A stretch of 64,000 bases of DNA from Marinobacter sp. ELB17. GTDB taxonomy: Bacteria > Pseudomonadota > Gammaproteobacteria > Pseudomonadales > Oleiphilaceae. The notes under the pieces were generated by a model. It did not search any database and was not told the origin of the DNA. It was given only the letters and a program-made list of their open reading frames with translations. The stretch spans positions 248,001-312,000 of the forward strand of contig NZ_AAXY01000004.1 of the NCBI RefSeq assembly GCF_000169375.1. Direction: 5' to 3'. Numbering within the stretch: the stretch's first letter is position 1; each line of letters opens with the position of its first letter. Position numbers and translations under genes: made by a program. This document shows, in pieces, positions 1 to 64,000 of this stretch.

Positions 1-1383
1 GCTTTCTGGCTTGTACGGGCCTTCCACCGGAACACCGATGTAATCGGCCTGCTTTTGGGTCATCTTGGTGATCACGCCACCAAAGCCTTCGACCATGGCA
101 CGAGCCACTTCTTCATCCAGGTGCTTGGGCAGAACCTGCACATATACGCCCTTAGCGCGGGCTTCTTCTGGCAGGTCAGCAAACTTGCGCTCAAACAGGT
201 ACATCTGAGCCAGCACCTGGTTGGCGAAAGAACCGTCCATGATGCGCGATGGGTGACCGGTTGCGTTACCCAGGTTCACCAGGCGGCCTTCAGACAGCAG
301 AAGCAAGTGGTCGTTGGCCGCTTTGTTGCGGTACACAATGTGAACCTGCGGCTTAACTTCGTCCCATTCCCAGTTCTTACGCATGAACGCGGTGTCAATT
401 TCGTTATCGAAGTGACCGATGTTGCACACAACCGCGCCAGAGCGCAGGGCTTTCAGCATGTTGGCGTCGCACACGCCGTAGTTACCGGTAGTGGTCACCA
501 GAATGTCGATTTTAGACAGCAGGGCTTTGTCGATGCTGGCTTCGGTGCCGTCGTTTTCGCCGTTGATGTACGGTGAAACCACTTCAAAACCGTCCATGCA
601 CGCCTGCATGGCGCAAATGGGGTCGGCTTCGGTGACTTTTACAATCATGCCTTCCTGGTTCAAGGAAGCAGCAGAACCCTTGCCCACATCGCCGTAACCG
701 ATAACCAGTGCTTTCTTACCAGACAGCAGGTGGTCAGTGGCGCGCTTGATGGCGTCGTTCAGGCTGTGACGGCAACCGTATTTGTTGTCGTTCTTGGCCT
801 TGGTGACGGAATCATTCACGTTGATGGCCGGAATCTTCAGGGTGCCGTCGCGCAGCATTTCCTGCAGGCGGTGTACACCGGTGGTGGTTTCTTCGGTCAC
901 GCCGTGGCAGTTGGCCAGAATTGCCGGGTATTCTTTGTGCAGCAGTTCGGTCAAATCACCGCCGTCGTCCAGAATCATGTTGGGCGACCAGCCTTCCACG
1001 TTTGCGCCGACGGTTTGATGCAGGCACCACTCGTATTCGTCGTCGGTCTCGCCTTTCCAGGCAAACACCGGAACGCCTATTGCAGCAACGGCCGCAGCGG
1101 CCTGATCCTGGGTAGAGAAGATGTTGCACGACGACCAGCGCACGTTGGCACCCAGTGCAATCAGGGTTTCAATCAGCACGGCTGTTTGAATGGTCATGTG
1201 GATGCAACCAAGCACATTAGCGCCAGCCAAAGGCTGTTCAGCTTTGTATTTGTTGCGCAGCGCCATCAGCGCCGGCATTTCGCCTTCGGCGATGTTGATT
1301 TCCTTACGGCCCCATGCGGCCAGCGAGATGTCACGTACTTTAAAGTCTTCAACGGTGTTCATTTTTTCTGCGGGAGTGCTCAT
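1..1383 (-). CDS. ahcY: S-adenosylhomocysteine hydrolase (adenosylhomocysteinase), 3' end cut by window edge
   Basis: Hydrolyses S-adenosylhomocysteine to adenosine and homocysteine in the cytoplasm, removing the product inhibitor of methyltransferases. An uninterrupted frame of 461 codons runs from ATG at 1383 to the window edge. The translation has the family's NAD-binding stretch [10 protein letters not shown] and the conserved segment [13 protein letters not shown], and at the edge reads GPYKPES, so only a few C-terminal residues should be missing (family about 465-470 residues). A GGAG ribosome site lies just before the start. The gene follows metK after 26 bp on the same strand, so the two probably form one SAM-cycle operon. 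The antisense frames over this gene are shadows. Identity is certain. Confidence 0.97.
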
Positions 1384-1409
1384 TCAGGTATTCTCCAGTT
1401 CATTGTCGA

Positions 1410-2600
<1,191 letters not shown>

Positions 2601-2706
2601 TAGCGGTGGCTCCTTTTTGAGCGGTCTAAAACATGAGCGGACTAAAATTATGTGAGCAGCCCAAAATGGTACGATTGACTAGCTATACGTAATAACACTT
2701 ACATCT

Positions 2707-2726
2707 ATATCAAACTTTTTTGATAT
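2707..2726. promoter_or_regulatory. Candidate SahR operator upstream of metK
   Basis: Palindrome ATATCAAA-CTTT-TTTGATAT, 8-bp perfect arms with a 4-bp centre, in the metK upstream region. The same arms recur at 3797-3822 beside the regulator's own start. Two matching sites flanking an ArsR-family gene beside metK-ahcY fit the described SahR regulon of Proteobacteria. Seen directly: the two matching palindromes. Inferred: who binds them. Confidence 0.75.
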
Positions 2727-2755
2727 TCATGTTCAGTCCCCTGCAAGGCCAGTGT

Positions 2756-3757
2756 TTACCGCTTTGCAGTGGTTTTCCAAAACTCCCGAACCTGCACTTG
2801 AAAGCCGTTGCGCAGGCCAATAAATATGCATTCACGGGATTGCAGGCCCGCAGCGGCGGCCCAGGCGGTTAATTCTTCAGGCTCAAAACCCAGCCACAGG
2901 TCGCCGCAATTTTCCCGCGCCCAGATCTGATTGTGGCGGCACAGCTCGCTGATAATCAGGCAGGCGCCGTTGTTCATCAAGGCTGCGGCGTCCAGAAAAA
3001 TATCCGCAGGGCTGGGCACGTGGTGCAACACCATATTGGCCACTATCAGGTCAAAACCATCGCCGCGTGCCAGTAAGGTGTCGGTTACGCCTTCAATCAA
3101 ATCCACGTTATTCAGGTTTTCATCAATACAGGTCTGCTGGGCTTTAGCCAGCATGTCGCGGCTGTTATCCAGAGCCACCAAGTGATGGCACAGTGGCGAC
3201 AACACCGGCAAGAAGCTGCCATCCCCGGGGCCGATTTCCAGCACGGTTGGCCAGCTTTTTTTAGGCGCACGTTGGCGTATCAGCCTTGCCGCGGGCTTGG
3301 CGTAAAGCTCGAACGGTGCAATCAGCTCCTGCTGCTCGCGGAACTGCGCCGCGTGGCGGGAGAAAAACATTTGCGACTGATCGGCCCGCTGGCCGCGAAT
3401 TACGTCAATTTTCTCCTGCAAATGTGAGTGCAGCGGCACCTGATCAACGGTGGAAAAAACCTGGCGAATGGTCTGTCCGGTCAGGGTGTTCACGGTCAGA
3501 TTTAACGGGCGGCGGTAAAAAATAGAATTGCCTTCGCGCTGTGGCTCCACCAGGCCGGCCTTGTGCATCACCTTCAAGTGATGGCTCATGCCCGACTGGC
3601 GCATATCAAACAGTTGGCTCAACTCCAGCACGCCAAACGTGTCCCGCCGTAATACCCGCATAATTTCCAGGCGCAAAGAATCACCGCTGGCTTTATAGAT
3701 CGTGGCCAGGGCGTCCGCTGGAGCGGTGTCGGGAATAGCAGTGCTGGTGTCTTTCAT
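2756..3757 (-). CDS. sahR: ArsR-family regulator fused to a SAM-dependent methyltransferase domain (SahR-like)
   Basis: Predicted regulator of the methionine/SAM cycle. The 333-residue protein has an N-terminal ArsR winged helix (about residues 15-100, with RQSGMSHHLKVMHKAGLV as the recognition region) and a C-terminal class I methyltransferase fold (about 130-330, motif I VLEIGPGDG at 172-180). It lies between metK and tkt, as in pseudomonads. SahR regulators are known to sense S-adenosylhomocysteine; the fused domain could be the sensing pocket rather than an active enzyme, which the sequence does not settle. Two identical-core palindromes flank the gene. No strong ribosome site precedes the ATG at 3757, so the start is slightly uncertain. 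Confidence 0.85.
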   Translation of the reverse strand: MKDTSTAIPDTAPADALATIYKASGDSLRLEIMRVLRRDTFGVLELSQLFDMRQSGMSHHLKVMHKAGLVEPQREGNSIFYRRPLNLTVNTLTGQTIRQVFSTVDQVPLHSHLQEKIDVIRGQRADQSQMFFSRHAAQFREQQELIAPFELYAKPAARLIRQRAPKKSWPTVLEIGPGDGSFLPVLSPLCHHLVALDNSRDMLAKAQQTCIDENLNNVDLIEGVTDTLLARGDGFDLIVANMVLHHVPSPADIFLDAAALMNNGACLIISELCRHNQIWARENCGDLWLGFEPEELTAWAAAAGLQSRECIFIGLRNGFQVQVREFWKTTAKR

Positions 3758-3796
3758 AGGGAAGCAGTGTAAGGAGCTTTTCTAAGTCAGGCAAGT

Positions 3797-3822
3797 GCTA
3801 TATCAAAGTTTTTTGATATAGC
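3797..3822. promoter_or_regulatory. Candidate SahR operator between sahR and tkt
   Basis: Perfect 11-bp inverted repeat GCTATATCAAA / TTTGATATAGC around a GTTT centre, 40 bp upstream of the regulator's start in the divergent region with tkt. It is the stronger of two sites sharing the ATATCAAA core. It implies autoregulation and possible co-control of the tkt-epd-pgk-fba genes. Confidence 0.8.
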
Positions 3823-3971
3823 TTGTTAATGCAAAGTCGATTTGCCCCCACCCACCGTAATCGGCGAAAATATGCGCCTTATTTTTAAGCGCTCTGTGGC
3901 CGCTTTGTTGTAGTGCGGTCAGCAGTACGGAATTTATCCCTACTTCCTTGAAAAACCTTGGAGAAATGTTG

Positions 3972-5972
3972 ATGCCCTCTCGTAAAGATCTCGCCAACGC
4001 CATTCGCGCGCTGAGCATGGATGCGGTTCAGAAAGCCAAATCCGGCCATCCGGGTGCGCCCATGGGCATGGCTGATATCGCCGAGTTGCTGTGGAATGAT
4101 TACCTGAGCCACAATCCTGCCAACCCGCAGTGGGCCAATCGCGACCGTTTTATACTGTCTAACGGCCACGGTTCCATGTTGCAGTACTCCTTACTGCACC
4201 TGAGCGGTTACGACGTTTCCATTGATGACATCAAAAACTTCCGCCAACTGCACTCCAAAACCCCGGGCCACCCGGAATACGGCTATACCCCGGGTGTTGA
4301 AACCACCACCGGGCCTTTGGGGCAGGGTTTGGCAAACGCCGTGGGTTTTGCCCTGGCTGAGAAAACCCTGGCGGCGCAGTTCAACCGCCCGGGCCACGAC
4401 ATTGTTGACCACTACACCTATACCTTTGTAGGCGATGGCTGCCTGATGGAAGGCCTCTCCCACGAAGTGTCGTCGCTGGCCGGCACGCTGGGGCTGGGCA
4501 AGCTGATCTGCTTCTACGACGACAACGGCATCTCTATTGACGGCAAAGTAGACGGCTGGTTCACCGACAACACCCCGCAGCGCTTTGAAGCTTACGGCTG
4601 GCAGGTAATTGCCGACGTAGACGGCCACAACGCCGACGCCCTGAGTGCGGCCATTGAAGTGGCCCGCGCCAACACCGAGCAGCCCACGCTGATTTGCTGC
4701 AAAACCGTGATTGGCTTTGGCTCGCCCAACAAGCAGGGCAGCGAATCGGCCCACGGCGCACCGCTGGGCGAAGACGAAATCGTTCTGACCCGCGAAGCAC
4801 TGGGCTGGAAACACGGCGCCTTTGAAGTGCCGGACGACATTTACGCCCAGTGGAACGGAAAAGAAAAAGGCCAGACCGCCGAAAGCGCCTGGAACGACAC
4901 CTTCGCCGCGTATCAGAAAGCCGAGCCGGAACTGGCCGCAGAGTTCAAACGCCGCATGGCCGGTGATCTGCCCGCCGACTTCTCTGGAAAAGCCCAGGCT
5001 TACATTCAGAGCGTTCAGGACAAAGGTGAAACCATCGCCAGCCGCAAGGCGTCCCAGAACAGCTTGAACACCTATGGCCCGATGCTGCCGGAACTGTTGG
5101 GCGGCTCTGCCGACCTGGCCGGTTCCAACCTGACCATCTGGAGTGGCTGTAACACCGTCACCAAAGAAGATGCCAGCGGCAACTACATCAATTACGGCGT
5201 GCGCGAGTTCGGCATGGCCGCCATCATGAATGGCCTGGCCCTGCACGGCGGATTCGTACCCTACGGCGCCACCTTCCTGATCTTTATGGAATACTGCCGC
5301 AACGCGGTACGCATGGCCGCACTGATGAAGCAGCGCGCCATCTACGTGTTCACCCACGATTCCATCGGCCTGGGTGAAGACGGCCCCACGCACCAGCCCG
5401 TTGAACAGCTCGCCAGCCTGCGCACCACGCCCAACATGAGCACTTGGCGCCCGGCCGACGCCGTAGAATCCGCCGTTGCCTGGAAAGCCGCGCTTGAGCG
5501 CACCGACGGCCCCACTGCGTTGGTATTCAGCCGCCAGAACCTGCCCCACCAAAACCGTTCGGCGCAGCAACTTGCCGACGTTGCCCGCGGTGCCTATGTG
5601 TTGTCAGACAGCGAAGGCACGCCAGAGCTGATTCTGATTGCAACAGGTTCCGAAGTTGGCTTGGCGCAAGACGTAGCCGCCAAGCTACGCGAGCAGGGCA
5701 AGGCCGTTCGCGTGGTGTCTATGCCGTCGACCGACACCTTCGATGCGCAAAGTGCCGACTACAAACAGCAGGTATTGCCGCTGGACGTCACCAACCGCAT
5801 CGCGGTGGAAGCCTCCATTGCCGATTACTGGTTCAAGTACGTCGGCCTGGACGGTCGCATTGTGGGCATGACCACCTTTGGCGAATCGGCACCCGCGGGC
5901 GAACTGTTCAAGGAATTCGGCTTTACCGTCGATAACGTCCTGGACGTAGCCGCCGAGCTATTGGAAGCCTGA
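3972..5972 (+). CDS. tkt: Transketolase
   Basis: Thiamine-diphosphate enzyme moving two-carbon units in the non-oxidative pentose phosphate pathway. The product is 666 residues from ATG 3972, the family length, beginning [17 protein letters not shown]. The ATG at 3972 has GGAG eight bases before it; the in-frame ATG six bases earlier and an upstream TTG fit less well. ThDP site VGDGCLMEG and the FGMAAIMNG and [11 protein letters not shown] signatures are present. Its stop overlaps the epd start by one base, so the two are translationally coupled. It diverges from the SahR-like gene and shares its upstream palindrome. Confidence 0.97.
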
Positions 5973-7003
5973 TGACCCAGCCCGCATTTTATCGCGTCGC
6001 CATCAATGGTTACGGCCGCATCGGCCAGTGCGTGCTGCGGGCGCTGTATGAAAACGGTTATCGCGACCACTTTCAGGTGGTCGCGATTAACGAGTTGTCA
6101 GACATCGACACCATCGCGCATTTAACCCGCTACGACTCCACCCACGGCCGCTTTCAAGGCACGGTGGCGGTAGAAGGTGACAGCCTGTGGGTGAATGGCG
6201 ACGTCATCCGCGTTTTAAACAGCACCAACCCGGCCGAACTGCCCTGGAAAGAAATGGGCATCGACCTGGTATTGGAATGCTCCGGTGCCTTTTCTGACCG
6301 CGCGACGGCGGAACAGCACCTGGCCGCTGGCGCCAAGCGTTTGCTGTTCTCGCAGCCGGCCGAAGCCGATGTTGACCGCACCGTGGTGTACGGCATCAAT
6401 CATCTTGAAATGGTAGACAGTGATCGCATTGTGGCTGCCGGTTCGTGCACCACCAACTGCCTGGTGCCGATGATCAAAGTGCTGGACGATGCGCTGGGCA
6501 TAGAGCAGGGCACCACCACCACCATTCACGCGGCGATGAACGACCAGCCGGTGATTGACGCTTACCACCATCAGGATTTGCGCCGCACCCGCAGTGCGTT
6601 GCACAACATCGTACCGGTAGACACCGCGCTGGCCCTTGGCATTGAACGCCTGCTGCCCCACCTGCACGGCCGCTTCAGTTCCGTTGCCATGCGCGTACCC
6701 ACGTTAAATGTGTCTGCCATTGATATGGTGCTCAACGTACGCACGCCGGTGACCGTAGCCGACGTTAACGGCATCCTGCAGCGGGCGGCCACCACCTTAC
6801 CGTTGATGGGCATATTGGGTTACACCAACGAACTGCTGGCAAGCTCCGACTTTAACCACGACTCCCGTTCCGGCGTGGTCGATGGCGGCCAAACCCGGGT
6901 TACCGGGGAAACCATGGTGAAAGTGCTGTGCTGGTTTGATAACGAATGGGGCTTTGCCAACCGCATGCTGGACGTCAGCCGGCACTGGCTGGCGGTGAGC
7001 TGA
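5972..7003 (+). CDS. epd: Erythrose-4-phosphate dehydrogenase (GAPDH family)
   Basis: Oxidises D-erythrose 4-phosphate to 4-phosphoerythronate, the first step of the DXP-dependent pyridoxal phosphate route. The 343-residue protein has the NAD-binding start INGYGRIGQ, the catalytic cysteine in SCTTNCLVP (about residue 158) and a general-base histidine in TTTIHAAMNDQP. The MNDQPVIDAYH segment and the position after transketolase favour Epd over glycolytic GAPDH. Its ATG overlaps the tkt stop codon (TGATG). Erythrose 4-phosphate links it metabolically to transketolase. GAPDH activity cannot be excluded from sequence alone. Confidence 0.9.
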   Translation: MTQPAFYRVAINGYGRIGQCVLRALYENGYRDHFQVVAINELSDIDTIAHLTRYDSTHGRFQGTVAVEGDSLWVNGDVIRVLNSTNPAELPWKEMGIDLVLECSGAFSDRATAEQHLAAGAKRLLFSQPAEADVDRTVVYGINHLEMVDSDRIVAAGSCTTNCLVPMIKVLDDALGIEQGTTTTIHAAMNDQPVIDAYHHQDLRRTRSALHNIVPVDTALALGIERLLPHLHGRFSSVAMRVPTLNVSAIDMVLNVRTPVTVADVNGILQRAATTLPLMGILGYTNELLASSDFNHDSRSGVVDGGQTRVTGETMVKVLCWFDNEWGFANRMLDVSRHWLAVS

Positions 7004-7080
7004 CGCATCATCCGATTCCCGATCTGACGAACAACCTGATTCACATTTGACGCTGACGAACCGTTCAAGGGAAAAAGAGT

Positions 7081-8247
7081 ATGGCCATCAAAAAAATGAC
7101 CAACCTGAATCTGGCAGGAAAGCGCGTACTGATTCGCGAAGACCTGAACGTACCGCTGAAAAACGGCCGCATTACCAGCGACGCCCGCATCCGCGCCGCG
7201 TTGCCCACCATTAAAGCGGCCGCAAGCGCCGGCGCCAAAGTCATGCTGATGTCGCACCTGGGCCGTCCGGAAGAAGGCGTGTACGACCAAGCCGCTTCCC
7301 TTAAGCCTGTGGCTGAGCACCTGAGTGACGCCCTGGGCCAGAACGTACGCCTGATCAAAGACTACCTGAACGGCGAAGACCTACACCTGGCCGACGGCGA
7401 CGTGGTGCTGTTCGAGAACGTGCGCTTCAACAAAGGCGAAAAGAAAGACGACGAAGCCCTGGCCAAACAATACGCCGCGCTTTGCGATATTTACGTGATG
7501 GACGCCTTCGGCACCGCCCACCGCGCCCAGGCGTCTACCCACGGCGTCGGCAAGTTTGCCCCCGAAGCCTGCGCCGGCCCGCTGCTGGCGGGTGAGCTGG
7601 AAGCTTTGGGTAAAGCCCTGGATAACCCGGCCCGGCCGGTGGTTGCCATTGTTGGCGGTTCCAAAGTCTCCACCAAACTGGACGTACTCAACGCCCTGGA
7701 AAAAGTCTGTGACCAGATTATCGTCGGTGGTGGCATAGCCAACACCTTCCTGGCCGCTGCAGGTTATCCAGTCGGCAAGTCCCTGTGCGAGCACGACCTG
7801 CTGGATGTTGCAAAAAACATAGCCTCCCGCGTTGAAATCCCGCTGCCGGTTGACGTAGTGGTTGCCAGCGAGTTCTCTGAAACCGCGACTGCCACCATCC
7901 GCAACATTTCAGACGTGACCGAAGATGACATGATTCTGGACGTAGGCCCCGAAACCGCCGGCCAGTTTGCCGAGCTGCTGAAAAACGCCAAAACCATTTT
8001 ATGGAACGGCCCGGTGGGTGTGTTTGAATTCGGCCCGTTTGAAAACGGCACCAAAGTGCTGGCCCACGCCATTGCCGACAGCGCAGCATTTTCACTCGCC
8101 GGCGGTGGTGATACCGTGGCGGCCATTGACAAGTACGGTGTAAATGAGAAGATTTCTTATATCTCAACCGGTGGGGGTGCTTTTCTTGAATTCGTAGAAG
8201 GCAAAACCCTGCCCGCAGTCGCCATGCTGGAAGAGCGTGGCGCGTAA
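7081..8247 (+). CDS. pgk: Phosphoglycerate kinase
   Basis: Interconverts 1,3-bisphosphoglycerate + ADP and 3-phosphoglycerate + ATP. The product is 388 residues, the usual bacterial length, with the [12 protein letters not shown] substrate-binding start, SHLGRP, the hinge-side GGSKVSTKL and the nucleotide-binding WNGPVGVFE. It lies 77 bp after epd and 42 bp before the aldolase gene, all in one direction, suggesting one glycolytic/gluconeogenic operon with fba. No terminator is visible between them. Confidence 0.98.
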
Positions 8248-8289
8248 AACGCCTTTAACCAATCGTACAAATTTTAAGGAGACAACCTA

Positions 8290-9354
8290 ATGGCCCTGAT
8301 TTCGATGCGGCAAATGCTGGACCACGCCGCCGAGCATGGTTACGGTGTGCCAGCCTTTAACGTGAACAACCTGGAACAAATGCGCGCCATTATGGAAGCG
8401 GCGGACAAAACCGACTCACCGGTGATTGTTCAAGCCTCGGCCGGCGCCCGCAAATACGCCGGAGCCCCCTTCCTGCGCCGCATGATTCTGGCGGCCATTG
8501 AAGAGTTTCCGCACATCCCGGTGGTTATGCACCAAGACCACGGCACCAGCCCCGCCGTGTGCCAGCGCTCCATTCAGCTGGGCTTCAGCTCGGTGATGAT
8601 GGACGGCTCCCTGGGTGAAGACGGTAAAACACCGACCGACTACGACTACAACGTAGACGTTACCCGCCGCGTAGTAGAAATGGCCCACGCCTGTGGCGTA
8701 TCGGTAGAAGGCGAATTGGGTTGCCTGGGCTCTTTGGAAACCGGCCAGGCCGGCGAAGAAGATGGCATAGGCGCCGAAGGCACCCTGGACATGAGCCAGA
8801 TGCTGACCGACCCTGAAGAAGCCGCCGACTTCGTGCAAAAGACCCAGGTAGACGCACTGGCCATCGCAATTGGCACCAGCCACGGCGCTTACAAGTTCAG
8901 CCGCCCGCCCACCGGCGACACCCTGGACATAGGGCGAATCAAAGCCATTCACAAACGCATTCCAGACACCCACCTGGTAATGCACGGCTCTAGCTCTGTA
9001 CCCCAGGAATGGTTGAAAATCATCAACCAATACGGCGGCCAAATCCCCGAAACCTACGGCGTACCGGTCGAAGAAATCGTGGAAGGCATCAAACACGGTG
9101 TGCGCAAAATCAACATAGACACCGACCTGCGCCTGGCAAGCACCGGCGCCGTGCGCCGTTTCCTGGCCGAAAACCCGGCCGAATTCGACCCACGCAAATT
9201 CCTGAAAGCCACCATGGTGGCCATGTCAGATATTTGTATTGCGCGTTATGAAGCGTTTGGTTGTGCGGGTAATGCGAGCAAGATCAAGCCGATTAATCTT
9301 GAGCGGATGTATGAGGCTTATGAGCGTGGGGAGTTGGATCCTAAGGTGAAGTGA
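8290..9354 (+). CDS. fba: Class II fructose-bisphosphate aldolase (Calvin-cycle subtype)
   Basis: Zinc-dependent aldolase splitting or forming fructose 1,6-bisphosphate. The 354-residue product has zinc-ligand motifs VVMHQDHG and HGSSSVPQ, and the length and NVNNLEQM start of the Calvin-type class II aldolases found in Pseudomonas-like bacteria. An AAGGAG ribosome site precedes the ATG at 8290. It is the last gene of the tkt-epd-pgk-fba run and is followed by a terminator. The end of fba is the last core gene before the accessory region. Confidence 0.97.
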
Positions 9355-9384
9355 TTTGTTGTTGAATTAGGTAACGAATTGATG

Positions 9385-9419
9385 AAAAGCCTTCGGTGTG
9401 AGCCGGGGGCTTTTTTTTT
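9385..9419 (+). terminator. Rho-independent terminator after fba
   Basis: AAAAGCC and GGCTTTT arms enclose a loop and are followed directly by a run of nine T, 31 bp after the fba stop. It closes the tkt-epd-pgk-fba transcript. Confidence 0.85.
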
Positions 9420-9518
9420 GCGGGTTTTGGTCAATTTGGGGAAGTCATAAGACCGAAAAGGGTTTAGTGTGTACGTATTAGTACAATATACGCACTTACT
9501 TGTTAAGGAGGACAGCCG

Positions 9519-9692
9519 ATGATCTCTTCTGTATTGACCCTGTTTTTTCTTGGCTTTCGGAATCCTGTAGTGCCTGCATCTTTGGCCGCTGATTTGTATT
9601 TTGTGATTCGGGGTGAGTTTGCTTGGAATCTTGCCCGAATGGGGCGCGTGCTTGAGGTGCGGAGGGCAGAGCATTCTTCATTATTGCAATAA
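9519..9692 (+). CDS. Small hypothetical protein, 57 residues
   Basis: Not recognised. A 57-codon frame begins at ATG 9519 with a near-perfect AAGGAGG ribosome site seven bases upstream and ends at TAA 9692. The product has a hydrophobic N-terminal third (starting MISSVLTLFFLGF) and an arginine-rich end. Loose inverted repeats around GTACGTATTAGTAC (about 9469-9482) lie upstream and could be a promoter or operator. It stands alone between the fba terminator and the cassette region. The strong ribosome site is the main reason to list it; conservation is unknown. Confidence 0.35.
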   Translation: MISSVLTLFFLGFRNPVVPASLAADLYFVIRGEFAWNLARMGRVLEVRRAEHSSLLQ

Positions 9693-10184
9693 CGAAGCGG
9701 TCAAACGATTACAGAGAGCTGTTTAGCTTTAATTTTTAAGCAATTGTTATTTATGGGGAAAAGTAAAAATTTCCAGTTGCAGGATTGCGTGTTATGCGGC
9801 GGTCAGTTTTTCACAATAATGAAGAGCGCTATCTAACACGCTGTTAGCTGGATTGATGTGGTTCCTTTTTGGTGGTTCGGTGCCAGTGGCCTTGGCCCAG
9901 AGTTGGTAGCAAAACCGGTAATTTTCAGTTACGCCAAGGCCGTCGGAATCCGTGGTCAGTTTGGCGGTTCAATCGGCCAGCAGTGTTGGCATAAAGGTTG
10001 GTGCTCGCCGTGCGGGGCCATCCGCGCAAACTTGGGCCTGCGCCTGGTAATCTGGCGTTCAGGTTCATTCGCCGCATCGGCTGCGGTGCTTTTTGACACT
10101 GTGCATCGGCGGATTTTGGTGCAAGAGCAGCAGCGGAGTAGGCTATCATTTTGAGTGCCAAGAGCTGGGCCTGTCAGTTATACC
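9693..10184. other. Cassette-like stretch without a convincing gene
   Basis: About 490 bp before the first clear attC site. A GTTATGC string (9791-9797) and TAACACGCTGTTAGC (about 9834-9848) resemble attC core sites but no full paired structure was found. One 98-codon frame (9858-10154, GTG start) lacks a ribosome site and recognisable features. It may be a noncoding gene cassette. Confidence 0.4.
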
Positions 10185-10271
10185 CAGCTAACCAATCGCT
10201 CAAGTTCGTTCCCGGCCTGAAGGCCGTCCACCGGATGCCCTAGTCGGGCACCGCTTAGCTTGGCGTTAGGG
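10185..10271 (+). repeat. attC-like recombination site 1
   Basis: Begins AGCTAACCAATCGCTCAAG and ends GCTTAGCTTGGCGTTAGGG, matching the R''/L'' and L'/R' pattern of Pseudomonas-type attC sites, with CTCAAG facing CTTAG. The stop codon of the YoeB gene on the opposite strand lies inside the GTTAGGG core. Confidence 0.75.
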
Positions 10272-10538
10272 CTGGTCGTAGTGCCCTCCAATGGCGAAAA
10301 CATAAATGGATTTGTCGTCGAATCGGTATATGAGCCTGTCTTTCTGTGAGATGCGCCGTGACCACAAGCCTGATAAGTTGTGTTTAAGCGGTTCAGGTTT
10401 GCCGATGCCAGTTGATGGGTCGTCAGAGCGGAGCATTTCTTTCAGCAATTTGCAGAGAGCTTTGTGCAGCTTCTTGTCTTTCTCTCGCATCTTTTCATAG
10501 GCTTCCCAGGTGCTGCCCTCAAATACCAGTGATCTCAT
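10266..10538 (-). CDS. yoeB: YoeB/Txe-family mRNA interferase toxin
   Basis: Toxin of a type II toxin-antitoxin pair; this family cleaves mRNA in the ribosomal A site. The 90-residue product matches YoeB/Txe along its length. Candidate catalytic residues are the glutamate in KPEPLKH, arginines in SRRISQKDR and the C-terminal GGHYDQP, matching the His-Tyr end of YoeB. It overlaps the upstream antitoxin gene by 20 bases, the usual coupled arrangement. It reads against the direction of the attC array, which is tolerated because such pairs carry their own promoter. Its stop codon falls in attC 1. Confidence 0.93.
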   Translation of the reverse strand: MRSLVFEGSTWEAYEKMREKDKKLHKALCKLLKEMLRSDDPSTGIGKPEPLKHNLSGLWSRRISQKDRLIYRFDDKSIYVFAIGGHYDQP

Positions 10539-10791
10539 TCATCTGCTCATCATTAGGTGTATATCCTTGGCCACGGCTGTGAGTATCGAAGGAGGCCGCA
10601 ATCTGCTGCATCAGGTCTTGGTTCTGAAGAACATGCAGGGTTTCTTGTTCTCTTTCCCAGTCTTCGGCACTCATAATCACGAAAGCCTCTCCGGCGCGGC
10701 GTGTCACCTTGAGGGGTTCGTGCGTGCTAATAACCTGTTCTACAAGGCTTTTCAGGTTTTCTCTGAATTTATTTACACTGATGATATTCAT
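10519..10791 (-). CDS. yefM: YefM/Phd-family antitoxin
   Basis: Antitoxin and autorepressor partner of the YoeB gene it overlaps. The 90-residue protein starts MNIISVNKFRENLKSLVEQ, a typical Phd/YefM DNA-binding N-terminus, followed by RRAGEAFVIMSAEDWE, the family core; the C-terminal part would wrap the toxin. ATG 10791 is chosen because it starts at the family boundary; an in-frame ATG 33 bases upstream lies over the operator. The GTACGG palindrome with a TATAAT box just upstream is a likely autoregulated promoter. Confidence 0.92.
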   Translation of the reverse strand: MNIISVNKFRENLKSLVEQVISTHEPLKVTRRAGEAFVIMSAEDWEREQETLHVLQNQDLMQQIAASFDTHSRGQGYTPNDEQMNEITGI

Positions 10792-10805
10792 AATTCCACC
10801 ATTAC

Positions 10806-10829
10806 GTACGGTAACTCCGTACAATTATA
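10806..10829 (-). promoter_or_regulatory. yefM-yoeB promoter and operator
   Basis: On the minus strand a perfect TATAAT (10829-10824) is followed by GTACGG-AGTTA-CCGTAC, a 6-bp-arm palindrome (10806-10822), just before the yefM start. YefM-type repressors bind palindromes with a GTAC core, so this is a likely autoregulatory site. The -35 box, lying in attC 2, is not clear. Confidence 0.6.
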
Positions 10830-10838
10830 TCGCAATAG

Positions 10839-10922
10839 CCCTAACAAGGCCAGTCACGGCGACGTCTGCTGCATTGCGGCTTCGCCTCCATTCCGCAGCC
10901 GCGCATGCTGGCAGCGTTGAGG
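10839..10922 (+). repeat. attC-like recombination site 2
   Basis: Starts CCCTAACAAGGCC and ends GGCAGCGTTGAGG. Between them CTGCTGCATTGCGGC faces GCCGCGCATGCTGGCAG as imperfect arms. The following GTAGAAAA string recurs after the sixth site at 21273, so the flank is shared too. Confidence 0.65.
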
Positions 10923-11149
10923 CTGTAGAAAAAGGTCAAAGGCTTTTTTCGGCCTTGAATCGATCAATAATTAAGCTAAAAATAGCGCCTATTCTTAAAA
11001 TCTGGAGCACTTATCGTTGAAGGCAGACCTAGATTTTACGTAGGAACGTTATCACAAAAGGGCTCGAGGGTTTTACTACAGCCTCGTTAGGTGCTCAATT
11101 TGCCCGGCACCTGGCAAGTCACCGAAAAAGGGCATAAAGGAAAAGAGAG

Positions 11150-11599
11150 ATGAAAAAAACATTAATGCTAGGCGCTGTTCTTGCAGTCACATCGTTGGCA
11201 GGGTGTTCAATAATGCCAGAAACTATTTCTCGTGACCCAGAAAAAGGTACGGTGTCGACAGCCGGTGTAGGGGAGGCAATCTACACATACGATAAAAAAG
11301 GCAAGGTCTTTGTTGATTACATGAATGGAAAGTCTACGAATCAAACAGATTCTGTAAAGCAGGAAATAATCTATTCAGGTCTTTCAAAGGGTGAGCTTAA
11401 AATTACATATCGTGAATACATGAATGATTATGCAAGAGCATCATTCTTTCAAGATGCAACGTACGATTATTCTCCTCAAGCCAGCACTATGATTTCATTC
11501 AAGGGTGCGCAGGTTGAAATTCTCGATGCAAACAATACCCAGGTGAAATATAAGGTTTTAAAAGGTTTCAGCGACGAGCAGCTTAAGCCAATGGAATAA
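11150..11599 (+). CDS. Small lipoprotein of unknown function
   Basis: Function not recognised. The 149-residue product starts with a lysine-rich signal peptide ending in the lipobox LAGC (cysteine about residue 19), so it should be acylated and membrane-anchored. The mature part is lysine- and tyrosine-rich with alternating short strands. The gene is AT-rich compared with neighbouring core genes and ends three bases before attC 3, so it is probably an acquired gene cassette. A GGAAAAGAG ribosome site precedes ATG 11150. Confidence 0.75.
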   Translation: MKKTLMLGAVLAVTSLAGCSIMPETISRDPEKGTVSTAGVGEAIYTYDKKGKVFVDYMNGKSTNQTDSVKQEIIYSGLSKGELKITYREYMNDYARASFFQDATYDYSPQASTMISFKGAQVEILDANNTQVKYKVLKGFSDEQLKPME

Positions 11600-11601
11600 T
11601 A

Positions 11602-11696
11602 CACCTAATCAGTCAATCCAGCCGACCGTTGCCGCGCCATTCATATCGTCGCTATGTGGCGCGGCAACGTTCGGCTGAGTTCTGTCGTTATAGGGA
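11602..11696 (+). repeat. attC-like recombination site 3
   Basis: Runs from ACCTAATCAGTC to CTGTCGTTATAGG. Long near-perfect arms, CAGCCGACCGTTGCCGCGCC and GGCGCGGCAACGTTCGGCTG, would fold into the single-stranded hairpin that integron integrases recognise. Confidence 0.75.
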
Positions 11697-11707
11697 GGAA
11701 CACAAAA

Positions 11708-11953
11708 ATGCCACAGGACATCAGGCTTGATGGAACCTTCGTTGCTATAGATTCGGATGGCAGAGAATATCTTATTGATATTCATGCGGATATAAACGAC
11801 GCCGGAACATTCGATAATCCCAACGCAACAAGCGAGGGCCTCAAGCACCTTAAAACAAGAGATGGTTATAGTGTCAACCATCTGGGCAAGGGCAAGTATG
11901 AAATCGTACAGACCGGCATCGTCATTGAATCAAATGATCCCGGTGCGCCGTAG
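11708..11953 (+). CDS. Small cassette-encoded hypothetical protein, 81 residues
   Basis: Function not recognised. ATG 11708 is chosen because AGGGAGGA lies eight bases before it, at the right edge of attC 3. The 81-residue acidic protein (starting MPQDIRLDGTFVAIDSDG) has no signal peptide or membrane segment and looks like a small beta-rich cytoplasmic protein. Its stop codon touches the first core of attC 4. A lone short gene between two attC sites in array orientation is the standard layout of an integron cassette. Confidence 0.65.
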   Translation: MPQDIRLDGTFVAIDSDGREYLIDIHADINDAGTFDNPNATSEGLKHLKTRDGYSVNHLGKGKYEIVQTGIVIESNDPGAP

Positions 11954-12044
11954 CCCCTAACCAGACGGTCAACCGGACACCAAAAGCACACCGCTTTTGG
12001 TTCCCTCCGCTTGCGCTCCGGTGCCGGTTACCTAAGCGTTACAA
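11954..12044 (+). repeat. attC-like recombination site 4
   Basis: CCCTAACCAGACGGTCAACCG at the left faces CGGTGCCGGTTACCTAAGCGTTACAAC at the right, with inner arms ACCAAAAGC / GCTTTTGGT. It separates the 81-residue gene from the reverse-oriented RelE/ParD-like pair. Confidence 0.7.
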
Positions 12045-12046
12045 CG

Positions 12047-12337
12047 TCACTCTTTCCGCTTGATATCGCGGTAGAAGTTTTCGTGTAAGCCCAGGGCCAT
12101 CAGTTCAAGGGCAAGGGCGCCATCATCAAAACTATAGCCCAACAGTGTCAGTTGCTTGTTCATTTTGAACTTATGCACTCGCAGAAAGGCCAGATCCCCT
12201 TTCTTCTGCTCGCCAATGTTGGGGTTGGCCATTAGGTCCTTAACGGCCAAATCAAGGTCTTTCTTCTGGTTGGGCTTGAGCTTCTTTACCGCTTTTTTGA
12301 ATGTAGGGGTCTGTAATACACTGGTGGCTTTAACCAA
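12047..12337 (-). CDS. RelE/ParE-family toxin
   Basis: Toxin of a type II toxin-antitoxin pair. The 96-residue basic protein has the RelE/ParE layout: an N-terminal helix with FKKAVKKLKPNQKKDLD, then a beta-rich region ending in ALGLHENFYRDIKRKE. RelE relatives cleave ribosome-bound mRNA and ParE relatives poison gyrase; the sequence does not tell which applies. It overlaps the antitoxin gene by eight bases. The pair is reversed within the cassette array and has its own promoter. Confidence 0.82.
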   Translation of the reverse strand: MVKATSVLQTPTFKKAVKKLKPNQKKDLDLAVKDLMANPNIGEQKKGDLAFLRVHKFKMNKQLTLLGYSFDDGALALELMALGLHENFYRDIKRKE

Positions 12338-12551
12338 AATCGTAGGCCTCCAGCTTTCCGGCGTCCCGCTCTGCCTGCGCGATGATGGCCTGTCTTACAA
12401 ACTCGTAAGGTAAATCGGGGTTATCTTCCATCATCTCGCCGATTTTTGCCCAATGTTCTATTTGTTTGGGTGGTGTTCGATTAAGCGCTTTGGCCATAAT
12501 AGTGGCCTTTTCAATTAGGTTTTGGTCTAAGCGAATACTGTTTGTAGCCAT
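12330..12551 (-). CDS. ParD-like antitoxin
   Basis: Partner of the overlapping RelE/ParE-type toxin. ATG 12551 has GGAGG seven bases upstream and gives a 73-residue protein beginning MATNSIRLDQNLIEKATIMA, a ribbon-helix-helix-like start, followed by a segment resembling the ParD-like antitoxin family (KQIEHWAKIGEMMEDNPDL). The N-terminus should bind the promoter palindrome upstream and the C-terminus the toxin. Confidence 0.78.
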   Translation of the reverse strand: MATNSIRLDQNLIEKATIMAKALNRTPPKQIEHWAKIGEMMEDNPDLPYEFVRQAIIAQAERDAGKLEAYDFG

Positions 12552-12570
12552 TTGTACCTCCTGCACTGAG

Positions 12571-12607
12571 TTGCCTCAATTGTAGCAATGCGCCACAATT
12601 GAGGCAA
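12571..12607 (-). promoter_or_regulatory. Promoter and autoregulatory palindrome of the ParD-like/RelE pair
   Basis: Perfect 13-bp inverted repeat TTGCCTCAATTGT / ACAATTGAGGCAA with an 11-bp centre. On the minus strand it contains TTGCCT (-35), a 17-bp spacer and TACAAT (-10), so a repressor bound to the palindrome would cover the whole promoter. The antitoxin start is 20 bp downstream. Confidence 0.75.
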
Positions 12608-12610
12608 GTT

Positions 12611-12683
12611 GCAACAACAAGGCGCTGTTGTCGGACTGTTTGTCCGCTGATGCTACAAAGCAGCCGCAAATCAAAGGGTTATG
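12611..12683 (+). repeat. attC-like recombination site 5 (degenerate cores)
   Basis: AACAAGGCGCTGTTGTCGG followed by ACTG..CCGCTGATGCTACAAAGCAGC and GGGTTATG resembles a common proteobacterial attC type, with weakened outer cores. It lies upstream of the ParD-like gene and immediately before Y1 element copy A. Confidence 0.6.
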
Positions 12684-12694
12684 ATTCAGTCGTT

Positions 12695-12830
12695 CCGGGG
12701 TCAGGTCTTGCGTTTTGCCCGTGCTTTGGCCTTTTTTGGTAATCGTCTCATCCCATAACTTCTCAATTAGAGTCACGGAAGGAGCCAGGGATTGGCCAGA
12801 CCGCCGCGCCTTTTGTCAGTTTTCGACAGA
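12695..12830 (+). pseudogene. Decayed Y1-transposase element, copy A
   Basis: CCGGGGTCAGGTCTTGCG leader followed by the ribosome-site region and GGCCAGACCGC, where the start ATG of copy C is changed to ATT. The coding part jumps from the first codons straight to TTTTGTCAGTTTTCGAC, an internal deletion also present in copy D. Nothing functional can be made. Confidence 0.75.
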
Positions 12831-13048
12831 CCACTATGGACAGGCACAACATAGTCTGACCTGATCTAAAAAGCCCGGAGGTTCTGCATTCGGGGCTTTG
12901 CTTTTTCTGACGCGGGTATTCCGGGTTTATTCCCAAGCGTGTGTGTGAAAAATGAACAATCTTGTCCGGTAGCGCTGTGTACCAGACACGCCAAAACTCC
13001 GGCAAATCTGCCAGATTAGAAAGTGTTACTCAGAGGGGAGGGAAGCGC

Positions 13049-14011
13049 TCAGGCTGCCTGTCGTCGGCGGCTCTGTCGGTAATCCTGATAGGTATCCTCA
13101 AACCTAGTGGCCCTTTCGCACCATCGGTCAGGATCAAGGTTCAACCGCTCCAGAATCGGCAAGGCCTTCTCATCAATGGTCCCACGCTTGTTGTCCCGGC
13201 TAATCCGGCCGGTGCAGTCGACCAATTCCAGGTAATCTTCAAAACTGAACAGGATGCCGCGCTGGAAGCCGTTGCGGATGACGCCTTCAAAGCCCAACAG
13301 TGGTTTCAGGGGCACTGCAAATTCGTTCAGCGCCTGTTGCTGGGTCTGGCGGCGAATGGCTTCGGCCAGATCGAACTGCGGAGCAATGCGCTCTTTGATG
13401 CTGGTGTGGTTTGACTGCTCTGGAGTCTCTGCCATCGCAGCACGAACCGGATTCAGATCCACATAGGCCATGCAGGAGAGCAGGGCTTCTTCGGTATCCA
13501 GGGGCTGGGACTTGAAACGACTTTCCCAGAAATGTCCGGTGCACTGGTCTTCCCGGTTCGCTTGCCACGCAATCGGTTGATTCAGACACTTCATAAACCA
13601 GCTCAAGTCCCCGAGCCGAGCCCGAAAGCGGTCCGCATATTCGTCCACCCGCCGCAACTCTGCCGGGCAGAGATTGTCGCCCCGGAGGTAACGTTGAACG
13701 AGAGGCGGCCCCTTATGCAGGCTGCACCACCGCGCTAGCACCTCATCATTGCTCCAACAGTCTACTTCTGCCGGGCTGAGTTTCACCACCAGGTGATAAT
13801 GGTTCGACATAACCGCATAGGCCGCTACATCCAGCGAAAACACAGAGGCCAGTAGGCGAATCCGCTCTTCAATCCAGCCGCGCCGGTGTTCGTAACAGCG
13901 CCCGGTAGCCCGATCTTTGCCGCACAGGAATGTGCGCCGTACGCAGCGTGAAATGACATGGTAGAAGGGGGTGTCGGCAATGCTGATCTGCTCGCTGCGT
14001 GGCCTGGGCAT
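13049..14011 (-). CDS. Y1 (HUH) transposase, IS200-like / REP-associated type
   Basis: Single-strand transposase of the Y1 superfamily. The 320-residue product begins MPRPRSEQISIADTPFYHVI; the HUH-like motif is HYHLVVKL (in AVMSNHYHLVVKL) and the catalytic tyrosine region should lie in the WFMKCLNQPIAWQAN segment. ATG 14011 has AAGGAGTC eight bases upstream; the frame open further upstream covers repeats and is unlikely to be translated. The gene appears intact. It is unlike the decayed Y1 copies A-D nearby. Upstream lies a 55-bp tandem repeat abutting an IS21 element. Confidence 0.85.
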   Translation of the reverse strand: MPRPRSEQISIADTPFYHVISRCVRRTFLCGKDRATGRCYEHRRGWIEERIRLLASVFSLDVAAYAVMSNHYHLVVKLSPAEVDCWSNDEVLARWCSLHKGPPLVQRYLRGDNLCPAELRRVDEYADRFRARLGDLSWFMKCLNQPIAWQANREDQCTGHFWESRFKSQPLDTEEALLSCMAYVDLNPVRAAMAETPEQSNHTSIKERIAPQFDLAEAIRRQTQQQALNEFAVPLKPLLGFEGVIRNGFQRGILFSFEDYLELVDCTGRISRDNKRGTIDEKALPILERLNLDPDRWCERATRFEDTYQDYRQSRRRQAA

Positions 14012-14064
14012 AATGACTCCTTGTCGTTTTCTGTCCCTGTAAGGTTTATCACAAAAGGCTGTAT

Positions 14065-14173
14065 AAATGTCCAGCTTTTTATCACAATGTGTAGAGTGCC
14101 TGTCCCTGGTGTTCGGCGTAAATGTCCAGCTTTTTATCACAATGTGTAGAGTGCCTGTCCCGGTGTTCGGCGT
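14065..14173. repeat. Tandem 55-bp direct repeat touching the IS21 end
   Basis: Two units (14065-14119 and 14120-14173) differ by one deleted base. Each starts AAATGTCCAGC and ends GTGTTCGGCGT. The last 10 bp of the second unit are the left end of the IS21 element, so the first unit carries an extra copy of the IS terminal bases. Confidence 0.85.
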
Positions 14174-14222
14174 CAACTATCCTGTCCGGTCCGCGACAAC
14201 TATGATGGCCGGTTGGGTGGTC

Positions 14223-14978
14223 TTACTTCTTACTCTTTGCAGCCTGCTTGAGATGCTGCTGTCTTCGGTAACTTTCCCCCTCTAATTCGATAATAGTTGC
14301 GTGGTGTATCAGCCGGTCTATGGCCGCTACAGTCATCATGCTGTCTGGGAAGATTTGATCCCACTCACTAAATGGTTGGTTGGCTGTGACGATTAGACTG
14401 CCACTCTCATAGCGATGGGCGATGAACTCGAACAGTACCTGGGTTTCTGCATCCGTCTTTTTTACATAACCGATGTCATCGATGATGACGACCCTGTATT
14501 TATCCAGCCGTGTCATGGCTGTCATCAAGTCGAGATCGCGCTTGGCCTGTTGTAAGTGCTGAACCAGCGCTATGGCAGGGAACAGTTTGCAGCGTACCCC
14601 CTGTTCGGTGAGTTGATGACCCAGTGCATTAGCGATATGGGTTTTGCCAGTGCCGCTGGGGCCAATCAACAGCACATTGTCGGCATGGTGTGCCCAGTCA
14701 CTGTCTTGTTGCAGCCTTGCCAGTGCGGTGTTGCAGGGGCGGCTGAACGCGCTTTGATCAAGCGCTGAGAAGGTCTTGTTGGCGGCAAGTTTTGCCTCGC
14801 GTACCCACTTCTGGGTCCGGCGCTGGTAGCGGTCTGAGAGCTCGTACTCACACAATGCCGCTAGGTAATCGGTGTGTGACCAGTTCTTCTCAATGGCGGT
14901 TTCCCAGAGCGATTGGTAATGACGGTGGAAGGCCGGCAGACGGAGTTCTTTTAACAGTAAAGCGACAGAGCCTGTCAT
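14223..14978 (-). CDS. istB: IS21-family helper ATPase IstB
   Basis: AAA+ ATPase that assists target selection by the IstA transposase. The 251-residue product has Walker A GPSGTGKTH (in LLIGPSGTGKTHIANALG) and Walker B VVIIDDIG, with the family's LIVTANQPFSEWDQIFPD segment. ATG 14978 overlaps the istA stop (ATGA), implying translational coupling; a longer open frame upstream lies within istA and is not used. Confidence 0.95.
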   Translation of the reverse strand: MTGSVALLLKELRLPAFHRHYQSLWETAIEKNWSHTDYLAALCEYELSDRYQRRTQKWVREAKLAANKTFSALDQSAFSRPCNTALARLQQDSDWAHHADNVLLIGPSGTGKTHIANALGHQLTEQGVRCKLFPAIALVQHLQQAKRDLDLMTAMTRLDKYRVVIIDDIGYVKKTDAETQVLFEFIAHRYESGSLIVTANQPFSEWDQIFPDSMMTVAAIDRLIHHATIIELEGESYRRQQHLKQAAKSKK

Positions 14979-16483
14979 ATCTGTGCCTCCTGACTGTTGA
15001 TCGAGGACAGTAGCTCGTCGTAGCTCACTAAGGTGTGTTGGCTTGATGCAGAGCACTTGAGGTCTGGGTTGCCGCGAAGGTAGCGTGACTGAATCTCGGT
15101 AATGGACGCGAACCGGCCTGCTTGGGCCTCAATCAGCAGATCCTCCCCCAGCGACTGTTCATCATCGTACTCGAAGGCCAGTCGCAATGTTGTCACGATC
15201 CATTTGCAGGCTTCTCGGGCTTCAAGGTGCGTATCCGCAAGCTGCCAGAGTTGACGGTAGTTGTCGTCCGGGAGTAAGTCATCACGCAACTGAGAGTAAC
15301 GGAAGGCCTGCGGCTTCGAGGCCAGCGAGCGGATAACGTGCCGGTAATTGACGCTGCGGGCGCGATTCTCGCCAGGTTTGGGGTAAATGCGCGGTAATGT
15401 CAGTGCCGGCTGCTGTCCGACGAACAGCACCAGCTTGTCGTGGTGCAACCGGATTTGTACCGACTCTCCAATCAGCCGCGATGGCACGGTGTAAACAACG
15501 CGCCGGACTTCGATCGTTGAGCTGCGCGTCACCTTAAGGTGGAGGGTCTGATACTCGGCCGCCGTAAACTCCGGCAGAGGCTGCAAGGCCGCCTGCTCTT
15601 CAAGCGCGCGCGATCGGTTGCGCTGATTGAGCTTGTCGACAACGCGATCAATAAAAGCCTGATAGTGCGCAACACCGTCGAAGTCACTGTGACCGCGCAA
15701 TAACAACTGTTGTGCCAAGCGTTTCTTGAGCGAGCCATTGGCGCACTCCACCACGCCGTTTTCATGGGACTGCCCCAGATTATTGCGAGTGGGTGTCATG
15801 CGGTAATGCTGGCACAGCTCGCTGTAAGCCTCAGTCCACACGTTTTGACGGTTATTGCGTGCCGCGCTTAAGCTGTCGGTGCGGTGCTCAATGGGACTGC
15901 CACCCACCTGTTGTAAGGCTCGCTGCAAGCCCGCCGCCAGAGCCGCATAACTCTCACCACCTTGAACGACGGTAACCGAGCGCCAACCGCTGTAGGCCAA
16001 TCGAAATTGATAGAGCAGGTGTGGAAAGGTCTTGGATTGAATCGTAACCGGGTTGTCGGGGTGGGTAAAATCAGAAAACCCCTGTTGCGCCACAACCGCC
16101 TGCTGGCGAAAAATGACCTCGCGTTCCGGCCCGTGTAGCGCCCGCCAGAGCTTCACACGGCGTTGCAGGGTGCGCAGAATGGTCTGATCGTAGTGCTCAG
16201 GGTAATGCTCTTGCAGATAATCAAGCAGAGTTGTACCGGTCAGCTTAGGCTCATTTTCTAACAGATGGAGCAACTCTGTTTCCCAAACCGCTTCCAGTGG
16301 ATCTTCTCGGGTACGCCATTGCCGCTCGGTGTCAAGGCAGGGTTTTTGTGCTGATGTCTCGATGCGTCGCCCAGATCGGACAGAAACGCCTGCCTTGGCG
16401 GCAGCTACTTCTTGGCTTGCGCCATTTTGTCGGTGCTGCATGTACAGCTCCTCTTGTCGGTTGGTTATGTGTTGACCAGGCAC
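14975..16483 (-). CDS. istA: IS21-family transposase IstA
   Basis: DDE transposase. GTG 16483 is preferred because GGAG sits six bases upstream and the product then starts VPGQHITNRQEELYM, matching IstA N-termini; an upstream TTG at 16528 extends the frame less plausibly. The 502-residue protein has an N-terminal helix-turn-helix (EVAAAKAGVSVRSGRRIE), a core catalytic region containing HENGVVECANGSLKKRL (catalytic glutamate region) and a C-terminal beta-barrel region (VYTVPSRLIGESVQIRL). No frameshift is seen. Confidence 0.94.
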   Translation of the reverse strand: MPGQHITNRQEELYMQHRQNGASQEVAAAKAGVSVRSGRRIETSAQKPCLDTERQWRTREDPLEAVWETELLHLLENEPKLTGTTLLDYLQEHYPEHYDQTILRTLQRRVKLWRALHGPEREVIFRQQAVVAQQGFSDFTHPDNPVTIQSKTFPHLLYQFRLAYSGWRSVTVVQGGESYAALAAGLQRALQQVGGSPIEHRTDSLSAARNNRQNVWTEAYSELCQHYRMTPTRNNLGQSHENGVVECANGSLKKRLAQQLLLRGHSDFDGVAHYQAFIDRVVDKLNQRNRSRALEEQAALQPLPEFTAAEYQTLHLKVTRSSTIEVRRVVYTVPSRLIGESVQIRLHHDKLVLFVGQQPALTLPRIYPKPGENRARSVNYRHVIRSLASKPQAFRYSQLRDDLLPDDNYRQLWQLADTHLEAREACKWIVTTLRLAFEYDDEQSLGEDLLIEAQAGRFASITEIQSRYLRGNPDLKCSASSQHTLVSYDELLSSINSQEAQI

Positions 16484-16850
16484 CTTGTGCTCCACAGTGG
16501 AAAACAAAGTACCGATTGTTACACCCAACCGGCCAAGATAATTGTCGTTAACCGGTCATCCTAATTGTCGCCGAACACCCTGGTGCTTTCCTGGTGCTTT
16601 CCTTCTTGTTGTCGGATTCCAGGCGCTCAAATCAGATCCTAAAACGGTATATAGGCTAATAGACAGAGTGTTGGACTACCGAATCCGCTTGATAAGGGCA
16701 TCTGCATCGACAAAGGGCATTTTCACGGACGCTGGGGCCAGTATTCCTAAACGGGTGAGTTTTCCAAACACAGTGAAAAACGGCGCAAAAAGTGTACAAT
16801 GTGTTTAGTAAAAAAGCGTTATAGGTTCTGCTAACACTGAGATTAGAGCA

Positions 16851-17495
16851 ATGAACATTGGTGAGCGAGTTGAGGAATACGTGAAGCACAGATCGTTCGG
16901 GAGTGTATTCACGCACCAACAGTTGGTCGTTCGCTTTGGGGGGCATGGTAGCCGTATCTCCCAGAGCTTGGCTGAGCTGCAAAAAACCCAGGTGGTCATG
17001 CCGATTGAGCGTGGGTTGTGGCAGCGCCCCAAGAAAACACGCTTTGGCATTGTCCAGGCGTCACCGCAGACCGTGGTCTCGGTTCTGGAAAAGATCCGTG
17101 AGGCGTTCATTGTCTCTGCTGGCGCCACCGCTCTTAACGAGATTGGGGCCTCCACTCAAATGGCCATGAAGCCATCCTATATCTCAACCAAGCGAATCAA
17201 GCCGATCCAGCTGGGTAAAACGATAATCAAGTTCGAATACAGCCGTTCACTGGGATCAGTAGAGTCCAAGCTGGCTGGGTTGCCTGCCGCAGAGAAGAAA
17301 CAGGCCGCAAAACTATGGGTTGCCCTTCATTACGCCGGGGAAGAGCACGCTCGTAGAGAATTGAAGGCATTTTCGAGCGCATTTGAGCACCTGTCAGAGA
17401 AAGCACAGTCCAAGTTACTGGGTGTTTTTGAAGGAAGAATGAAATGGGCCAAGTCCGTTGTGGAGGGTTCCAGTGAGCGTGCCGTATCTGTTTAG
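16851..17495 (+). CDS. AbiEi-like antitoxin (DUF6088 family)
   Basis: Predicted antitoxin/regulator of an AbiE-type (type IV) toxin-antitoxin or abortive-infection pair. The 214-residue protein has an N-terminal winged helix (about residues 5-60, with SRISQSLAELQ and GLWQRPKKTRFG) and an AbiEi-like C-terminal region. It overlaps the following toxin frame by 23 bases, the usual arrangement. The toxin is broken, so this antitoxin is probably an orphan. GCGTTATAGG at 16809-16818 upstream may be a degenerate attC core. Confidence 0.8.
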   Translation: MNIGERVEEYVKHRSFGSVFTHQQLVVRFGGHGSRISQSLAELQKTQVVMPIERGLWQRPKKTRFGIVQASPQTVVSVLEKIREAFIVSAGATALNEIGASTQMAMKPSYISTKRIKPIQLGKTIIKFEYSRSLGSVESKLAGLPAAEKKQAAKLWVALHYAGEEHARRELKAFSSAFEHLSEKAQSKLLGVFEGRMKWAKSVVEGSSERAVSV

Positions 17496-18397
17496 TCTTA
17501 ACAACAAAGATCGGGTAGACCTTTTTCGAGCAGCTGAAGCCAGATTGTCTGGGGAAGACCGCTACTCCCTTCATGTTTAAAGGGGGAACCACGCTGAGTA
17601 AAGTGTTCGGTTGCATCGATCGCATGTCCGAGGATATCGATCTGTCTCTCGATATGAAGTTACTGGGCCACCCTGCCCCAGACATGCGGGAGTCTGGCAG
17701 CCAGTTGAAGGCCCGGTTGAAGAGACTGGATGCGGCAACCAAAGAGACAGTAGCGGACGTTTTGAAGCCTTTTCTGGATAAATGCTTCAAAGAATACGAC
17801 GAAGAATTCACCGTTAAGGTGTTGGAAACCGGGACTGACCTTGAGATTCAATACCCTCGGATTTTCAGAGGCGGTGGCTACATCCAACAAAGGGTGCTGC
17901 TCGAATGCGGCGGAAAGGCGGGTCTGGAGCCCTCTGCGACCCACATGATCAGTCCCATTGCCTTGTCTCGTCTCGATATTACCGTCGATGATTGCCTGGT
18001 AGATGTCCTCGGCTGCGATCGTACCTTTTTTGAGAAAATTACAGCCCTTCATGAGATAAACCATCGGGGCGTGGAGGCTCTAGGGGAGCGGCAATCCCGA
18101 CATATCTATGATGTGGTGTCGATCAACAGATCCAATCCCGAATTTATTGGGGACACAGGACTGCTAGCGCAAGTCGTCGAACATAAACAGAAGTATTTCA
18201 AGCGAGGGGCGTCCAAGTGGAGTGAAGCGGTGCCGGGCAGCCTCTTTCTGATTCCAGAGGGAGCTGTTGCAGAAAGCCTAGAGAAGGACTGGGATAAGAT
18301 GGGTGACATGTTTCCCGGTGACCTGCCATGGACGTTCAATGAGATGATCCAGGAGTTGAAGAAAATGGACGAAGCTTTAAATGCTACGGATCAGTGA
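17473..18397 (+). pseudogene. AbiEii nucleotidyltransferase toxin, disrupted
   Basis: Family members transfer nucleotides and block growth. GTG 17473, seven bases after GGAGG, starts the family N-terminus (VSVPYLFSLNNKDRVDLFRAAEARL), but that frame ends at TAA 17578-17580. The body continues in another frame with TPFMFKGGTTLSKVFG and the SEDIDLSL motif through the C-terminus to 18397. About 25 codons between the pieces, where relatives carry an EKDFW-type segment, are missing. The open part from ATG 17573 lacks a ribosome site. I read this as a deletion plus frameshift, leaving a dead toxin. Confidence 0.75.
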
Positions 18398-18470
18398 TTT
18401 GGTGGAGAGCATAGAACGCCGCTACGAGAGCAAGCCGTTCAACTAAAGTTAGCCTGATGAAGATAGCCTG

Positions 18471-18489
18471 ATGGACAGGCACAACATAG
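18471..18489 (+). repeat. 19-bp direct repeat, second copy (first at 12836-12854)
   Basis: ATGGACAGGCACAACATAG occurs identically at 12836-12854 and here. The copies bracket the Y1 transposase gene, the IS21 element and the AbiE genes. It follows Y1 copy A at the first site and precedes the IS91-like remnant at the second. Confidence 0.7.
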
Positions 18490-18520
18490 CCTCCGTCGCT
18501 ATTGGCGGATTCGTCATCCC

Positions 18521-18823
18521 ATGCTCTGGTTATTTCCCAGTGATTTACTGCCAGACAGACACCTTCATATCACCACGCCCCAGAAGGTCTACCACACCGC
18601 CAAGACCACCAGTGGCATTGAAAAATGCGGTGGCATTCACGCCTTGCGCCATGCCTACGCCACGCACCAGCTGGAGCGGGGGTTGCCCATTCATGAGCTG
18701 CAACGGCTCTTGGGGCATAGCGATGTGCGCAGCACTCAACGGTATCTGCACTGGTTGCCGGGCGTCACACCCCAAAACGGGGGTCCTGCAGACCTGATCG
18801 CAAGTTTCGGAGGTGCGTTGTGA
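18521..18823 (+). pseudogene. C-terminal fragment of an IS91-associated tyrosine recombinase
   Basis: The frame keeps the catalytic half of a tyrosine recombinase: GGIHALRHAYATH (H-x-x-R-H box), LLGHSDVRSTQRYLHW (second histidine and nucleophilic tyrosine). The N-terminal half is missing. The TQRYLH tyrosine region and a downstream IS91-type transposase remnant place it with recombinases that accompany IS91-like elements, not with integron integrases. Confidence 0.75.
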
Positions 18824-18830
18824 TCATTGC

Positions 18831-19258
18831 CAGGCCCGCTCCATCTGCTACTACGGATGCCGGGATCGCCATTGTCCGCAATGCCAGGGCCATGCAACTG
18901 AACAATGGAGCGCACGTCAGCGCTCCCTGTTACTGCAAGTGCCTTACTTCCATTTGGTGTTTACGCTACCTTGAAGACCCAATGGCTGGATGGCCAGGAG
19001 TTCGTACGGCGATTCCTGATGCATATCCTGCCGAAGGGCTTTATGCGAATTCGTCATTTTGGCTACCTGAGCAACTGCACTCGACGCCGCAAACTGGCGG
19101 TTATCCTGCACTGTTTATCGCAGCCGCCCAAATCAGAAGCGACACTGGAGAACCCGGCGTCTCAACGATGCTGGCCGTGTCTTCTCTGTGACAGCGGTGT
19201 GGTTCGCATGGTTCGCCAGGTTCCACGATTTAGACCAGCAGTGATCCTAACGGGGTAA
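18831..19258 (+). pseudogene. Remnant of an IS91-family (Y2) transposase
   Basis: One frame reads HCQARSICYYGC then RDRHCPQCQ and QVPYFHLVFTLP, the zinc-finger N-terminus of IS91-type transposases, and stops at TGA directly after TLP. A different frame then gives EFVRRFLMHILPKGFMRIRH, the C-terminal region. The catalytic centre between them is deleted. With the preceding recombinase fragment it marks one old IS91-like insertion. Confidence 0.8.
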
Positions 19259-19353
19259 CCCATCTCCGCCTGGTTCGGTGCTTGAAAAACAGCCATTCTA
19301 AAGGAGCTGGGCGTTTCTGCGGGCGAACGCTGGAAAAAGGGGTATACAGAGTC

Positions 19354-19472
19354 CCGGGGTCAGGTCTTGCGTTTTGCCCCTGCCTTGCTCTTTCGTTGCA
19401 ACCGTCTCACTCTGTCCCGTCTCAATTAGAGCCGTGGAAGGAGCCAGGGAATGGCCAGACCGCCGCACCTAC
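19354..19472 (+). pseudogene. Decayed Y1-transposase element, copy B
   Basis: CCGGGGTCAGGTCTTGCG leader and AGCCAGGGAATGGCCAGACCGC start region, as in copy C, but the sequence diverges after about six codons. Only the upstream part of the element remains, immediately before the first HigBA module. Confidence 0.7.
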
Positions 19473-19513
19473 CCTCATTCCAAAGTCGTGGATGCGGCGG
19501 GTGTTATGTGTTT

Positions 19514-19542
19514 TTGACACCCGATACGTTACAGGGTACATT
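19514..19542 (+). promoter_or_regulatory. Promoter of higBA module 1
   Basis: TTGACA (19514-19519), 17-bp spacer, TACATT (19537-19542). Transcription should start at about the ATG of higB (19549), so the toxin message may have almost no leader. Confidence 0.6.
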
Positions 19543-19548
19543 CAAGGA

Positions 19549-19827
19549 ATGATTCGAAGTTTCAAACATAAGGGCCTGGCTAAATTCTTCAAGTCCGGCA
19601 GCACTGCAGGGATTCAGGCCGCTCATGCAAAGAGGCTTCGGCTTATTCTCGGTAGGCTAAACGCAGCGTCAGACGTTAATGATATGGACTTACCAGGCCT
19701 TCGACTGCACGAGCTCTCGGGGAATCGCACCGGAATTTGGTCAGTGACGGTCAGTGGTAACTGGCGAGTGACGTTCTGGTTTGAGGACGGAGATGCCGAG
19801 ATAGTGAATTACGAAGATTACCACTGA
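19549..19827 (+). CDS. higB: HigB-family toxin (module 1)
   Basis: Ribosome-dependent mRNA endonuclease family. The 92-residue product from ATG 19549 ([20 protein letters not shown]) has the HigB fold signature and ends [24 protein letters not shown], where the RVTF arginine and the acidic, histidine-containing end are conserved. The toxin gene precedes the antitoxin, as is typical of higBA. The upstream frame extension to 19282 is element sequence and not part of the gene. Located in the cassette region but without a clear attC after it. Confidence 0.92.
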
Positions 19828-19837
19828 GGTACCGCCG

Positions 19838-20125
19838 ATGTTGATGCACAACCCTCCCCACCCGGGTGAAGTCTTGCGAGAGCTTTGTCTGGAACCCCTT
19901 GGCTTGTCTGTAACGGCTGCCGCAGAAGCATTGGGGGTAAGCCGCAAAACTCTGAGCGCCGTGCTGAACGGCAAGGCTGGTATTAGTCCCGAAATGGCTA
20001 TTCGGCTTTCTATCGCGTTTGATACCTCGGCAGAGAGTTGGCTGAACCAGCAGTCTCAATATGAACTCTGGCATGCTGAGCAACATCGCAATGAGCTCAA
20101 GGTTAAGAAGCTTGTCGCTGCCTGA
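19838..20125 (+). CDS. higA: HigA-family antitoxin (module 1)
   Basis: Antitoxin with a helix-turn-helix that also represses its promoter. The 95-residue product reads [19 protein letters not shown] then an XRE-type helix-turn-helix ([20 protein letters not shown]), the standard HigA layout. It starts ten bases after the higB stop. It is clearly different in sequence from the second HigA at 20887, so the two modules are not a recent duplication. Confidence 0.93.
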
Positions 20126-20148
20126 AGCAACACATGACCAAGAATAGT

Positions 20149-20538
20149 TCCGGGGGCTCAGGTCTTGCGTTTTGCCCCTGCCTTGCCCTTTCGTCGTAAT
20201 CTTTCACTCTATCCGGCATCAATTAGAACCACGGAGGAGCCAAGGAATGGCCAGACCGCTGCGACTGGAAATTGCCGGTGCGTTTTTCTCTTTGAGGTTT
20301 CGCCGAAATCAGCGTGAGATGTTTTTTGAATCTGACGATGACCGCCGCGTCTTTTTGTCAGTTTTCGACGAAGTGTGTGAGACTTTCAACTGGGAATGTC
20401 ACGCCTACTGCCTAATGGGCAATCACTACCCTCCTTTGATTGAAACACCTGACGGCAATCTTTCGAGAGGTGTGCGCCAACTTAACGGGGTGTATACCCA
20501 ACACTTCAATCGAACTCATGGTCGGGTGGGGGATGGCA
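20149..20538 (+). pseudogene. Decayed Y1-transposase element, copy C (N-terminal third)
   Basis: Longest of four copies. After the GGCTCAGGTCTTGCG leader, ATG 20247 begins MARPLRLEIAGAFF and keeps HAYCLMGNHYPPLIE, matching the HUH region (relatives have NHYHLL), then FNRTHGRVGDG, after which transposase sequence stops and unrelated sequence leads in frame into the HigB toxin. Histidine in the expected HYH triad reads HYP, so the catalytic site is damaged as well. Confidence 0.75.
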
Positions 20539-20562
20539 GCCATGGCTCGCATATAGTAACGC

Positions 20563-20591
20563 TTGACGTTATTAATGTGTTGCGTCATTAT
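20563..20591 (+). promoter_or_regulatory. Promoter of higBA module 2
   Basis: TTGACG (20563-20568), 17-bp spacer, CATTAT (20586-20591), seven bases before the higB ATG at 20598. TGACG and CGTCA within it form an inverted pair that HigA may bind. Confidence 0.5.
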
Positions 20592-20597
20592 TGGCCC

Positions 20598-20876
20598 ATG
20601 ATCATATCGTTCAAGTGTAAGGACACCGAGAAGCTGGCAAGCGGTCGCCGCGTCAGGCGTTTTGTCAATTTCGAACGCGTTGCCTTGAGGAAAATTCGGC
20701 AACTTCAGGCTGCAAGCCAGCTGGGTGATCTTAAAGTACCGCCCGGCAATATGTTGGAGCCGTTGCATGGCGACAGGCAGGGTCAGCACAGCACTCGAAT
20801 CAACAGGCAGTTCCGAGTTTGCTTTCGCTGGACCCGAGCCGGTGCGGAAGAGGTCGAAATTGTTGATTATCATTAG
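20598..20876 (+). CDS. higB: HigB-family toxin (module 2)
   Basis: HigB mRNA-endonuclease family. ATG 20598 gives a 92-residue product starting MIISFKCKDTEKLASG and ending RVCFRWTRAGAEEVEIVDYH, matching the family from end to end. The frame is open upstream into Y1-transposase copy C, so a 210-residue chimera from 20247 is possible on paper, but the promoter sits between the parts and the internal ATG matches the family start. It pairs with the following higA. Confidence 0.92.
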   Translation: MIISFKCKDTEKLASGRRVRRFVNFERVALRKIRQLQAASQLGDLKVPPGNMLEPLHGDRQGQHSTRINRQFRVCFRWTRAGAEEVEIVDYH

Positions 20877-20886
20877 GAGGTAATTC

Positions 20887-21201
20887 ATGCGCAACATTGA
20901 TCCCGTAACGCCAGGCGAGTTACTGAAAGAAGAGTTTCTTGAGCCGATGGGCATTTCTCAATATCGCCTTGCTAAAGAAATTGGCGTGCCTGCTCAGAGA
21001 ATAGGCCAGATTATTGCGGGTAAGCGTTCAATAACCGCAGACACTGACCTGCGCCTGTGCCGCTTCTTTGGTTTGTCCAACGGGTATTGGCTGCGGGCCC
21101 AGGCAGCCTACGATACAGAGATTGCGGAAGAGGCTCTTGAGGGTCAGTTGAAAAATATTCGTCCGTGGAACTCCGTGTCGGAAATTGGGCACAGGGCATA
21201 A
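20887..21201 (+). CDS. higA: HigA-family antitoxin (module 2)
   Basis: Antitoxin/autorepressor for the preceding HigB. The 104-residue protein reads IDPVTPGELLKEEFLEPMG then a helix-turn-helix (QYRLAKEIGVPAQRIGQIIAG). AGGAGG lies just before the ATG. The stop codon (21199-21201) falls inside the first core of attC 6, so the higBA-2 module is, or was, an integron cassette in array orientation. Confidence 0.94.
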   Translation: MRNIDPVTPGELLKEEFLEPMGISQYRLAKEIGVPAQRIGQIIAGKRSITADTDLRLCRFFGLSNGYWLRAQAAYDTEIAEEALEGQLKNIRPWNSVSEIGHRA

Positions 21202-21273
21202 CCAACGGCTGCACAACGACCGATTTTCCGTCGTTTCGCGGCTTCAAACCGGCGCGTGAGCCGGGCGTTGAGG
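21196..21273 (+). repeat. attC-like recombination site 6
   Basis: GCATAACCAACGGCTG at the left and GTGAGCCGGGCGTTGAGG at the right, with inner arms ACGACCGA / TCGTTTCGCGG less perfect. The right flank GTTGTAGAAAAGCC resembles the flank of attC 2. Confidence 0.65.
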
Positions 21274-21329
21274 TTGTAGAAAAGCCCAAAGCGGATCGAT
21301 TTTGATAGGACTGAGCAAAAATATAAGTA

Positions 21330-21466
21330 CCGGGGTCAGGTCTAGCGTTTTGCCTCTACCTTGCCGTTTCGTTGTAATCGTCTCATTCTATCCCGCCTCA
21401 ACCAGAACCACGGAAGTAGCCAAGGAATGGCCAGACCGCTGCGCCTTTTTGTCGCTTTTCGGTAAG
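21330..21466 (+). pseudogene. Decayed Y1-transposase element, copy D
   Basis: ACCGGGGTCAGGTCTAGCG leader, AAGGAATGGCCAGACCGC start, then the same jump as copy A straight to TTTTTGTCGCTTTTCG. Like copy A it lies shortly after an attC site. It marks the right edge of the accessory region. Confidence 0.72.
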
Positions 21467-21666
21467 CGTCCAGTAATCCCACAGTGAGTCTGTTCTTTAC
21501 AGTTTACCTCGATTTTTCTACCTTAAACTGTCGCTTTTGCATGTTCAGGCAATGACCCACCCGGGCCATGCGAAACCGCGGATTCAGGTAAGGAAATCTC
21601 GGCGCCATATGCCTGTGACGACTATGCTGAAGAGAAACTGAATGCTGCCGGACGAGGAGGCGCGAC

Positions 21667-22767
21667 ATGCGTATTGAGAGTATTGCGGTGTATACGGCAG
21701 ATTTAACCTACACGGGTAAGGCTTATGCCTTTGCGGGGGGAAGATCGCATCAGGTGTTTACCAGTACAGTGGTGGTGGTGACCACGGATACGGGGCTGCA
21801 TGGCTACGGTGAAGTCTGCCCCTGCGGCCCTAACTATATGGCGGCCTTTTCCGAGGGGGTTCCCTCTTGCCTGTCGCTGCTGGCGCCCAGTGTGATCGGC
21901 CAAGATCCCACGCACATCACGCGTATTCACGAGTGCATGAACCAGGCGCTGACCGGGCACGCGGTTGCCAAGGCGGCCATTGATATTGCCTGCTGGGATG
22001 TGTTGGGCAAGCATGCCGGGCTGCCAGTTTACGCTTTGCTCGGCGGGCTGCTGTCGCCGTCTATGCCGCTGCACCGAAATGTTCCGTTGGCGGACTCGGA
22101 TCAGATGGAAGAATCTTTGCGCCAGTTTCGGTCAGAAGGGTTCCGCCGGTTTCAGATCAAGCTTGGGCGCAGTGTTGAGGAAGATATCGATCTGGTTCGC
22201 ACTCTGAGCAAGGTTAAACATGCAGATGAGTTTTGGATGTGCGACATCAATCGGGCCTGGCGGCAGGATGAAGCCGTGCGATTCTCGCGGGCGCTTGAAG
22301 ATCTGGAGATCTATCTTGAACAGCCCTGTTACAGCTACGAGGAGTGCCTGTCGGTTCGCCGTCGAATTCGCCACCCGGTTAAACTGGACGAAAGCCTGAA
22401 CTGCCTGGCCGATGTGCAACGGGCCTTGCGCGACGATGCGATGGACGCCATGGCCCTGAAGGTCAGTCGGGTTGGCGGTCTGACGCCATCACGGGTCATT
22501 CGGGACGTGTGCGTAGATGCCGGCATAGCGATGACCATTGAAGATGCCTGGGGCAGTGGCATAGCCACAGCAGCCTATGCGCATCTGGCGGCCAGCACCC
22601 CGGCAAAAGCGTTGCTGACGACAACCGATCTCCACAATTACAACACCTCCCAGTTGGCAACCGGAGTGCCTGAGGTGTGTTCCGGCCGGATGATCCTCAG
22701 TGATCGCCCCGGGTTGGGTGTGGTTCCGGATTTTGAGAAGCTGACGCTGCTTGATGTGTATGAGTAA
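21667..22767 (+). CDS. Enolase-superfamily (mandelate racemase/muconate lactonizing type) enzyme
   Basis: Predicted metal-dependent racemase, epimerase or dehydratase. The 366-residue protein has the superfamily layout: capping domain (1-125), barrel with lysine K165 (QIK), metal ligands D193, E219 (in LEQP) and D241 (KLDES), and a second lysine K265 (ALKVSR). Lysines on both sides are typical of 1,1-proton-transfer racemases such as the hydroxyproline/proline betaine epimerases. A betaine/proline ABC operon lies about 1.3 kb downstream, which makes an amino-acid betaine a reasonable substrate guess. GGAGG precedes ATG 21667. The exact substrate cannot be read from the sequence. Confidence 0.8.
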   Translation: MRIESIAVYTADLTYTGKAYAFAGGRSHQVFTSTVVVVTTDTGLHGYGEVCPCGPNYMAAFSEGVPSCLSLLAPSVIGQDPTHITRIHECMNQALTGHAVAKAAIDIACWDVLGKHAGLPVYALLGGLLSPSMPLHRNVPLADSDQMEESLRQFRSEGFRRFQIKLGRSVEEDIDLVRTLSKVKHADEFWMCDINRAWRQDEAVRFSRALEDLEIYLEQPCYSYEECLSVRRRIRHPVKLDESLNCLADVQRALRDDAMDAMALKVSRVGGLTPSRVIRDVCVDAGIAMTIEDAWGSGIATAAYAHLAASTPAKALLTTTDLHNYNTSQLATGVPEVCSGRMILSDRPGLGVVPDFEKLTLLDVYE

Positions 22768-23053
22768 GTTGGTCGATTTCCGTTGGTTTTACGACACGGC
22801 TGGGGGCGCTTGAGTAATCTGGTGCCCAGCTGTGCGTTCGTGTCGGCCACCCGCCGTGACACTGGAACGGTAAGTCGGAGACGGTGCAGCCACCTTCTTA
22901 TCATTGGCTTTGCATTCACTTCGCTCGACCATTGCGAGTCAACTAATTTCTGCCGAACTGCGCTTTGCTTACTCTTTAGCGTGTTGTCAGTAAGCTTCTT
23001 GAGCGAAAGCCGCGCATTATCTACAATGGCGCACTTTTCACAGACTTCAGGCC

Positions 23054-23308
23054 ATGAACATGAGCGACACAAACTCAAAACCAACCTTGCCAGACCGTCT
23101 TGCGGGCAATCCTCGTAGCCCACACCATTTGGAAGAATTTTTCGAGCACCAAATCGGCATTAGGCTGAATGGTAAAGAGCGTAAAGATGTCGATGAATAC
23201 TGCATCAGCGAGGGTTGGGTAAAAATTGCATCGCCTAGAGCACTGGATCGGCGTGGCCAGCCTATGCTGATCACGCTAAAAGGTACGGTTGAAGCTTACT
23301 ACACCTAG
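23054..23308 (+). CDS. DUF3297 family protein
   Basis: Function unknown. The 84-residue product (or 82 from the second ATG) matches the DUF3297 family from LPDRLAGNPRSPHH through GIRLNGKER and CISEGWVKI to LKGTVEAYY. Small, soluble, widespread in proteobacteria. The 286 bp before it hold no gene that I can support. It is not obviously co-transcribed with its neighbours. Confidence 0.85.
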   Translation: MNMSDTNSKPTLPDRLAGNPRSPHHLEEFFEHQIGIRLNGKERKDVDEYCISEGWVKIASPRALDRRGQPMLITLKGTVEAYYT

Positions 23309-23387
23309 CCGGTTCCTATAGGTGTGCCCCCGCGGATCCATTCGCTGATGTTCAATCATAAAGCTGGAATATAACGCTAGAGAAAAC

Positions 23388-23430
23388 GGCAAAACCGGGG
23401 ACAGATTTGAAATCTGTCCCCGGTTTTGCC
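23388..23430. repeat. Perfect 43-bp palindrome of the GGGGACAGATTT repeat family
   Basis: Arms GGCAAAACCGGGGACAGATTT (23388-23408) and its exact complement (23410-23430) around a single G. The same GGGACAGATTTATTTT core appears in single arms at 29388, 33842 and 50755. It may form a strong hairpin in RNA or single-stranded DNA and resembles REP-type substrates of Y1 transposases. Confidence 0.85.
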
Positions 23431-23488
23431 AGTTCCATGACCTGCGTTCTACGCATACACTGAAAGGCCCGATAACAAAGAGAACGCT

Positions 23489-23974
23489 ATGGAACCCGGA
23501 TCTGCAACACTGACCATGACCGTTTTGATGACGCCGGATGTGGCCAACTTTTCCGGCAATGTGCACGGTGGTACCTTGCTTAAGCATCTTGATGAAGTGG
23601 CTTATGCCTGCGCCAGCCGGTATGCAGGTGCTTATGTTGTTACCCTGTCTGTCGACCAGGTTATGTTTCTTCAACCCGTTCATGTGGGCGAACTGGTGAC
23701 CTTTCTGGCCAGCGTTAACTACACCGGGCGCACGTCAATGGAGGTGGGCATTAAGGTGATCACGGAGAACATCCGTGAAAAACTGGTCAGGCACACCAAC
23801 AGCTGCTTTTTCACGATGGTGGCGGTTGATGAAAATGGAAAATCCGTCGAAGTGCCCAAAATGGAACCCGTCACTGATGATCAAATCAGGCGATTTGCGA
23901 ACGGCCAGGAACGCCGTGCGATTCGTGTTGAGTTAGAGGAGCGCTACAGGGCACTTCATCGTCCGGGGGCATAG
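23489..23974 (+). CDS. Acyl-CoA thioesterase (hotdog fold)
   Basis: Hydrolyses acyl-CoA to free acid and CoA. The 161-residue product contains the hotdog-family GNVHGGTLLKHLDEVAY helix and VDQVMFLQPVHVGELV strand region typical of the YciA/BACH group. Chain-length preference is not predictable. A GAGA ribosome site lies upstream of ATG 23489. It converges on the ABC operon and ends at a shared terminator. Confidence 0.88.
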   Translation: MEPGSATLTMTVLMTPDVANFSGNVHGGTLLKHLDEVAYACASRYAGAYVVTLSVDQVMFLQPVHVGELVTFLASVNYTGRTSMEVGIKVITENIREKLVRHTNSCFFTMVAVDENGKSVEVPKMEPVTDDQIRRFANGQERRAIRVELEERYRALHRPGA

Positions 23975-23992
23975 CAGGCACTGCAAAACTCG

Positions 23993-24039
23993 AAAGCCGG
24001 GCAGGCCTGATTCTGAAGACCAGACCTGCCCCGGTTTTT
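23993..24039. terminator. Bidirectional terminator between thioesterase and ABC operon
   Basis: AAAGCCGGGCAGG and CCTGCCCCGGTTTTT form an imperfect long stem; T-runs or A-runs flank both sides, fitting termination of both converging transcripts. Confidence 0.7.
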
Positions 24040-24045
24040 GTTCTT

Positions 24046-25104
24046 TCAATAATGCGAGCGGGTGTCGCCTTCTGGGCTTTCGGTAGGCACCAGAGCCTTG
24101 AACAGGTCTTGGACTTCCAGAACCCCGACCTGCTTACCTTTGCGAACCACGCGATAGGTGAGGCTGGTGTCGCCTCCAGACCGCGCAATCACAGATTCCA
24201 GGTTGTCTCTTTCACCGATATCGCCGGCCACGTTGTCAGGCGCTTCCGTGGTTTTCTTCATGATGGACCGAACCCGCAGTACCCGAGCGCGATTGATGTC
24301 GCTGATAAAGTTGACGATGTAAGGATCGTTCGGGTGCATCAGTATTTCTTGCGGCTCACCCTGTTGAACAATATAACCTTCCTTGAGTATGACCAGGTGG
24401 TCTGCCAGTTTCAGTGACTCATCCAGATCGTGGGTGATGAAAACGATGGTCTTGTGCAACTCGTCCTGAAGCTCCAGCAGCAGGTCTTGCATGTCGGACC
24501 GTATCAGCGGATCCAGCGCCGAGAAGGCCTCGTCCATCAGCATGATCGGTGAGTTAGAGGCCAGTGCCCGGGCGATACCAACGCGCTGTTGCATGCCACC
24601 AGACAATTGGTGCGGGTACTGGTATTCGTTGCCTTCCAGACCCACGCGGGCGATCCATTTTTTGGCTTCCGCTTCGAATTCCTCAATTTTATGGCCGCGC
24701 ACGGAAAGCGCCATCCCGGCGTTTTCAAGAACGGTTTTGTGCGGCAGCAGCGCGAATTTCTGGAACACCATCGACATGCGTTCCCTGCGCAGGTTACGCA
24801 ACTGGTCTTCGTCAAACGCCAGCACGTTTTCGCCATCGACTGCAATTTCACCGCCGGTGGGCTCAATCAACCGGTTGAGATGCCGAATGAGCGTGGACTT
24901 GCCAGATCCTGACAGCCCCATGATGACGGTTACATGGCCCTCGCGCATATCCACGTTGATATCCTGAAGGCCCAGCACGTGCTGGTGCTTTTCGAGCAGT
25001 TCGGCCTTTCCCATGCCTTGTTTTACGTACTCAAGGGCAACGTCGGGAGTAGGGCCGAAAATCTTGTACAGGTTCCGGATTGAAATTTTGATGTCCCGAT
25101 CCAC
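24046..25104 (-). CDS. proV: Betaine/proline ABC transporter, ATP-binding protein (ProV/OpuAA type)
   Basis: Energises uptake of a quaternary-amine osmoprotectant. The 352-residue product has Walker A GLSGSGKST, the signature LSGGMQQRVG, Walker B IMLMDEAFSALD and the family's N-terminal extension (KIFGPTPDVALEYVKQGM). The C-terminal tail (about 270-352) is short and resembles a partial CBS domain, the ionic-strength sensor of this family. Third gene of a binding protein-permease-ATPase operon; 11 bp after the permease gene. Confidence 0.93.
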   Translation of the reverse strand: MDRDIKISIRNLYKIFGPTPDVALEYVKQGMGKAELLEKHQHVLGLQDINVDMREGHVTVIMGLSGSGKSTLIRHLNRLIEPTGGEIAVDGENVLAFDEDQLRNLRRERMSMVFQKFALLPHKTVLENAGMALSVRGHKIEEFEAEAKKWIARVGLEGNEYQYPHQLSGGMQQRVGIARALASNSPIMLMDEAFSALDPLIRSDMQDLLLELQDELHKTIVFITHDLDESLKLADHLVILKEGYIVQQGEPQEILMHPNDPYIVNFISDINRARVLRVRSIMKKTTEAPDNVAGDIGERDNLESVIARSGGDTSLTYRVVRKGKQVGVLEVQDLFKALVPTESPEGDTRSHY

Positions 25105-25115
25105 AATGCGCTTCC

Positions 25116-26147
25116 TTACTGTTTTTGCGAGGCGTTAATACGCGCCAGCGATGCTTTGGTTACCCGGTCCAGAATGACCGCCAGAATAACAATGCCAAGA
25201 CCCGCTACCAGGCCAACACCGAGTTCCAGATTGCGTATGCCCTGAAGTACCAGCACGCCAAGGCCGGGCGCCGACACCAAGGAGGCAATAACAACCATGG
25301 CCAGGCTCATCATAATGGTCTGGTTTACCCCTGCCATGATGTTAGGGAGCGCCAGTGGAATCTGTACCTTGTACAGCTTTTGCCGACTGGTCATGCCGAA
25401 GGCATTCGCCGCTTCAATCACGTCTGGGTCTACCAGCCGGATACCCAGGTTGGTCATGCGTATAACGGGCACAATGGCGTAAAGAATAATGGCGATGCCG
25501 TACAGTTTGGACTCGGTCACGCTGAACAGAAAAATCAGCGGGATCAGATACACAAAAGGCGGCAGGGTCTGCAGCATGTCGAGTACCGGGATCGTCAGCC
25601 TCTGCATCATGTTATTTCGCGACATGGCGATACCAATGGGCACGCCCAGCAGCACACAGATGAACGCGCAGACAAATATAATCGCCAGTGTTTGCATGGC
25701 GTATACGTAGTAGTCGATGAAGGCAAGCAGGCACAGGCTGCCAGCCACGAAGCCGACCAGCTTCCAGGATTTGGTGACAAGCAGAACAACCGCCAGCAGA
25801 ATCGGAATAACGATCCACCAGGGCGTCGTGATCATGCCGTAAAGAGTGCCATCAAGGGCCCAGCTCAAGGGCTGGGTGATGGGGTCCAGCACAACGCTGA
25901 GGTTGTCTTTGACGGCAAGAAAACCTTGCTCCAGCCCCTGGGTTAATTCCCGGGACTGAGGGAAGGCTGCGCAGGAGTCATTGAGTGCATCCATGGATGG
26001 AAACGGCACGTCCCATAGGGATTGCTCGGCTTCCGTACCTTTGGATTTGTTGAGTAATGCGGCCATCGACATGGGCGCGTCGCTCTTGCCTTCAGCGCAC
26101 CACTCCGTGAGTCCAAGCGATGAAAATAGGAAGTCATAGGTTGCCAT
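25116..26147 (-). CDS. proW: Betaine/proline ABC transporter, permease (ProW type)
   Basis: Inner-membrane permease. The 343-residue protein has a long soluble N-terminal region (about 100 residues) followed by six or seven membrane segments and the EAA loop region (EAANAFGMTSRQKLYKVQIPLALPNIMAGVNQT) that docks the ATPase. Second gene of the operon, separated from the binding-protein gene by 101 bp holding a strong stem-loop. Substrate inferred from family only. Confidence 0.93.
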   Translation of the reverse strand: MATYDFLFSSLGLTEWCAEGKSDAPMSMAALLNKSKGTEAEQSLWDVPFPSMDALNDSCAAFPQSRELTQGLEQGFLAVKDNLSVVLDPITQPLSWALDGTLYGMITTPWWIVIPILLAVVLLVTKSWKLVGFVAGSLCLLAFIDYYVYAMQTLAIIFVCAFICVLLGVPIGIAMSRNNMMQRLTIPVLDMLQTLPPFVYLIPLIFLFSVTESKLYGIAIILYAIVPVIRMTNLGIRLVDPDVIEAANAFGMTSRQKLYKVQIPLALPNIMAGVNQTIMMSLAMVVIASLVSAPGLGVLVLQGIRNLELGVGLVAGLGIVILAVILDRVTKASLARINASQKQ

Positions 26148-26212
26148 GAGCGTTCAATATTCCTTGCGCATTCAGAATGGGGTATTCGGTGTGATTTTTA
26201 TTGGATCAATAA

Positions 26213-26240
26213 AAGAAGAGCCGGCGAACCGGCTCTTCTT
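26213..26240 (-). terminator. Stem-loop with T-run between the binding-protein and permease genes
   Basis: Perfect 12-bp arms AAGAAGAGCCGG / CCGGCTCTTCTT around a 4-base loop; on the minus strand it is followed by TTCTTTTATT. It lies nine bases after the binding-protein stop and would partly end or protect the message, giving more binding protein than permease. Confidence 0.75.
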
Positions 26241-26248
26241 AATAACAT

Positions 26249-27217
26249 CTACTGGCCAAGCACGTTGGCGAGTTTCTCGGTGGCTGAAGCATTCAGCCAG
26301 CTAGACCACTCGTCGGTATTGTTACTCAGGAAGTAAACGGCAGCCTCTTCGGCGGAGGCGTTGTTCTCATCCATCCAGGCCAGCAAGGCACTCATGGTGC
26401 TGGTTTTGAAGGTCATGTTGCCCAGCATCTCAACCACTTCTGGTTCGCGCTCACCGAAACTGGTGGTGACTGCGGTCAGAATGGTGGCAGCAGGGAACTC
26501 GGAAACACCGGGATTGTCTGCCATTTGGGTCTGGTTACGGGTATGAACTTCTGGCTTGTAATCGCCAATTTTAACCCGAGTCATGTCGTACTTGCCGAGT
26601 GGTACAGTCGGGCCCCAGTAGTAACCGAACCAGGGCTCTTCGCTCTGAACCGCGGATGCCATAGACGTCGCCAGGGTTTCACCGGAACCGTGATCGAATA
26701 CCGTGATGCCTGACGCTTCGAGATCAAGAGCGCGGACCAGGTTGTCACTGACAACACGGCAGCCCCAACCACTCGGGCAGTTGTTAAAGCGGCTGTCTAC
26801 CAGTTCCGGATTTGCCATGATGCCTTCGATGGTTTTCAGTTCCGGGTGTTTCTCGGCCAGATACGTGGGAATCCACCAGCCCTCAATACCACCCGGGTCC
26901 AGTACTTCGGCCACGCGCTTGATTTTGCCTTGCTCTTCCAGTCGCAGGTAGGCCTCGCCAGCAGAGTTCAGCCACAGCTCGGTCACGATGTCTGGTTCGC
27001 CGTTTTCAGCGACCGATGTGACGGCAGGAACGGTGTCAGAAGGAATCACGGTTACGTCACAGCCGTAGCCTTGTTCCATAATAAAGGTGGCGACGCCTGT
27101 TACGACGGCGTTGGAGGCCCAGCTCATCTGGGTGATGGATACTTCACCGCATTCGGCGGCAGCGAGCGAGGGTGCAGACAGGGCGCACAAAAGCGCCACG
27201 GGCGTTAGTTTACGCAT
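26249..27217 (-). CDS. proX: Betaine/proline ABC transporter, substrate-binding protein (ProX/OpuAC type)
   Basis: Periplasmic binding protein. The 322-residue product has a signal peptide cut after about ALSAPSLAAAE and an OpuAC fold rich in conserved tryptophans (QMSWAS, TELWLN, EGWWIPTY, PWFGYYWGP), the aromatic box residues that hold quaternary ammonium groups. First gene of the operon. Cysteines C151 region (NNCPSGWGCRV) suggest a disulfide. Whether it prefers glycine betaine, proline betaine or choline is not clear. Confidence 0.92.
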   Translation of the reverse strand: MRKLTPVALLCALSAPSLAAAECGEVSITQMSWASNAVVTGVATFIMEQGYGCDVTVIPSDTVPAVTSVAENGEPDIVTELWLNSAGEAYLRLEEQGKIKRVAEVLDPGGIEGWWIPTYLAEKHPELKTIEGIMANPELVDSRFNNCPSGWGCRVVSDNLVRALDLEASGITVFDHGSGETLATSMASAVQSEEPWFGYYWGPTVPLGKYDMTRVKIGDYKPEVHTRNQTQMADNPGVSEFPAATILTAVTTSFGEREPEVVEMLGNMTFKTSTMSALLAWMDENNASAEEAAVYFLSNNTDEWSSWLNASATEKLANVLGQ

Positions 27218-27451
27218 GATGGGTACTCCATTTTGGGTTTAAACGTACACGGCACAGGGGCCGATGAGGGAGTCCTGAAGACTTCTCGGGAGATGGTTTC
27301 GCACTTTGAAAGCGTATTTGAAAGGCAGTGCAAATGTTGAGACCTCGGTTAATACGTAGCCACCAGAGTAATGATTTGGGTAGGAGTTACAAGTGATTAA
27401 TTTTGAAGGTCGCTAAAAATGCCACATTGCGGTCGTATTTTTCAGAAACCA

Positions 27452-27480
27452 GAAGAGATTTATTTTCTGTGATAGTTTAA
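27452..27480 (+). repeat. Fragment of the dispersed AGATTTATTTTCTGTGA repeat
   Basis: AGAGATTTATTTTCTGTGATAG is nearly the same as GACAGATTTATTTTCTGTGAGAG at 29394. The flanking 27218-27578 stretch otherwise holds only the ABC operon's upstream region and the ribosome site of the next gene. Confidence 0.55.
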
Positions 27481-27578
27481 GAGACGACGACAAACCCCTT
27501 CCTTTTCATTGCTCTGAAAAACCGTCAATGGGGTATATTGATCACCACGTTTATCATCTGTATGAGGAGCAACCCAGC

Positions 27579-27959
27579 ATGCTGGCAAAGAAAGAACCCA
27601 CCAACGTTATTGGTGAACCATTGGAAGTCTGCGGCAAAGATCCGGTGACCGGCTTTTTTCGGGACGGTTGCTGCAATACGGGGCCCGAGGACATGGGCAA
27701 CCATACGGTATGTGCGGTGGTGACTGACGATTTCCTGGCGTTTTCCCGCAGCCGGGGTAACGATCTGACCGAAGCCCGGCCGGAGTTCGGCTTCCCGGGT
27801 TTAAAAGCTGGAGACGGCTGGTGCCTGTGCGCGGGCCGTTGGCGTGAAGCGCTGGATGCGGGCTGTGCACCCCGGGTTCGGCTGAAGGCGACGCATCGAG
27901 CCGCGCTGGAGGTTTGTGACCTGGCAGACCTGAAGAAGCATTCGGTGGATCTGAGCTAG
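27579..27959 (+). CDS. DUF2237 family protein
   Basis: Function unknown. ATG 27579 has GAGGAGC about ten bases upstream and gives a 126-residue protein; an open extension to 27528 is less likely. It matches DUF2237 throughout: PLEVCGKDPVTGFFRDGCCNTGPEDMGNH, then VTDDFLAFSRSRGNDL and GDGWCLCAGRW. Several conserved cysteines hint at metal or redox chemistry. Monocistronic by position. Confidence 0.88.
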   Translation: MLAKKEPTNVIGEPLEVCGKDPVTGFFRDGCCNTGPEDMGNHTVCAVVTDDFLAFSRSRGNDLTEARPEFGFPGLKAGDGWCLCAGRWREALDAGCAPRVRLKATHRAALEVCDLADLKKHSVDLS

Positions 27960-28003
27960 TGGCACAAAGCGGGGAGGGCGGCAGAGCTCTCTCCACCGTC
28001 TAC

Positions 28004-28672
28004 TCAGGCAAAATCGTATTCCCCGCCTTTTTCAAGGGCGATTTGGTAAGCCGGTCTGGCGTGCACGCGTTTCACCCAGGCTGTGATACCAGGCCGGTTC
28101 TTGCCGGTGATGCCCCTGGCCACTGAGGCTTCCAGCGGAAAGCTCATCTGAATATCCGCAGCGCTCAGGTTATCGCCAAGAAACCAGGTGTTTTTTGCCA
28201 GGTGAGATTCAACAAAATCCAGGTGCGTTTTGATCATCGGGCCGATGAAAACCTCATTGGTTTTGTTCGCAATGCCTCTTGCCACCGGCTTGACAAAAAA
28301 CGGCATCGGGCTGGTTTTTACCTTTTCAAATACTAGGCGCATCAGCAGCGGTGGCATCAAAGAGCCTTCGGCGTAATGCAGCCAGTATGTGTAATCAAGC
28401 CAAGCCTGGCCGCCGCTCTTCGGCAGCATGGTGTCTTTGCCATAGGTGTGGGCAAGGTATTCGATAATGGCGCCAGACTCCGCGATAACCAAGTCGCCGT
28501 CGGTGATCACCGGTGATTTACCCAGCGGGTGTATTTTTTTGAGGCTGTCAGGCGCCAGCATGGTTTTGGGATCACGCTCGTAGCGCTGGATCTCGTAGGG
28601 CACTCCCAGCTCTTCCAGCATCCAGAGAATACGTTGTGAGCGGGAGTTATTGAGGTGGTGAACTGTAATCAT
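28004..28672 (-). CDS. Glutathione S-transferase
   Basis: Conjugates or reduces substrates with glutathione. The 222-residue protein has a thioredoxin-like N-terminal domain (MITVHHLNNSRSQRILWMLEEL; the serine/asparagine stretch supplies the GSH-activating residue), the conserved PLGKSPVI turn and ESGAIIEYL, then a helical C-terminal domain. Converges with the DUF2237 gene. Class and substrate are not predictable. Confidence 0.9.
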   Translation of the reverse strand: MITVHHLNNSRSQRILWMLEELGVPYEIQRYERDPKTMLAPDSLKKIHPLGKSPVITDGDLVIAESGAIIEYLAHTYGKDTMLPKSGGQAWLDYTYWLHYAEGSLMPPLLMRLVFEKVKTSPMPFFVKPVARGIANKTNEVFIGPMIKTHLDFVESHLAKNTWFLGDNLSAADIQMSFPLEASVARGITGKNRPGITAWVKRVHARPAYQIALEKGGEYDFA

Positions 28673-28734
28673 GCTGAAATCCTGTTCGCGTCAAAAAAAG
28701 TGTACCTCAGTAAAGTAGGCTGGAAATGACTTTT

Positions 28735-29020
28735 TGGTTCACCACCATCGCGCTTTGAGTCGCTTTCGCGAAAGCCGCAGGGCAGGGCAATACATAGGCT
28801 GATTTGCCTGGGAAAATATGACTGCGATTAAGCTTGGTGGAAATCATCACCGTCAGGTTCTGCTGCGCCATGCCTGCCAATATTGCCTCTTAGCACTAGC
28901 AAATTAACCTGCATGCCCACATTGACCGAGCCGTGGGTGTGCTGGGTGAGTCCCATGCCATAAACGCCGATGACGCGTTCCGCCTTTATATACACGTCGG
29001 CGGCTTTTTGCAGTGCTCAT
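28735..29020 (-). pseudogene. Remnant of a molybdopterin oxidoreductase (FdhF/YdeP-like)
   Basis: On the minus strand one frame reads ALQKAADVYIKAERVIGVYGM then GLTQHTHGSVNV and VNLLVLRGNIGRHGA, a conserved block of formate-dehydrogenase-like alpha subunits. After a stop and a lost section, another frame reads ISTKLNRSHIFPGKSAYVLPC, a block normally about 130 residues later. No start or full-length frame exists. This is the only support for the 440-bp gap between the GST and the next gene. Confidence 0.7.
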
Positions 29021-29111
29021 GTGCTTCCCCGGTCAAGTTTGTTCGTTTTCAGTCGCAAATAGGCTTGTAGCACCTTGCTCCCAATCCTAACCCCAGTCCT
29101 AGCCCCAATCA

Positions 29112-29312
29112 CTACCCTCGGGGGCCGAACAGTAACCAGATGATTAAGCCGATCAAGGGAAACGCAAGTAGTACGATAATCCAGATCACTTTGGCGACAG
29201 TGCTTGCCCGGCTCTTCGCTACTTTAACGATGGCCAAGATAACGATGACCAGCCAAACCAGGCTCAGCAGACCACCGAAGGCATTACCTACACTACTAAA
29301 TAGGCTATCCAC
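29112..29312 (-). CDS. Small membrane protein with PLDc_N-type domain
   Basis: GTG 29312, with AAGGAG six bases upstream, gives a 66-residue protein (VDSLFSSVGNAFGGLLSL..), with two membrane segments (about residues 12-32 and 43-62) and the end WLLFGPRG, as in phospholipase D nuclease N-terminal (PLDc_N) domain proteins. Such stand-alone domains have no known enzymatic role. A longer open frame upstream to 29438 crosses a repeat and is rejected. Confidence 0.75.
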   Translation of the reverse strand: MDSLFSSVGNAFGGLLSLVWLVIVILAIVKVAKSRASTVAKVIWIIVLLAFPLIGLIIWLLFGPRG

Positions 29313-29387
29313 GTCCTTCTCCTTGGTTATTGATTGGCATGTCCACGAACAGCATAGCTCGGATAATGGCGCATAGCCGAGTGAAAA

Positions 29388-29420
29388 ACAGGACAGATTT
29401 ATTTTCTGTGAGAGTTTTGG
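29388..29420 (+). repeat. Dispersed GGACAGATTTATTTTCTGTGA repeat
   Basis: AACAGGACAGATTTATTTTC followed by TGTGAGAGTTTTGG, sharing its core with the sites at 23388, 27452, 33842 and 50755. Confidence 0.6.
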
Positions 29421-29525
29421 GCTAGACTCAAAGGCCAACAGAAGAATCTACTTATTTTGCAGGACAGCGACGATTGACCGACTTACGCGAATGTCGGATC
29501 TGTTTATCAGGAAGGACGGGCTCGT

Positions 29526-29837
29526 ATGAAATACATCTTCGAAGTGCATATCAGGGAGGGCTATACCGCCGAGGATTACGCGGATGCCTGGATGCGTGCA
29601 AGCGAGTTGATTCAGCGCGCACCGGGCGCGCGGGGAACGGAATTGCACCGCAAGACCGGTGAGCCGGATACGCTTATAGCCATTGCCCACTGGGACAGCA
29701 AAGCCAGCCGGGATGCGATGGAGTCACAACACAATCCCGACGTGGCTGACATTATCCGCAGTGCGGCGCCTTTCTGTGAAATCCGGCCCCTTGGTGAGTT
29801 TGAAGATCCGGAGTGGGTGGTTAACCCGACCGGCTAG
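29526..29837 (+). CDS. Small dimeric alpha-beta barrel protein (antibiotic biosynthesis monooxygenase-like)
   Basis: The 103-residue product starts MKYIFEVHIREGYTAEDYAD and has the beta-alpha-beta pattern with LIAIAHWDSKASRDAMESQ, as in ABM-type ferredoxin-like proteins. These act as small monooxygenases or unknown ligand binders. An AGGAAGGA ribosome site lies upstream. It converges with the aldehyde dehydrogenase gene with no gap, so the 3' ends touch. Confidence 0.7.
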   Translation: MKYIFEVHIREGYTAEDYADAWMRASELIQRAPGARGTELHRKTGEPDTLIAIAHWDSKASRDAMESQHNPDVADIIRSAAPFCEIRPLGEFEDPEWVVNPTG

Positions 29838-31268
29838 TTACCAGTCGGTGACAGATTTCACTTCCAAAAACTCTTCAAGCCCCCACACGCCGCCTTCCCG
29901 GCTGCCGTTGCCCGACTGTTTCATGCCGCCGAACGGGAAACCTGACGATCCGGATTTGCCGTTAATTTCGATCATGCCCGACCGCAATTGCCGCGCCAGT
30001 CGGTGGGCTTTTTCTTTATCGGAGGTCTGGATGTAGTTGGTCAGCCCGTAGTGGGTATCGTTCGCCAGCTTTACCGCTTCTTCTTCTGTTTCAAACGGTG
30101 TGATGGCCAGAACCGGGCCGAAAATCTCTTCGCTCCAGATGGTCATTTCGCGCGTGACGTCTGCGAAAACGGTTGGCCTTACAAAATAGCCCTTGTTCAG
30201 CCCTTCTGGCCGGCCTTCGCCACCGGATACCAGCGTCGCGCCTTCTGCAATACCCTTTTTGATCAGTGCCTGAATTTTCTGGAACTGTTGTTCAGAGACC
30301 ACGGGGCCGATTTGGCGGCCGTCTACGTCGGCGGGGCCAACATCTGTCTGACTGGCAACCAATGCGGCGGTTTCAACAGCCTGTTTGTAAAGTGACTTCT
30401 CGACAAGCATCCGTGTGGGCGCGTTGCAGGACTGGCCTGAGTTCGCGAAGCAATGGCGCACGCCACGCGTTATGGCTTTTTCATCGGAGTCTGCAAAGAT
30501 GATGTTAGCGCCTTTGCCGCCCAGTTCCAGGCCAACTCGCTTCACGGTGTCTGCTGCGGCAATGGTGATGGCTTTGCCGGCACGGGTTGAACCGGTAAAG
30601 CTGACCAGATCGATATCCGGGTGCTTTGAAAGTTGCGAGCCAACGCCTTCGCCATCGCCGTTAACCAGGTTGAACACGCCGTCTGGAAAGCCCGTACTGT
30701 CGATCATTTCTGCCAGCAGCATCGCCGACAAGGGTGAAATCTCTGACGGCTTGAGAACCACTGTGCAGCCAGCCGCAATTGCAGCCGGCACTTTCAGCAT
30801 TATTTGGTTCATCGGCCAGTTCCAGGGAGTTATCAGAGCGCAAACGCCCACCGGTTCGTGCATGATTCTGTTCTCTGGCGCGTGGTCACCCAGGGCGTGC
30901 TCAAAGTTGAAGGTTTTTAGAGCACGAATGGTGTTTTTTAGATGCGTAGCGCCGGCGCCTACCTGGGCCGTTCTTGCCAAATTGATGGGCGCTCCCATTT
31001 CTTTACTGATGGTTTGTGCCATCTCTTCAGCACGCGCGCTGTAGGTTTCCAGCAAGCGCTCTAGCAGGTCAATACGTTGTTCTCTGGTCGACATCGACCA
31101 GGCCGGGAACGCACTTTTTGCGGCGCTGACGGCCATATTCGTATCAGCCTCAGAACCCAAAGTAATCTTGGCAAATCTGGTTTCATCAGAAGGGTTGATA
31201 ACGTCTATGGTTTGGGTGCCCTCAGGCGTTACCCATTTTCCGTTAATGTAGAACTTGGTTGTATCCAT
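29838..31268 (-). CDS. Aldehyde dehydrogenase family protein
   Basis: NAD(P)-dependent oxidation of an aldehyde to an acid. ATG 31268 gives 476 residues starting MDTTKFYINGKWVTP; the longer open frame to 31373 has no support. Motifs: ITPWNWPMNQ, FTGSTRAGKAI, ELGGKGANIIFAD (general base glutamate) and NSGQSCNAPTRM (nucleophile cysteine), then EEIFGPVLAI. Similar to the broad ALDH class acting on varied aldehydes; substrate unknown. Different subfamily from BetB in this window. Confidence 0.9.
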   Translation of the reverse strand: MDTTKFYINGKWVTPEGTQTIDVINPSDETRFAKITLGSEADTNMAVSAAKSAFPAWSMSTREQRIDLLERLLETYSARAEEMAQTISKEMGAPINLARTAQVGAGATHLKNTIRALKTFNFEHALGDHAPENRIMHEPVGVCALITPWNWPMNQIMLKVPAAIAAGCTVVLKPSEISPLSAMLLAEMIDSTGFPDGVFNLVNGDGEGVGSQLSKHPDIDLVSFTGSTRAGKAITIAAADTVKRVGLELGGKGANIIFADSDEKAITRGVRHCFANSGQSCNAPTRMLVEKSLYKQAVETAALVASQTDVGPADVDGRQIGPVVSEQQFQKIQALIKKGIAEGATLVSGGEGRPEGLNKGYFVRPTVFADVTREMTIWSEEIFGPVLAITPFETEEEAVKLANDTHYGLTNYIQTSDKEKAHRLARQLRSGMIEINGKSGSSGFPFGGMKQSGNGSREGGVWGLEEFLEVKSVTDW

Positions 31269-31417
31269 TATGCGTCTGCTCTTGTGTGGAAGTTGGCTCA
31301 TGGTAGCAGACTCGTGAACTTTGACTTTCCTATTACCTCTTTTGGCACTTTTTTTTGCTAGCACCCGCGGCATGCGCTAGTTTGACGACTTCAGAGTTAT
31401 TGTCGCGGGAGTACGGG

Positions 31418-32488
31418 ATGTTGGAGTCGATCGAGGCCGGTCTAACCGCGTGGCTATTGCCGGGCGCATCTGCGTTACTGGCGCTGGTAGCAACCTACGC
31501 CACCTTTCGCGTTGCGTTGGGAGTGACACGTCGGGTTACCCGCTCCAAGGCCGTTCCCCGTATCTTTCTGGACGCTGCCGCCCGCGCCCTGGGCGTCTTT
31601 TTATGTTTGCTGGTGCTGAATGGGGTTCTGGAAACCGCACCTGATGGTCTTCCCCTGTTGGCGGAGCTGCAGCATTTCGCCACGCTGCTGCTGATCTTGT
31701 CGATGACCTGGGCGGCGGTGCGCTGCACCTCGGCCATCGGGGATGTGGTTGTTATACTCAACCCGGCACTTGAGCACCAATGGAAACGTGCCCGAAAAGT
31801 TGAAACACAGACCCGTTTTTTGGTTCGCGGCCTCAATGTCCTGATTGTGATTATAGGGTTGGGGGGCGCCCTGATGACCTTTGACGGCGTGCGCCACGTT
31901 GGTGGCAGCCTGCTGGCTTCCGCAGGCATTGGCGGTATTGTTTTGGGTTTCGCGGCTCGCCCGGTGCTGGGCAATCTGCTGGCGGGCGTGCAGATTGCGC
32001 TGACCCAACCGTTCCGTATAGACGATGTACTCCATGTTCAGGATGAGTGGTGCTGGGTCGAGGAAGTGACAGCGACTTACGTGGTGTTGCGGGTCTGGGA
32101 TCTGCGCCGGATGATCGTACCGTTGCAATGGTTTATCGAGAACCCGTTTGAGAACTGGTCGCGTAATACGGCCGACATGATGGGCACGGTTTTTCTCTCA
32201 CTCGATTACGCCATGCCGGTGCAGCCGTTGCGCGAGGAATTCGCGCGGCTGCTCAGACACTCTTCCCTGTGGGACGGAAAAACGGAGACGGTGCAGGTGA
32301 CCGACTCGAACGAGCGGGCGTTACAGGTACGTTTCCTGATGAGTGCCTCGAATTCCAGCAAGGCCTGGGATTTACGTTGCGCGGTGCGGGAGGGGTTGGT
32401 GACCTTTGTTCAGGGCAGCTATCCGGAATATTTACCAAGGGTTCGGGCGCGGCTGGTGGATGATCCAGATGCTGCCCTTGATCAGTAA
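31418..32488 (+). CDS. Mechanosensitive ion channel, MscS family
   Basis: Opens under membrane tension to release solutes in osmotic downshift. ATG 31418 gives 356 residues with three or four N-terminal membrane segments and the MscS core: pore helix region ASAGIGGIVLGFAARPVLGNLLAGVQIALTQPF split over TM3, then the beta domain with DDVLHVQDEWCWVEEVTATYVVLRVWD. Long for E. coli MscS (286) because of extra N-terminal helices. It fits the osmolyte-heavy content of the window. Confidence 0.9.
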   Translation: MLESIEAGLTAWLLPGASALLALVATYATFRVALGVTRRVTRSKAVPRIFLDAAARALGVFLCLLVLNGVLETAPDGLPLLAELQHFATLLLILSMTWAAVRCTSAIGDVVVILNPALEHQWKRARKVETQTRFLVRGLNVLIVIIGLGGALMTFDGVRHVGGSLLASAGIGGIVLGFAARPVLGNLLAGVQIALTQPFRIDDVLHVQDEWCWVEEVTATYVVLRVWDLRRMIVPLQWFIENPFENWSRNTADMMGTVFLSLDYAMPVQPLREEFARLLRHSSLWDGKTETVQVTDSNERALQVRFLMSASNSSKAWDLRCAVREGLVTFVQGSYPEYLPRVRARLVDDPDAALDQ

Positions 32489-32598
32489 ATTGTATGATTG
32501 CGGTTTTTCGCGAGTTTCAGGGTCATTGGTTCATTGTAACGCAATGATTTCAAAGCCACACAACGATTTTAAAAACCACACGACAAGGTGCTTTCTCT

Positions 32599-33813
32599 AT
32601 GACGGAATTCAAACAGGTTGCCGGCCTTTCAGCAGACCAGCTTCGCAACATTGAACGTCATCTTGATCGTCGCTACATCCAGCCAGGAAAGTTGCCTGGC
32701 GCGCTGACACTGGTAGCCCGGCGAGGGGAAATTGCCTACGTGAAAGCCCAGGGACTGATGGATGTGGAACGCAACAAACCTGTCTGCCGGGATACGCTTT
32801 TCCGCATTTACTCGATGACCAAACCGATCACATCTATCGCCATGATGCAGCTTTACGAGCAGGGGCGGTTTTTGCTGGATGACCCGGTACACAAGTACAT
32901 TCCGGGGTGGAAAAACCTGCTGGTTTATAAAAGCGGTGTTTATCCCAATTTTCTGACCACGCCGGCCACCAGCGCCATGACCATCCGCGACCTGTTCACC
33001 CATATGTCGGGCCTGACTTACGGATTCATGAACCGCACCAACGTTGACGCGGCCTACCGCGAGTTAGGGCTTGATGGCAGCCGGAACCTGACGCTGGAAG
33101 CACTGGTGAACCAGCTTGGGGAACTGCCGCTCGAGTTTTCACCGGGTACGGCCTGGAACTATTCCGTCAGCACGGATGTGCTGGGGTATTTGGTGCAGTT
33201 GCTGGCAGACCAGCCTTTAGACGAGTATCTGCGCGACAATATCTTTGGCCCTCTGGACATGCCAGACACCGGCTTCCAGGTTCGTGACGATCAGCTTGAC
33301 CGCTTCGCCGCCTGCTATCAGTACCAGTCGGGTGATCAGCTTAAGCTGCAGGACGATCCGGAAACGTCACATTTCCGGCAAAAAAATAAGTTTGTGTCAG
33401 GCGGCGGCGGGCTGGTTTCCACCATTGACGATTATTTCCATTTTGCCCAGGCACTTTGCCAGGGCGGAGAGTTTAGGGGGCGGCGGATTATTGGTCGAAA
33501 AACTCTGGAGTTCATGCGTTGCAACCACCTGCCGGATAATCAGGACCTGCCGGGCCTTGCGGTTGGAGCCTTCAGTGAAACGCCTTATGCCGGAACCGGC
33601 TTTGGCCTGGGTTTCTCGGTTAAGACAGACGTTGCCAAATCCCAGACCAACGGATCGGCCGGCGAGTACGGTTGGGGCGGCCTGGCGAGCACCAACTTTT
33701 TTATCGATCCGGTGGAGGAGCTGGTCATGATCTTCATGACGCAACTGATTCCCTCGTCGTCTTACCCGATCCGGCAGGAGTTGCGGGCCATTGTGAATGG
33801 TGCTTTGGTGTGA
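32599..33813 (+). CDS. Serine hydrolase of the beta-lactamase/esterase family
   Basis: Class C beta-lactamase-fold esterase or peptidase. The 404-residue product has the SxxK motif SMTK (S72, K75), a YSV element in [11 protein letters not shown] (about residue 188) as the second catalytic tyrosine, and a C-terminal [11 protein letters not shown] region in place of KTG. No signal peptide is evident, so it is probably a cytoplasmic esterase of the EstB group. Substrate unknown. Confidence 0.88.
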
Positions 33814-33841
33814 CCCACAGGGCTCTGTAACTTCAGGGAGT

Positions 33842-33878
33842 CCGGGATTGGAAAATAAATCTGTCCCGGCTTTTTTGA
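33842..33878. terminator. Terminator made from the dispersed GACAGATTTATTTT repeat
   Basis: CCGGGA and TCCCGG arms flank TTGGAAAATAAATCTG and are followed by CTTTTTT. It ends the serine-hydrolase transcript and faces the 3' end of the RcnB-like gene. The loop is the reverse complement of the repeat seen at 29388 and 50755. Confidence 0.7.
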
Positions 33879-33880
33879 TG

Positions 33881-34186
33881 TTACTGGTTGAGAATATCGA
33901 TGATTTCGCGGGTATCCTTGATAATCGTATAGACGCGACCCTCGATCTCTACCCGCTGACGGTTGCCATCGACGTCGCGGATAGTGCCGAAGCGCAGCAA
34001 CTCCCGGTCGAAATGATCACCTTTCCGATAGTTCAGCTTTTTCTGCCAGCCCGGCGGCAGTGGCTGGCCACGCTCGACTTTCTTCTGCAGGCCCGGCGGT
34101 AGCTGATCGCTATGAGATGACTTCGCCATTGCCGGTGCTGCGCCAATCATTACGCCCAACAGGGCAAACATCAGAATAGACTTCAT
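33881..34186 (-). CDS. RcnB-like small periplasmic protein
   Basis: The 101-residue product has a signal peptide (cleavage near APAMAKS) and then LPPGLQKKVERGQPLPPGWQ, the proline-glycine repeat of RcnB-type proteins, with YRKGDHFD and a short beta-rich end (VDGNRQRVEIEGRVYTI). RcnB affects nickel/cobalt homeostasis in E. coli; most relatives have no known role. A 212-bp stretch without a gene separates it from the EAL gene. Confidence 0.75.
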   Translation of the reverse strand: MKSILMFALLGVMIGAAPAMAKSSHSDQLPPGLQKKVERGQPLPPGWQKKLNYRKGDHFDRELLRFGTIRDVDGNRQRVEIEGRVYTIIKDTREIIDILNQ

Positions 34187-34398
34187 AATCTATTAACTCC
34201 TAAAATCACGATACTCCGCTAAGCTAACACGAGGTTGAACGCGGTGACGTTAACGCTGGTTCATGCCCAAGAAAGCCAGGCCCTCAAAACCGTCCGGTAA
34301 TCCCATCTTGAGCCCAGTGCCGCAGCCGTCATGCCGGTGGTTCCCAGAACAGACTTGGCACTCGCCATAGAGCTGGGCTGCGCCAGCTGTACTGCAAG

Positions 34399-36009
34399 TT
34401 ATGAGAAAGGAGCGGGGTGTGCGAAGTAGTATCCCTGCTGGAAAAACACGCCTGCTTCGTGCAGCCAGGCCCGGTCCTCTTCCGTCTCAACGCATTCCGC
34501 AATCAGCGTCATTCCAAGGGTATCTATTAGTGGCACAAGACCGGTTACCAGCTCCTGGGCACGCGGATCCAGCACCGCCGCGCGGACAAAAGAACCATCG
34601 AGCTTGAGCTTATCCAGCGGATACTGCCAAAGGTAAGACAACGACGAATAGCCCACACCGAAGTCGTCGGCAGCAATCTGAACCCCGCGCTCGTGTGCTG
34701 CCTTTAAAGGCTCCAGCACCAGTTCCGGTGAACTGAATACCCGCTCTGTGAGTTCCAGGGTCAACCAGCTTGGTGGCAGCTTGCTCTGGGCCAGGGCGGC
34801 GTCCAGTCTTGTCAAAAAGTCTGGGGCCGTAATGGTATTGGCTGTAATGTTGACCGCTACCGGCTTGCCCATGGACATCGCTTCATGACACGCACGCTCA
34901 AGGACCCAAAGATCGAGATTAACGATAAGCTGCATTTCTTCAATCACTGGAATAAAGTGCCCGGGCAGGATCATCCCCCGCCACGGGTGTTGCCAGCGGA
35001 TCAGGGCCTCCATAGAAACCGTTTCCCCGGTACGTGTGTCAACCACAGGCTGGTAATAGAGTTGAAACTCAGATTCACGAAGGGCGCGTTGGGCTTCAGC
35101 CGGTACCCAGCTGTGGGCTAATACGTGGTCTTCCAGGGCCAGGCTGAAAAATGAGTGGTTGAGGCCGGAACGCCGGGTCCGCTCAAGGGCGATGGTGGCC
35201 CGCCGTTCCAGATCCTTTGCAGTTGAGCCGTCCTGAGGAGAGCGGGCGATGCCCACATTTATGCGAAGCATGAACTGAAGCAGACCAACCTTCAGTGGTT
35301 CATCAAACAACAGGTCCATGGCCTGAATGCGCTCAACGGTATGGTCGTCACTTTTATGCTGGATGAGCAGAATAAACTCGTTGCCGGCTACCCGGCCAAC
35401 GCACTCACCCTTGGCTAGCGATCGCACGATACGTCCGACAGCCTGATGGAACGCGTGATCACCCGAATCCTGGCCCAAGGCCTGGTTAACGCGCCTCAGG
35501 CCTTCGATTTTAAGCCGAAGGACGGCCCATTGAGTGTTGGGGTGGCGGTTGAATGCTTCTTCAGCTTGCGCCATAACCACGTGCCGGGTTGGAATACCCG
35601 TGGTCGGATCCATATCCGGGAGTTGGTGCGGGTTATTCTCCAGGGGTTGGTCGTCGGTCAGTACAATGGCCAACGCGAGCACTTCCCGGCCTCTTTTTGT
35701 ATTCACAGGAATGAGTTCCCAGGCTACATCCATGCCACCAACTCGCTGGCGACAGTTCTGTAGGTCGCCCTCCGTAGCCTTGGCGTGGGCCTCTCGTAGT
35801 CCCCGGTTTCCCGCCGTTTCGGGGAATAAAGTGTCGATGCATTGCCCGAGCGAATGTTGATCTGAATCAAGAATCTTGTCGATACTTTCGCCACTGCCGG
35901 CCACAAGCACGCCAGTACTGTTAAGCAAAAGCTTTATGCCGGGGGTATCTTCGACTGGAAAATCATCGAGGAAACTGTGCGGATCCCAGTTCCATGTGCC
36001 ATTTGCCAT
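34399..36009 (-). CDS. PAS-like/degenerate GGDEF/EAL protein (probable c-di-GMP phosphodiesterase)
   Basis: The 536-residue cytoplasmic protein has a PAS-like N-terminal domain (about 20-120), a GGDEF domain (130-290) whose active-site motif is AGNEF at 208-212, so cyclase activity should be lost, and an EAL domain (305-536). The EAL domain keeps EAL (334-336), N387, ELTER, DDFG and a C-terminal QQGYYFAHP, the expected metal and catalytic residues, so it probably degrades c-di-GMP, with the GGDEF domain perhaps serving as a GTP sensor. No membrane segments. Confidence 0.9.
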   Translation of the reverse strand: MANGTWNWDPHSFLDDFPVEDTPGIKLLLNSTGVLVAGSGESIDKILDSDQHSLGQCIDTLFPETAGNRGLREAHAKATEGDLQNCRQRVGGMDVAWELIPVNTKRGREVLALAIVLTDDQPLENNPHQLPDMDPTTGIPTRHVVMAQAEEAFNRHPNTQWAVLRLKIEGLRRVNQALGQDSGDHAFHQAVGRIVRSLAKGECVGRVAGNEFILLIQHKSDDHTVERIQAMDLLFDEPLKVGLLQFMLRINVGIARSPQDGSTAKDLERRATIALERTRRSGLNHSFFSLALEDHVLAHSWVPAEAQRALRESEFQLYYQPVVDTRTGETVSMEALIRWQHPWRGMILPGHFIPVIEEMQLIVNLDLWVLERACHEAMSMGKPVAVNITANTITAPDFLTRLDAALAQSKLPPSWLTLELTERVFSSPELVLEPLKAAHERGVQIAADDFGVGYSSLSYLWQYPLDKLKLDGSFVRAAVLDPRAQELVTGLVPLIDTLGMTLIAECVETEEDRAWLHEAGVFFQQGYYFAHPAPFS

Positions 36010-36140
36010 ATATCCGATTCCCTGTCTGCGGAACTATTGCGTACGTGCAGTATGGCACTCATCCCCGCGATTGTGTAAGCGTCGCTAAATCGACAGTTTT
36101 GGGTTTCGTTTTGCTTCTTTCCGACTCCCCGGTTTATCGG

Positions 36141-38201
36141 TTAACTAAGCCCCAGCACTCTCTTACGCTGCTCTGCCCAGGTATTAATTAAGTGGTCGAC
36201 CGCCAGGCCAATAAAGGCAACGCATAAGCCGAGCACGATGCCTTGGCCCATGCCGTTGGCTTCAGACAAAGACTGCATGATCAGCTGACCTAAGTCGTCG
36301 GTACCGATAAAGGCGCCGATGATGATCATAAACAGTGAAAATACAACGGTTTGGTTGATGCCCAGCATAATGTGCGGAAACGCCAGAGGCAGCTCAATTT
36401 TCAATAAACGCTGCGTGCGGTTAACCCCTGACATGGAGCCGGCTTCCTGCAAGCTTTTCGGCACGTTACTCAGCCCTTCCACGGTGTAACGTGTGGCAGG
36501 AATAGTGGCGTACACGATCACCGCAATAAGCACTGATAAATCGCTGACACCAAACAGCATGATGACCGGGATTAAGTAGACGAACGACGGAAACGTCTGA
36601 AACGTGTCACACACCAGCAACATAAACTTGGTTGCTTTGGGGCTTCGCGAACACAAAATGCCGACGCTACAGCCAATCGTTACGGAAATGATCACTGCAA
36701 AGGTGGTCATGTAGGCCGTAATCAGAGCGCGGTCCCACCAGGGTGTCAGGGCAATAAAGGCAATAAAAGCCGTCGCAACAATCGCAGAGCGAAGGCCGCC
36801 AACGATGTAACCGGTACCTGCAACCAGGAACAGAGTGGCTGCGACGGGCATCGATAAATAGGCTTCTTTCATGGGCATCAAAATCGAGGTAATCATGAAG
36901 AAGTTGAAGCTTTGCACACTGTCGTAAGTGTTGGTGATGATCCAGTCTACAATAGAATCCCAGAACTTTTCGGTAGTAAGCCCTTGTGATTCATGAATAA
37001 AATAAAAGTAGTTGGCCTTGTCTGGAAAAGCCATGGACGCGATATAGGCAACAATGGAGGTGAATATCAAAATCCCCACGAAGGCGAGTGAGTACTTGTG
37101 ACGCAAATGAAACGGTACGTCAGCAAAGTAATCAACCTGTTTTTTTGCCCAGGCCAGGGATAACCTATCCAGAACCACCGCAATCAGGACAATGGATATA
37201 CCAAGTTCGAGGGCCTGGCCTATCTTGAGCATATTCAAAGACACAAGTAAGTCGTAGCCTAAGCCCTTTGCGCCAATAAACGATGCGATAACGGCCATGG
37301 CCAAACACTGCATGATGACCTGGTTAACGCCGATTAAAATGTCATGGCGTGCGGTAGGGATGAGTACTTTAAACATAAGCTGGCGCGAGTTGCAGCCACT
37401 CATCATGCCGGCTTCCACCACTTCTGGAGAGACCTTTTTAAGGCCGAGAATGGTGAGGCGAATCATTGGGGGGGTGGCAAAAATAACCGTTGAAATAGCA
37501 CCCGCATGGTCACCAATGCCGAAGAACACCACCACCGGAATCAGGTACGAGAAGTGGGGCATAGTTTGAGCCACGTTCAGCAGTGGTGCGAGGACAGCCT
37601 CGAAGGTTTTGTTCCTGAAGGCGATGATGCCCAGGGTTAACCCCAGCAAAACCGATAAAGGTACGGCCACCAACACAAACGATAGGGTTTGCATGGCGGG
37701 TGTCCACTGACCAAACACGGCAATGTAAATGGTGCTGATGCCGGCTAAAAGTGACAGGTTGCGGCCACCAAGATACTGTCCTGCTAAAAAGGCACCCGCA
37801 GCAACAGCGGGCCACGGCAGTGCCGGGATTCGAGCCCACTCGTTTTCGCTGATAAAGTCCCAGCTGGTGAACGCCACAACGGTTTTGACGCCCCCTAACA
37901 GGAGCTCACGAATCAAATTGATGCTGAACAGAACCACGCCAGACAGGTATCGAGTAAACTCTTTCATCATGGTCGACTGTTCGATGATGTCTAACTCGGC
38001 ATCGTAAGTCTCGACCACCCAAAAATCATCGATGAGGAACTTAAGGCCATCGTTGACAACGTCAGGCAGCAACCAGAATCGGGTTTCTTGCAGGCGCCAC
38101 AGGTTGCCACCTGTGGCTGGATCTATGGCCATTACAAGCGCAAAGAACACCACCAATAGGGCGACAAACTGCATCCATTTATGTTCGGTAAAATATTGCA
38201 T
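36141..38201 (-). CDS. Betaine-type ABC permease with two fused permease domains
   Basis: Inner-membrane permease of the second quaternary-amine or TMAO-type importer. At 686 residues it holds two complete ProW-like domains: the first with EAGMMSGCNSRQLMFKVLIPTA, the second with QEAGSMSGVNRTQRLLKIELPLA, each an EAA loop that docks an ATPase. About twelve membrane segments in all. Fused double permeases are known in some marine importers, including TMAO (TmoV-like) systems. It is the last gene of an operon, 17 bp after the ATPase gene. Confidence 0.9.
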   Translation of the reverse strand: MQYFTEHKWMQFVALLVVFFALVMAIDPATGGNLWRLQETRFWLLPDVVNDGLKFLIDDFWVVETYDAELDIIEQSTMMKEFTRYLSGVVLFSINLIRELLLGGVKTVVAFTSWDFISENEWARIPALPWPAVAAGAFLAGQYLGGRNLSLLAGISTIYIAVFGQWTPAMQTLSFVLVAVPLSVLLGLTLGIIAFRNKTFEAVLAPLLNVAQTMPHFSYLIPVVVFFGIGDHAGAISTVIFATPPMIRLTILGLKKVSPEVVEAGMMSGCNSRQLMFKVLIPTARHDILIGVNQVIMQCLAMAVIASFIGAKGLGYDLLVSLNMLKIGQALELGISIVLIAVVLDRLSLAWAKKQVDYFADVPFHLRHKYSLAFVGILIFTSIVAYIASMAFPDKANYFYFIHESQGLTTEKFWDSIVDWIITNTYDSVQSFNFFMITSILMPMKEAYLSMPVAATLFLVAGTGYIVGGLRSAIVATAFIAFIALTPWWDRALITAYMTTFAVIISVTIGCSVGILCSRSPKATKFMLLVCDTFQTFPSFVYLIPVIMLFGVSDLSVLIAVIVYATIPATRYTVEGLSNVPKSLQEAGSMSGVNRTQRLLKIELPLAFPHIMLGINQTVVFSLFMIIIGAFIGTDDLGQLIMQSLSEANGMGQGIVLGLCVAFIGLAVDHLINTWAEQRKRVLGLS

Positions 38202-38218
38202 TAGGCGTTGCTCATAAC

Positions 38219-39277
38219 TTAGTTATTAACTGGCATGCTGTTAGTTTCACCAAACAAGACGTCTATCATAATGTTGCGATTTAAAGCGCCAACAATATTG
38301 CCCTCGGCATCAATGACAGCCACTGGGTTTTGCTCGGTTAGCACGGATCCAGCTACGGTTTCGATAATGGCATTGGCAGAGACAGTGACGTCGCTCATCG
38401 TGGCGGTTGCGTCGTATTCTTCCATGATGGCTTTGCAAGAAAGTACGCGCTCACGCGGCACGCCACGGGTAAACTTGGCGACGTACTCCGTGGCTGGCTT
38501 GAGTACGATGTTGGCTGGGGTATCAATTTGTTCGATGACGCCGTCTTTCATAATGGCGATGCGGTCGGCAAGGCGTAGCGCCTCATCGAAGTCGTGGGTA
38601 ACGAATAAGATGGTTTTGTGCAATACACTTTGTAAGCGCTGGAATTCGTCTTGCATTTCCCTGCGAATCAGTGGGTCCAGGGCTGAGAAGGGCTCATCGA
38701 GAAACCAGATTTCAGGTTCTACGGCCAATGAGCGGGCAATGCCGACACGCTGTTGTTGACCACCGGAGAGCTGGCGGGGAAAATCGTTTTCGCAATTTGT
38801 GAGCTCTACCAGGTTCACCATGTCCATCGCACGGGCCATGCTGTCGCGAGTGCTTATGCCTTTTGCCTGTAATGGCAAGGCAATGTTTTCTAGAACGGTT
38901 TTGTGAGGCAGAAGGGCAAAACTTTGGAATACCATGCCCATTTTATTACGGCGAATGTTGATGAGTTCCTTTGCATTCATAGCAAGCAGGTCTTCACCAT
39001 CAATAAAAATATCGCCTGCAGTTGTGTCGATTAGCCGTGAAATACAGCGCAGAAGTGTGGATTTGCCAGAGCCTGACAGGCCCATGATGACGAGCATTTC
39101 ACCTTTGTGCACTTCAAAAGAAGCGTTGCTGACACCAATAACACATCCTGCTTCAAGTAACGATGCTGTATCTACTTTTCCGCCTGATTGTTCCAGAATT
39201 TTTACAGCGTTAGCGCCAAAAATTTTATAGACAGACTCGCACTTGATGACCCGCTGAGCTGACGTTGACATAATCAA
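38219..39277 (-). CDS. Betaine-type ABC transporter, ATP-binding protein (second system)
   Basis: The 352-residue ATPase has Walker A GLSGSGKST, signature LSGGQQQRVG and Walker B IWFLDEPFSALD, with a short C-terminal CBS-like region (AVIDAEGNIVGALNRNIMID). It differs clearly from the first system's ATPase. Likely pairs with the fused double permease to form the ATP-driven import engine. Whether the cargo is TMAO, choline or betaine is open. Confidence 0.93.
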   Translation of the reverse strand: MIMSTSAQRVIKCESVYKIFGANAVKILEQSGGKVDTASLLEAGCVIGVSNASFEVHKGEMLVIMGLSGSGKSTLLRCISRLIDTTAGDIFIDGEDLLAMNAKELINIRRNKMGMVFQSFALLPHKTVLENIALPLQAKGISTRDSMARAMDMVNLVELTNCENDFPRQLSGGQQQRVGIARSLAVEPEIWFLDEPFSALDPLIRREMQDEFQRLQSVLHKTILFVTHDFDEALRLADRIAIMKDGVIEQIDTPANIVLKPATEYVAKFTRGVPRERVLSCKAIMEEYDATATMSDVTVSANAIIETVAGSVLTEQNPVAVIDAEGNIVGALNRNIMIDVLFGETNSMPVNN

Positions 39278-39435
39278 ATTCCTGTAAAAAAAGAGGTGCT
39301 AAGAGATAGGGTTGATGGCAATAATTCAGTGAATATATCGGACTAACAAGCGCAATAGATTATTGTTGCACCGCGTCAAAAGCACTGCTGTTACTGAAAA
39401 AACAGAATAAATAAATAGAGATTCTGAATACAAGA

Positions 39436-39466
39436 GCTAACCTGAGCGCAGCGCGCTCAGGTTAGC
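39436..39466. other. Strong stem-loop between binding-protein and ATPase genes
   Basis: Perfect 14-bp arms GCTAACCTGAGCGC / GCGCTCAGGTTAGC around a 3-base loop, just after the binding-protein stop. On the operon strand no T-run follows, so it looks like an RNA-stabilising or processing hairpin instead of a full terminator. The first ABC operon has a comparable hairpin at the same place. Confidence 0.7.
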
Positions 39467-39475
39467 GTGTTTTTC

Positions 39476-40405
39476 TTACAACCAGGCTTTCCAGGTTGCT
39501 TCGTTATCAGCCAGCCATTTAGTAGCGGCTGCTTCGTGGGTCATACCATCGATGTCTACTAATGCTGCCATATTGCCGATATCACTTTTGGTAAAGGATA
39601 CGTTGTTAAAGATTTTATAAGCAGTTGGCCATTTTGCGGGCATTTGATAATACGCCGCCTTCTTCAACCAACCTGCTGGGGGCGAGCCACACTTGCCATC
39701 ACCGCCGTCTGCTTTCTTGCAGCCATCTGTATACGCGGGGAATTTAACGAAGCTGCCACCGTCACCGGCATCGGTGAAGTTAGGTGACCAGTTAAATACC
39801 ACCACGGCACGGTTGTCTTTAGCCGCAGACTCCAGTTCAGCCCAAAGTGCACCGGATGACCCGGCAAACTTGGCTGTAAAGTTCATGTCCAGTGCTTCAA
39901 TGCGATCCAGGGTTTCCTGGCCATGCCAGTCCATAGGGCCGTCCAGATAACGCCCTTTACCGCCACTGCCTGGCGTTGCAAACAGTTCGGCACAATCGTT
40001 CAGTGCTTCCCAAGAGGGTAGGCCCGGGCACAAATCGCCTACATAAGCAGGGTACCACCACTCTTCTTGAGTAGCAGAGGCGTGCGTGCCTACATCAATA
40101 ATACCGCCGGCGTCTAAAGCATTGTTAAAAGACTTGCCAAAGGTAGATTGCCATACTTCGTGAGCAATAGTGACGTCACCGTTACGAACAGATTCGTAAA
40201 CTGCTTGGCTATCAGCAGGTACGTAAGAAACGTTATCGCCAATGCTTTCAAAAATACCGCCAATAACGTAAGCCATAGTAATTTGGCTGGTCCAGTTATG
40301 GGTGGCAATTACAATAGGCTCTTTTGAATCTGCTTGGGCTACAGTCGCGCCAAGCACCAGTGAGCTAACGGCAGCGGCAGTAGCAAGTTTATTTAAAAAT
40401 CTCAT
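39476..40405 (-). CDS. Betaine/TMAO-type ABC transporter, substrate-binding protein (second system)
   Basis: Periplasmic binding protein of the OpuAC fold. ATG 40405 lies six bases after GGAG; two codons upstream is another ATG. The 309-residue product has a signal peptide cleaved after about GATVAQA and aromatic-box tryptophans (THNWTSQ, EVWQSTF, EEWWYPAY, MDWHGQ, FNWSPNF), as in betaine and TMAO (TmoX) binding proteins. The first gene of the operon, followed by a stem-loop. A cysteine-rich insert (DGCKKADGGDGKC) is unusual. TMAO specificity is a hypothesis supported by the nearby tmm gene and the shared upstream element. Confidence 0.88.
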   Translation of the reverse strand: MRFLNKLATAAAVSSLVLGATVAQADSKEPIVIATHNWTSQITMAYVIGGIFESIGDNVSYVPADSQAVYESVRNGDVTIAHEVWQSTFGKSFNNALDAGGIIDVGTHASATQEEWWYPAYVGDLCPGLPSWEALNDCAELFATPGSGGKGRYLDGPMDWHGQETLDRIEALDMNFTAKFAGSSGALWAELESAAKDNRAVVVFNWSPNFTDAGDGGSFVKFPAYTDGCKKADGGDGKCGSPPAGWLKKAAYYQMPAKWPTAYKIFNNVSFTKSDIGNMAALVDIDGMTHEAAATKWLADNEATWKAWL

Positions 40406-40411
40406 ACACAT

Positions 40412-40630
40412 CTCCGAAAAGTATTATTATCCGTAATGGATGATTACGTACTTTCTTTGATTACAGGCAAAGTCCTGTCTCGTTTTCAACGCAAAATTAT
40501 ATCTGGGCAAAAAAATAGACGACAATGATGGCGTCGTGAGCTTTTTTAAAAGCACGTCATTAATCCGGCGCCCAAAATGACACTTCTAAAAGTCACAATG
40601 ACTTCGGTTTTTAGGCAGTGCGCGCCAGGG
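40412..40630. other. Intergenic stretch upstream of the second ABC operon
   Basis: About 220 bp before the conserved element; contains no gene. It must hold the operon's promoter and leader, but I see no clear -35/-10 pair. Confidence 0.4.
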
Positions 40631-40856
40631 TCGAATGTATCAATGGCGCAATTCTATGAAGGCTGTATCTGTCTTTGAACAGGCTGTATCTGTCGGTGAA
40701 ACAGAGGGCCGAGGGCGGGCAGGCCGCCGATGAAACGCGAGATCTCGAGAATACGCCGGAAGAGAGCGCTCGAACTGGTCAAGCAGGAAAACTACTTGAT
40801 AACTCGTATACCAGAGCCCTAAGGCTAACACATCTTGGCTGTCAGCGTTTTTTCAC
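40631..40856 (-). ncRNA. Candidate structured RNA or leader element, copy 1
   Basis: About 210-bp element also present at 58778-58987. It folds into similar stems in both copies: CTGT/ACAG; GGCC/GGCC (707-710 with 722-725 of the 40,000s); GCGAG/CTCGT enclosing TCGAG/CTCGA and CGC/GCG; and TCAAGCAG/CTACTTGA. Between the copies C-G becomes T-A in the second stem and G-C becomes T-A in the last stem, with wobble changes elsewhere. The plus strand ends GCGTTTTTT. Minus-strand reading places it upstream of the second ABC operon; the plus strand faces the PAS gene. A 21-bp stretch is duplicated inside this copy. Confidence 0.5.
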
Positions 40857-41005
40857 TTGAGGAAAACCGGTTAGAGCCAATTCTGAAAAATAAATGTACC
40901 CCTGTCTATCGTGTTGCCGGGGTTGATACAGCACGGGCTGCTGTGCGTATAATTTCCGGGTGATCCTTAAAACTCGGATCAGTTTCGTAATACAAAAGGA
41001 AATGT

Positions 41006-41389
41006 ATGAATCATTCCAAAGAATTACTGCAATCCCCACTTTTTCAGTCTGTTGCGGGTCTGGCTTTCGAGTCGGTGATGGTGACGGACGTGACCGATAA
41101 CCATAAGAATTCAGTGATCATTTATGTCAACCAGGCCTTCACCGACCTGACGGGTTACTCGGCAGACGATGTGCTGGGTAAAACGCCTGGTCTGCTGCAG
41201 GGGCCGGAGACCGACAAAGCGGAGACAGATCGTTTGTCTGATGATCTGAAGAACAATCGGACCTTCCACGGCAGCACCATTAATTATCGCAAGGACGGTA
41301 CTCCTTTCAACATTGAATGGAAGGTATCACCGGTGATGGATGGGGCTAAGGTCACGCATTATGTGGCGGTACAGAGAGCGGTTGGTTAA
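41006..41389 (+). CDS. Single-domain PAS protein
   Basis: A 127-residue PAS/LOV-like domain protein. The LOV cysteine motif (GRNCRFLQ) is replaced by GKTPGLLQGPETD, so it lacks the photoactive cysteine, though YVNQAFTDLTGYSADDVLG and INYRKDGTPFNIEWKVSPV keep the fold. Ligand and partner are unknown; it could dimerise or bind flavin without photochemistry. A GGAAA site precedes the ATG at 41006. Divergent from the ABC operon across the structured element. Confidence 0.85.
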   Translation: MNHSKELLQSPLFQSVAGLAFESVMVTDVTDNHKNSVIIYVNQAFTDLTGYSADDVLGKTPGLLQGPETDKAETDRLSDDLKNNRTFHGSTINYRKDGTPFNIEWKVSPVMDGAKVTHYVAVQRAVG

Positions 41390-41581
41390 GGCCTGGAAAT
41401 GCATCCCTGAGTAGACCGCGTCAGGCCAGCACGCTGGTTTGACGCGGCCGTTGCATTAGCCAGCTGTGCATGATTCGAGTGTTTGGCCTGCAACTCGAAG
41501 CAAAATATTCAAAGCCGTTGGTAACAAAATTTATTCAATGGTGTCTAGTCATTACCCCCCTCCATTCGAAGGAAAAATGAC

Positions 41582-42025
41582 ATGACTGGGCTCTTCTCTC
41601 TTGCGACGATAATTCTGCTCTTCACCAGCAGCGCGCTGGCGTCTGAACCGCCCGTTTACACCGGCTTGCTAAGTCATACCGCTGTGGGTGGCTACGACAC
41701 CGTAAGCTACTTTGAGTCAGGGCAGCCAGCCAAGGGCTCTGCCAGGCACGCAACAGAGTATAGCGGCGCCACCTGGCGATTCACGAACGCCGAAAATCTT
41801 GCCAGATTCAAAAACGATCCACAACGCTACGCGCCTTCCTACGGAGGTTATTGCGCCTGGGCTGTAAGCCAAGGCTATCTGGCCAAGGGCGACCCGCAGC
41901 ATTGGGCTATCAGAAACGGGCGGTTGTATCTGAACTTCAACGAATCAGTGCACGACCAATGGCTTGCAGACCCGGAAGGCTTTATTCTCAAGGCCAACGC
42001 AAATTGGCCCGGGGTGCTGGAATAA
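41582..42025 (+). CDS. YHS-domain exported protein
   Basis: The 147-residue product has a signal peptide (cleavage near ALASEP) and a YHS-like domain: AVGGYDTVSYFESGQPAKG, TWRFTNAENLARFKNDPQRY and PSYGGYCAWAVSQG. YHS proteins are metal- or redox-linked small proteins often seen in periplasm. 73 bp before the MDR gene; co-transcription is possible. Confidence 0.85.
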   Translation: MTGLFSLATIILLFTSSALASEPPVYTGLLSHTAVGGYDTVSYFESGQPAKGSARHATEYSGATWRFTNAENLARFKNDPQRYAPSYGGYCAWAVSQGYLAKGDPQHWAIRNGRLYLNFNESVHDQWLADPEGFILKANANWPGVLE

Positions 42026-42092
42026 GAGTTACCACAAACCGGACCAGATCTATCTCAGGTTCAATTTGTAACCTGACACGGAGGGTTCGCCT

Positions 42093-43235
42093 ATGATTCC
42101 TAATACTATGAAAGCGATGGTTCTAACCGGTCACGGTGGGATCGACAAGCTCGAATACCAGAGCGTATCGACACCGCATCCGGCGCCTGGGCAGGTGCTG
42201 GTGCAGGTGACGGCAACCGCCAAGAACAATACCGACCGTAAAGCTCGCGAAGGGCTTTATCCCACCAAAAAGGGAGAGATGACGTCTTTCCAGATGGGTG
42301 GCAAGCCAACGTTGATTTTTCCCCGCATCCAGGGCGCCGACATAGCGGGTCGCGTGGTGGCGGTGGGTGAGGGCGTGAGTGAAAGCTGCCTGGGCGCGCG
42401 TGGGTTACTGGATTTTAACATCTACGCCAATGCCCGCAGGGACATCAACCTGACCCCTGATTACTACGGCCACGGTGCAGACGGTGGCTATGCAGAGTAT
42501 GTCGCACTGCCTTCGGACCAATTTCATCACATTCCCAACCCGGAACTGTCTGATGCTGAACTGGCCTCCATGGGTATGTGCTCGTACCAGACCGCCTACC
42601 ACATGGTTACCTCAGCCAATATTCAGGCAGGCGAGCGGGTACTTGTAAGCGGTGCCAGTGGCGGCGTGGGTACCGCGCTGATCCAGTTGTGCCGCATTGT
42701 GGGCGCTATCCCCTATGCACTGAGTAAAGACGACAAGGCCGATGCGTTGCTTAAGCTTGGGGCCGAGGCCGTATTGGACCGCTCTGATATGAGCAGCTTT
42801 GTTGACCGGGTAAAGGCGGTAACGGGCGGCAAACCGTTTGACGCGGTGATGGATCTGGTGGGTGGAGAGATGACTGACACGTTCATCGACACCATGATCT
42901 TTGATATGAATGCCCGCAGTACCTACCCGCGGTTGAGCATCGCCGGTGCCAGTGGTGGCAACATCAGCGAGATTCTCTGGACCCGCATTTACCTTTATCA
43001 GGTACAGATTTTTGGGGTGTCTCACGGTACCCGTGAGGAAGCCGATCAGCTCATGGCCTGGATTCGCGGCGGGCAATTGAAGCCGGTGCTTCACGGCGCG
43101 TTCAAACTGTCGGATCTGCATCATGCCGAGGTCTATTTTGAGAATCGGGGCAGCAATTACCTCGGCAAGATCGTGATTGTTCCAGACGCGCAGTGGAACG
43201 AGCATGGCAAGCCTTTCACCCTGGGGAATGTGTGA
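42093..43235 (+). CDS. MDR-family zinc-free alcohol dehydrogenase/quinone oxidoreductase
   Basis: NADPH-dependent reductase of the medium-chain family. The 380-residue protein has the GroES-like N-terminus, the nucleotide motif SGASGGVGTALIQL and lacks the structural-zinc cysteine cluster. GGAGG precedes ATG 42093. Its stop overlaps the next ATG by one base, so it is coupled to the proline-racemase-family gene; the pair probably acts on one substrate set. Substrate unknown. Confidence 0.88.
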   Translation: MIPNTMKAMVLTGHGGIDKLEYQSVSTPHPAPGQVLVQVTATAKNNTDRKAREGLYPTKKGEMTSFQMGGKPTLIFPRIQGADIAGRVVAVGEGVSESCLGARGLLDFNIYANARRDINLTPDYYGHGADGGYAEYVALPSDQFHHIPNPELSDAELASMGMCSYQTAYHMVTSANIQAGERVLVSGASGGVGTALIQLCRIVGAIPYALSKDDKADALLKLGAEAVLDRSDMSSFVDRVKAVTGGKPFDAVMDLVGGEMTDTFIDTMIFDMNARSTYPRLSIAGASGGNISEILWTRIYLYQVQIFGVSHGTREEADQLMAWIRGGQLKPVLHGAFKLSDLHHAEVYFENRGSNYLGKIVIVPDAQWNEHGKPFTLGNV

Positions 43236-44293
43236 TGAAACCGGAACTGACCATTCAGTTGATGGATACCCATGCCGGTGGCGATGTCAGCCGGATTGTC
43301 ACCGGCGGTATTGCTCCGCTGCCGGGGGACACCGTGCGAGCCCAGATGGAATACCTGCGGGACCATGCCGATGGCTTGCGCCGATTGTTGCTGGAAGAGC
43401 CCCACGGTATTCCCGAGATGTCTGTAGACCTGCTGGTGCCGCCGACAGATCCGCGAGCAGCGGCCGGATACATCATCATGGAAGTGATGGGCTATCCGAT
43501 TTACTCCGGCTCCAACACCATCTGCACCGCCACCGCAGTTCTGGAAGCGGGCATTGTGCCGAAGCAGGAAGGCCGGCAACAGTTTCTATTGGAATCGCCG
43601 GCCGGGCTGGTGCAAATAGACGCAACGGTGCGTGACGGGGTGGTGGAATCCATCACCTGTGAAGGTCTGCCCAGCTACATTCACACCTACAGGGCTACCG
43701 TTGAGGTGCCGCGTTTGGGGATGGTGACCTACAGCGTTGCTTACAGTGGCGGTTTCTATGCTCTGGTAGATGCGAAAGAGCTGGGGTTTGACCTTACGCT
43801 GGACGAAGAGCGCAGGCTTACCGAAGCGGCTCATGCCATTGTGGAGGCGGTGCAGGCGGAACGACGTTTTTCCCATCACACGTTAGGCGATGTGGGGCCC
43901 TTGCCGTTCCTCCACTTCATGGGGCCGGTGGAGCCTGTGGGCGAAGGCTATTACCGTTCCCGTTCAGCTACTTATGTGCATCCCGGCGTCATCTGCCGCA
44001 GCACCACCGGTACCGGGACGTCGGCGCGGCTGGCATTGATGAATTATGAAGGCAGCATCAAACCCGGCGATCGGCTGGAAACTGTTTCTCTGCGGGAAAC
44101 CAGCTTCATCGGCGAGTTCAGTGCCGTGGAGCAGAGCGGCGAGATCCAGATGGTGAAGAACCAGATTACCGGCAAGAGTTATGTGATTGCCCGTTCCGAT
44201 ATTGTCGTCAACTGTGACGATCCTATGGTGGAGTGCCGCAGCTTGCACCACATTTTGTCCGGCCAACAATCAGGCGCTAAAGGCCCACTGTGA
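43235..44293 (+). CDS. Proline racemase-family enzyme with Ser/Thr active-site pair
   Basis: ATG 43235 overlaps the preceding stop. The 352-residue product aligns with the proline racemase/hydroxyproline epimerase/dehydratase family (MDTHAGGDVSRIVTGG start). The first catalytic position reads YSGSNTIC (serine for the usual cysteine in MCGHG) and the second STTGTGTSARLA (threonine for cysteine). A threonine at the second site is the mark of trans-3-hydroxy-L-proline dehydratases; with both cysteines gone, a racemase is unlikely. Paired with an MDR reductase, a hydroxyproline or related imino-acid pathway is plausible but unproven. Confidence 0.85.
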   Translation: MKPELTIQLMDTHAGGDVSRIVTGGIAPLPGDTVRAQMEYLRDHADGLRRLLLEEPHGIPEMSVDLLVPPTDPRAAAGYIIMEVMGYPIYSGSNTICTATAVLEAGIVPKQEGRQQFLLESPAGLVQIDATVRDGVVESITCEGLPSYIHTYRATVEVPRLGMVTYSVAYSGGFYALVDAKELGFDLTLDEERRLTEAAHAIVEAVQAERRFSHHTLGDVGPLPFLHFMGPVEPVGEGYYRSRSATYVHPGVICRSTTGTGTSARLALMNYEGSIKPGDRLETVSLRETSFIGEFSAVEQSGEIQMVKNQITGKSYVIARSDIVVNCDDPMVECRSLHHILSGQQSGAKGPL

Positions 44294-44384
44294 ACAAGAT
44301 TGTCATGGCCAACTAACGTTGGGGCATTGTTCCGCAGACTACGCGGAGCAGTAGTCGATGTGCTGGCGATGAAGAGGAAGAACA

Positions 44385-44690
44385 TTGAAAAAAATCATCA
44401 CTATTGCTCTTGCCGCTTTTCTCGGCGGTTGTTCATCGCAACAAGGTGTCATTAACGTAAATGACGTGGACTCCGCTGTCATTGGCGAAAAGCCGGAGGG
44501 GTATCCAAAAACGGTTATCAAGTCTCTTCCTGACCGCCCCGGCTTTTGTATAGAAGTGACAGAAAACTGGAAAGCGCATGATTATAAAGGGCAGACGGTT
44601 TGGCTTAAAGAAAAAAAGGTAGAGAGCCTGAACTGCCCTCGGGATCAGATGCAATGGCAAGACCGATCATTCATCCGGCGAGACCATTAG
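44385..44690 (+). CDS. Small lipoprotein, function unknown
   Basis: TTG 44385, after an AGGAAG ribosome site, gives a 101-residue product MKKIITIALAAFLGGC with a lipobox (LGGC) near residue 16. The mature part is short and lysine-rich with two more cysteines (GFCIEV, LNCPRD). No family recognised. Confidence 0.6.
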   Translation: MKKIITIALAAFLGGCSSQQGVINVNDVDSAVIGEKPEGYPKTVIKSLPDRPGFCIEVTENWKAHDYKGQTVWLKEKKVESLNCPRDQMQWQDRSFIRRDH

Positions 44691-44845
44691 CTGGTGAGGC
44701 TGTATTCCTACTTCGTAAGTGACATGCTCGCCCTGGTGGTAGTGGGTATCTTTTTGATCCTCGTTCACCGCCTTACCAGGCTTTGATCGGCTATTTCTTG
44801 CATTTCTGCAGGTTGCAGCTCCCTCTTGGTTTCTGTAGCCTTAAA

Positions 44846-44867
44846 ATTAATTGAACGATCAATTAAT
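44846..44867. promoter_or_regulatory. BetI operator
   Basis: ATTAATTGA-ACGA-TCAATTAAT, a 22-bp near-palindrome 31 bp before the betI ATG. The ATTGAACGnTCAAT core matches the operator bound by BetI in enterics and pseudomonads, relieved by choline. Confidence 0.85.
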
Positions 44868-44897
44868 AATTTCAGGACGATCAAACAGCGGATAATC

Positions 44898-45551
44898 ATG
44901 GCAAAAGTTGGAGTAAAAGACACTCGAAAACAGCAGCTTATTGAAGCAACGATGGAGTCGATTGCCGAACTGGGGATGCAGAAGACCACCATTATCAGCA
45001 TCAGCAAACGTGCGGGAATGTCGTCGGGCATCATCAGCCACTATTTCGGTGGTAAGCAGGGCCTGATTGAAGCAGCGCTACGATATTTACTGGACCAGCT
45101 CGGAAAAGAGCTGCTTGAACGTATGGCGAAGACCGACGGGTCGCCGGAACAGCGTCTCAATTGCATCGTTGATGCCAACTTTTCCAATTTCCAGCGCTCG
45201 GCACTGGCGGCAAAAACCTGGTTGAGTTTCTGGGCGCGGTCCACGCATGAGCCCGGGCTGCAGCGTTTGCAACAGATCAACAATGCGCGTCTCTATAGCA
45301 ACCTGCGCTACGCCTTCGCTCAAGTGATGGAGCCTACGGCAGCGACCGAGGCAGCGAGGCAAACGGCTGCGATGATAGACGGCTTCTGGTTGCGCAGTGC
45401 CTTGAGTCTGGACCCACAGGAAAGTTTCGAAGCGGGTGAGCGGCTGTGCAAGCGCTTTGTACAGGACACGCTGGCCCGGCCCCAGACAACATCCGTTAGC
45501 GTCACTCAGAGAGAACAACCGTTAGAGAGAACAATCCATTATTCACGTTAA
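44898..45551 (+). CDS. betI: Choline-responsive TetR-family repressor BetI
   Basis: Represses the choline-to-betaine genes until choline is present. ATG 44898 gives 217 residues starting MAKVGVKDTRKQQLIEATMES, with the BetI-type helix-turn-helix (TIISISKRAGMSSGIISHYFGGK) and a ligand domain with the WLSFWARS segment. An in-frame ATG 72 bases upstream lies over the operator and is not used. It leads the betI-betB-betA operon, 14 bp before betB. Confidence 0.95.
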   Translation: MAKVGVKDTRKQQLIEATMESIAELGMQKTTIISISKRAGMSSGIISHYFGGKQGLIEAALRYLLDQLGKELLERMAKTDGSPEQRLNCIVDANFSNFQRSALAAKTWLSFWARSTHEPGLQRLQQINNARLYSNLRYAFAQVMEPTAATEAARQTAAMIDGFWLRSALSLDPQESFEAGERLCKRFVQDTLARPQTTSVSVTQREQPLERTIHYSR

Positions 45552-45565
45552 GGTTGTAAGTTTTT

Positions 45566-47035
45566 ATGTCCCATTCAATACCTCGTTTACAGAACTTCAT
45601 TCACGGTCACTTCTTTGCCAACCATACCGGTGAGGTGTTTCCGGTTGTCAATCCGGCCACGGGCAAAGTGATCTACGAAGTAGAAATAGCGGATGAATCT
45701 GTGCAGCAGGCCGCCATTGAGAGCGCGCGGGCTGGATTTATAGAGTGGGCTGCCATGCCCGCCGTGCAGCGCAGCCGTATTCTGCTGAAAGCCGTCGCAT
45801 TACTGCGTGAACGTAACGACGAGCTGGCCGCTATTGAGGTTCTGGATACCGGAAAACCCTTGCAGGAAGCGCAAGCGGTGGACATCGTAACCGGTGCAGA
45901 CTCTATTGAATTTTTTGCTGGCCTGGCGCCGTCGATTGAGGGTAACCAGCAGGATCTTGGGGGTGATTTCTATTACACCCGCCGAGAGCCGCTGGGCATC
46001 TGCGCCGGTATCGGCGCCTGGAACTACCCACTACAGATCGCCTGTTGGAAGTCTGCTCCGGCACTGGCGTGTGGCAACGCGATGATCTTCAAACCGTCTG
46101 AAGAAACCCCAATGGGCGCCACCAAACTGGCCCAAATTTATATTGAAGCAGGTGTTCCCGCCGGTGTGTTTAACGTCGTGCAGGGCGCGGCGGAAGTCGG
46201 CTCCTGGCTGACTCACCACTCTGAAATTGCCAAAGTGTCGTTTACCGGCGAAGTAGGCACCGGCAAGAAAGTCATGGCCGCGGCGGCGACCACTGTGAAA
46301 AGTGTCACCATGGAACTGGGTGGCAAATCCCCGCTCATTATTTTTGACGATGCTGATCTGGAGAATGCCATCTCGGCCGCCATGGTGGGTAATTTTTACA
46401 CCCAGGGCGAAATCTGTACCAACGGCACCCGAGTGTTCGTGCATGAGGATATCTATCCGAAATTCATGGAGCGTTTGCTGGAGCGTACCCGCAACAACAT
46501 CCTGCCGGGCGATCCGATGAACCCAAAAACCAACTTTGGTGCGCTTATTTCTGACAAGCACCGCAAGCTGGTATTGAGCTATATCGCTAAAGGTGTGGCA
46601 GAAGGCGCAACACTCCGTCATGGAGGTCATGCGTTTGAGCCGGAAGATTCCAAGGGCGGCTACTTTGTGGAGCCGACCATCTTCACTGACTGCACTGACG
46701 ATATGGCCATCGTGCGGGAAGAGATTTTTGGGCCGGTGATGTCGGTGCTCACGTTCACCACCGAAAATGAAGTGATTGATCGCGCTAATGCGACTGAAAC
46801 CGGACTGGCGGCGGGCGTGTTTACCAATGATATTCGCCGTGCCCACCGGGTTGTTCATCAGATGCAGGCTGGTATTTGCTGGATTAACAGCTACGGAGCT
46901 TCGCCGGCAGAAATGCCCGTGGGCGGCTACAAACTCTCTGGTATTGGCCGCGAAAATGGCCGCGAGACGATCTCTCACTACACCCAGCTCAAGGCTGTGT
47001 ATGTAGGTATGGAAGACATCGACGCACCATTTTAA
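45566..47035 (+). CDS. betB: Betaine aldehyde dehydrogenase
   Basis: Oxidises betaine aldehyde to glycine betaine. The 489-residue product has [39 protein letters not shown] (catalytic glutamate) and [14 protein letters not shown] (nucleophile cysteine), typical of BetB. Second gene of the operon; it sits 26 bp before betA. Makes the second step of betaine synthesis, after BetA. Confidence 0.97.
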
Positions 47036-47061
47036 TTTCGGAGATACAAAGGAGAACGTGT

Positions 47062-48747
47062 GTGAAAGAAAACCAATACGACTTCATCATTGTGGGCGCG
47101 GGCTCTGCTGGCTGTGTGCTGGCTAACCGCCTGACCGAAGATACCCAGCGTAAGGTTCTGCTACTGGAGACCGGTGGTAGCGACAAAAGCATCTTTATTC
47201 AGATGCCGACCGCCTTATCCATTCCGATGAACACCAAAAAGTTCGCCTGGCAGTTCGAAACCGAACCGGAGCCTTATCTGGACAACCGGCGCATGCATTG
47301 CCCACGCGGCAAAGTGCTGGGCGGATCGTCGTCCATCAATGGCATGGTGTACGTGCGTGGTCACGCTCGCGACTTTGATGAATGGGAATCGGAAGGCGCA
47401 GAAGGCTGGAATTACCAACAGGTACTGCCATATTTCAAAAAAGCGGAGACCTGGGCATTCGGCGGTGATCGCTACCGTGGCGGTGACGGTCCGTTGGGCG
47501 TAAACAACGGCAACAACATGCAAAACCCACTGTATAAGGCCTTTATTAACGCAGGTCAGGACGCCGGTTATTTGCCCACAAAGGACTATAACGGCGCCCA
47601 GCAAGAAGGGTTTGGCAGCATGCACATGACGGTTAAAAATGGTCGTCGCTGGTCTACTGCGAATGCGTATCTGCGGCCGGCTATGGATCGCCCTAATCTG
47701 ACCGTGGTTACCCATGCTCTGGTGCACAAAGTGCTTCTCGACGGCAATACCGCTACGGGTGTGCGTTACGAACAGAGCGGTAAGATCCATGAGGTGAAAG
47801 CCACTGAAGAGGTGATTTTGTCGGCAGGGTCCATTGGTTCTCCGCACCTGTTGCAGCTTTCCGGCATTGGTAACCGCGAGGTTCTGGAAAAGGCCGGCAT
47901 TGAGGTGAAGCACGAGCTGCCGGGAGTGGGTGAAAACCTGCAGGATCATCTGGAGTTTTATTTTCAGTTCCGCTGTGAACAGCCGGTGTCGTTAAACCGC
48001 AAGCTCGACTGGTGGAACAAACTGAAAATAGGCGTGCGCTGGATTCTGAAAAAAGATGGCCTTGGCGCCACCAACCACTTCGAATCTTGCGGTTTTATCC
48101 GTTCCAAAGCGGGCGTGGAATGGCCAGATATGCAATACCATTTCCTGCCTGCGGCAATGCGTTATGACGGCAAAGAAGCATTTGACGGCGACGGATTTCA
48201 GTTGCACGTTGGCCACAACAAACCCAAAAGCCGCGGCACCGTAAACGTAAAGTCTGCTGATCCAAAAGAAGCACCACGGATACAGTTCAACTATTTACAG
48301 CACGACGCCGACCGGGAAGGTTTTCGGGCGTGCGTTCGCCTGACCCGGGAGATTATTAACCAGCCAGCAATGGATGAGTACCGCGGGGAGGAAATTCAGC
48401 CAGGTACCGCGGTTGACAGCGACGAGCAAATTGACGCTTTCGTTCGGCAGACGGTAGAGAGCGCTTATCACCCATCCTGCACTTGCAAGATGGGCATCGA
48501 TGAGCGCGCAGTGGTAGACCCGCAAACCCGGGTTCATGGCATCAAAAATCTGCGTGTTGTGGATTCATCGATTTTCCCAACCATACCCAATGGCAACCTG
48601 AACGCGCCTACCATCATGGTTGCTGAGCGAGCCGCCGATCTGATCCGGGGCAAGGAGCCCCTCCAATCTTTAGATGCACCTGTTGTCATGGATGAACAAT
48701 GGCAGGTACGTCAGCGTCCAGGAGAGGCAAAGCGGCAACAGAGCTAG
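47062..48747 (+). CDS. betA: Choline dehydrogenase
   Basis: Membrane-associated GMC-family flavoenzyme oxidising choline to betaine aldehyde (and further). GTG 47062 follows AAAGGAGA by seven bases; the 561-residue product has the FAD-binding [18 protein letters not shown], the GMC signature [21 protein letters not shown] and a C-terminal active-site block [12 protein letters not shown]. Last gene of betIBA; a GC-rich GCCCGCG/CGCGGGC hairpin after the stop is a weak terminator candidate. Confidence 0.97.
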
Positions 48748-48957
48748 CGCTGCTTCACCATCCCGGCCCGCGGCACAACGCTCGCGGGCTTCGCAAACCA
48801 TCAGTGCCCTATCTTTCCGCAGGATTGAAGCTGCCAGCTAGCGTTTAGGCGTGTTTAATCGAGCGATAAGGTACTTAAGTACCGTTCACCTTGCCCGCCG
48901 GTGCTGCTAACGTGAATTGATCAAACAAACTTCACGCCACCCGTAAAGGACGCTCTT

Positions 48958-49392
48958 ATGCAACCCACCAGGCACGCACTCAAGGCGATGGCGCTTGTGG
49001 TCCTGATCGCCTTGGTGCCGTACACAACACAGGCACAGGCACAGGCACAGCCGGCAGACGACCAGACGCGTGTTGCCCGGGATATGATCCGGGTCCTGGA
49101 AGCCTACGCAGTGTACAAAATGGGCCAGTATGATCTGGCGTTTGAACGCTATATGACCCTAGCTAAAGATGGCAACCGCCAGGGCATGCTGAACGTCGCC
49201 AACATGTACGCGGAAGGCAAAGGGGTTGAGCAAAGTGACGCAAATGCCTTTCAATGGTTCCTCAGACTGGCAGAATCAGGCGACCGTTTCGGTATAGATG
49301 AAACCGCGAAGGGTTACCGTACAGGCAAGGGCGTGCAAGAAAATGCGGAGCAGGCCATACATTGGGAAGAGCAAGCCGGGGTTGGGGACTGA
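48958..49392 (+). CDS. Sel1-repeat periplasmic protein
   Basis: The 144-residue product has a signal peptide (cleavage within the QAQAQAQ run) and two Sel1-type helical repeats (FERYMTLAKDGNRQGMLNVANMYAEGKGVEQSD and FQWFLRLAESGD..YRTGKGVQENAEQAIHW, in parts). Sel1 repeats form solenoids for protein contacts. No neighbour suggests a partner. Confidence 0.85.
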   Translation: MQPTRHALKAMALVVLIALVPYTTQAQAQAQPADDQTRVARDMIRVLEAYAVYKMGQYDLAFERYMTLAKDGNRQGMLNVANMYAEGKGVEQSDANAFQWFLRLAESGDRFGIDETAKGYRTGKGVQENAEQAIHWEEQAGVGD

Positions 49393-49838
49393 CCGATAAA
49401 CAGCCGGGGCCCTGGAACCGGCTACAGGGTCTTCAATGGTGAGCTTTTGCAATCCCTGATAGCTGACTGATCTGTTTTAACGGCCTTCTCTGACTGTAGT
49501 GGTTCAATGATTTGGGAAAGTTATTTAGAGGTTCCCTGGGCTTATATTAAGACACCCCTTCGTTACAAATACTGACAATTAAAAACATATTTATTGCAGA
49601 TATTTCTGTGATCAAGGCCTACTATTTAAGAGTTAATATTTAGAAATCCAAATAGGAAGGCTCGGCTCCCATAATCTACTGTCAGCGCTTAATTTTAGAG
49701 GGTTAATGCGGTTACGGCTGAGGCCAATGATGCCTCATCATATAGTGGCTGGAGGCGCTAGCTAACCACATTGTCTATTTAATATCAGTTTGATATTATT
49801 TATATAAGTTAAAGTCTGCATTGGAATGCTCATTGCAA
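49393..49838. other. AT-rich intergenic stretch
   Basis: About 450 bp without a gene, much more AT-rich than its neighbours from about 49500 on, up to the ice-binding gene. AATATCAGTTTGATATT (49781-49797) is a palindrome. No RNA or ORF recognised. Confidence 0.4.
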
Positions 49839-49860
49839 TATTGTCAGGTAAATGACAATA
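49839..49860. promoter_or_regulatory. Candidate operator upstream of the ice-binding gene
   Basis: TATTGTCA-GGTAAA-TGACAATA, perfect 8-bp arms with a 6-bp centre, about 59 bp before the ATG of the ice-binding protein gene. Looks like a repressor or activator site; no known factor matched. Confidence 0.5.
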
Positions 49861-49918
49861 AACAATATTCACCTTTAATAATTTAATTATCACACACTAA
49901 AACAAGGAAAAAATAACT

Positions 49919-50674
49919 ATGAATATTTCAAAAAAAATACTGTTACCGCTAATTATAGGTGGTTTGTTTTCAGGAAGTACAATAGCAGCGTCTGGCCCGT
50001 CTCCCATAAATTTGAGAAGTGCAGGAAGTTTTGCCGTTCTTAGTCAGAGCGGTATTACCGATGTTTACCGCTCGGCAATTGTTGGCGATGTGGGTACAAG
50101 TCCTATTACTGGTGCAGCGTTACTCCTTGAGTGCGACGAAGTAACCGGAAATATATATACCGTCGATGCGGCTGGTCCGCTTCCCTGTTACGCCATTGCT
50201 CCTAGCTCGCTGTCTGTAGCAATAAACGATATGGGATTTGCATACGAAAACGCAGCAGGACGAACATCGCCCGATTTCACAGAACTTGGTGCGGGTGAAA
50301 TTGGCGGATTAACCCTTGCTCCCGGACTTTACAAATGGTCTTCAGATCTTAACATTAGCACTGACGTCACTTTTTCTGGCGGTCCGAATGATGTCTGGAT
50401 CATGCAGGTGTCAGGCGAACTGACCGAGGCCAGTGCAGTAAAAGTAACCTTAGCGGGTGGCGCCTTAGCTAAGAATATTATCTGGCAGGTTGCAGGTTCA
50501 GTAACGATTGGAACCCATGCACATTTTGAAGGTGTGATACTGGGTAAAACATTGATCGCAGTGAACACGGGTGCGTCAGTTAATGGCAGATTGCTGGCAC
50601 AAAAGGCCGTGACACTTCAAAAAAGCAACATTACAGCGCCTGACAATTTAGGGCTCATAGAACTAAACCCCTAA
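49919..50674 (+). CDS. DUF3494 ice-binding protein
   Basis: Secreted ice-binding (antifreeze) protein of the DUF3494 beta-helix family. The 251-residue product has a signal peptide (cleavage near STIAASG) and the family blocks INLRSAGSFAVLSQSGITDV, AIVGDVGTSPITG, DMGFAYENAAGRTSPDF, GGLTLAPGLYKWSS and GGPNDVWIMQVSGEL, ending with NGRLLAQKAVTLQ. It stands alone, in an AT-rich island with its own palindromic upstream site, and looks acquired. Such proteins shape the brine pocket habitat of sea-ice bacteria. Confidence 0.95.
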   Translation: MNISKKILLPLIIGGLFSGSTIAASGPSPINLRSAGSFAVLSQSGITDVYRSAIVGDVGTSPITGAALLLECDEVTGNIYTVDAAGPLPCYAIAPSSLSVAINDMGFAYENAAGRTSPDFTELGAGEIGGLTLAPGLYKWSSDLNISTDVTFSGGPNDVWIMQVSGELTEASAVKVTLAGGALAKNIIWQVAGSVTIGTHAHFEGVILGKTLIAVNTGASVNGRLLAQKAVTLQKSNITAPDNLGLIELNP

Positions 50675-50754
50675 AACCAGACAGATCGCTAAGTGGTCTT
50701 CCACGACGAAGCTATGGCGATTATCGAAAATCTTAAAGGGCCCTATCGCCTTTT

Positions 50755-50812
50755 CGGAAAACCGGGACCGACGGAAAACCGGGACAGATTTATTTTTGGA
50801 TTTATTTTTGAA
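50755..50812 (+). repeat. GGGACAGATTTATTTT repeat cluster
   Basis: TTCGGAAAACCGGGACCGAC, then GGAAAACCGGGACAGATTTA followed by TTTTTGGATTTATTTTT. Same family as 23388, 29388 and 33842. Confidence 0.6.
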
Positions 50813-50819
50813 GGCGTTT

Positions 50820-50848
50820 ATCGGGGAGGCCCCGCAGGCCTCCCCGAT
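50820..50848. terminator. Hairpin downstream of the SNF transporter gene
   Basis: ATCGGGGAGGCC / GGCCTCCCCGAT, 12-bp perfect arms around CCGCA, 36 bp beyond the transporter's stop and after the ice-binding gene. No long T-run on either side, so it may be a weak or bidirectional terminator. Confidence 0.55.
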
Positions 50849-50883
50849 CCGTTATCGACAGTCTACTTGCCCGACGCTGCTTA

Positions 50884-52290
50884 TTATCCGAACAGGTTGT
50901 AGATAAACACAGCGCCCACAGCCACTGGCGTAATGTAACGCACGGTGATGTACCAAAGGCGGAACATAGGCTTTGACAGCGCCAGCTCCTTCTCCATCGC
51001 CTCCCGCGACATCACCCAGCCGGCAAACACGGCAACCAGAAGTCCGCCCAGGGGCAGCAGAATGTTGGCGGTGAAAAAGTCGAGAAGATCAAAGATCGTT
51101 TTGCCCTCAAGCATGCCGATCCAGCCCAGTGGCGCAAAATCGGACCACAGGTTCAGGGAAAGAATCGATGCAATGCCCAGTAACCAGCACACGAAGCCTG
51201 CGGCCAGCGTGCTAGTCATCCGGTTCATGCTTTTCTGTTCTTCCAGCCACTCAACGATGGGCTCCAGCAGGGAAATACCCGACGTCCAGGCGGCGAATAT
51301 CAGCAATACAAAGAACAGGGTTCCGAACAAGCTGCCCATGGGCATCTGGCCGAATGCCAGCGGCAGGGTCTGAAAGATCAGCCCAGGGCCGGCACCGGGC
51401 TCAAGGCCGTTCGCAAACACAATCGGGAAGATGGCCAGGCCGGCAAGCAGCGCCACCCCGGTATCGATGACGCAGACGGCAATGGAGGTTTTGGCGATGG
51501 ATATGCCTTTCGGCAGATAAGAGCCATAAGCCATCATCACCGCCATGCCAAGGCTCAGAGTGAAGAACGCGTGGCCCAGCGCCACCAGAATGCCCGAGGT
51601 GGTGAGCTTGGAGAAGTCCGGTTGGAACAGGAATGTCACGGCTCGGCCGAACTCACCGGTGGTCATGGCGTAGCCTACAACCGTGAGCAGCAGCAGGAAC
51701 AAGGCCGGCATCAGAAAGGTGACCGCGCGCTCAAGCCCCGCACGAACGCCCTTTGCGACCACAAACATAACCAGAGCCATAAACAGGGTGTGCCACATCA
51801 GCAGCGTTACCGGATCGGCCAGAAGGTCAGAGAAGATGGCGCCAATGGCATCCGCAGATTGGCCTGTGAGTTGCCCGCTGGCCGCTGTGCCCACATAGGA
51901 TACCGCCCAGCCACCAATCACCGAGTAGAACGACAAAATCAGGAAACCGGCGATCACTCCGATGGCACCGACCATGCGCCAGGCCGGGTTCAGCCTGTCG
52001 CGCCCGGCGATCGCCTTCAGGCTGTTAACCGGGCTGCGGCCACCGCGGCGACCAATCAACACTTCGGCCATCATGATCGGCAGGCCGATCGCGGCGATAC
52101 ACAGAAGATAAACCAGTACAAAGGCGCCACCACCATTTTCACCGGTGATGTAGGGGAATTTCCAGACATTACCCAAGCCCACGGCAGAACCCGTGGCCGC
52201 AAGAATAAAAGCAAAGCGTGAGGACCATAGCCCCCGTTTGGCGTTGGAGCCTTCTATTGCTTCCGCAGTGGGCGCATGTGATTCAGACAT
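50884..52290 (-). CDS. Sodium-dependent transporter, NSS/SLC6 family
   Basis: Inner-membrane sodium symporter for an amino acid or related compound. The 468-residue protein has about 11-12 membrane segments and the NSS start GLWSSRFAFILAATGSAVGLGNVWKFPYITGENGGGAFVLVY in parts, with the unwound TM1 Gly-Ser-Ala-Val-Gly region that binds sodium and substrate. 52 bp after the leucine dehydrogenase gene on the same strand, so an amino-acid such as leucine or another branched-chain one is a fair guess. Confidence 0.9.
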   Translation of the reverse strand: MSESHAPTAEAIEGSNAKRGLWSSRFAFILAATGSAVGLGNVWKFPYITGENGGGAFVLVYLLCIAAIGLPIMMAEVLIGRRGGRSPVNSLKAIAGRDRLNPAWRMVGAIGVIAGFLILSFYSVIGGWAVSYVGTAASGQLTGQSADAIGAIFSDLLADPVTLLMWHTLFMALVMFVVAKGVRAGLERAVTFLMPALFLLLLTVVGYAMTTGEFGRAVTFLFQPDFSKLTTSGILVALGHAFFTLSLGMAVMMAYGSYLPKGISIAKTSIAVCVIDTGVALLAGLAIFPIVFANGLEPGAGPGLIFQTLPLAFGQMPMGSLFGTLFFVLLIFAAWTSGISLLEPIVEWLEEQKSMNRMTSTLAAGFVCWLLGIASILSLNLWSDFAPLGWIGMLEGKTIFDLLDFFTANILLPLGGLLVAVFAGWVMSREAMEKELALSKPMFRLWYITVRYITPVAVGAVFIYNLFG

Positions 52291-52342
52291 AATTGTTTCC
52301 TGCTAGATCGTTGTTTTTGTTTGGGAGAGCAAATGGCGTTCA

Positions 52343-53443
52343 TCATCCGGCGGCAACAAGCCGCTCGGGCGATGCCGCAGCTACGCCGGAGTGTTTTCGG
52401 AAACGTTCTTCGGCGAGCGTGTTGGCCACCGCACCGGTTGGCACGCCACTGCGATCCGAGCGTGTAAAGATCTCGGTAAGCGTGCGGCCTATGCCTTCCA
52501 CATGGGCGCTTACCTTCTCTGGTGGAGCGCCGGTGCGTTCGTAGAACACGTCGATGATGCCGCCGGCGTTAATGGCGAAGTCCGGTGCATAAAGGATGCC
52601 GTGGTCCTTTAATGCCTGATCGTGATCCGGGCGTTGCAACAGATTGTTGGCGGCGCCCGCAATGATCGTGGCTTTCAGGCTGGGAATGCTGTCGTCGTTC
52701 AGCACGGCGCCCATGGCGCAGGGGGCAATCACGTCCACCGGCAGGAACAGAATGTCCTCGGCTGAAGCCGCGTGGGCACCCAGTTCATCCACCGCACGTT
52801 GCATGTTCGCGTGATGAATGTCGTATACCCAGAGTTCTGCGCCGGCTTCCCTCAGATGACGGGCCAGGCGGTAACCCACGTTGCCCACACCCTGAATAGC
52901 CACCTTCAACCCGGTTAGATCCTCGCGGCCGAGCTTGTGCTTTACTGCTGCTTTCAAACCCACAAAGGTGCCGTAGGCTGTGGTGGGGGAGGGGTCTCCA
53001 TTACTGGGCTGGCCGTCAAAACCGATGCGCTCGACAAGGCCGGCGACGTGCTTCGTATGCCGCCCCATGATTTTTAGATCTGCCACGCTGGTGCCGGAAT
53101 CTTCGGCGGCAATGTACTGGCCGCCAAGCCCTTCGAGGTGTTTACCTATGGCTTCCAGCAAGGATTCGCTTTTTTGCTTGCGCGGGTCGCCGATGATCAC
53201 CGATTTGCCGCCGCCAAGGTCAAGATTGGCCAGTGCGGATTTGTAAGTCATGCCTTTCGAAAGACGCAGTACATCGCGCAGGGCTTCTTCATCGCTGGCA
53301 TACGGGAACATTCTGCAACCGCCCAGAGCGGGACCACGGGAGGTGTTGTGCACGGCTACAATAGCTTTGAGCCCGGTTTCCGGGTCACAGACGAACGACA
53401 GGTGTTCGTGGTTATCAAATTCGGGATGGCTGAATACGGTCAT
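52343..53443 (-). CDS. ldh: Leucine dehydrogenase (Glu/Leu/Phe/Val dehydrogenase family)
   Basis: NAD-dependent oxidative deamination of branched-chain amino acids. The 366-residue product has [14 protein letters not shown], the lysine-containing [20 protein letters not shown] in parts, and the Rossmann motif [13 protein letters not shown]. Size and the [14 protein letters not shown] start match leucine dehydrogenase. Upstream of the SNF transporter gene, with which it may form an operon. Confidence 0.92.
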
Positions 53444-53486
53444 GGGGGATCACCTCTCTTCCTTGGCCCAAGTGGATGCTGACTCG

Positions 53487-53534
53487 CGGAAATAAAAGGT
53501 GATTATCTGAACAGGTAGACGCGATTGTGCACGG
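53487..53534 (+). repeat. 48-bp repeat upstream of leucine dehydrogenase (second copy at 61061)
   Basis: CGGAAATAAAAGG and later CGCGATTGTGCACGG are shared, without gaps, with 61061-61108 (CGGAAATAAAAGG ... CGCGATTGCGCACCG) upstream of pntA. About three quarters of the 48 positions are the same. Confidence 0.55.
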
Positions 53535-53862
53535 CACAATACGCCTTGGGGACGTGTTGATATAGACATTTTGAAATCCTCTCCACCTGGCCGGATCTCG
53601 GCGGCAGTGGCGGTATTGTTTTTGTCGTCCGGCTTATGGCCGGCGTTTGATTTCATGCGCCCGGATCTCCCGAAGGGGATTGCCCTTGTGGGGTCGGGTT
53701 GACTGTAAGCTAATCGCTGTGAGCTCAGGGGTCAATCGTTAACCGGAAAATCTCCTCCAAACTCAAGTTCATTTTGGAACCTTTTGCTTTACCAGCTCTA
53801 TGGCTGGAAAATAGGTGCGTTCCGGATTTCCGTCACTACTCCACGTTTATAAGGCTATTTGC

Positions 53863-54756
53863 ATGCGTTCTGCGTTCCAGATTTATGTTGTGCCTGCCGT
53901 GTTTGTATGGCTCTGGAGCACCGGGTTTATTGGTGCCAAGTACGGCTTACCCTACGCTGAACCTTTCACGTTGTTGCTTTACCGGATGCTGTTCACGCTG
54001 GTGCTGTTGGGCGTGCTGGCCTTGGTGCTAAAGGTTACCTGGCCGTCTTGGCGCGGGGCGGGACACACTGCGGTTACCGGTTTGCTGGTGCATGGCTGTT
54101 ACCTGGGCGGTGTCTATTACGCCATTCAGGGTGGCATGCCGTCCGGGATTATTTCCCTGATTGTTGGGTTGCAGCCGCTGGTCACGGCGTTGGCGGCGGT
54201 CGTGATATTACGTGAGTCGGTTACTCTGCGGCAGTGGGTGGGTTTGTCGCTGGGATTGCTGGGCGTAAGCTTGGTACTGATGGAAAAGCTGGGTGGCGGG
54301 CCTGGCATAGAGGGCTTTCCCCTTTGGACTCTGGGGTGGGCGATGCTGTCATTGCTTGGTATCTCGGTAGGCACGGTTTACCAGAAGCGCCATGGCGAGA
54401 GCGTTAACCTGGTGGCGGGGACCTTTATTCAGTACAGCGCCGCCTCGGTGTTTTTCGCGATTGGTGCATTCGCGCTTGAAACCCGCGAGGTGGTCTGGAA
54501 CATCCAATTACAGTTGTCTATGGCGTGGCTGGTGTTCGGGGTATCGATCGGTGCCATTCTATTGCTCATGCTGCTGATTCGTCGGGGTGCGGCGTCGCAG
54601 GTGGCCAGTCTGTTTTATTTGGTGCCGCCGGTCACCGCGCTGCAAGCTTTTTGGTTGTTCGATGAGCACCTGGGTGTCTTGGCCATAGCCGGTGGTGTGG
54701 TGTCTATCACCGGTGTGGCATTTGCGGTTACGGGGCGCAAGCAAACGGAACAGTGA
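53863..54756 (+). CDS. EamA/DMT-family transporter
   Basis: ATG 53863 gives 297 residues with ten membrane segments and two EamA repeats (WLWSTGFIGAKYGLPYAEP start; LLGISVGTVYQKRHG at the second repeat). Family members export amino acids or drugs. An extension to GTG 53815 is possible but less likely. Substrate unknown; no obvious partner. Confidence 0.88.
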   Translation: MRSAFQIYVVPAVFVWLWSTGFIGAKYGLPYAEPFTLLLYRMLFTLVLLGVLALVLKVTWPSWRGAGHTAVTGLLVHGCYLGGVYYAIQGGMPSGIISLIVGLQPLVTALAAVVILRESVTLRQWVGLSLGLLGVSLVLMEKLGGGPGIEGFPLWTLGWAMLSLLGISVGTVYQKRHGESVNLVAGTFIQYSAASVFFAIGAFALETREVVWNIQLQLSMAWLVFGVSIGAILLLMLLIRRGAASQVASLFYLVPPVTALQAFWLFDEHLGVLAIAGGVVSITGVAFAVTGRKQTEQ

Positions 54757-54880
54757 TTCTGTTATGCGCCAGCTTCTTTCAGTTGGCGGGCAAGACACAC
54801 TTAAACGCAATGTTTAACCTGACACGGAGCACACGGGCTTCTACAGTAGGCCAATATTGAAAGTTTCGAGGGCAATTCCA

Positions 54881-55387
54881 ATGACATGGCGATCGCTGCT
54901 ACCGCTGTTTACTATCGCGATACTGTTTGGCCTTGGCGGCTGCGCCAGCACTCAGGATCTTCGTACATCAGACAATAATCGCTGGCAGCCGTCAGAGCGG
55001 CCCGCTACCGGTAATGAAATGGCTGCAGCTCAGCAATTCTGGCAGGTGTTCGAGCGCTATGAAGGTACGCCTTACCGCTACGGAGGTACGTCTGCCAGCG
55101 GTTTTGACTGCTCCGGCTTCATCACCACTGCATACCACGAAGCCATAGAGCGCCGTTTACCCCGCACCACTCATCAGATGCTGGCCGCCGGAGAAAGGGT
55201 TCCCCTGGACAACCTGCGCACCGGCGATCTGGTGTTTTTTAATATAAAGGGAAAGGATCAGCACGCCGGCATCTACATGGGCGATGACAGTTTTATTCAC
55301 GCATCGACATCGTCCGGCGTTATGCGCTCATCCCTTAATGGCTACTATTGGCGCGGCCGGATCAGTCAGGCTCGAAGGTTTTATTAG
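54881..55387 (+). CDS. NlpC/P60 lipoprotein peptidase (Spr-like)
   Basis: Probably cleaves peptide cross-links in peptidoglycan. ATG 54881, with GAGGG eight bases before, gives 168 residues with a lipobox (GLGGC) near residue 19 and a catalytic triad: cysteine in FDCSGF, histidine in QHAGIYM, and histidine in FIHAST. An upstream TTG at 54857 is less likely. Confidence 0.92.
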   Translation: MTWRSLLPLFTIAILFGLGGCASTQDLRTSDNNRWQPSERPATGNEMAAAQQFWQVFERYEGTPYRYGGTSASGFDCSGFITTAYHEAIERRLPRTTHQMLAAGERVPLDNLRTGDLVFFNIKGKDQHAGIYMGDDSFIHASTSSGVMRSSLNGYYWRGRISQARRFY

Positions 55388-55443
55388 TCTTCGGTCTGGA
55401 TGCCATCGGTTACCCCTTCAATAAATAACGGTGTATTAAAAGC

Positions 55444-55683
55444 ATGAGTGAAGAACAACCGAATAGCCCATTGCACGGAGTGACGCTTGAGAAGATTGTT
55501 ACCAGGCTGGAACAACATTACGGCTGGGAGGGGTTGGCTCAAAGAATCAACATAAATTGTTTTAAGAGCGATCCGTCCATCAAATCGTCGTTGAAGTTTT
55601 TACGCAGAACTCAGTGGGCCAGAGATAAGGTTGAAGACCTGTATATATCAACGTTTGAAGGAAATCATACGGGGAAGGTGTGA
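55444..55683 (+). CDS. VF530-family small DNA-binding protein (DUF2132)
   Basis: The 79-residue product matches VF530/DUF2132: [45 protein letters not shown] in parts, and [18 protein letters not shown] structural genomics family with presumed DNA-binding role. Small gene, own terminator downstream. Confidence 0.9.
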
Positions 55684-55694
55684 CCACAATGGGT

Positions 55695-55721
55695 GCTGGC
55701 GCGCCCGAAAGGGCGGCCAGC
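55695..55721. terminator. Hairpin between VF530 and the tmm operon end
   Basis: GCTGGC-g-CGCCC-gaaa-GGGCG-GCCAGC, a long GC-rich stem with one bulge, lying between the converging VF530 gene and the 36-residue gene. It can serve both transcripts. Confidence 0.65.
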
Positions 55722-55729
55722 GTTTGCGT

Positions 55730-55840
55730 TTAAAGCTTGGTTACAAAGGTGCGTGCCTGGTACAGGGCCAGGCCACTGAGCACAATAATAACGGCAACGG
55801 CGAGCATGTCAGCCCCCGGATAACCCCAGAAATCAGACAT
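55730..55840 (-). CDS. 36-residue membrane protein in the tmm operon
   Basis: Too short for routine gene finding. ATG 55840 is preceded by a strong AAGGAGACACT ribosome site and the frame stops at TAA 55730. The product MSDFWGYPGADMLAVAVIIV (first 20 residues) has a single membrane helix (about 11-29) and ends LYQARTFVTKL. It follows the winged-helix gene after 38 bp on the same strand. It may be a transporter's small subunit. Coding is supported by the ribosome site and a typical single-span layout. Confidence 0.65.
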   Translation of the reverse strand: MSDFWGYPGADMLAVAVIIVLSGLALYQARTFVTKL

Positions 55841-55878
55841 AGTGTCTCCTTGGTCAAAATTTTAGGTGGCACCGGCTA

Positions 55879-56172
55879 TCAGGCCAGTGCGGTGTCGCGC
55901 ATCCGTTGACGACCGAAGTCGTTGAGCCTGAATTTGAACAACACGCGGCCAGCGCCAAAATAGGCTTGATGGTCGAGCTCTTCCTCAACGCTTTCGATGA
56001 TGCCGCTGGAGAACAGGTCAGTCAGTGTGACACGGGTATTGCCACGCCAGTAGGCACCGCTGAGGCCGTATTCACTCATCACCGCATCGGTGATTTGCCA
56101 GTCCCATATGCCGCTATTCTGCCGGTCATGGATCAGCTGTAGAATGCGGCCTTTCATGTGCAATTTATTCAT
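55879..56172 (-). CDS. Small winged-helix-like protein of the tmm operon
   Basis: ATG 56172, six bases after GGAG, gives a 97-residue protein. Sequence pattern (GRILQLIHDRQNSGIWDWQITDAVM in parts, then a basic YWRGNTRVTLTDL and a C-terminal hairpin) suggests a winged-helix DNA-binding fold. Not a named family. Directly downstream of the DMT transporter gene; may regulate the operon. Confidence 0.6.
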   Translation of the reverse strand: MNKLHMKGRILQLIHDRQNSGIWDWQITDAVMSEYGLSGAYWRGNTRVTLTDLFSSGIIESVEEELDHQAYFGAGRVLFKFRLNDFGRQRMRDTALA

Positions 56173-56187
56173 GGGTTGCTCCAATGA

Positions 56188-57279
56188 TCATGAGTTGGCC
56201 GCACTCGCCGTAGCGGTGGACGTTTTGGTGTCGCTCGACACGGCACGGACTACCTCAAGCACTTCGTCGCTTTCCGTGAACATGACAAACCCGCCTATTA
56301 CGAACAGGGCCAAGCCTGCAAGGAAGTTCCAATCCGGAAATTCGAGGGTGAACGCGGCGAGGAAGATGACGGCAAAAAGCCCGTACAACGCCGCAATCGC
56401 TTGCCCTCGCCCAACGCCTATCAGTGGGAAAGACTTGTACCAGGAGACATAGCAGAAGGCGAAGCTCACGCCCGCCAGCATCAGCCAGCCGATGACCGCC
56501 CAGTTGAACGTGGCGATGACCAGTTCCACAACCGGTTGGTCGGTAAAGAGGTAGATCGCTGGTAAAATCAGCACAACCCAATACAGGACTTCGGCCGTGA
56601 ACCTGACCGTAATACCCACATCCGGATCGGCCACATCCAGCCCTCGGCCTGCGATTGCGCCCTCTACACCCCAGCCAATGGCTGCCATTGCGCCGCCCAG
56701 ATAGCCAAGCCAGCCGGCGTCGCCGGTGCCTGTGATTTCAGCAATAATGCCGGGTGCATAGACTGTCACGCCACCTGCCAGGATGATAAAAATGCCCACC
56801 GCTGCGCGTTTGGTGATCTTCTCCTGATACCAGAGCCTGGCCAGGGTGGCGCCGATGATGGGGTACATCAGCGCTGAAATGGCCGCGAAGGCTCCGCCGA
56901 TGTAGCCTATCGCCAGATACGAACCAAAGATGGCCATCGGGCCACCAAATATAGCGCCGATGAAGAACCACTTGGATATAAAACGCATCTGCCTGATGGT
57001 GCGAACGTATTCCCCCAGTTTGCCCAATACCCCGTTCCAGACAAACAGAAAGAACAACACGGCAATGGCGTTGAAGGTTGTCAGCACCGCTGCAGCCAGC
57101 AGAAACTGGGCGTTGGTATCGAAACTCAAATTAATATAGGGCGCTTCAAACCACACAGCGGACCCTGGTACATACCAGGCACCCCAGAGCACGGCGGCCC
57201 ACATAGCCCACATAAAGCCCCAGCGTATGCTGCTGGAGGTGAAACGCGACCGAGCCTGGCTCAGGCTTGGTTGATTCAT
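56188..57279 (-). CDS. DMT/EamA-like transporter of the tmm operon
   Basis: The 363-residue protein has about ten membrane segments ([21 protein letters not shown] start; [38 protein letters not shown] near the second repeat). Its ATG overlaps the tmm stop by four bases (ATGA), so the two are coupled. Substrate could be TMA import, TMAO export or another methylated amine; not determinable here. Confidence 0.85.
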
Positions 57280-58646
57280 ACAGTCTCCTTTGCTGGCTGG
57301 GTTTGCTTCACTTTGAGAAAGGCATCCAGAGAATCGTCCATCGCATCCATCCAGGGCGTATGGTGCACAGGCGCCAGGGTGCCCGTCAGCGTGGAGCGGT
57401 AGCTCTTGTTGCGGTACCCAAGAATGTCCTCTTCCTTATCGTGTTCCCACTGCTTGAAAATATCGGCAACGGCGGTTACATCGAACGCCGGGTAGTCGGT
57501 CGGTTCAAGCAGATCCTGTATGTAGGCGGCCTGAAAATCGATCTCGTCGACGGGATCGGCGAGCTTCAGCTCGCGGGCGACCCATTCACGGCTATCGGCC
57601 GCCATGGCGTCGCTTGCCGGCAGTGTGATGCGGCCGAGCATCACATCACGGGCATACCAGGCCTGGGCGTCGAACATGTTGAAGGTGTAGTACTGATCCT
57701 GCATGCCAAGGAATATCAGTTTGGGATTGGGCAGGGAAACGATGCCCTTGTACAGGCCTTCCGGGTACATCCGGTTGTGCGTGGTCAGCGTCAATTCGTT
57801 GGGCAGGAACGGGAAGTGGTGCTGGTACCCGGTACACAGAATGATCGCGTCGACTTTTTTGCTGGAGCCATCCTTGAAATGGGCCGTCTTGCCGATCACT
57901 TCCGTTAGCAACGGCACTTCGGTGAAGGACTCCGGCCACTCGAAGCCCATGGGCTGTGAACGATAGCTGAAGGTGACCGATTTGGCGCCGTACTTGTGGC
58001 ACTGTGTGCCTATGTCTTCTGCGGAATAGCTGCTGCCGATCAGCAAAAGATCCTTACCTTTGAACTCGCAAGCGTCGCGGAAATCGTGGGCGTGCAGCAC
58101 ACGGCCGGGAAACTGCTCCAGACCTTCAAAATAGGGCACGTTGGGGGTCGAAAAGTGCCCGGTAGCAACGATGACATGGTCGAACTCTTCGGTGCTCAAT
58201 TCGTCCTGTTTTAGGTCCCGCACCGTAACCGCGAACTTGTCGGTGGCTTCGTTGTGGTCAACCCAGTGCACCGCGGTGTTAAAGTGGATGTACTGTCGTA
58301 CATTGCTCTTGGCCACACGGCCCATAATGTAGTCGCGCAGCACCGCGCGGGGCGGGTAAGATGGGATAGGGCGACCAAAATGTTCTTCGAAGCTGTAATC
58401 CGCGAACTCCAGACATTCCTTGGGGCCGTTTGACCATAAATAGCGGTACATGCTGCTGTGCACGGGCTCGCCATAGGCGTCCAGGCCCGTTCGCCAGGTG
58501 TAGTTCCAAAGACCGCCCCAGTCGCTCTGTTTTTCGTAGCATACGATTTCGGGGATATCTGCACCGGCGTCGCGGGCTGCTTCAAAAGCACGTAATTGGG
58601 CCAAGCCGCTGGGGCCTGCACCTAAAATGGCAATTTTAAAACTCAT
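57276..58646 (-). CDS. tmm: Trimethylamine monooxygenase (FMO family)
   Basis: NADPH-dependent flavin monooxygenase that oxidises trimethylamine to trimethylamine N-oxide. The 456-residue product has the FAD motif GAGPSG (9-14), the NADPH motif GSSYSAED, the FMO signature [11 protein letters not shown], and long matches typical of bacterial Tmm: [41 protein letters not shown]. Length equals that of characterised Tmm proteins. First gene of a four-gene operon; the 210-bp conserved element lies about 130 bp upstream. Confidence 0.93.
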
Positions 58647-58777
58647 AATGATTCCTGTTTAAGGCGTTGTATCGAGCACCGGGCAAGAGCGGCCAGGGCG
58701 ACAACTGGAAGCGAAAAAGGGCTCAGCTTTGACCGGTAACGATCAACCCATGAGGTTTCGCAGTGAGACACACCAAA
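58647..58777. other. tmm leader and promoter region
   Basis: Between the conserved element and the tmm start. No clear -35/-10 pair; the ribosome site CAGGAATCATTATG-like segment is at the start. Confidence 0.35.
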
Positions 58778-58987
58778 TTCGGATTGACCGATGGCGGAAT
58801 AGGATGCAGACAGCAACTGTCGGAAGAGACAGAGAGTCAGGAGTGGGAAGACCACAGATCTGAATGCGAGATGTCGAGAAAACGCCTGAGGGAAGCGCTC
58901 GGATGGCTAAAGCATAAGAAAAATGCTTGGTGACTCGCACGTCAGGGGCGGCACCTTAGCACATCTTGGGCTGCGGCGTTTTTGCTG
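58778..58987 (-). ncRNA. Candidate structured RNA or leader element, copy 2
   Basis: Second copy of the element at 40631-40856. Stems: CTGTC/GACAG (817-821/828-832 of the 58,000s), GTC/GAC (36-38/50-52 of the 58,800s), TGCGAG/CTCGCA, TCGAG/CTCGG, CGC/GCG and AAGCAT/ATGCTT. Loops of the first, second and third stems contain GGA. The plus strand ends GGCGTTTTTG. The minus-strand copy precedes tmm as copy 1 precedes the second ABC operon; the plus strand faces the chemoreceptor gene. Confidence 0.5.
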
Positions 58988-59141
58988 GGTGGCCGTTTAA
59001 GCCTGAGAAGCTCAAGTTATCTTCCACGATGCCGATACGTCGATAACAGGATTGGGGTTTTTGTGTTGACCCGAGCCGGGTCTCTAGATTAGATGTCTTG
59101 CTTGTAAACGCCACAATCATAACAACAATGGAGATTCTACC

Positions 59142-61022
59142 GTGAAGTTCAACTTGTCCTGGCGCCAGAAGTTCCGGATGCTCATCGTCGTAACATTGAC
59201 AGGCTTGACCATTATCGCCGGGGCTATTTTCTGGGGATTAGAGGCCGTTTCATCGTCCTATGAGTCCGTTTATCAGATATCACGCTACGAAACGAGCGCG
59301 AGTAAGCTTGTCACCAAATTGAACACGGTTGAAAAACAACTCAGCACGCTCTCCGGGGGCGACCAGGATGAGCTGCTGGCGAAGCTGGATGAGCTAACAT
59401 CAGACGCCGAGGCACTGCAACGCCAAGCAAACCAGCTGAACGATCCAGGCAGTATCCGCTTTGCGGAGTCCATTTATACGGAAGCCGAACGTTATGTGAC
59501 GCTGCGTCGGGAAGGGCTGCGGCAGACGACGGTGCTCGGTTTGTCTGACTCGGCCGGGATTCGCCAGGAGCTCGCTGTCGTTATGGCACAACTCCAGGAG
59601 GAGTCATTCGGCCTGATTGATGAGGCTATTCTTGAAATCGAGAGAACATCCTATAATTACATGAACACTCGCGATCCCGCGCTGGCGGAAGCCTCAAGCC
59701 AAGCCATTAAGGTGCTGGAAGATTTTGTTAAAGAGTACGAGTGGGAAAACATCGTGATTGGCGAAAAAACCCGCGAGTACCGTGACGCGTTTGACCGAGC
59801 TGATGCCGTTCTGCAACAAATTGCCACCGCTTCCAACAATGCGGAACAAGCCGGCGGAAACCTTCAGCAGCAAGTTATAGCTCAAAGTGAGGCTCTACAA
59901 TCCGGTCTTATTGCGAGCACTCTTTTGAACGCCGAAAACGCCAAAGTGTCGGCCAAAATGGTCAGCATTGGCTCTATTTTACTGTTTGCACCTTTGTTGG
60001 TTCTGGTGCTGTTCCTTACCTCGCGGGCTCTGGTTAGCCAGCTCAACCGGGTGGTTGAGCTCTTGTCGCGGGTGTCAGAGGGCGACCTCACAAAGAAACT
60101 GACACTCGGCGACAATGCCAACGATGAATTCAACATTCTGGGCAGGGCCACCAACCAGATGATCGATAAAATCGGCGCGCTGATGCGAGAGTCTATTGCC
60201 GGCACCCGGGATTTGATCGAGGTTCATCGCGAGCTTGAAAAAACCATGGTTCGACTGGCACACAACAACGAGATAGTTGAATCCCAAACTATCCTGGTGG
60301 CCACTGCCAGTCAGCAAATATCCGTCACCCTGAACGATGTTGCCGAACGCGCATCGCAGGTGGGTGTTGCTACTCAAGCCGCCAACGAGTCGGCGCAGTC
60401 TGGGGCTCACGTGGTTGAAGCCAGCGTGACCTCCATGCGCCTGCTGTCGGGGGTCATTCAAGATACCCATGGCCATGTCAAACTGCTCAACCAGGCCAGC
60501 GCCAAGGTCACCGGCATTATTGGCGTCATCAACAGTCTGGCGGACCAAACCAATCTGCTGGCGCTTAACGCTGCGATTGAAGCTGCTCGGGCGGGTGACG
60601 CAGGGCGCGGTTTTTCAGTGGTGGCTGACGAAGTTCGCACCCTGGCACAAAAAACCGTTGCCGCCACCACCAACATTGTTGGCATTATTGACGAGCTCAA
60701 CTTGCAGACCACCAGCATGGACACCCTGGCTAACAACGGGCTCAAAATTGCGAAAGAAGGTGAACACCATGCGTCGCAGATTGCAGGCGCTATGGGTGGG
60801 GTGGCTCAATCGATTGTCACCTTGAACTCAGAAATGGATCAGGTTGTGGTTGCCGTGGAGGAAATTTCCGTCACCACTGAGGACATTGCGCAAAAAATGG
60901 AAGAAATCCGCGGGCAGAGTGTCGAAACGCAAGCCATTGGCGCTGAGCTTGGCAGGCAGAATCAGCGTTTGTCCGAGCAGGCTAATGTGATTTCCGAAAG
61001 CACACGGCGCTTTAGTGTTTAG
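59142..61022 (+). CDS. Methyl-accepting chemotaxis protein
   Basis: Transmembrane chemoreceptor. 626 residues: TM1 (about 12-33), a helical periplasmic sensor of about 240 residues, TM2 (about 275-295), HAMP (about 296-350) and a signalling domain with the tip hairpin [20 protein letters not shown] then [18 protein letters not shown] (about 466-505). The large helical sensor is of the helical-bimodular size class. Divergent from tmm across copy 2 of the conserved element, so sensing of methylated amines is an attractive guess. Confidence 0.93.
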
Positions 61023-61060
61023 CTAGCACAGAACTCTCCGCCTGAGTGGTCGCTATGCCT

Positions 61061-61108
61061 CGGAAATAAAAGGCAAACAGCACAACAGGCGGGCGCGATT
61101 GCGCACCG
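61061..61108 (+). repeat. 48-bp repeat upstream of pntA (second copy at 53487)
   Basis: Ungapped match to 53487-53534, beginning CGGAAATAAAAGG. It lies about 180 bp before pntA. A following GCACC/GGTGC hairpin is present only here. Confidence 0.55.
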
Positions 61109-61286
61109 TGTTCGGTGCCTGAAGGCACGCTGAGATAAGTTGAGCGTATAACGAAGCAGATTTATGGTTTTAAACCGGGTTTTTGCCTTTCGCAACACAG
61201 CAATTCCTGAGCAATGTCCTGAAGTTGCACTAGGCTATAGATAGCCATTCATTCGATTCATCGGTTCAGCTGAAGGGTATCTGCAC

Positions 61287-62864
61287 ATGAAGATCGGTAT
61301 TCCAAAGGAAATTTACTTAGACGAGCGACGAGTTGCGGCAACGCCACCCTCGGTGCACAAACTGATTGGGCTGGGCTATCAGGTTACGGTAGAGGCGGGT
61401 GCAGGCGAGGCGGCGCACTATCACGATTCGGCCTATGAGGCCGTTGGCGCGACCATTGCAGCGGATGCCGGCGCTTTGTGGAGTGACTCGGACTTTATTC
61501 TAAAAGTTCGCGCACCCATGGAAAATCCGGCGCTGGGTAAGCACGAAGCCGATCTGATGAAGGAAGGTGGTTTTCTGGTCAGTTATATCTGGCCGGGGCA
61601 AAACCCTGAGCTTCTGCAAAATCTCGCCGCCCGTAAAATCACCACCTTCGCTATCGACAGCCTGCCGCGAATCAGCCGGGCCCAGAAAATGGATGCGCTA
61701 AGCGCCATGGCGAATATTGCCGGATACCGCGCGGTGGTGGAGGCGGCCAGTCATTTTGGGCGTTTTTTTACTGGCCAGATGACGGCCGCAGGAAAGGTGC
61801 CGCCGGCCAAGGTGATGGTCATAGGTGCCGGTGTGGCCGGACTTGCGGCTGTGGGCGCTGCCAACAGCTTGGGTGCGATTGTGCGGGCGTTCGACACCCG
61901 GCTGGAAGTGAAAGAACAGATTGAAAGTATGGGCGCCGAATTCCTGCAACTGGATTTTGGTGAGGAAGAGGGCAGCGGCACCGGCGGTTATGCCAAGCAG
62001 ATGAGCGATGAGTTCATCAAGGCGGAGATGGCGCTGTTCGCGGAACAGGCCAAAGAGGTGGATATCATCATCACCACCGCTCTTATTCCCGGCAGACCCG
62101 CACCTAAGTTAATTACCGCGGACATGGTGAAATCCATGAAGCCCGGCAGCGTGATTGTCGACCTGGCGTCCGAACGCGGCGGCAACTGCGAGCTCACCGA
62201 GCCTGGCAAAATCGTCGAGAAGCATGACGTTACGCTGATCGGCTACACAGATCTGCCAAGCCGCATGGCCAAAGTGGCCAGTGACCTTTACGCCACCAAC
62301 CTGTTTCACCTTGTCACCGAACTGACGCCAGAGAAAAACGGCCAGCCACAGGTGAACATGGAAGACGATGTTATCCGTGGCCTGACCGTAGTGCTGGATT
62401 CAGAAATAACCTGGCCACCGCCGCAACCGCACACGCCGGTCAGTCCCAAGGCTGCGCCCGGAACGGAAGAACCCTCAGCGGAACAGAAAGCGGCGGCGCG
62501 CAAAGATTCCGAGCGCCGCAGTTTAATAGGCAAGGGCGTACTGTTGATTGTCACCGTTGCCGCGCTTTATGGCATCGGCGCTCACGCACCGGATAGCTTT
62601 CTGAGGCACTTCACCGTGTTCGTGCTGGCCTGCTTTATTGGCTGGCAGGTTGTCTGGAATGTAACGCCTTCTTTGCACACACCCTTGATGAGTGTGACCA
62701 ACGCCATCAGCGGCATTATCGTGATTGGCGCCATATTGCACCTGGCGCAGGCGGAAAATCTTGCGGTTGGAATTATGGCGTTTGTGGCGGTGCTGATTGC
62801 CAGCATCAACGTAGGGGGCGGCTTTCGGGTTACCCATCGCATGCTCAAAATGTTCCGCCGCTAG
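61287..62864 (+). CDS. pntA: NAD(P) transhydrogenase, alpha subunit
   Basis: Proton-pumping transfer of hydride from NADH to NADP+. The 525-residue product joins the NAD-binding domain I ([42 protein letters not shown] Rossmann region in parts) to C-terminal membrane segments (from about 410). Twelve bases before pntB. Provides NADPH, which Tmm and the MDR enzyme need, although a link is only suggestive. Confidence 0.96.
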
Positions 62865-62876
62865 GAGGCACCCGCT

Positions 62877-64000
62877 ATGAGTTCAGGACTTGTCAGTGTG
62901 GCCTATGTGGTCGCTAGCGTGCTGTTTATTCTCAGCCTTGGAGGCTTGAGCCATCAGGAATCGTCGCGCCGCGGCAATCTTTACGGGGTTGCCGGCATTC
63001 TCATTGCGCTGGTGGCTACTGTGGCCAGCGTTAGCGACAGCGGGCTTGTTGCTATTGTGATTGCGGTGCTGGCGGGGGCCAGCATTGGCATTGTTATCGC
63101 CAATAAGGTGGAAATGACCCAAATGCCACAGTTGGTGGCGCTGCTGCACAGCTTTGTCGGCTTGGCTGCGGTGCTGGTGGGCTTTTCTGGTTACATCGAG
63201 CCGCTGATACAAACAACCGGTGCCGAGCACACCATCAAGTTGGTGGAAGTGTTTCTAGGTGTGTTTATTGGCGCCGTTACCTTCACCGGCTCACTGATTG
63301 CCTGCGGCAAACTGGATGGCCGTATCGACAGTAAAGCCCTGACGTTGCCAGGCAGGCACCTGATGAACCTGGTGGCGCTGCTGGCGTCGGTGCTTCTGGG
63401 TGCCTGGTTCCTGGGCACCGACAGCATTGCCCTGGGCGTGATTGCACTGGTACTGATGACGGTGATTGCCGCCGCTTTGGGTGTGCATTTAATCATGGCC
63501 ATTGGCGGTGCCGACATGCCAGTGGTGGTTTCGATGCTCAACAGCTACTCCGGCTGGGCCGCAGCGTCTATCGGTTTCATGCTGGGCAATGACTTGCTGA
63601 TCGTAACCGGTGCGCTGGTTGGCAGCAGCGGCGCGATCCTCAGTTATATTATGTGTAAGGCCATGAACCGGTCGTTTGTCAGCGTTATTTTGGGTGGCTT
63701 CGGTCAAACCAGCAGCAGCTCTGCCGCTGCCGGATCTGATCAAACGGCTTTGGAAACCAATATCGATGAGGTATGCGAGGAGCTGCGTAACGCCGATTCG
63801 GTGATTATCGTACCGGGTTACGGCATGGCCGTAGCTCAGGCCCAGAATGGGGTTAGCGAGATGACCAAACTGCTGAAGGCGCGCGGAACAACGGTGCGCT
63901 TTGGCATCCATCCGGTTGCAGGCCGGCTGCCCGGGCACATGAACGTACTGTTGGCGGAAGCGAATGTGTCTTACGACATAGTGCTGGAGATGGACGAAAT
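62877..64000 (+). CDS. pntB: NAD(P) transhydrogenase, beta subunit, 3' end cut by window edge
   Basis: Membrane and NADP-binding subunit of the transhydrogenase. ATG 62877 follows GAGG; 374 codons are visible of about 460-480. The translated part has eight or nine membrane segments and then the NADP-binding [12 protein letters not shown] and [21 protein letters not shown] motifs, and runs to the edge at YDIVLEMDE. Confidence 0.96.

Follow-up and report, generated by a model that had tools for sequence, protein, structure and literature searches.

A structured leader RNA upstream of the TMAO genes tmm and tmoX in Marinobacter and related genera, a candidate for a new riboswitch class

The window, by which we mean the whole stretch of 64,000 nucleotides from Marinobacter sp. 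ELB17 that was analysed, carries two minus-strand operons, one with the trimethylamine monooxygenase gene tmm and one encoding a TmoXVW-like importer. The genes concerned are as follows.

57276..58646, minus strand: tmm, trimethylamine monooxygenase (NF058570, 828.7 bits against a cut-off of 675)
56188..57279, minus strand: DMT/EamA-family permease gene, overlapping the end of tmm (Pfam EamA)
39476..40411, minus strand: gene for a tmoX-like substrate-binding protein (Pfam OpuAC; best PDB relative 4xz6, 6.6e-103)
38219..39277, minus strand: ABC ATPase gene, TmoV-like (TIGR01186 above cut-off)
36141..38201, minus strand: ABC permease gene, TmoW-like, 686 aa, with two BPD_transp_1 stretches

The NF058570 match and the proximity of the OpuAC protein to 4xz6, which we take to be Ruegeria pomeroyi TmoX, bear out the gene identities proposed in a preliminary description of the sequence. 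The DMT/EamA permease partners tmm, has its own leader in Marinomonas algarum, and is a candidate methylated-amine transporter. A betI-betB-betA choline oxidation cluster (44826-48747) lies between the two leader-bearing operons, and a second betaine/choline-type ABC ATPase is encoded at 24046-25104 (TIGR01186 above cut-off); the covariance model introduced below found no leader copy near the latter. The neighbourhood also holds an ice-binding-protein-like gene (49919-50674; NF045625, 345 bits, under the cut-off of 400) and a tryptophan-dehydrogenase ScyB-like gene (52343-53443, below cut-off), which was matched only as fragments in the genomes G026 and G072.

The preliminary description had noted one sequence occurring twice, at 40631-40856 and 58778-58987, in the same orientation to the minus-strand operons. 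The two intervals are indeed homologous (blastn, 69.6% over 168 nt, E = 7.8e-10), but they leave out the 3' portion of the tmm leader; we place this leader at about 58946 to 58647. Both stretches are parts of longer 5' leaders of the minus-strand operons and not free-standing repeats. In the architecture drawn for these leaders, helix P1 (GCGAG/CTCGC) encloses P2 and P3 and is followed by P4, P5, P6, P7 and P8. The tmm leader (copy B) comprises the following features.

58953..58963, minus strand: extended -10 promoter-like motif, TGTGCTAAGGT (TG.TA...T, in the same place in 26/26 aligned copies)
58647..58946, minus strand: tmm leader RNA, from the putative +1 at about 58946 up to the start codon of tmm
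58934..58941, minus strand: P1, 5' strand
58863..58870, minus strand: P1, 3' strand
58909..58929, minus strand: P2 hairpin, which contains the "last stem" of the preliminary description
58874..58902, minus strand: P3 hairpin, the most conserved block (CGAGCGC...GCG..TTCTCGA)
58843..58855, minus strand: P4 hairpin (pair 111-121 canonical in 26/26, set E 0.031)
58809..58838, minus strand: P5 hairpin (pair 128-155 canonical in 26/26, set E 0.028)
58769..58797, minus strand: P6 hairpin (174 Watson-Crick, 42 G-U, 16 A-C and 17 other cells)
58722..58754, minus strand: P7 hairpin, terminator-like (-9.8 kcal/mol, T-run 3 nt later)
58713..58721, minus strand: T-run after P7 (about +227, 72 nt before the tmm start codon)
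58671..58704, minus strand: P8 hairpin upstream of the Shine-Dalgarno region (88 Watson-Crick, 18 G-U, 2 A-C and 3 other cells)

A consensus scan around copy B reported neither a promoter nor a terminator, and P7 was not picked up by it. The corresponding features of the tmoX leader (copy A) are these.

40822..40832, minus strand: extended -10 promoter-like motif, TGTGTTAGCCT
40412..40815, minus strand: tmoX leader RNA, from the putative +1 at about 40815 up to the start codon of tmoX
40803..40810, minus strand: P1, 5' strand
40733..40741, minus strand: P1, 3' strand
40780..40798, minus strand: P2
40745..40773, minus strand: P3
40714..40728, minus strand: P4
40661..40710, minus strand: P5, with a 20-nt direct repeat of one arm
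40621..40650, minus strand: P6
40509..40537, minus strand: terminator-like hairpin with seven T (one of several sites given by the consensus scan; differs from P7 of copy B)
40496..40525, minus strand: sigma-70-like promoter 3' of the leader core, TTGTCG-18-TATAAT (consensus scan)

The leader measures 293-302 nt in all 15 tmm-type leaders and 258-568 nt in the ten tmoX leaders measured. On the operon strand, the motif TG.TA...T lies 6-7 nt before an invariant CTG that opens the conserved RNA in 26 of 26 aligned copies; the alignment start had been picked by a pattern with TG and TA, without the final T, and earlier pattern-free alignments show the same block. The spacing from the motif to CTG fits an extended -10 promoter with its start at CTG. 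No -35 box was recognised, and a sigma-70 scan found nothing at the -10-like motif.

The distribution of the leader among relatives was then analysed. BLAST with the copy from genome G006 gave matches in 11 of 124 genomes of the same genus, and a covariance model (R1) built from 15 copies found 16 strong copies in 11 of these genomes; at E ≤ 0.1 it reported 15 of the 124, the four beyond the 11 being weak. Among 390 genomes sampled from the order, R1 found seven strong copies outside the genus (E from 1.2e-17 to 5.6e-59), four in genus g28, two in g75 and one in g129. No strong copy outside the order was found in 369 genomes sampled from the class, where the best other match was partial (E = 1.1e-4). 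A degenerate P3 pattern scanned over one genome each of 84,980 species yielded 40 stretches, of which R1 confirmed nine, in eight genomes. Four of them were additional copies, in Neptunomonas antarctica, Halopseudomonas laoshanensis, H. sabulinigri and Pseudomonas neustonica; the others lie in G006, G064, G072 (two) and Marinomonas algarum. The M. algarum leader has the same sequence as that of G487, and g28 is therefore taken as Marinomonas. This gives 27 distinct strong copies (16 + 7 + 4) in Marinobacter, Marinomonas, Halopseudomonas, Neptunomonas, one species filed as Pseudomonas and the genera g75 and g129. Weak or partial R1 rows were left aside (five from the genus, five from the order, three from the class and five from the pattern-scan search); one of them, on C15 of G006, sits just upstream of tmm.

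The search of related genomes supports the gene association proposed earlier: all 27 strong copies lie upstream, and on the same strand, of tmm, tmoX or the DMT gene. Among the genes searched, the next one downstream is tmm in 15 cases (one of them truncated, in G061), a tmoX-type transporter gene in 11 and the DMT permease gene that partners tmm in one, the last in Marinomonas. Two Marinobacter genomes have tmm and the transporter genes in a single cluster behind one leader: in G132, the leader, tmm, the DMT gene, tmoX, V and W follow each other on one strand; G107 has the same order, but only a fragment of the DMT gene. In the window, G004, G026, G124 and G072, tmm and tmoX are apart with a leader at each, and in G004 and G026 both copies are syntenic with the window. 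The joint cluster in G132 and G107, compared with separate leader-bearing tmm and tmoX elsewhere, points to a single ancestral operon, split or duplicated together with its leader. G061 (L075, 8976-9344) retains the leader before a tmm shortened to about 123-125 matching codons, with tmoX behind it.

The association was also examined from the side of the genes. Within the genus, tmm is present at E ≤ 1e-100 in 11 genomes, and a strong leader stands directly before it in seven. G006 and G094 have a divergent leader before tmm (R1 E = 1.8e-4 and 8.1e-7 with filters off), with which the sequence before tmm in G076 aligns by eye. This divergent subfamily of three Marinobacter genomes (L085, L086 and L087) lies about 400 nt before tmm and retains the promoter motif, a P6-like hairpin and a T-run (less exactly in G076); the stem letters of the P6-like hairpin differ, as judged by eye. 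In G090, whose Tmm is 64% identical, no leader was found before tmm, and the sole R1 row of note (12.4 bits) lies at the distal end of the gene, on the opposite strand. Conversely, among the 11 leader-bearing genomes searched, four with a leader before tmoX (G064, G217, G420 and G386) lack a Tmm at E ≤ 1e-20, and this speaks against a leader devoted to TMA oxidation alone. G487 encodes Tmm elsewhere in its genome, without a leader match upstream.

Comparison of the window's tmm leader with eight others gave identities of 0.66-0.81, against 0.30-0.46 for the 150 nt upstream. Third codon positions in the first 480 nt of tmm were 0.57-0.69 identical in the same eight comparisons. The leader exceeded them in seven of eight; against G107 it was below (0.66 versus 0.69). 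The conservation lies downstream of the -10-like motif and extends in tmm-type copies to the start codon.

We next examined base pairing. The eight letters that had been cited as compensatory changes (C40709/G40723 and T58837/A58851; G40786/C40792 and T58915/A58923) are exact. In helix P2, the stem at 40786/40792 is the apical pair. Most copies can also form the second stem (40709/40723; 24 of 26 at its varying pair), but this stem excludes P4 and P5, which are better supported. Over 15 copies and 45 pairs, 92.8% of cells are paired, falling to 32-46% when the partner is slid, and both sides have changed in 26 cells, where shuffles average 9.9; the very sequences used for these counts had served to draw the structure. 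Over 26 copies and 59 pairs, the operon strand has 91.9% of its cells paired, the opposite strand 84.8%. The 26-sequence tests omit G386 (rearranged P1/P2), the three divergent copies and M. algarum (duplicate of G487). Reconstructed changes within helices, read on the operon strand of the 26 copies, lead to G-U in 51 cases and to A-C in 21 (p = 5e-4), compared with 27-41 and 19-33 in slid controls. For this count and the pairing percentages over 26 copies, G487 was left out for P2 and P6, the A-type copies and G064 for P7, and the A-type copies, G064, G420, G487, G094 and G217 for P8. P6 shows the opposite bias (seven G-U versus 11 A-C events), and P7 pairs poorly (30 of 158 cells non-standard).

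Covariation was assessed with a tree-aware script of our own, not R-scape, on all 26 sequences. Thirteen of the 59 proposed pairs reached p < 0.05, against 2-5 in slid controls, and two reached a set E < 0.05, against none. In the all-pairs version of the test no pair was significant (best pair E = 0.8, mostly not canonical); the covariation is significant in part only. Genes may have travelled between genera along with the leader, and the copies are thus not independent.

Folding supported the longer leaders rather than the intervals first described. Stretches close to those intervals (40631-40860 and 58760-58995) fold unremarkably on either strand (z of +1.02 and -1.30 on the plus strand, -0.30 and -1.36 on the minus strand). 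The tmm leader with its putative ends has a minimum free energy z of -2.21, with one of 100 shuffles as stable, and its predicted fold includes P1-P4, upper P5 and P6, while P7 and P8 as drawn are absent. Across the 26 leaders, the mean z is -1.51 on the operon strand versus -0.72 on the other, with values below -2 in nine versus three of 26.

Two further pairings were considered. A CTGG/CCAG pairing around P2 can be drawn for many copies, but it is disrupted in the Marinobacter B-type ones and was left out; we make no claim for an antiterminator of CGGUCAA (P6) with UUGAUCG (P7), whose fit to copy B and a few further copies was judged by eye alone. No conserved leader peptide was seen, as ATG frames vary among copies and the tmm leader of the window has no ATG frame of at least 10 codons. 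In some B-type copies, including that of the window, a GTG at +6 begins an open frame of 55-65 codons, which is absent elsewhere.

A search against the RNA families of Rfam 15 gave no match at the gathering threshold in the window and four weak matches (E 6-9) around the two copies at E up to 10. Seven other loci gave none with E up to 1. Among the matches listed in a literature search, which mostly covered sources other than subscription journals, a riboswitch for TMAO, TMA, choline or glycine betaine did not appear. Guanidine riboswitches are small-amine sensing leaders before transporters, DMT-type exporters included; the likeness lies in this position before transporters, but no Rfam family was matched here at threshold. 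The proX motif is described as a riboswitch candidate found mainly in Spiribacter, with 17 representatives almost only before proX, for which its authors speculated about an osmoprotectant ligand and proposed control by P2 occluding the ribosome site (PMC8632094). Both it and the present RNA are structured leaders of a betaine-type transporter gene in salt-water bacteria, but by that description the hosts and the gene set differ (PMC8632094). The opuB motif, with five paired substructures, likewise precedes a compatible-solute-type ABC transporter gene; it has 205 representatives, mostly in Enterobacteriaceae, its P1 uses the Shine-Dalgarno sequence, and its authors tied the ligand to shikimate and aromatic amino acids (PMC11109978). 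Compared by description, its hosts and reported ligand are different from those considered here (PMC11109978).

The sequence data make it very probable that the tmm and tmoX operons share a structured leader RNA without an Rfam 15 match that is very tightly bound to TMAO genes. The leader reading of the preliminary description is strengthened by 27 gene-bound strong copies whose pairing is better kept on the operon strand, and a structured 5' leader RNA of functionally linked genes, here with presumed transcription, is one feature of riboswitches. We favour, by a modest measure, a metabolite switch that would form a new riboswitch-candidate class. Transcription would start at the extended -10 promoter on the operon strand; the first ~140 nt would fold into P1 around P2 and P3, then P4 and P5, with P6, P7 and its T-run, and P8 following before the start codon. 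The leader would act as a cis-regulator common to tmm, which makes TMAO, tmoXVW, which imports it, and the partner DMT permease. Its 5' part would bind a methylated-amine metabolite, for which TMAO is the likeliest candidate, an assignment we make tentatively, and binding would alter read-through at P7 and the T-run or ribosome access behind P8. We infer the start, the ligand, the direction of regulation and the expression platform from this arrangement.

Transcription attenuation is our preferred platform, and translation control behind P8 may be the alternative. Ten of 15 tmm leaders and six of 10 tmoX leaders have a hairpin that is followed within 0-3 nt by a T-run, at varying positions and as counts without a shuffled control. 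A leader linked to precisely the genes for making and importing TMAO narrows the ligands to a short list and allows a direct test, and it could act as a TMAO sensor. A slightly bolder proposal, and accordingly a little more speculative, is that of a new class and the first riboswitch for a methylated-amine osmolyte (TMAO), which would coordinate production, import and possibly export in marine Pseudomonadales and perhaps replace TmoR/TmaR-like regulators. Even without a ligand, this would be a sharply gene-bound structured RNA absent from Rfam.

The strongest competitor to a metabolite switch is a structured leader without a small-molecule aptamer, which is bound by a protein (antiterminator or repressor) or controls mRNA stability. 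All structural evidence from the sequences fits it equally, and ~300 nt is long for one aptamer; we regard it as rather unlikely, yet worth serious attention. A shared DNA control region is less probable still. Here, protein sites around the promoter would be homologous through the operon split or duplication, and the structure would be incidental. The homology takes in the promoter-like motif, the all-pairs covariation test was negative, and tmm of R. pomeroyi is controlled by the DNA-binding proteins TmaR and TmoR, the latter responding to DMA and TMAO (PMC13390433). Regulation of tmm is thus common to both systems, but TmaR and TmoR are protein transcription factors and the candidate here is an RNA leader; the word riboswitch is absent from the main text of that report (PMC13390433). 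Against a DNA control region, the conservation lies downstream of the motif and reaches the start codon in tmm-type copies, and an excess of G-U over A-C on one strand is not expected from a DNA site.

The preliminary description had also offered a small RNA on the plus strand, with GGA in several loops and a T-run at its end, which would be of the CsrB/RsmZ kind. GGA triplets and GCGTTTTT do occur on the plus strand, but the T-run is the reverse of the A-rich tract upstream of the -10-like motif, and the promoter-like motif and the G-U bias are both on the other strand. With the poorer pairing and weaker folding of the plus strand given above (84.8% versus 91.9%; mean z -0.72 versus -1.51), no Rfam match, and copies tied to the same few genes, such an RNA is highly improbable. 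A mobile or dispersed repeat, which the preliminary description would have recognised by many scattered copies or terminal inverted repeats, is hardly credible: five genomes have two strong copies each, but the window's genome holds only two found by the covariance model (which was built from these among others), no inverted repeats of at least 12 nt surround the copies, these are syntenic in G004 and G026, copy B matches none of 72,556 plasmid records, and none of the 27 strong copies sits at unrelated genes. BLAST of one copy against its own genome did not list the other.

Some features are particular to copy A. One arm of its P5 is duplicated by a 20-nt direct repeat (40660-40700, 21-nt spacing), and this extra arm is present in the five Marinobacter A-type copies and absent from the other aligned copies. 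Since a promoter-like TTGTCG-18-TATAAT follows its leader core, transcription of the transporter may also bypass the leader. The terminator-like hairpin and the sigma-70-like promoter directly after it, which lie between the leader core and tmoX (40496-40537), have similar counterparts, by eye, in the A-type copies of relatives.
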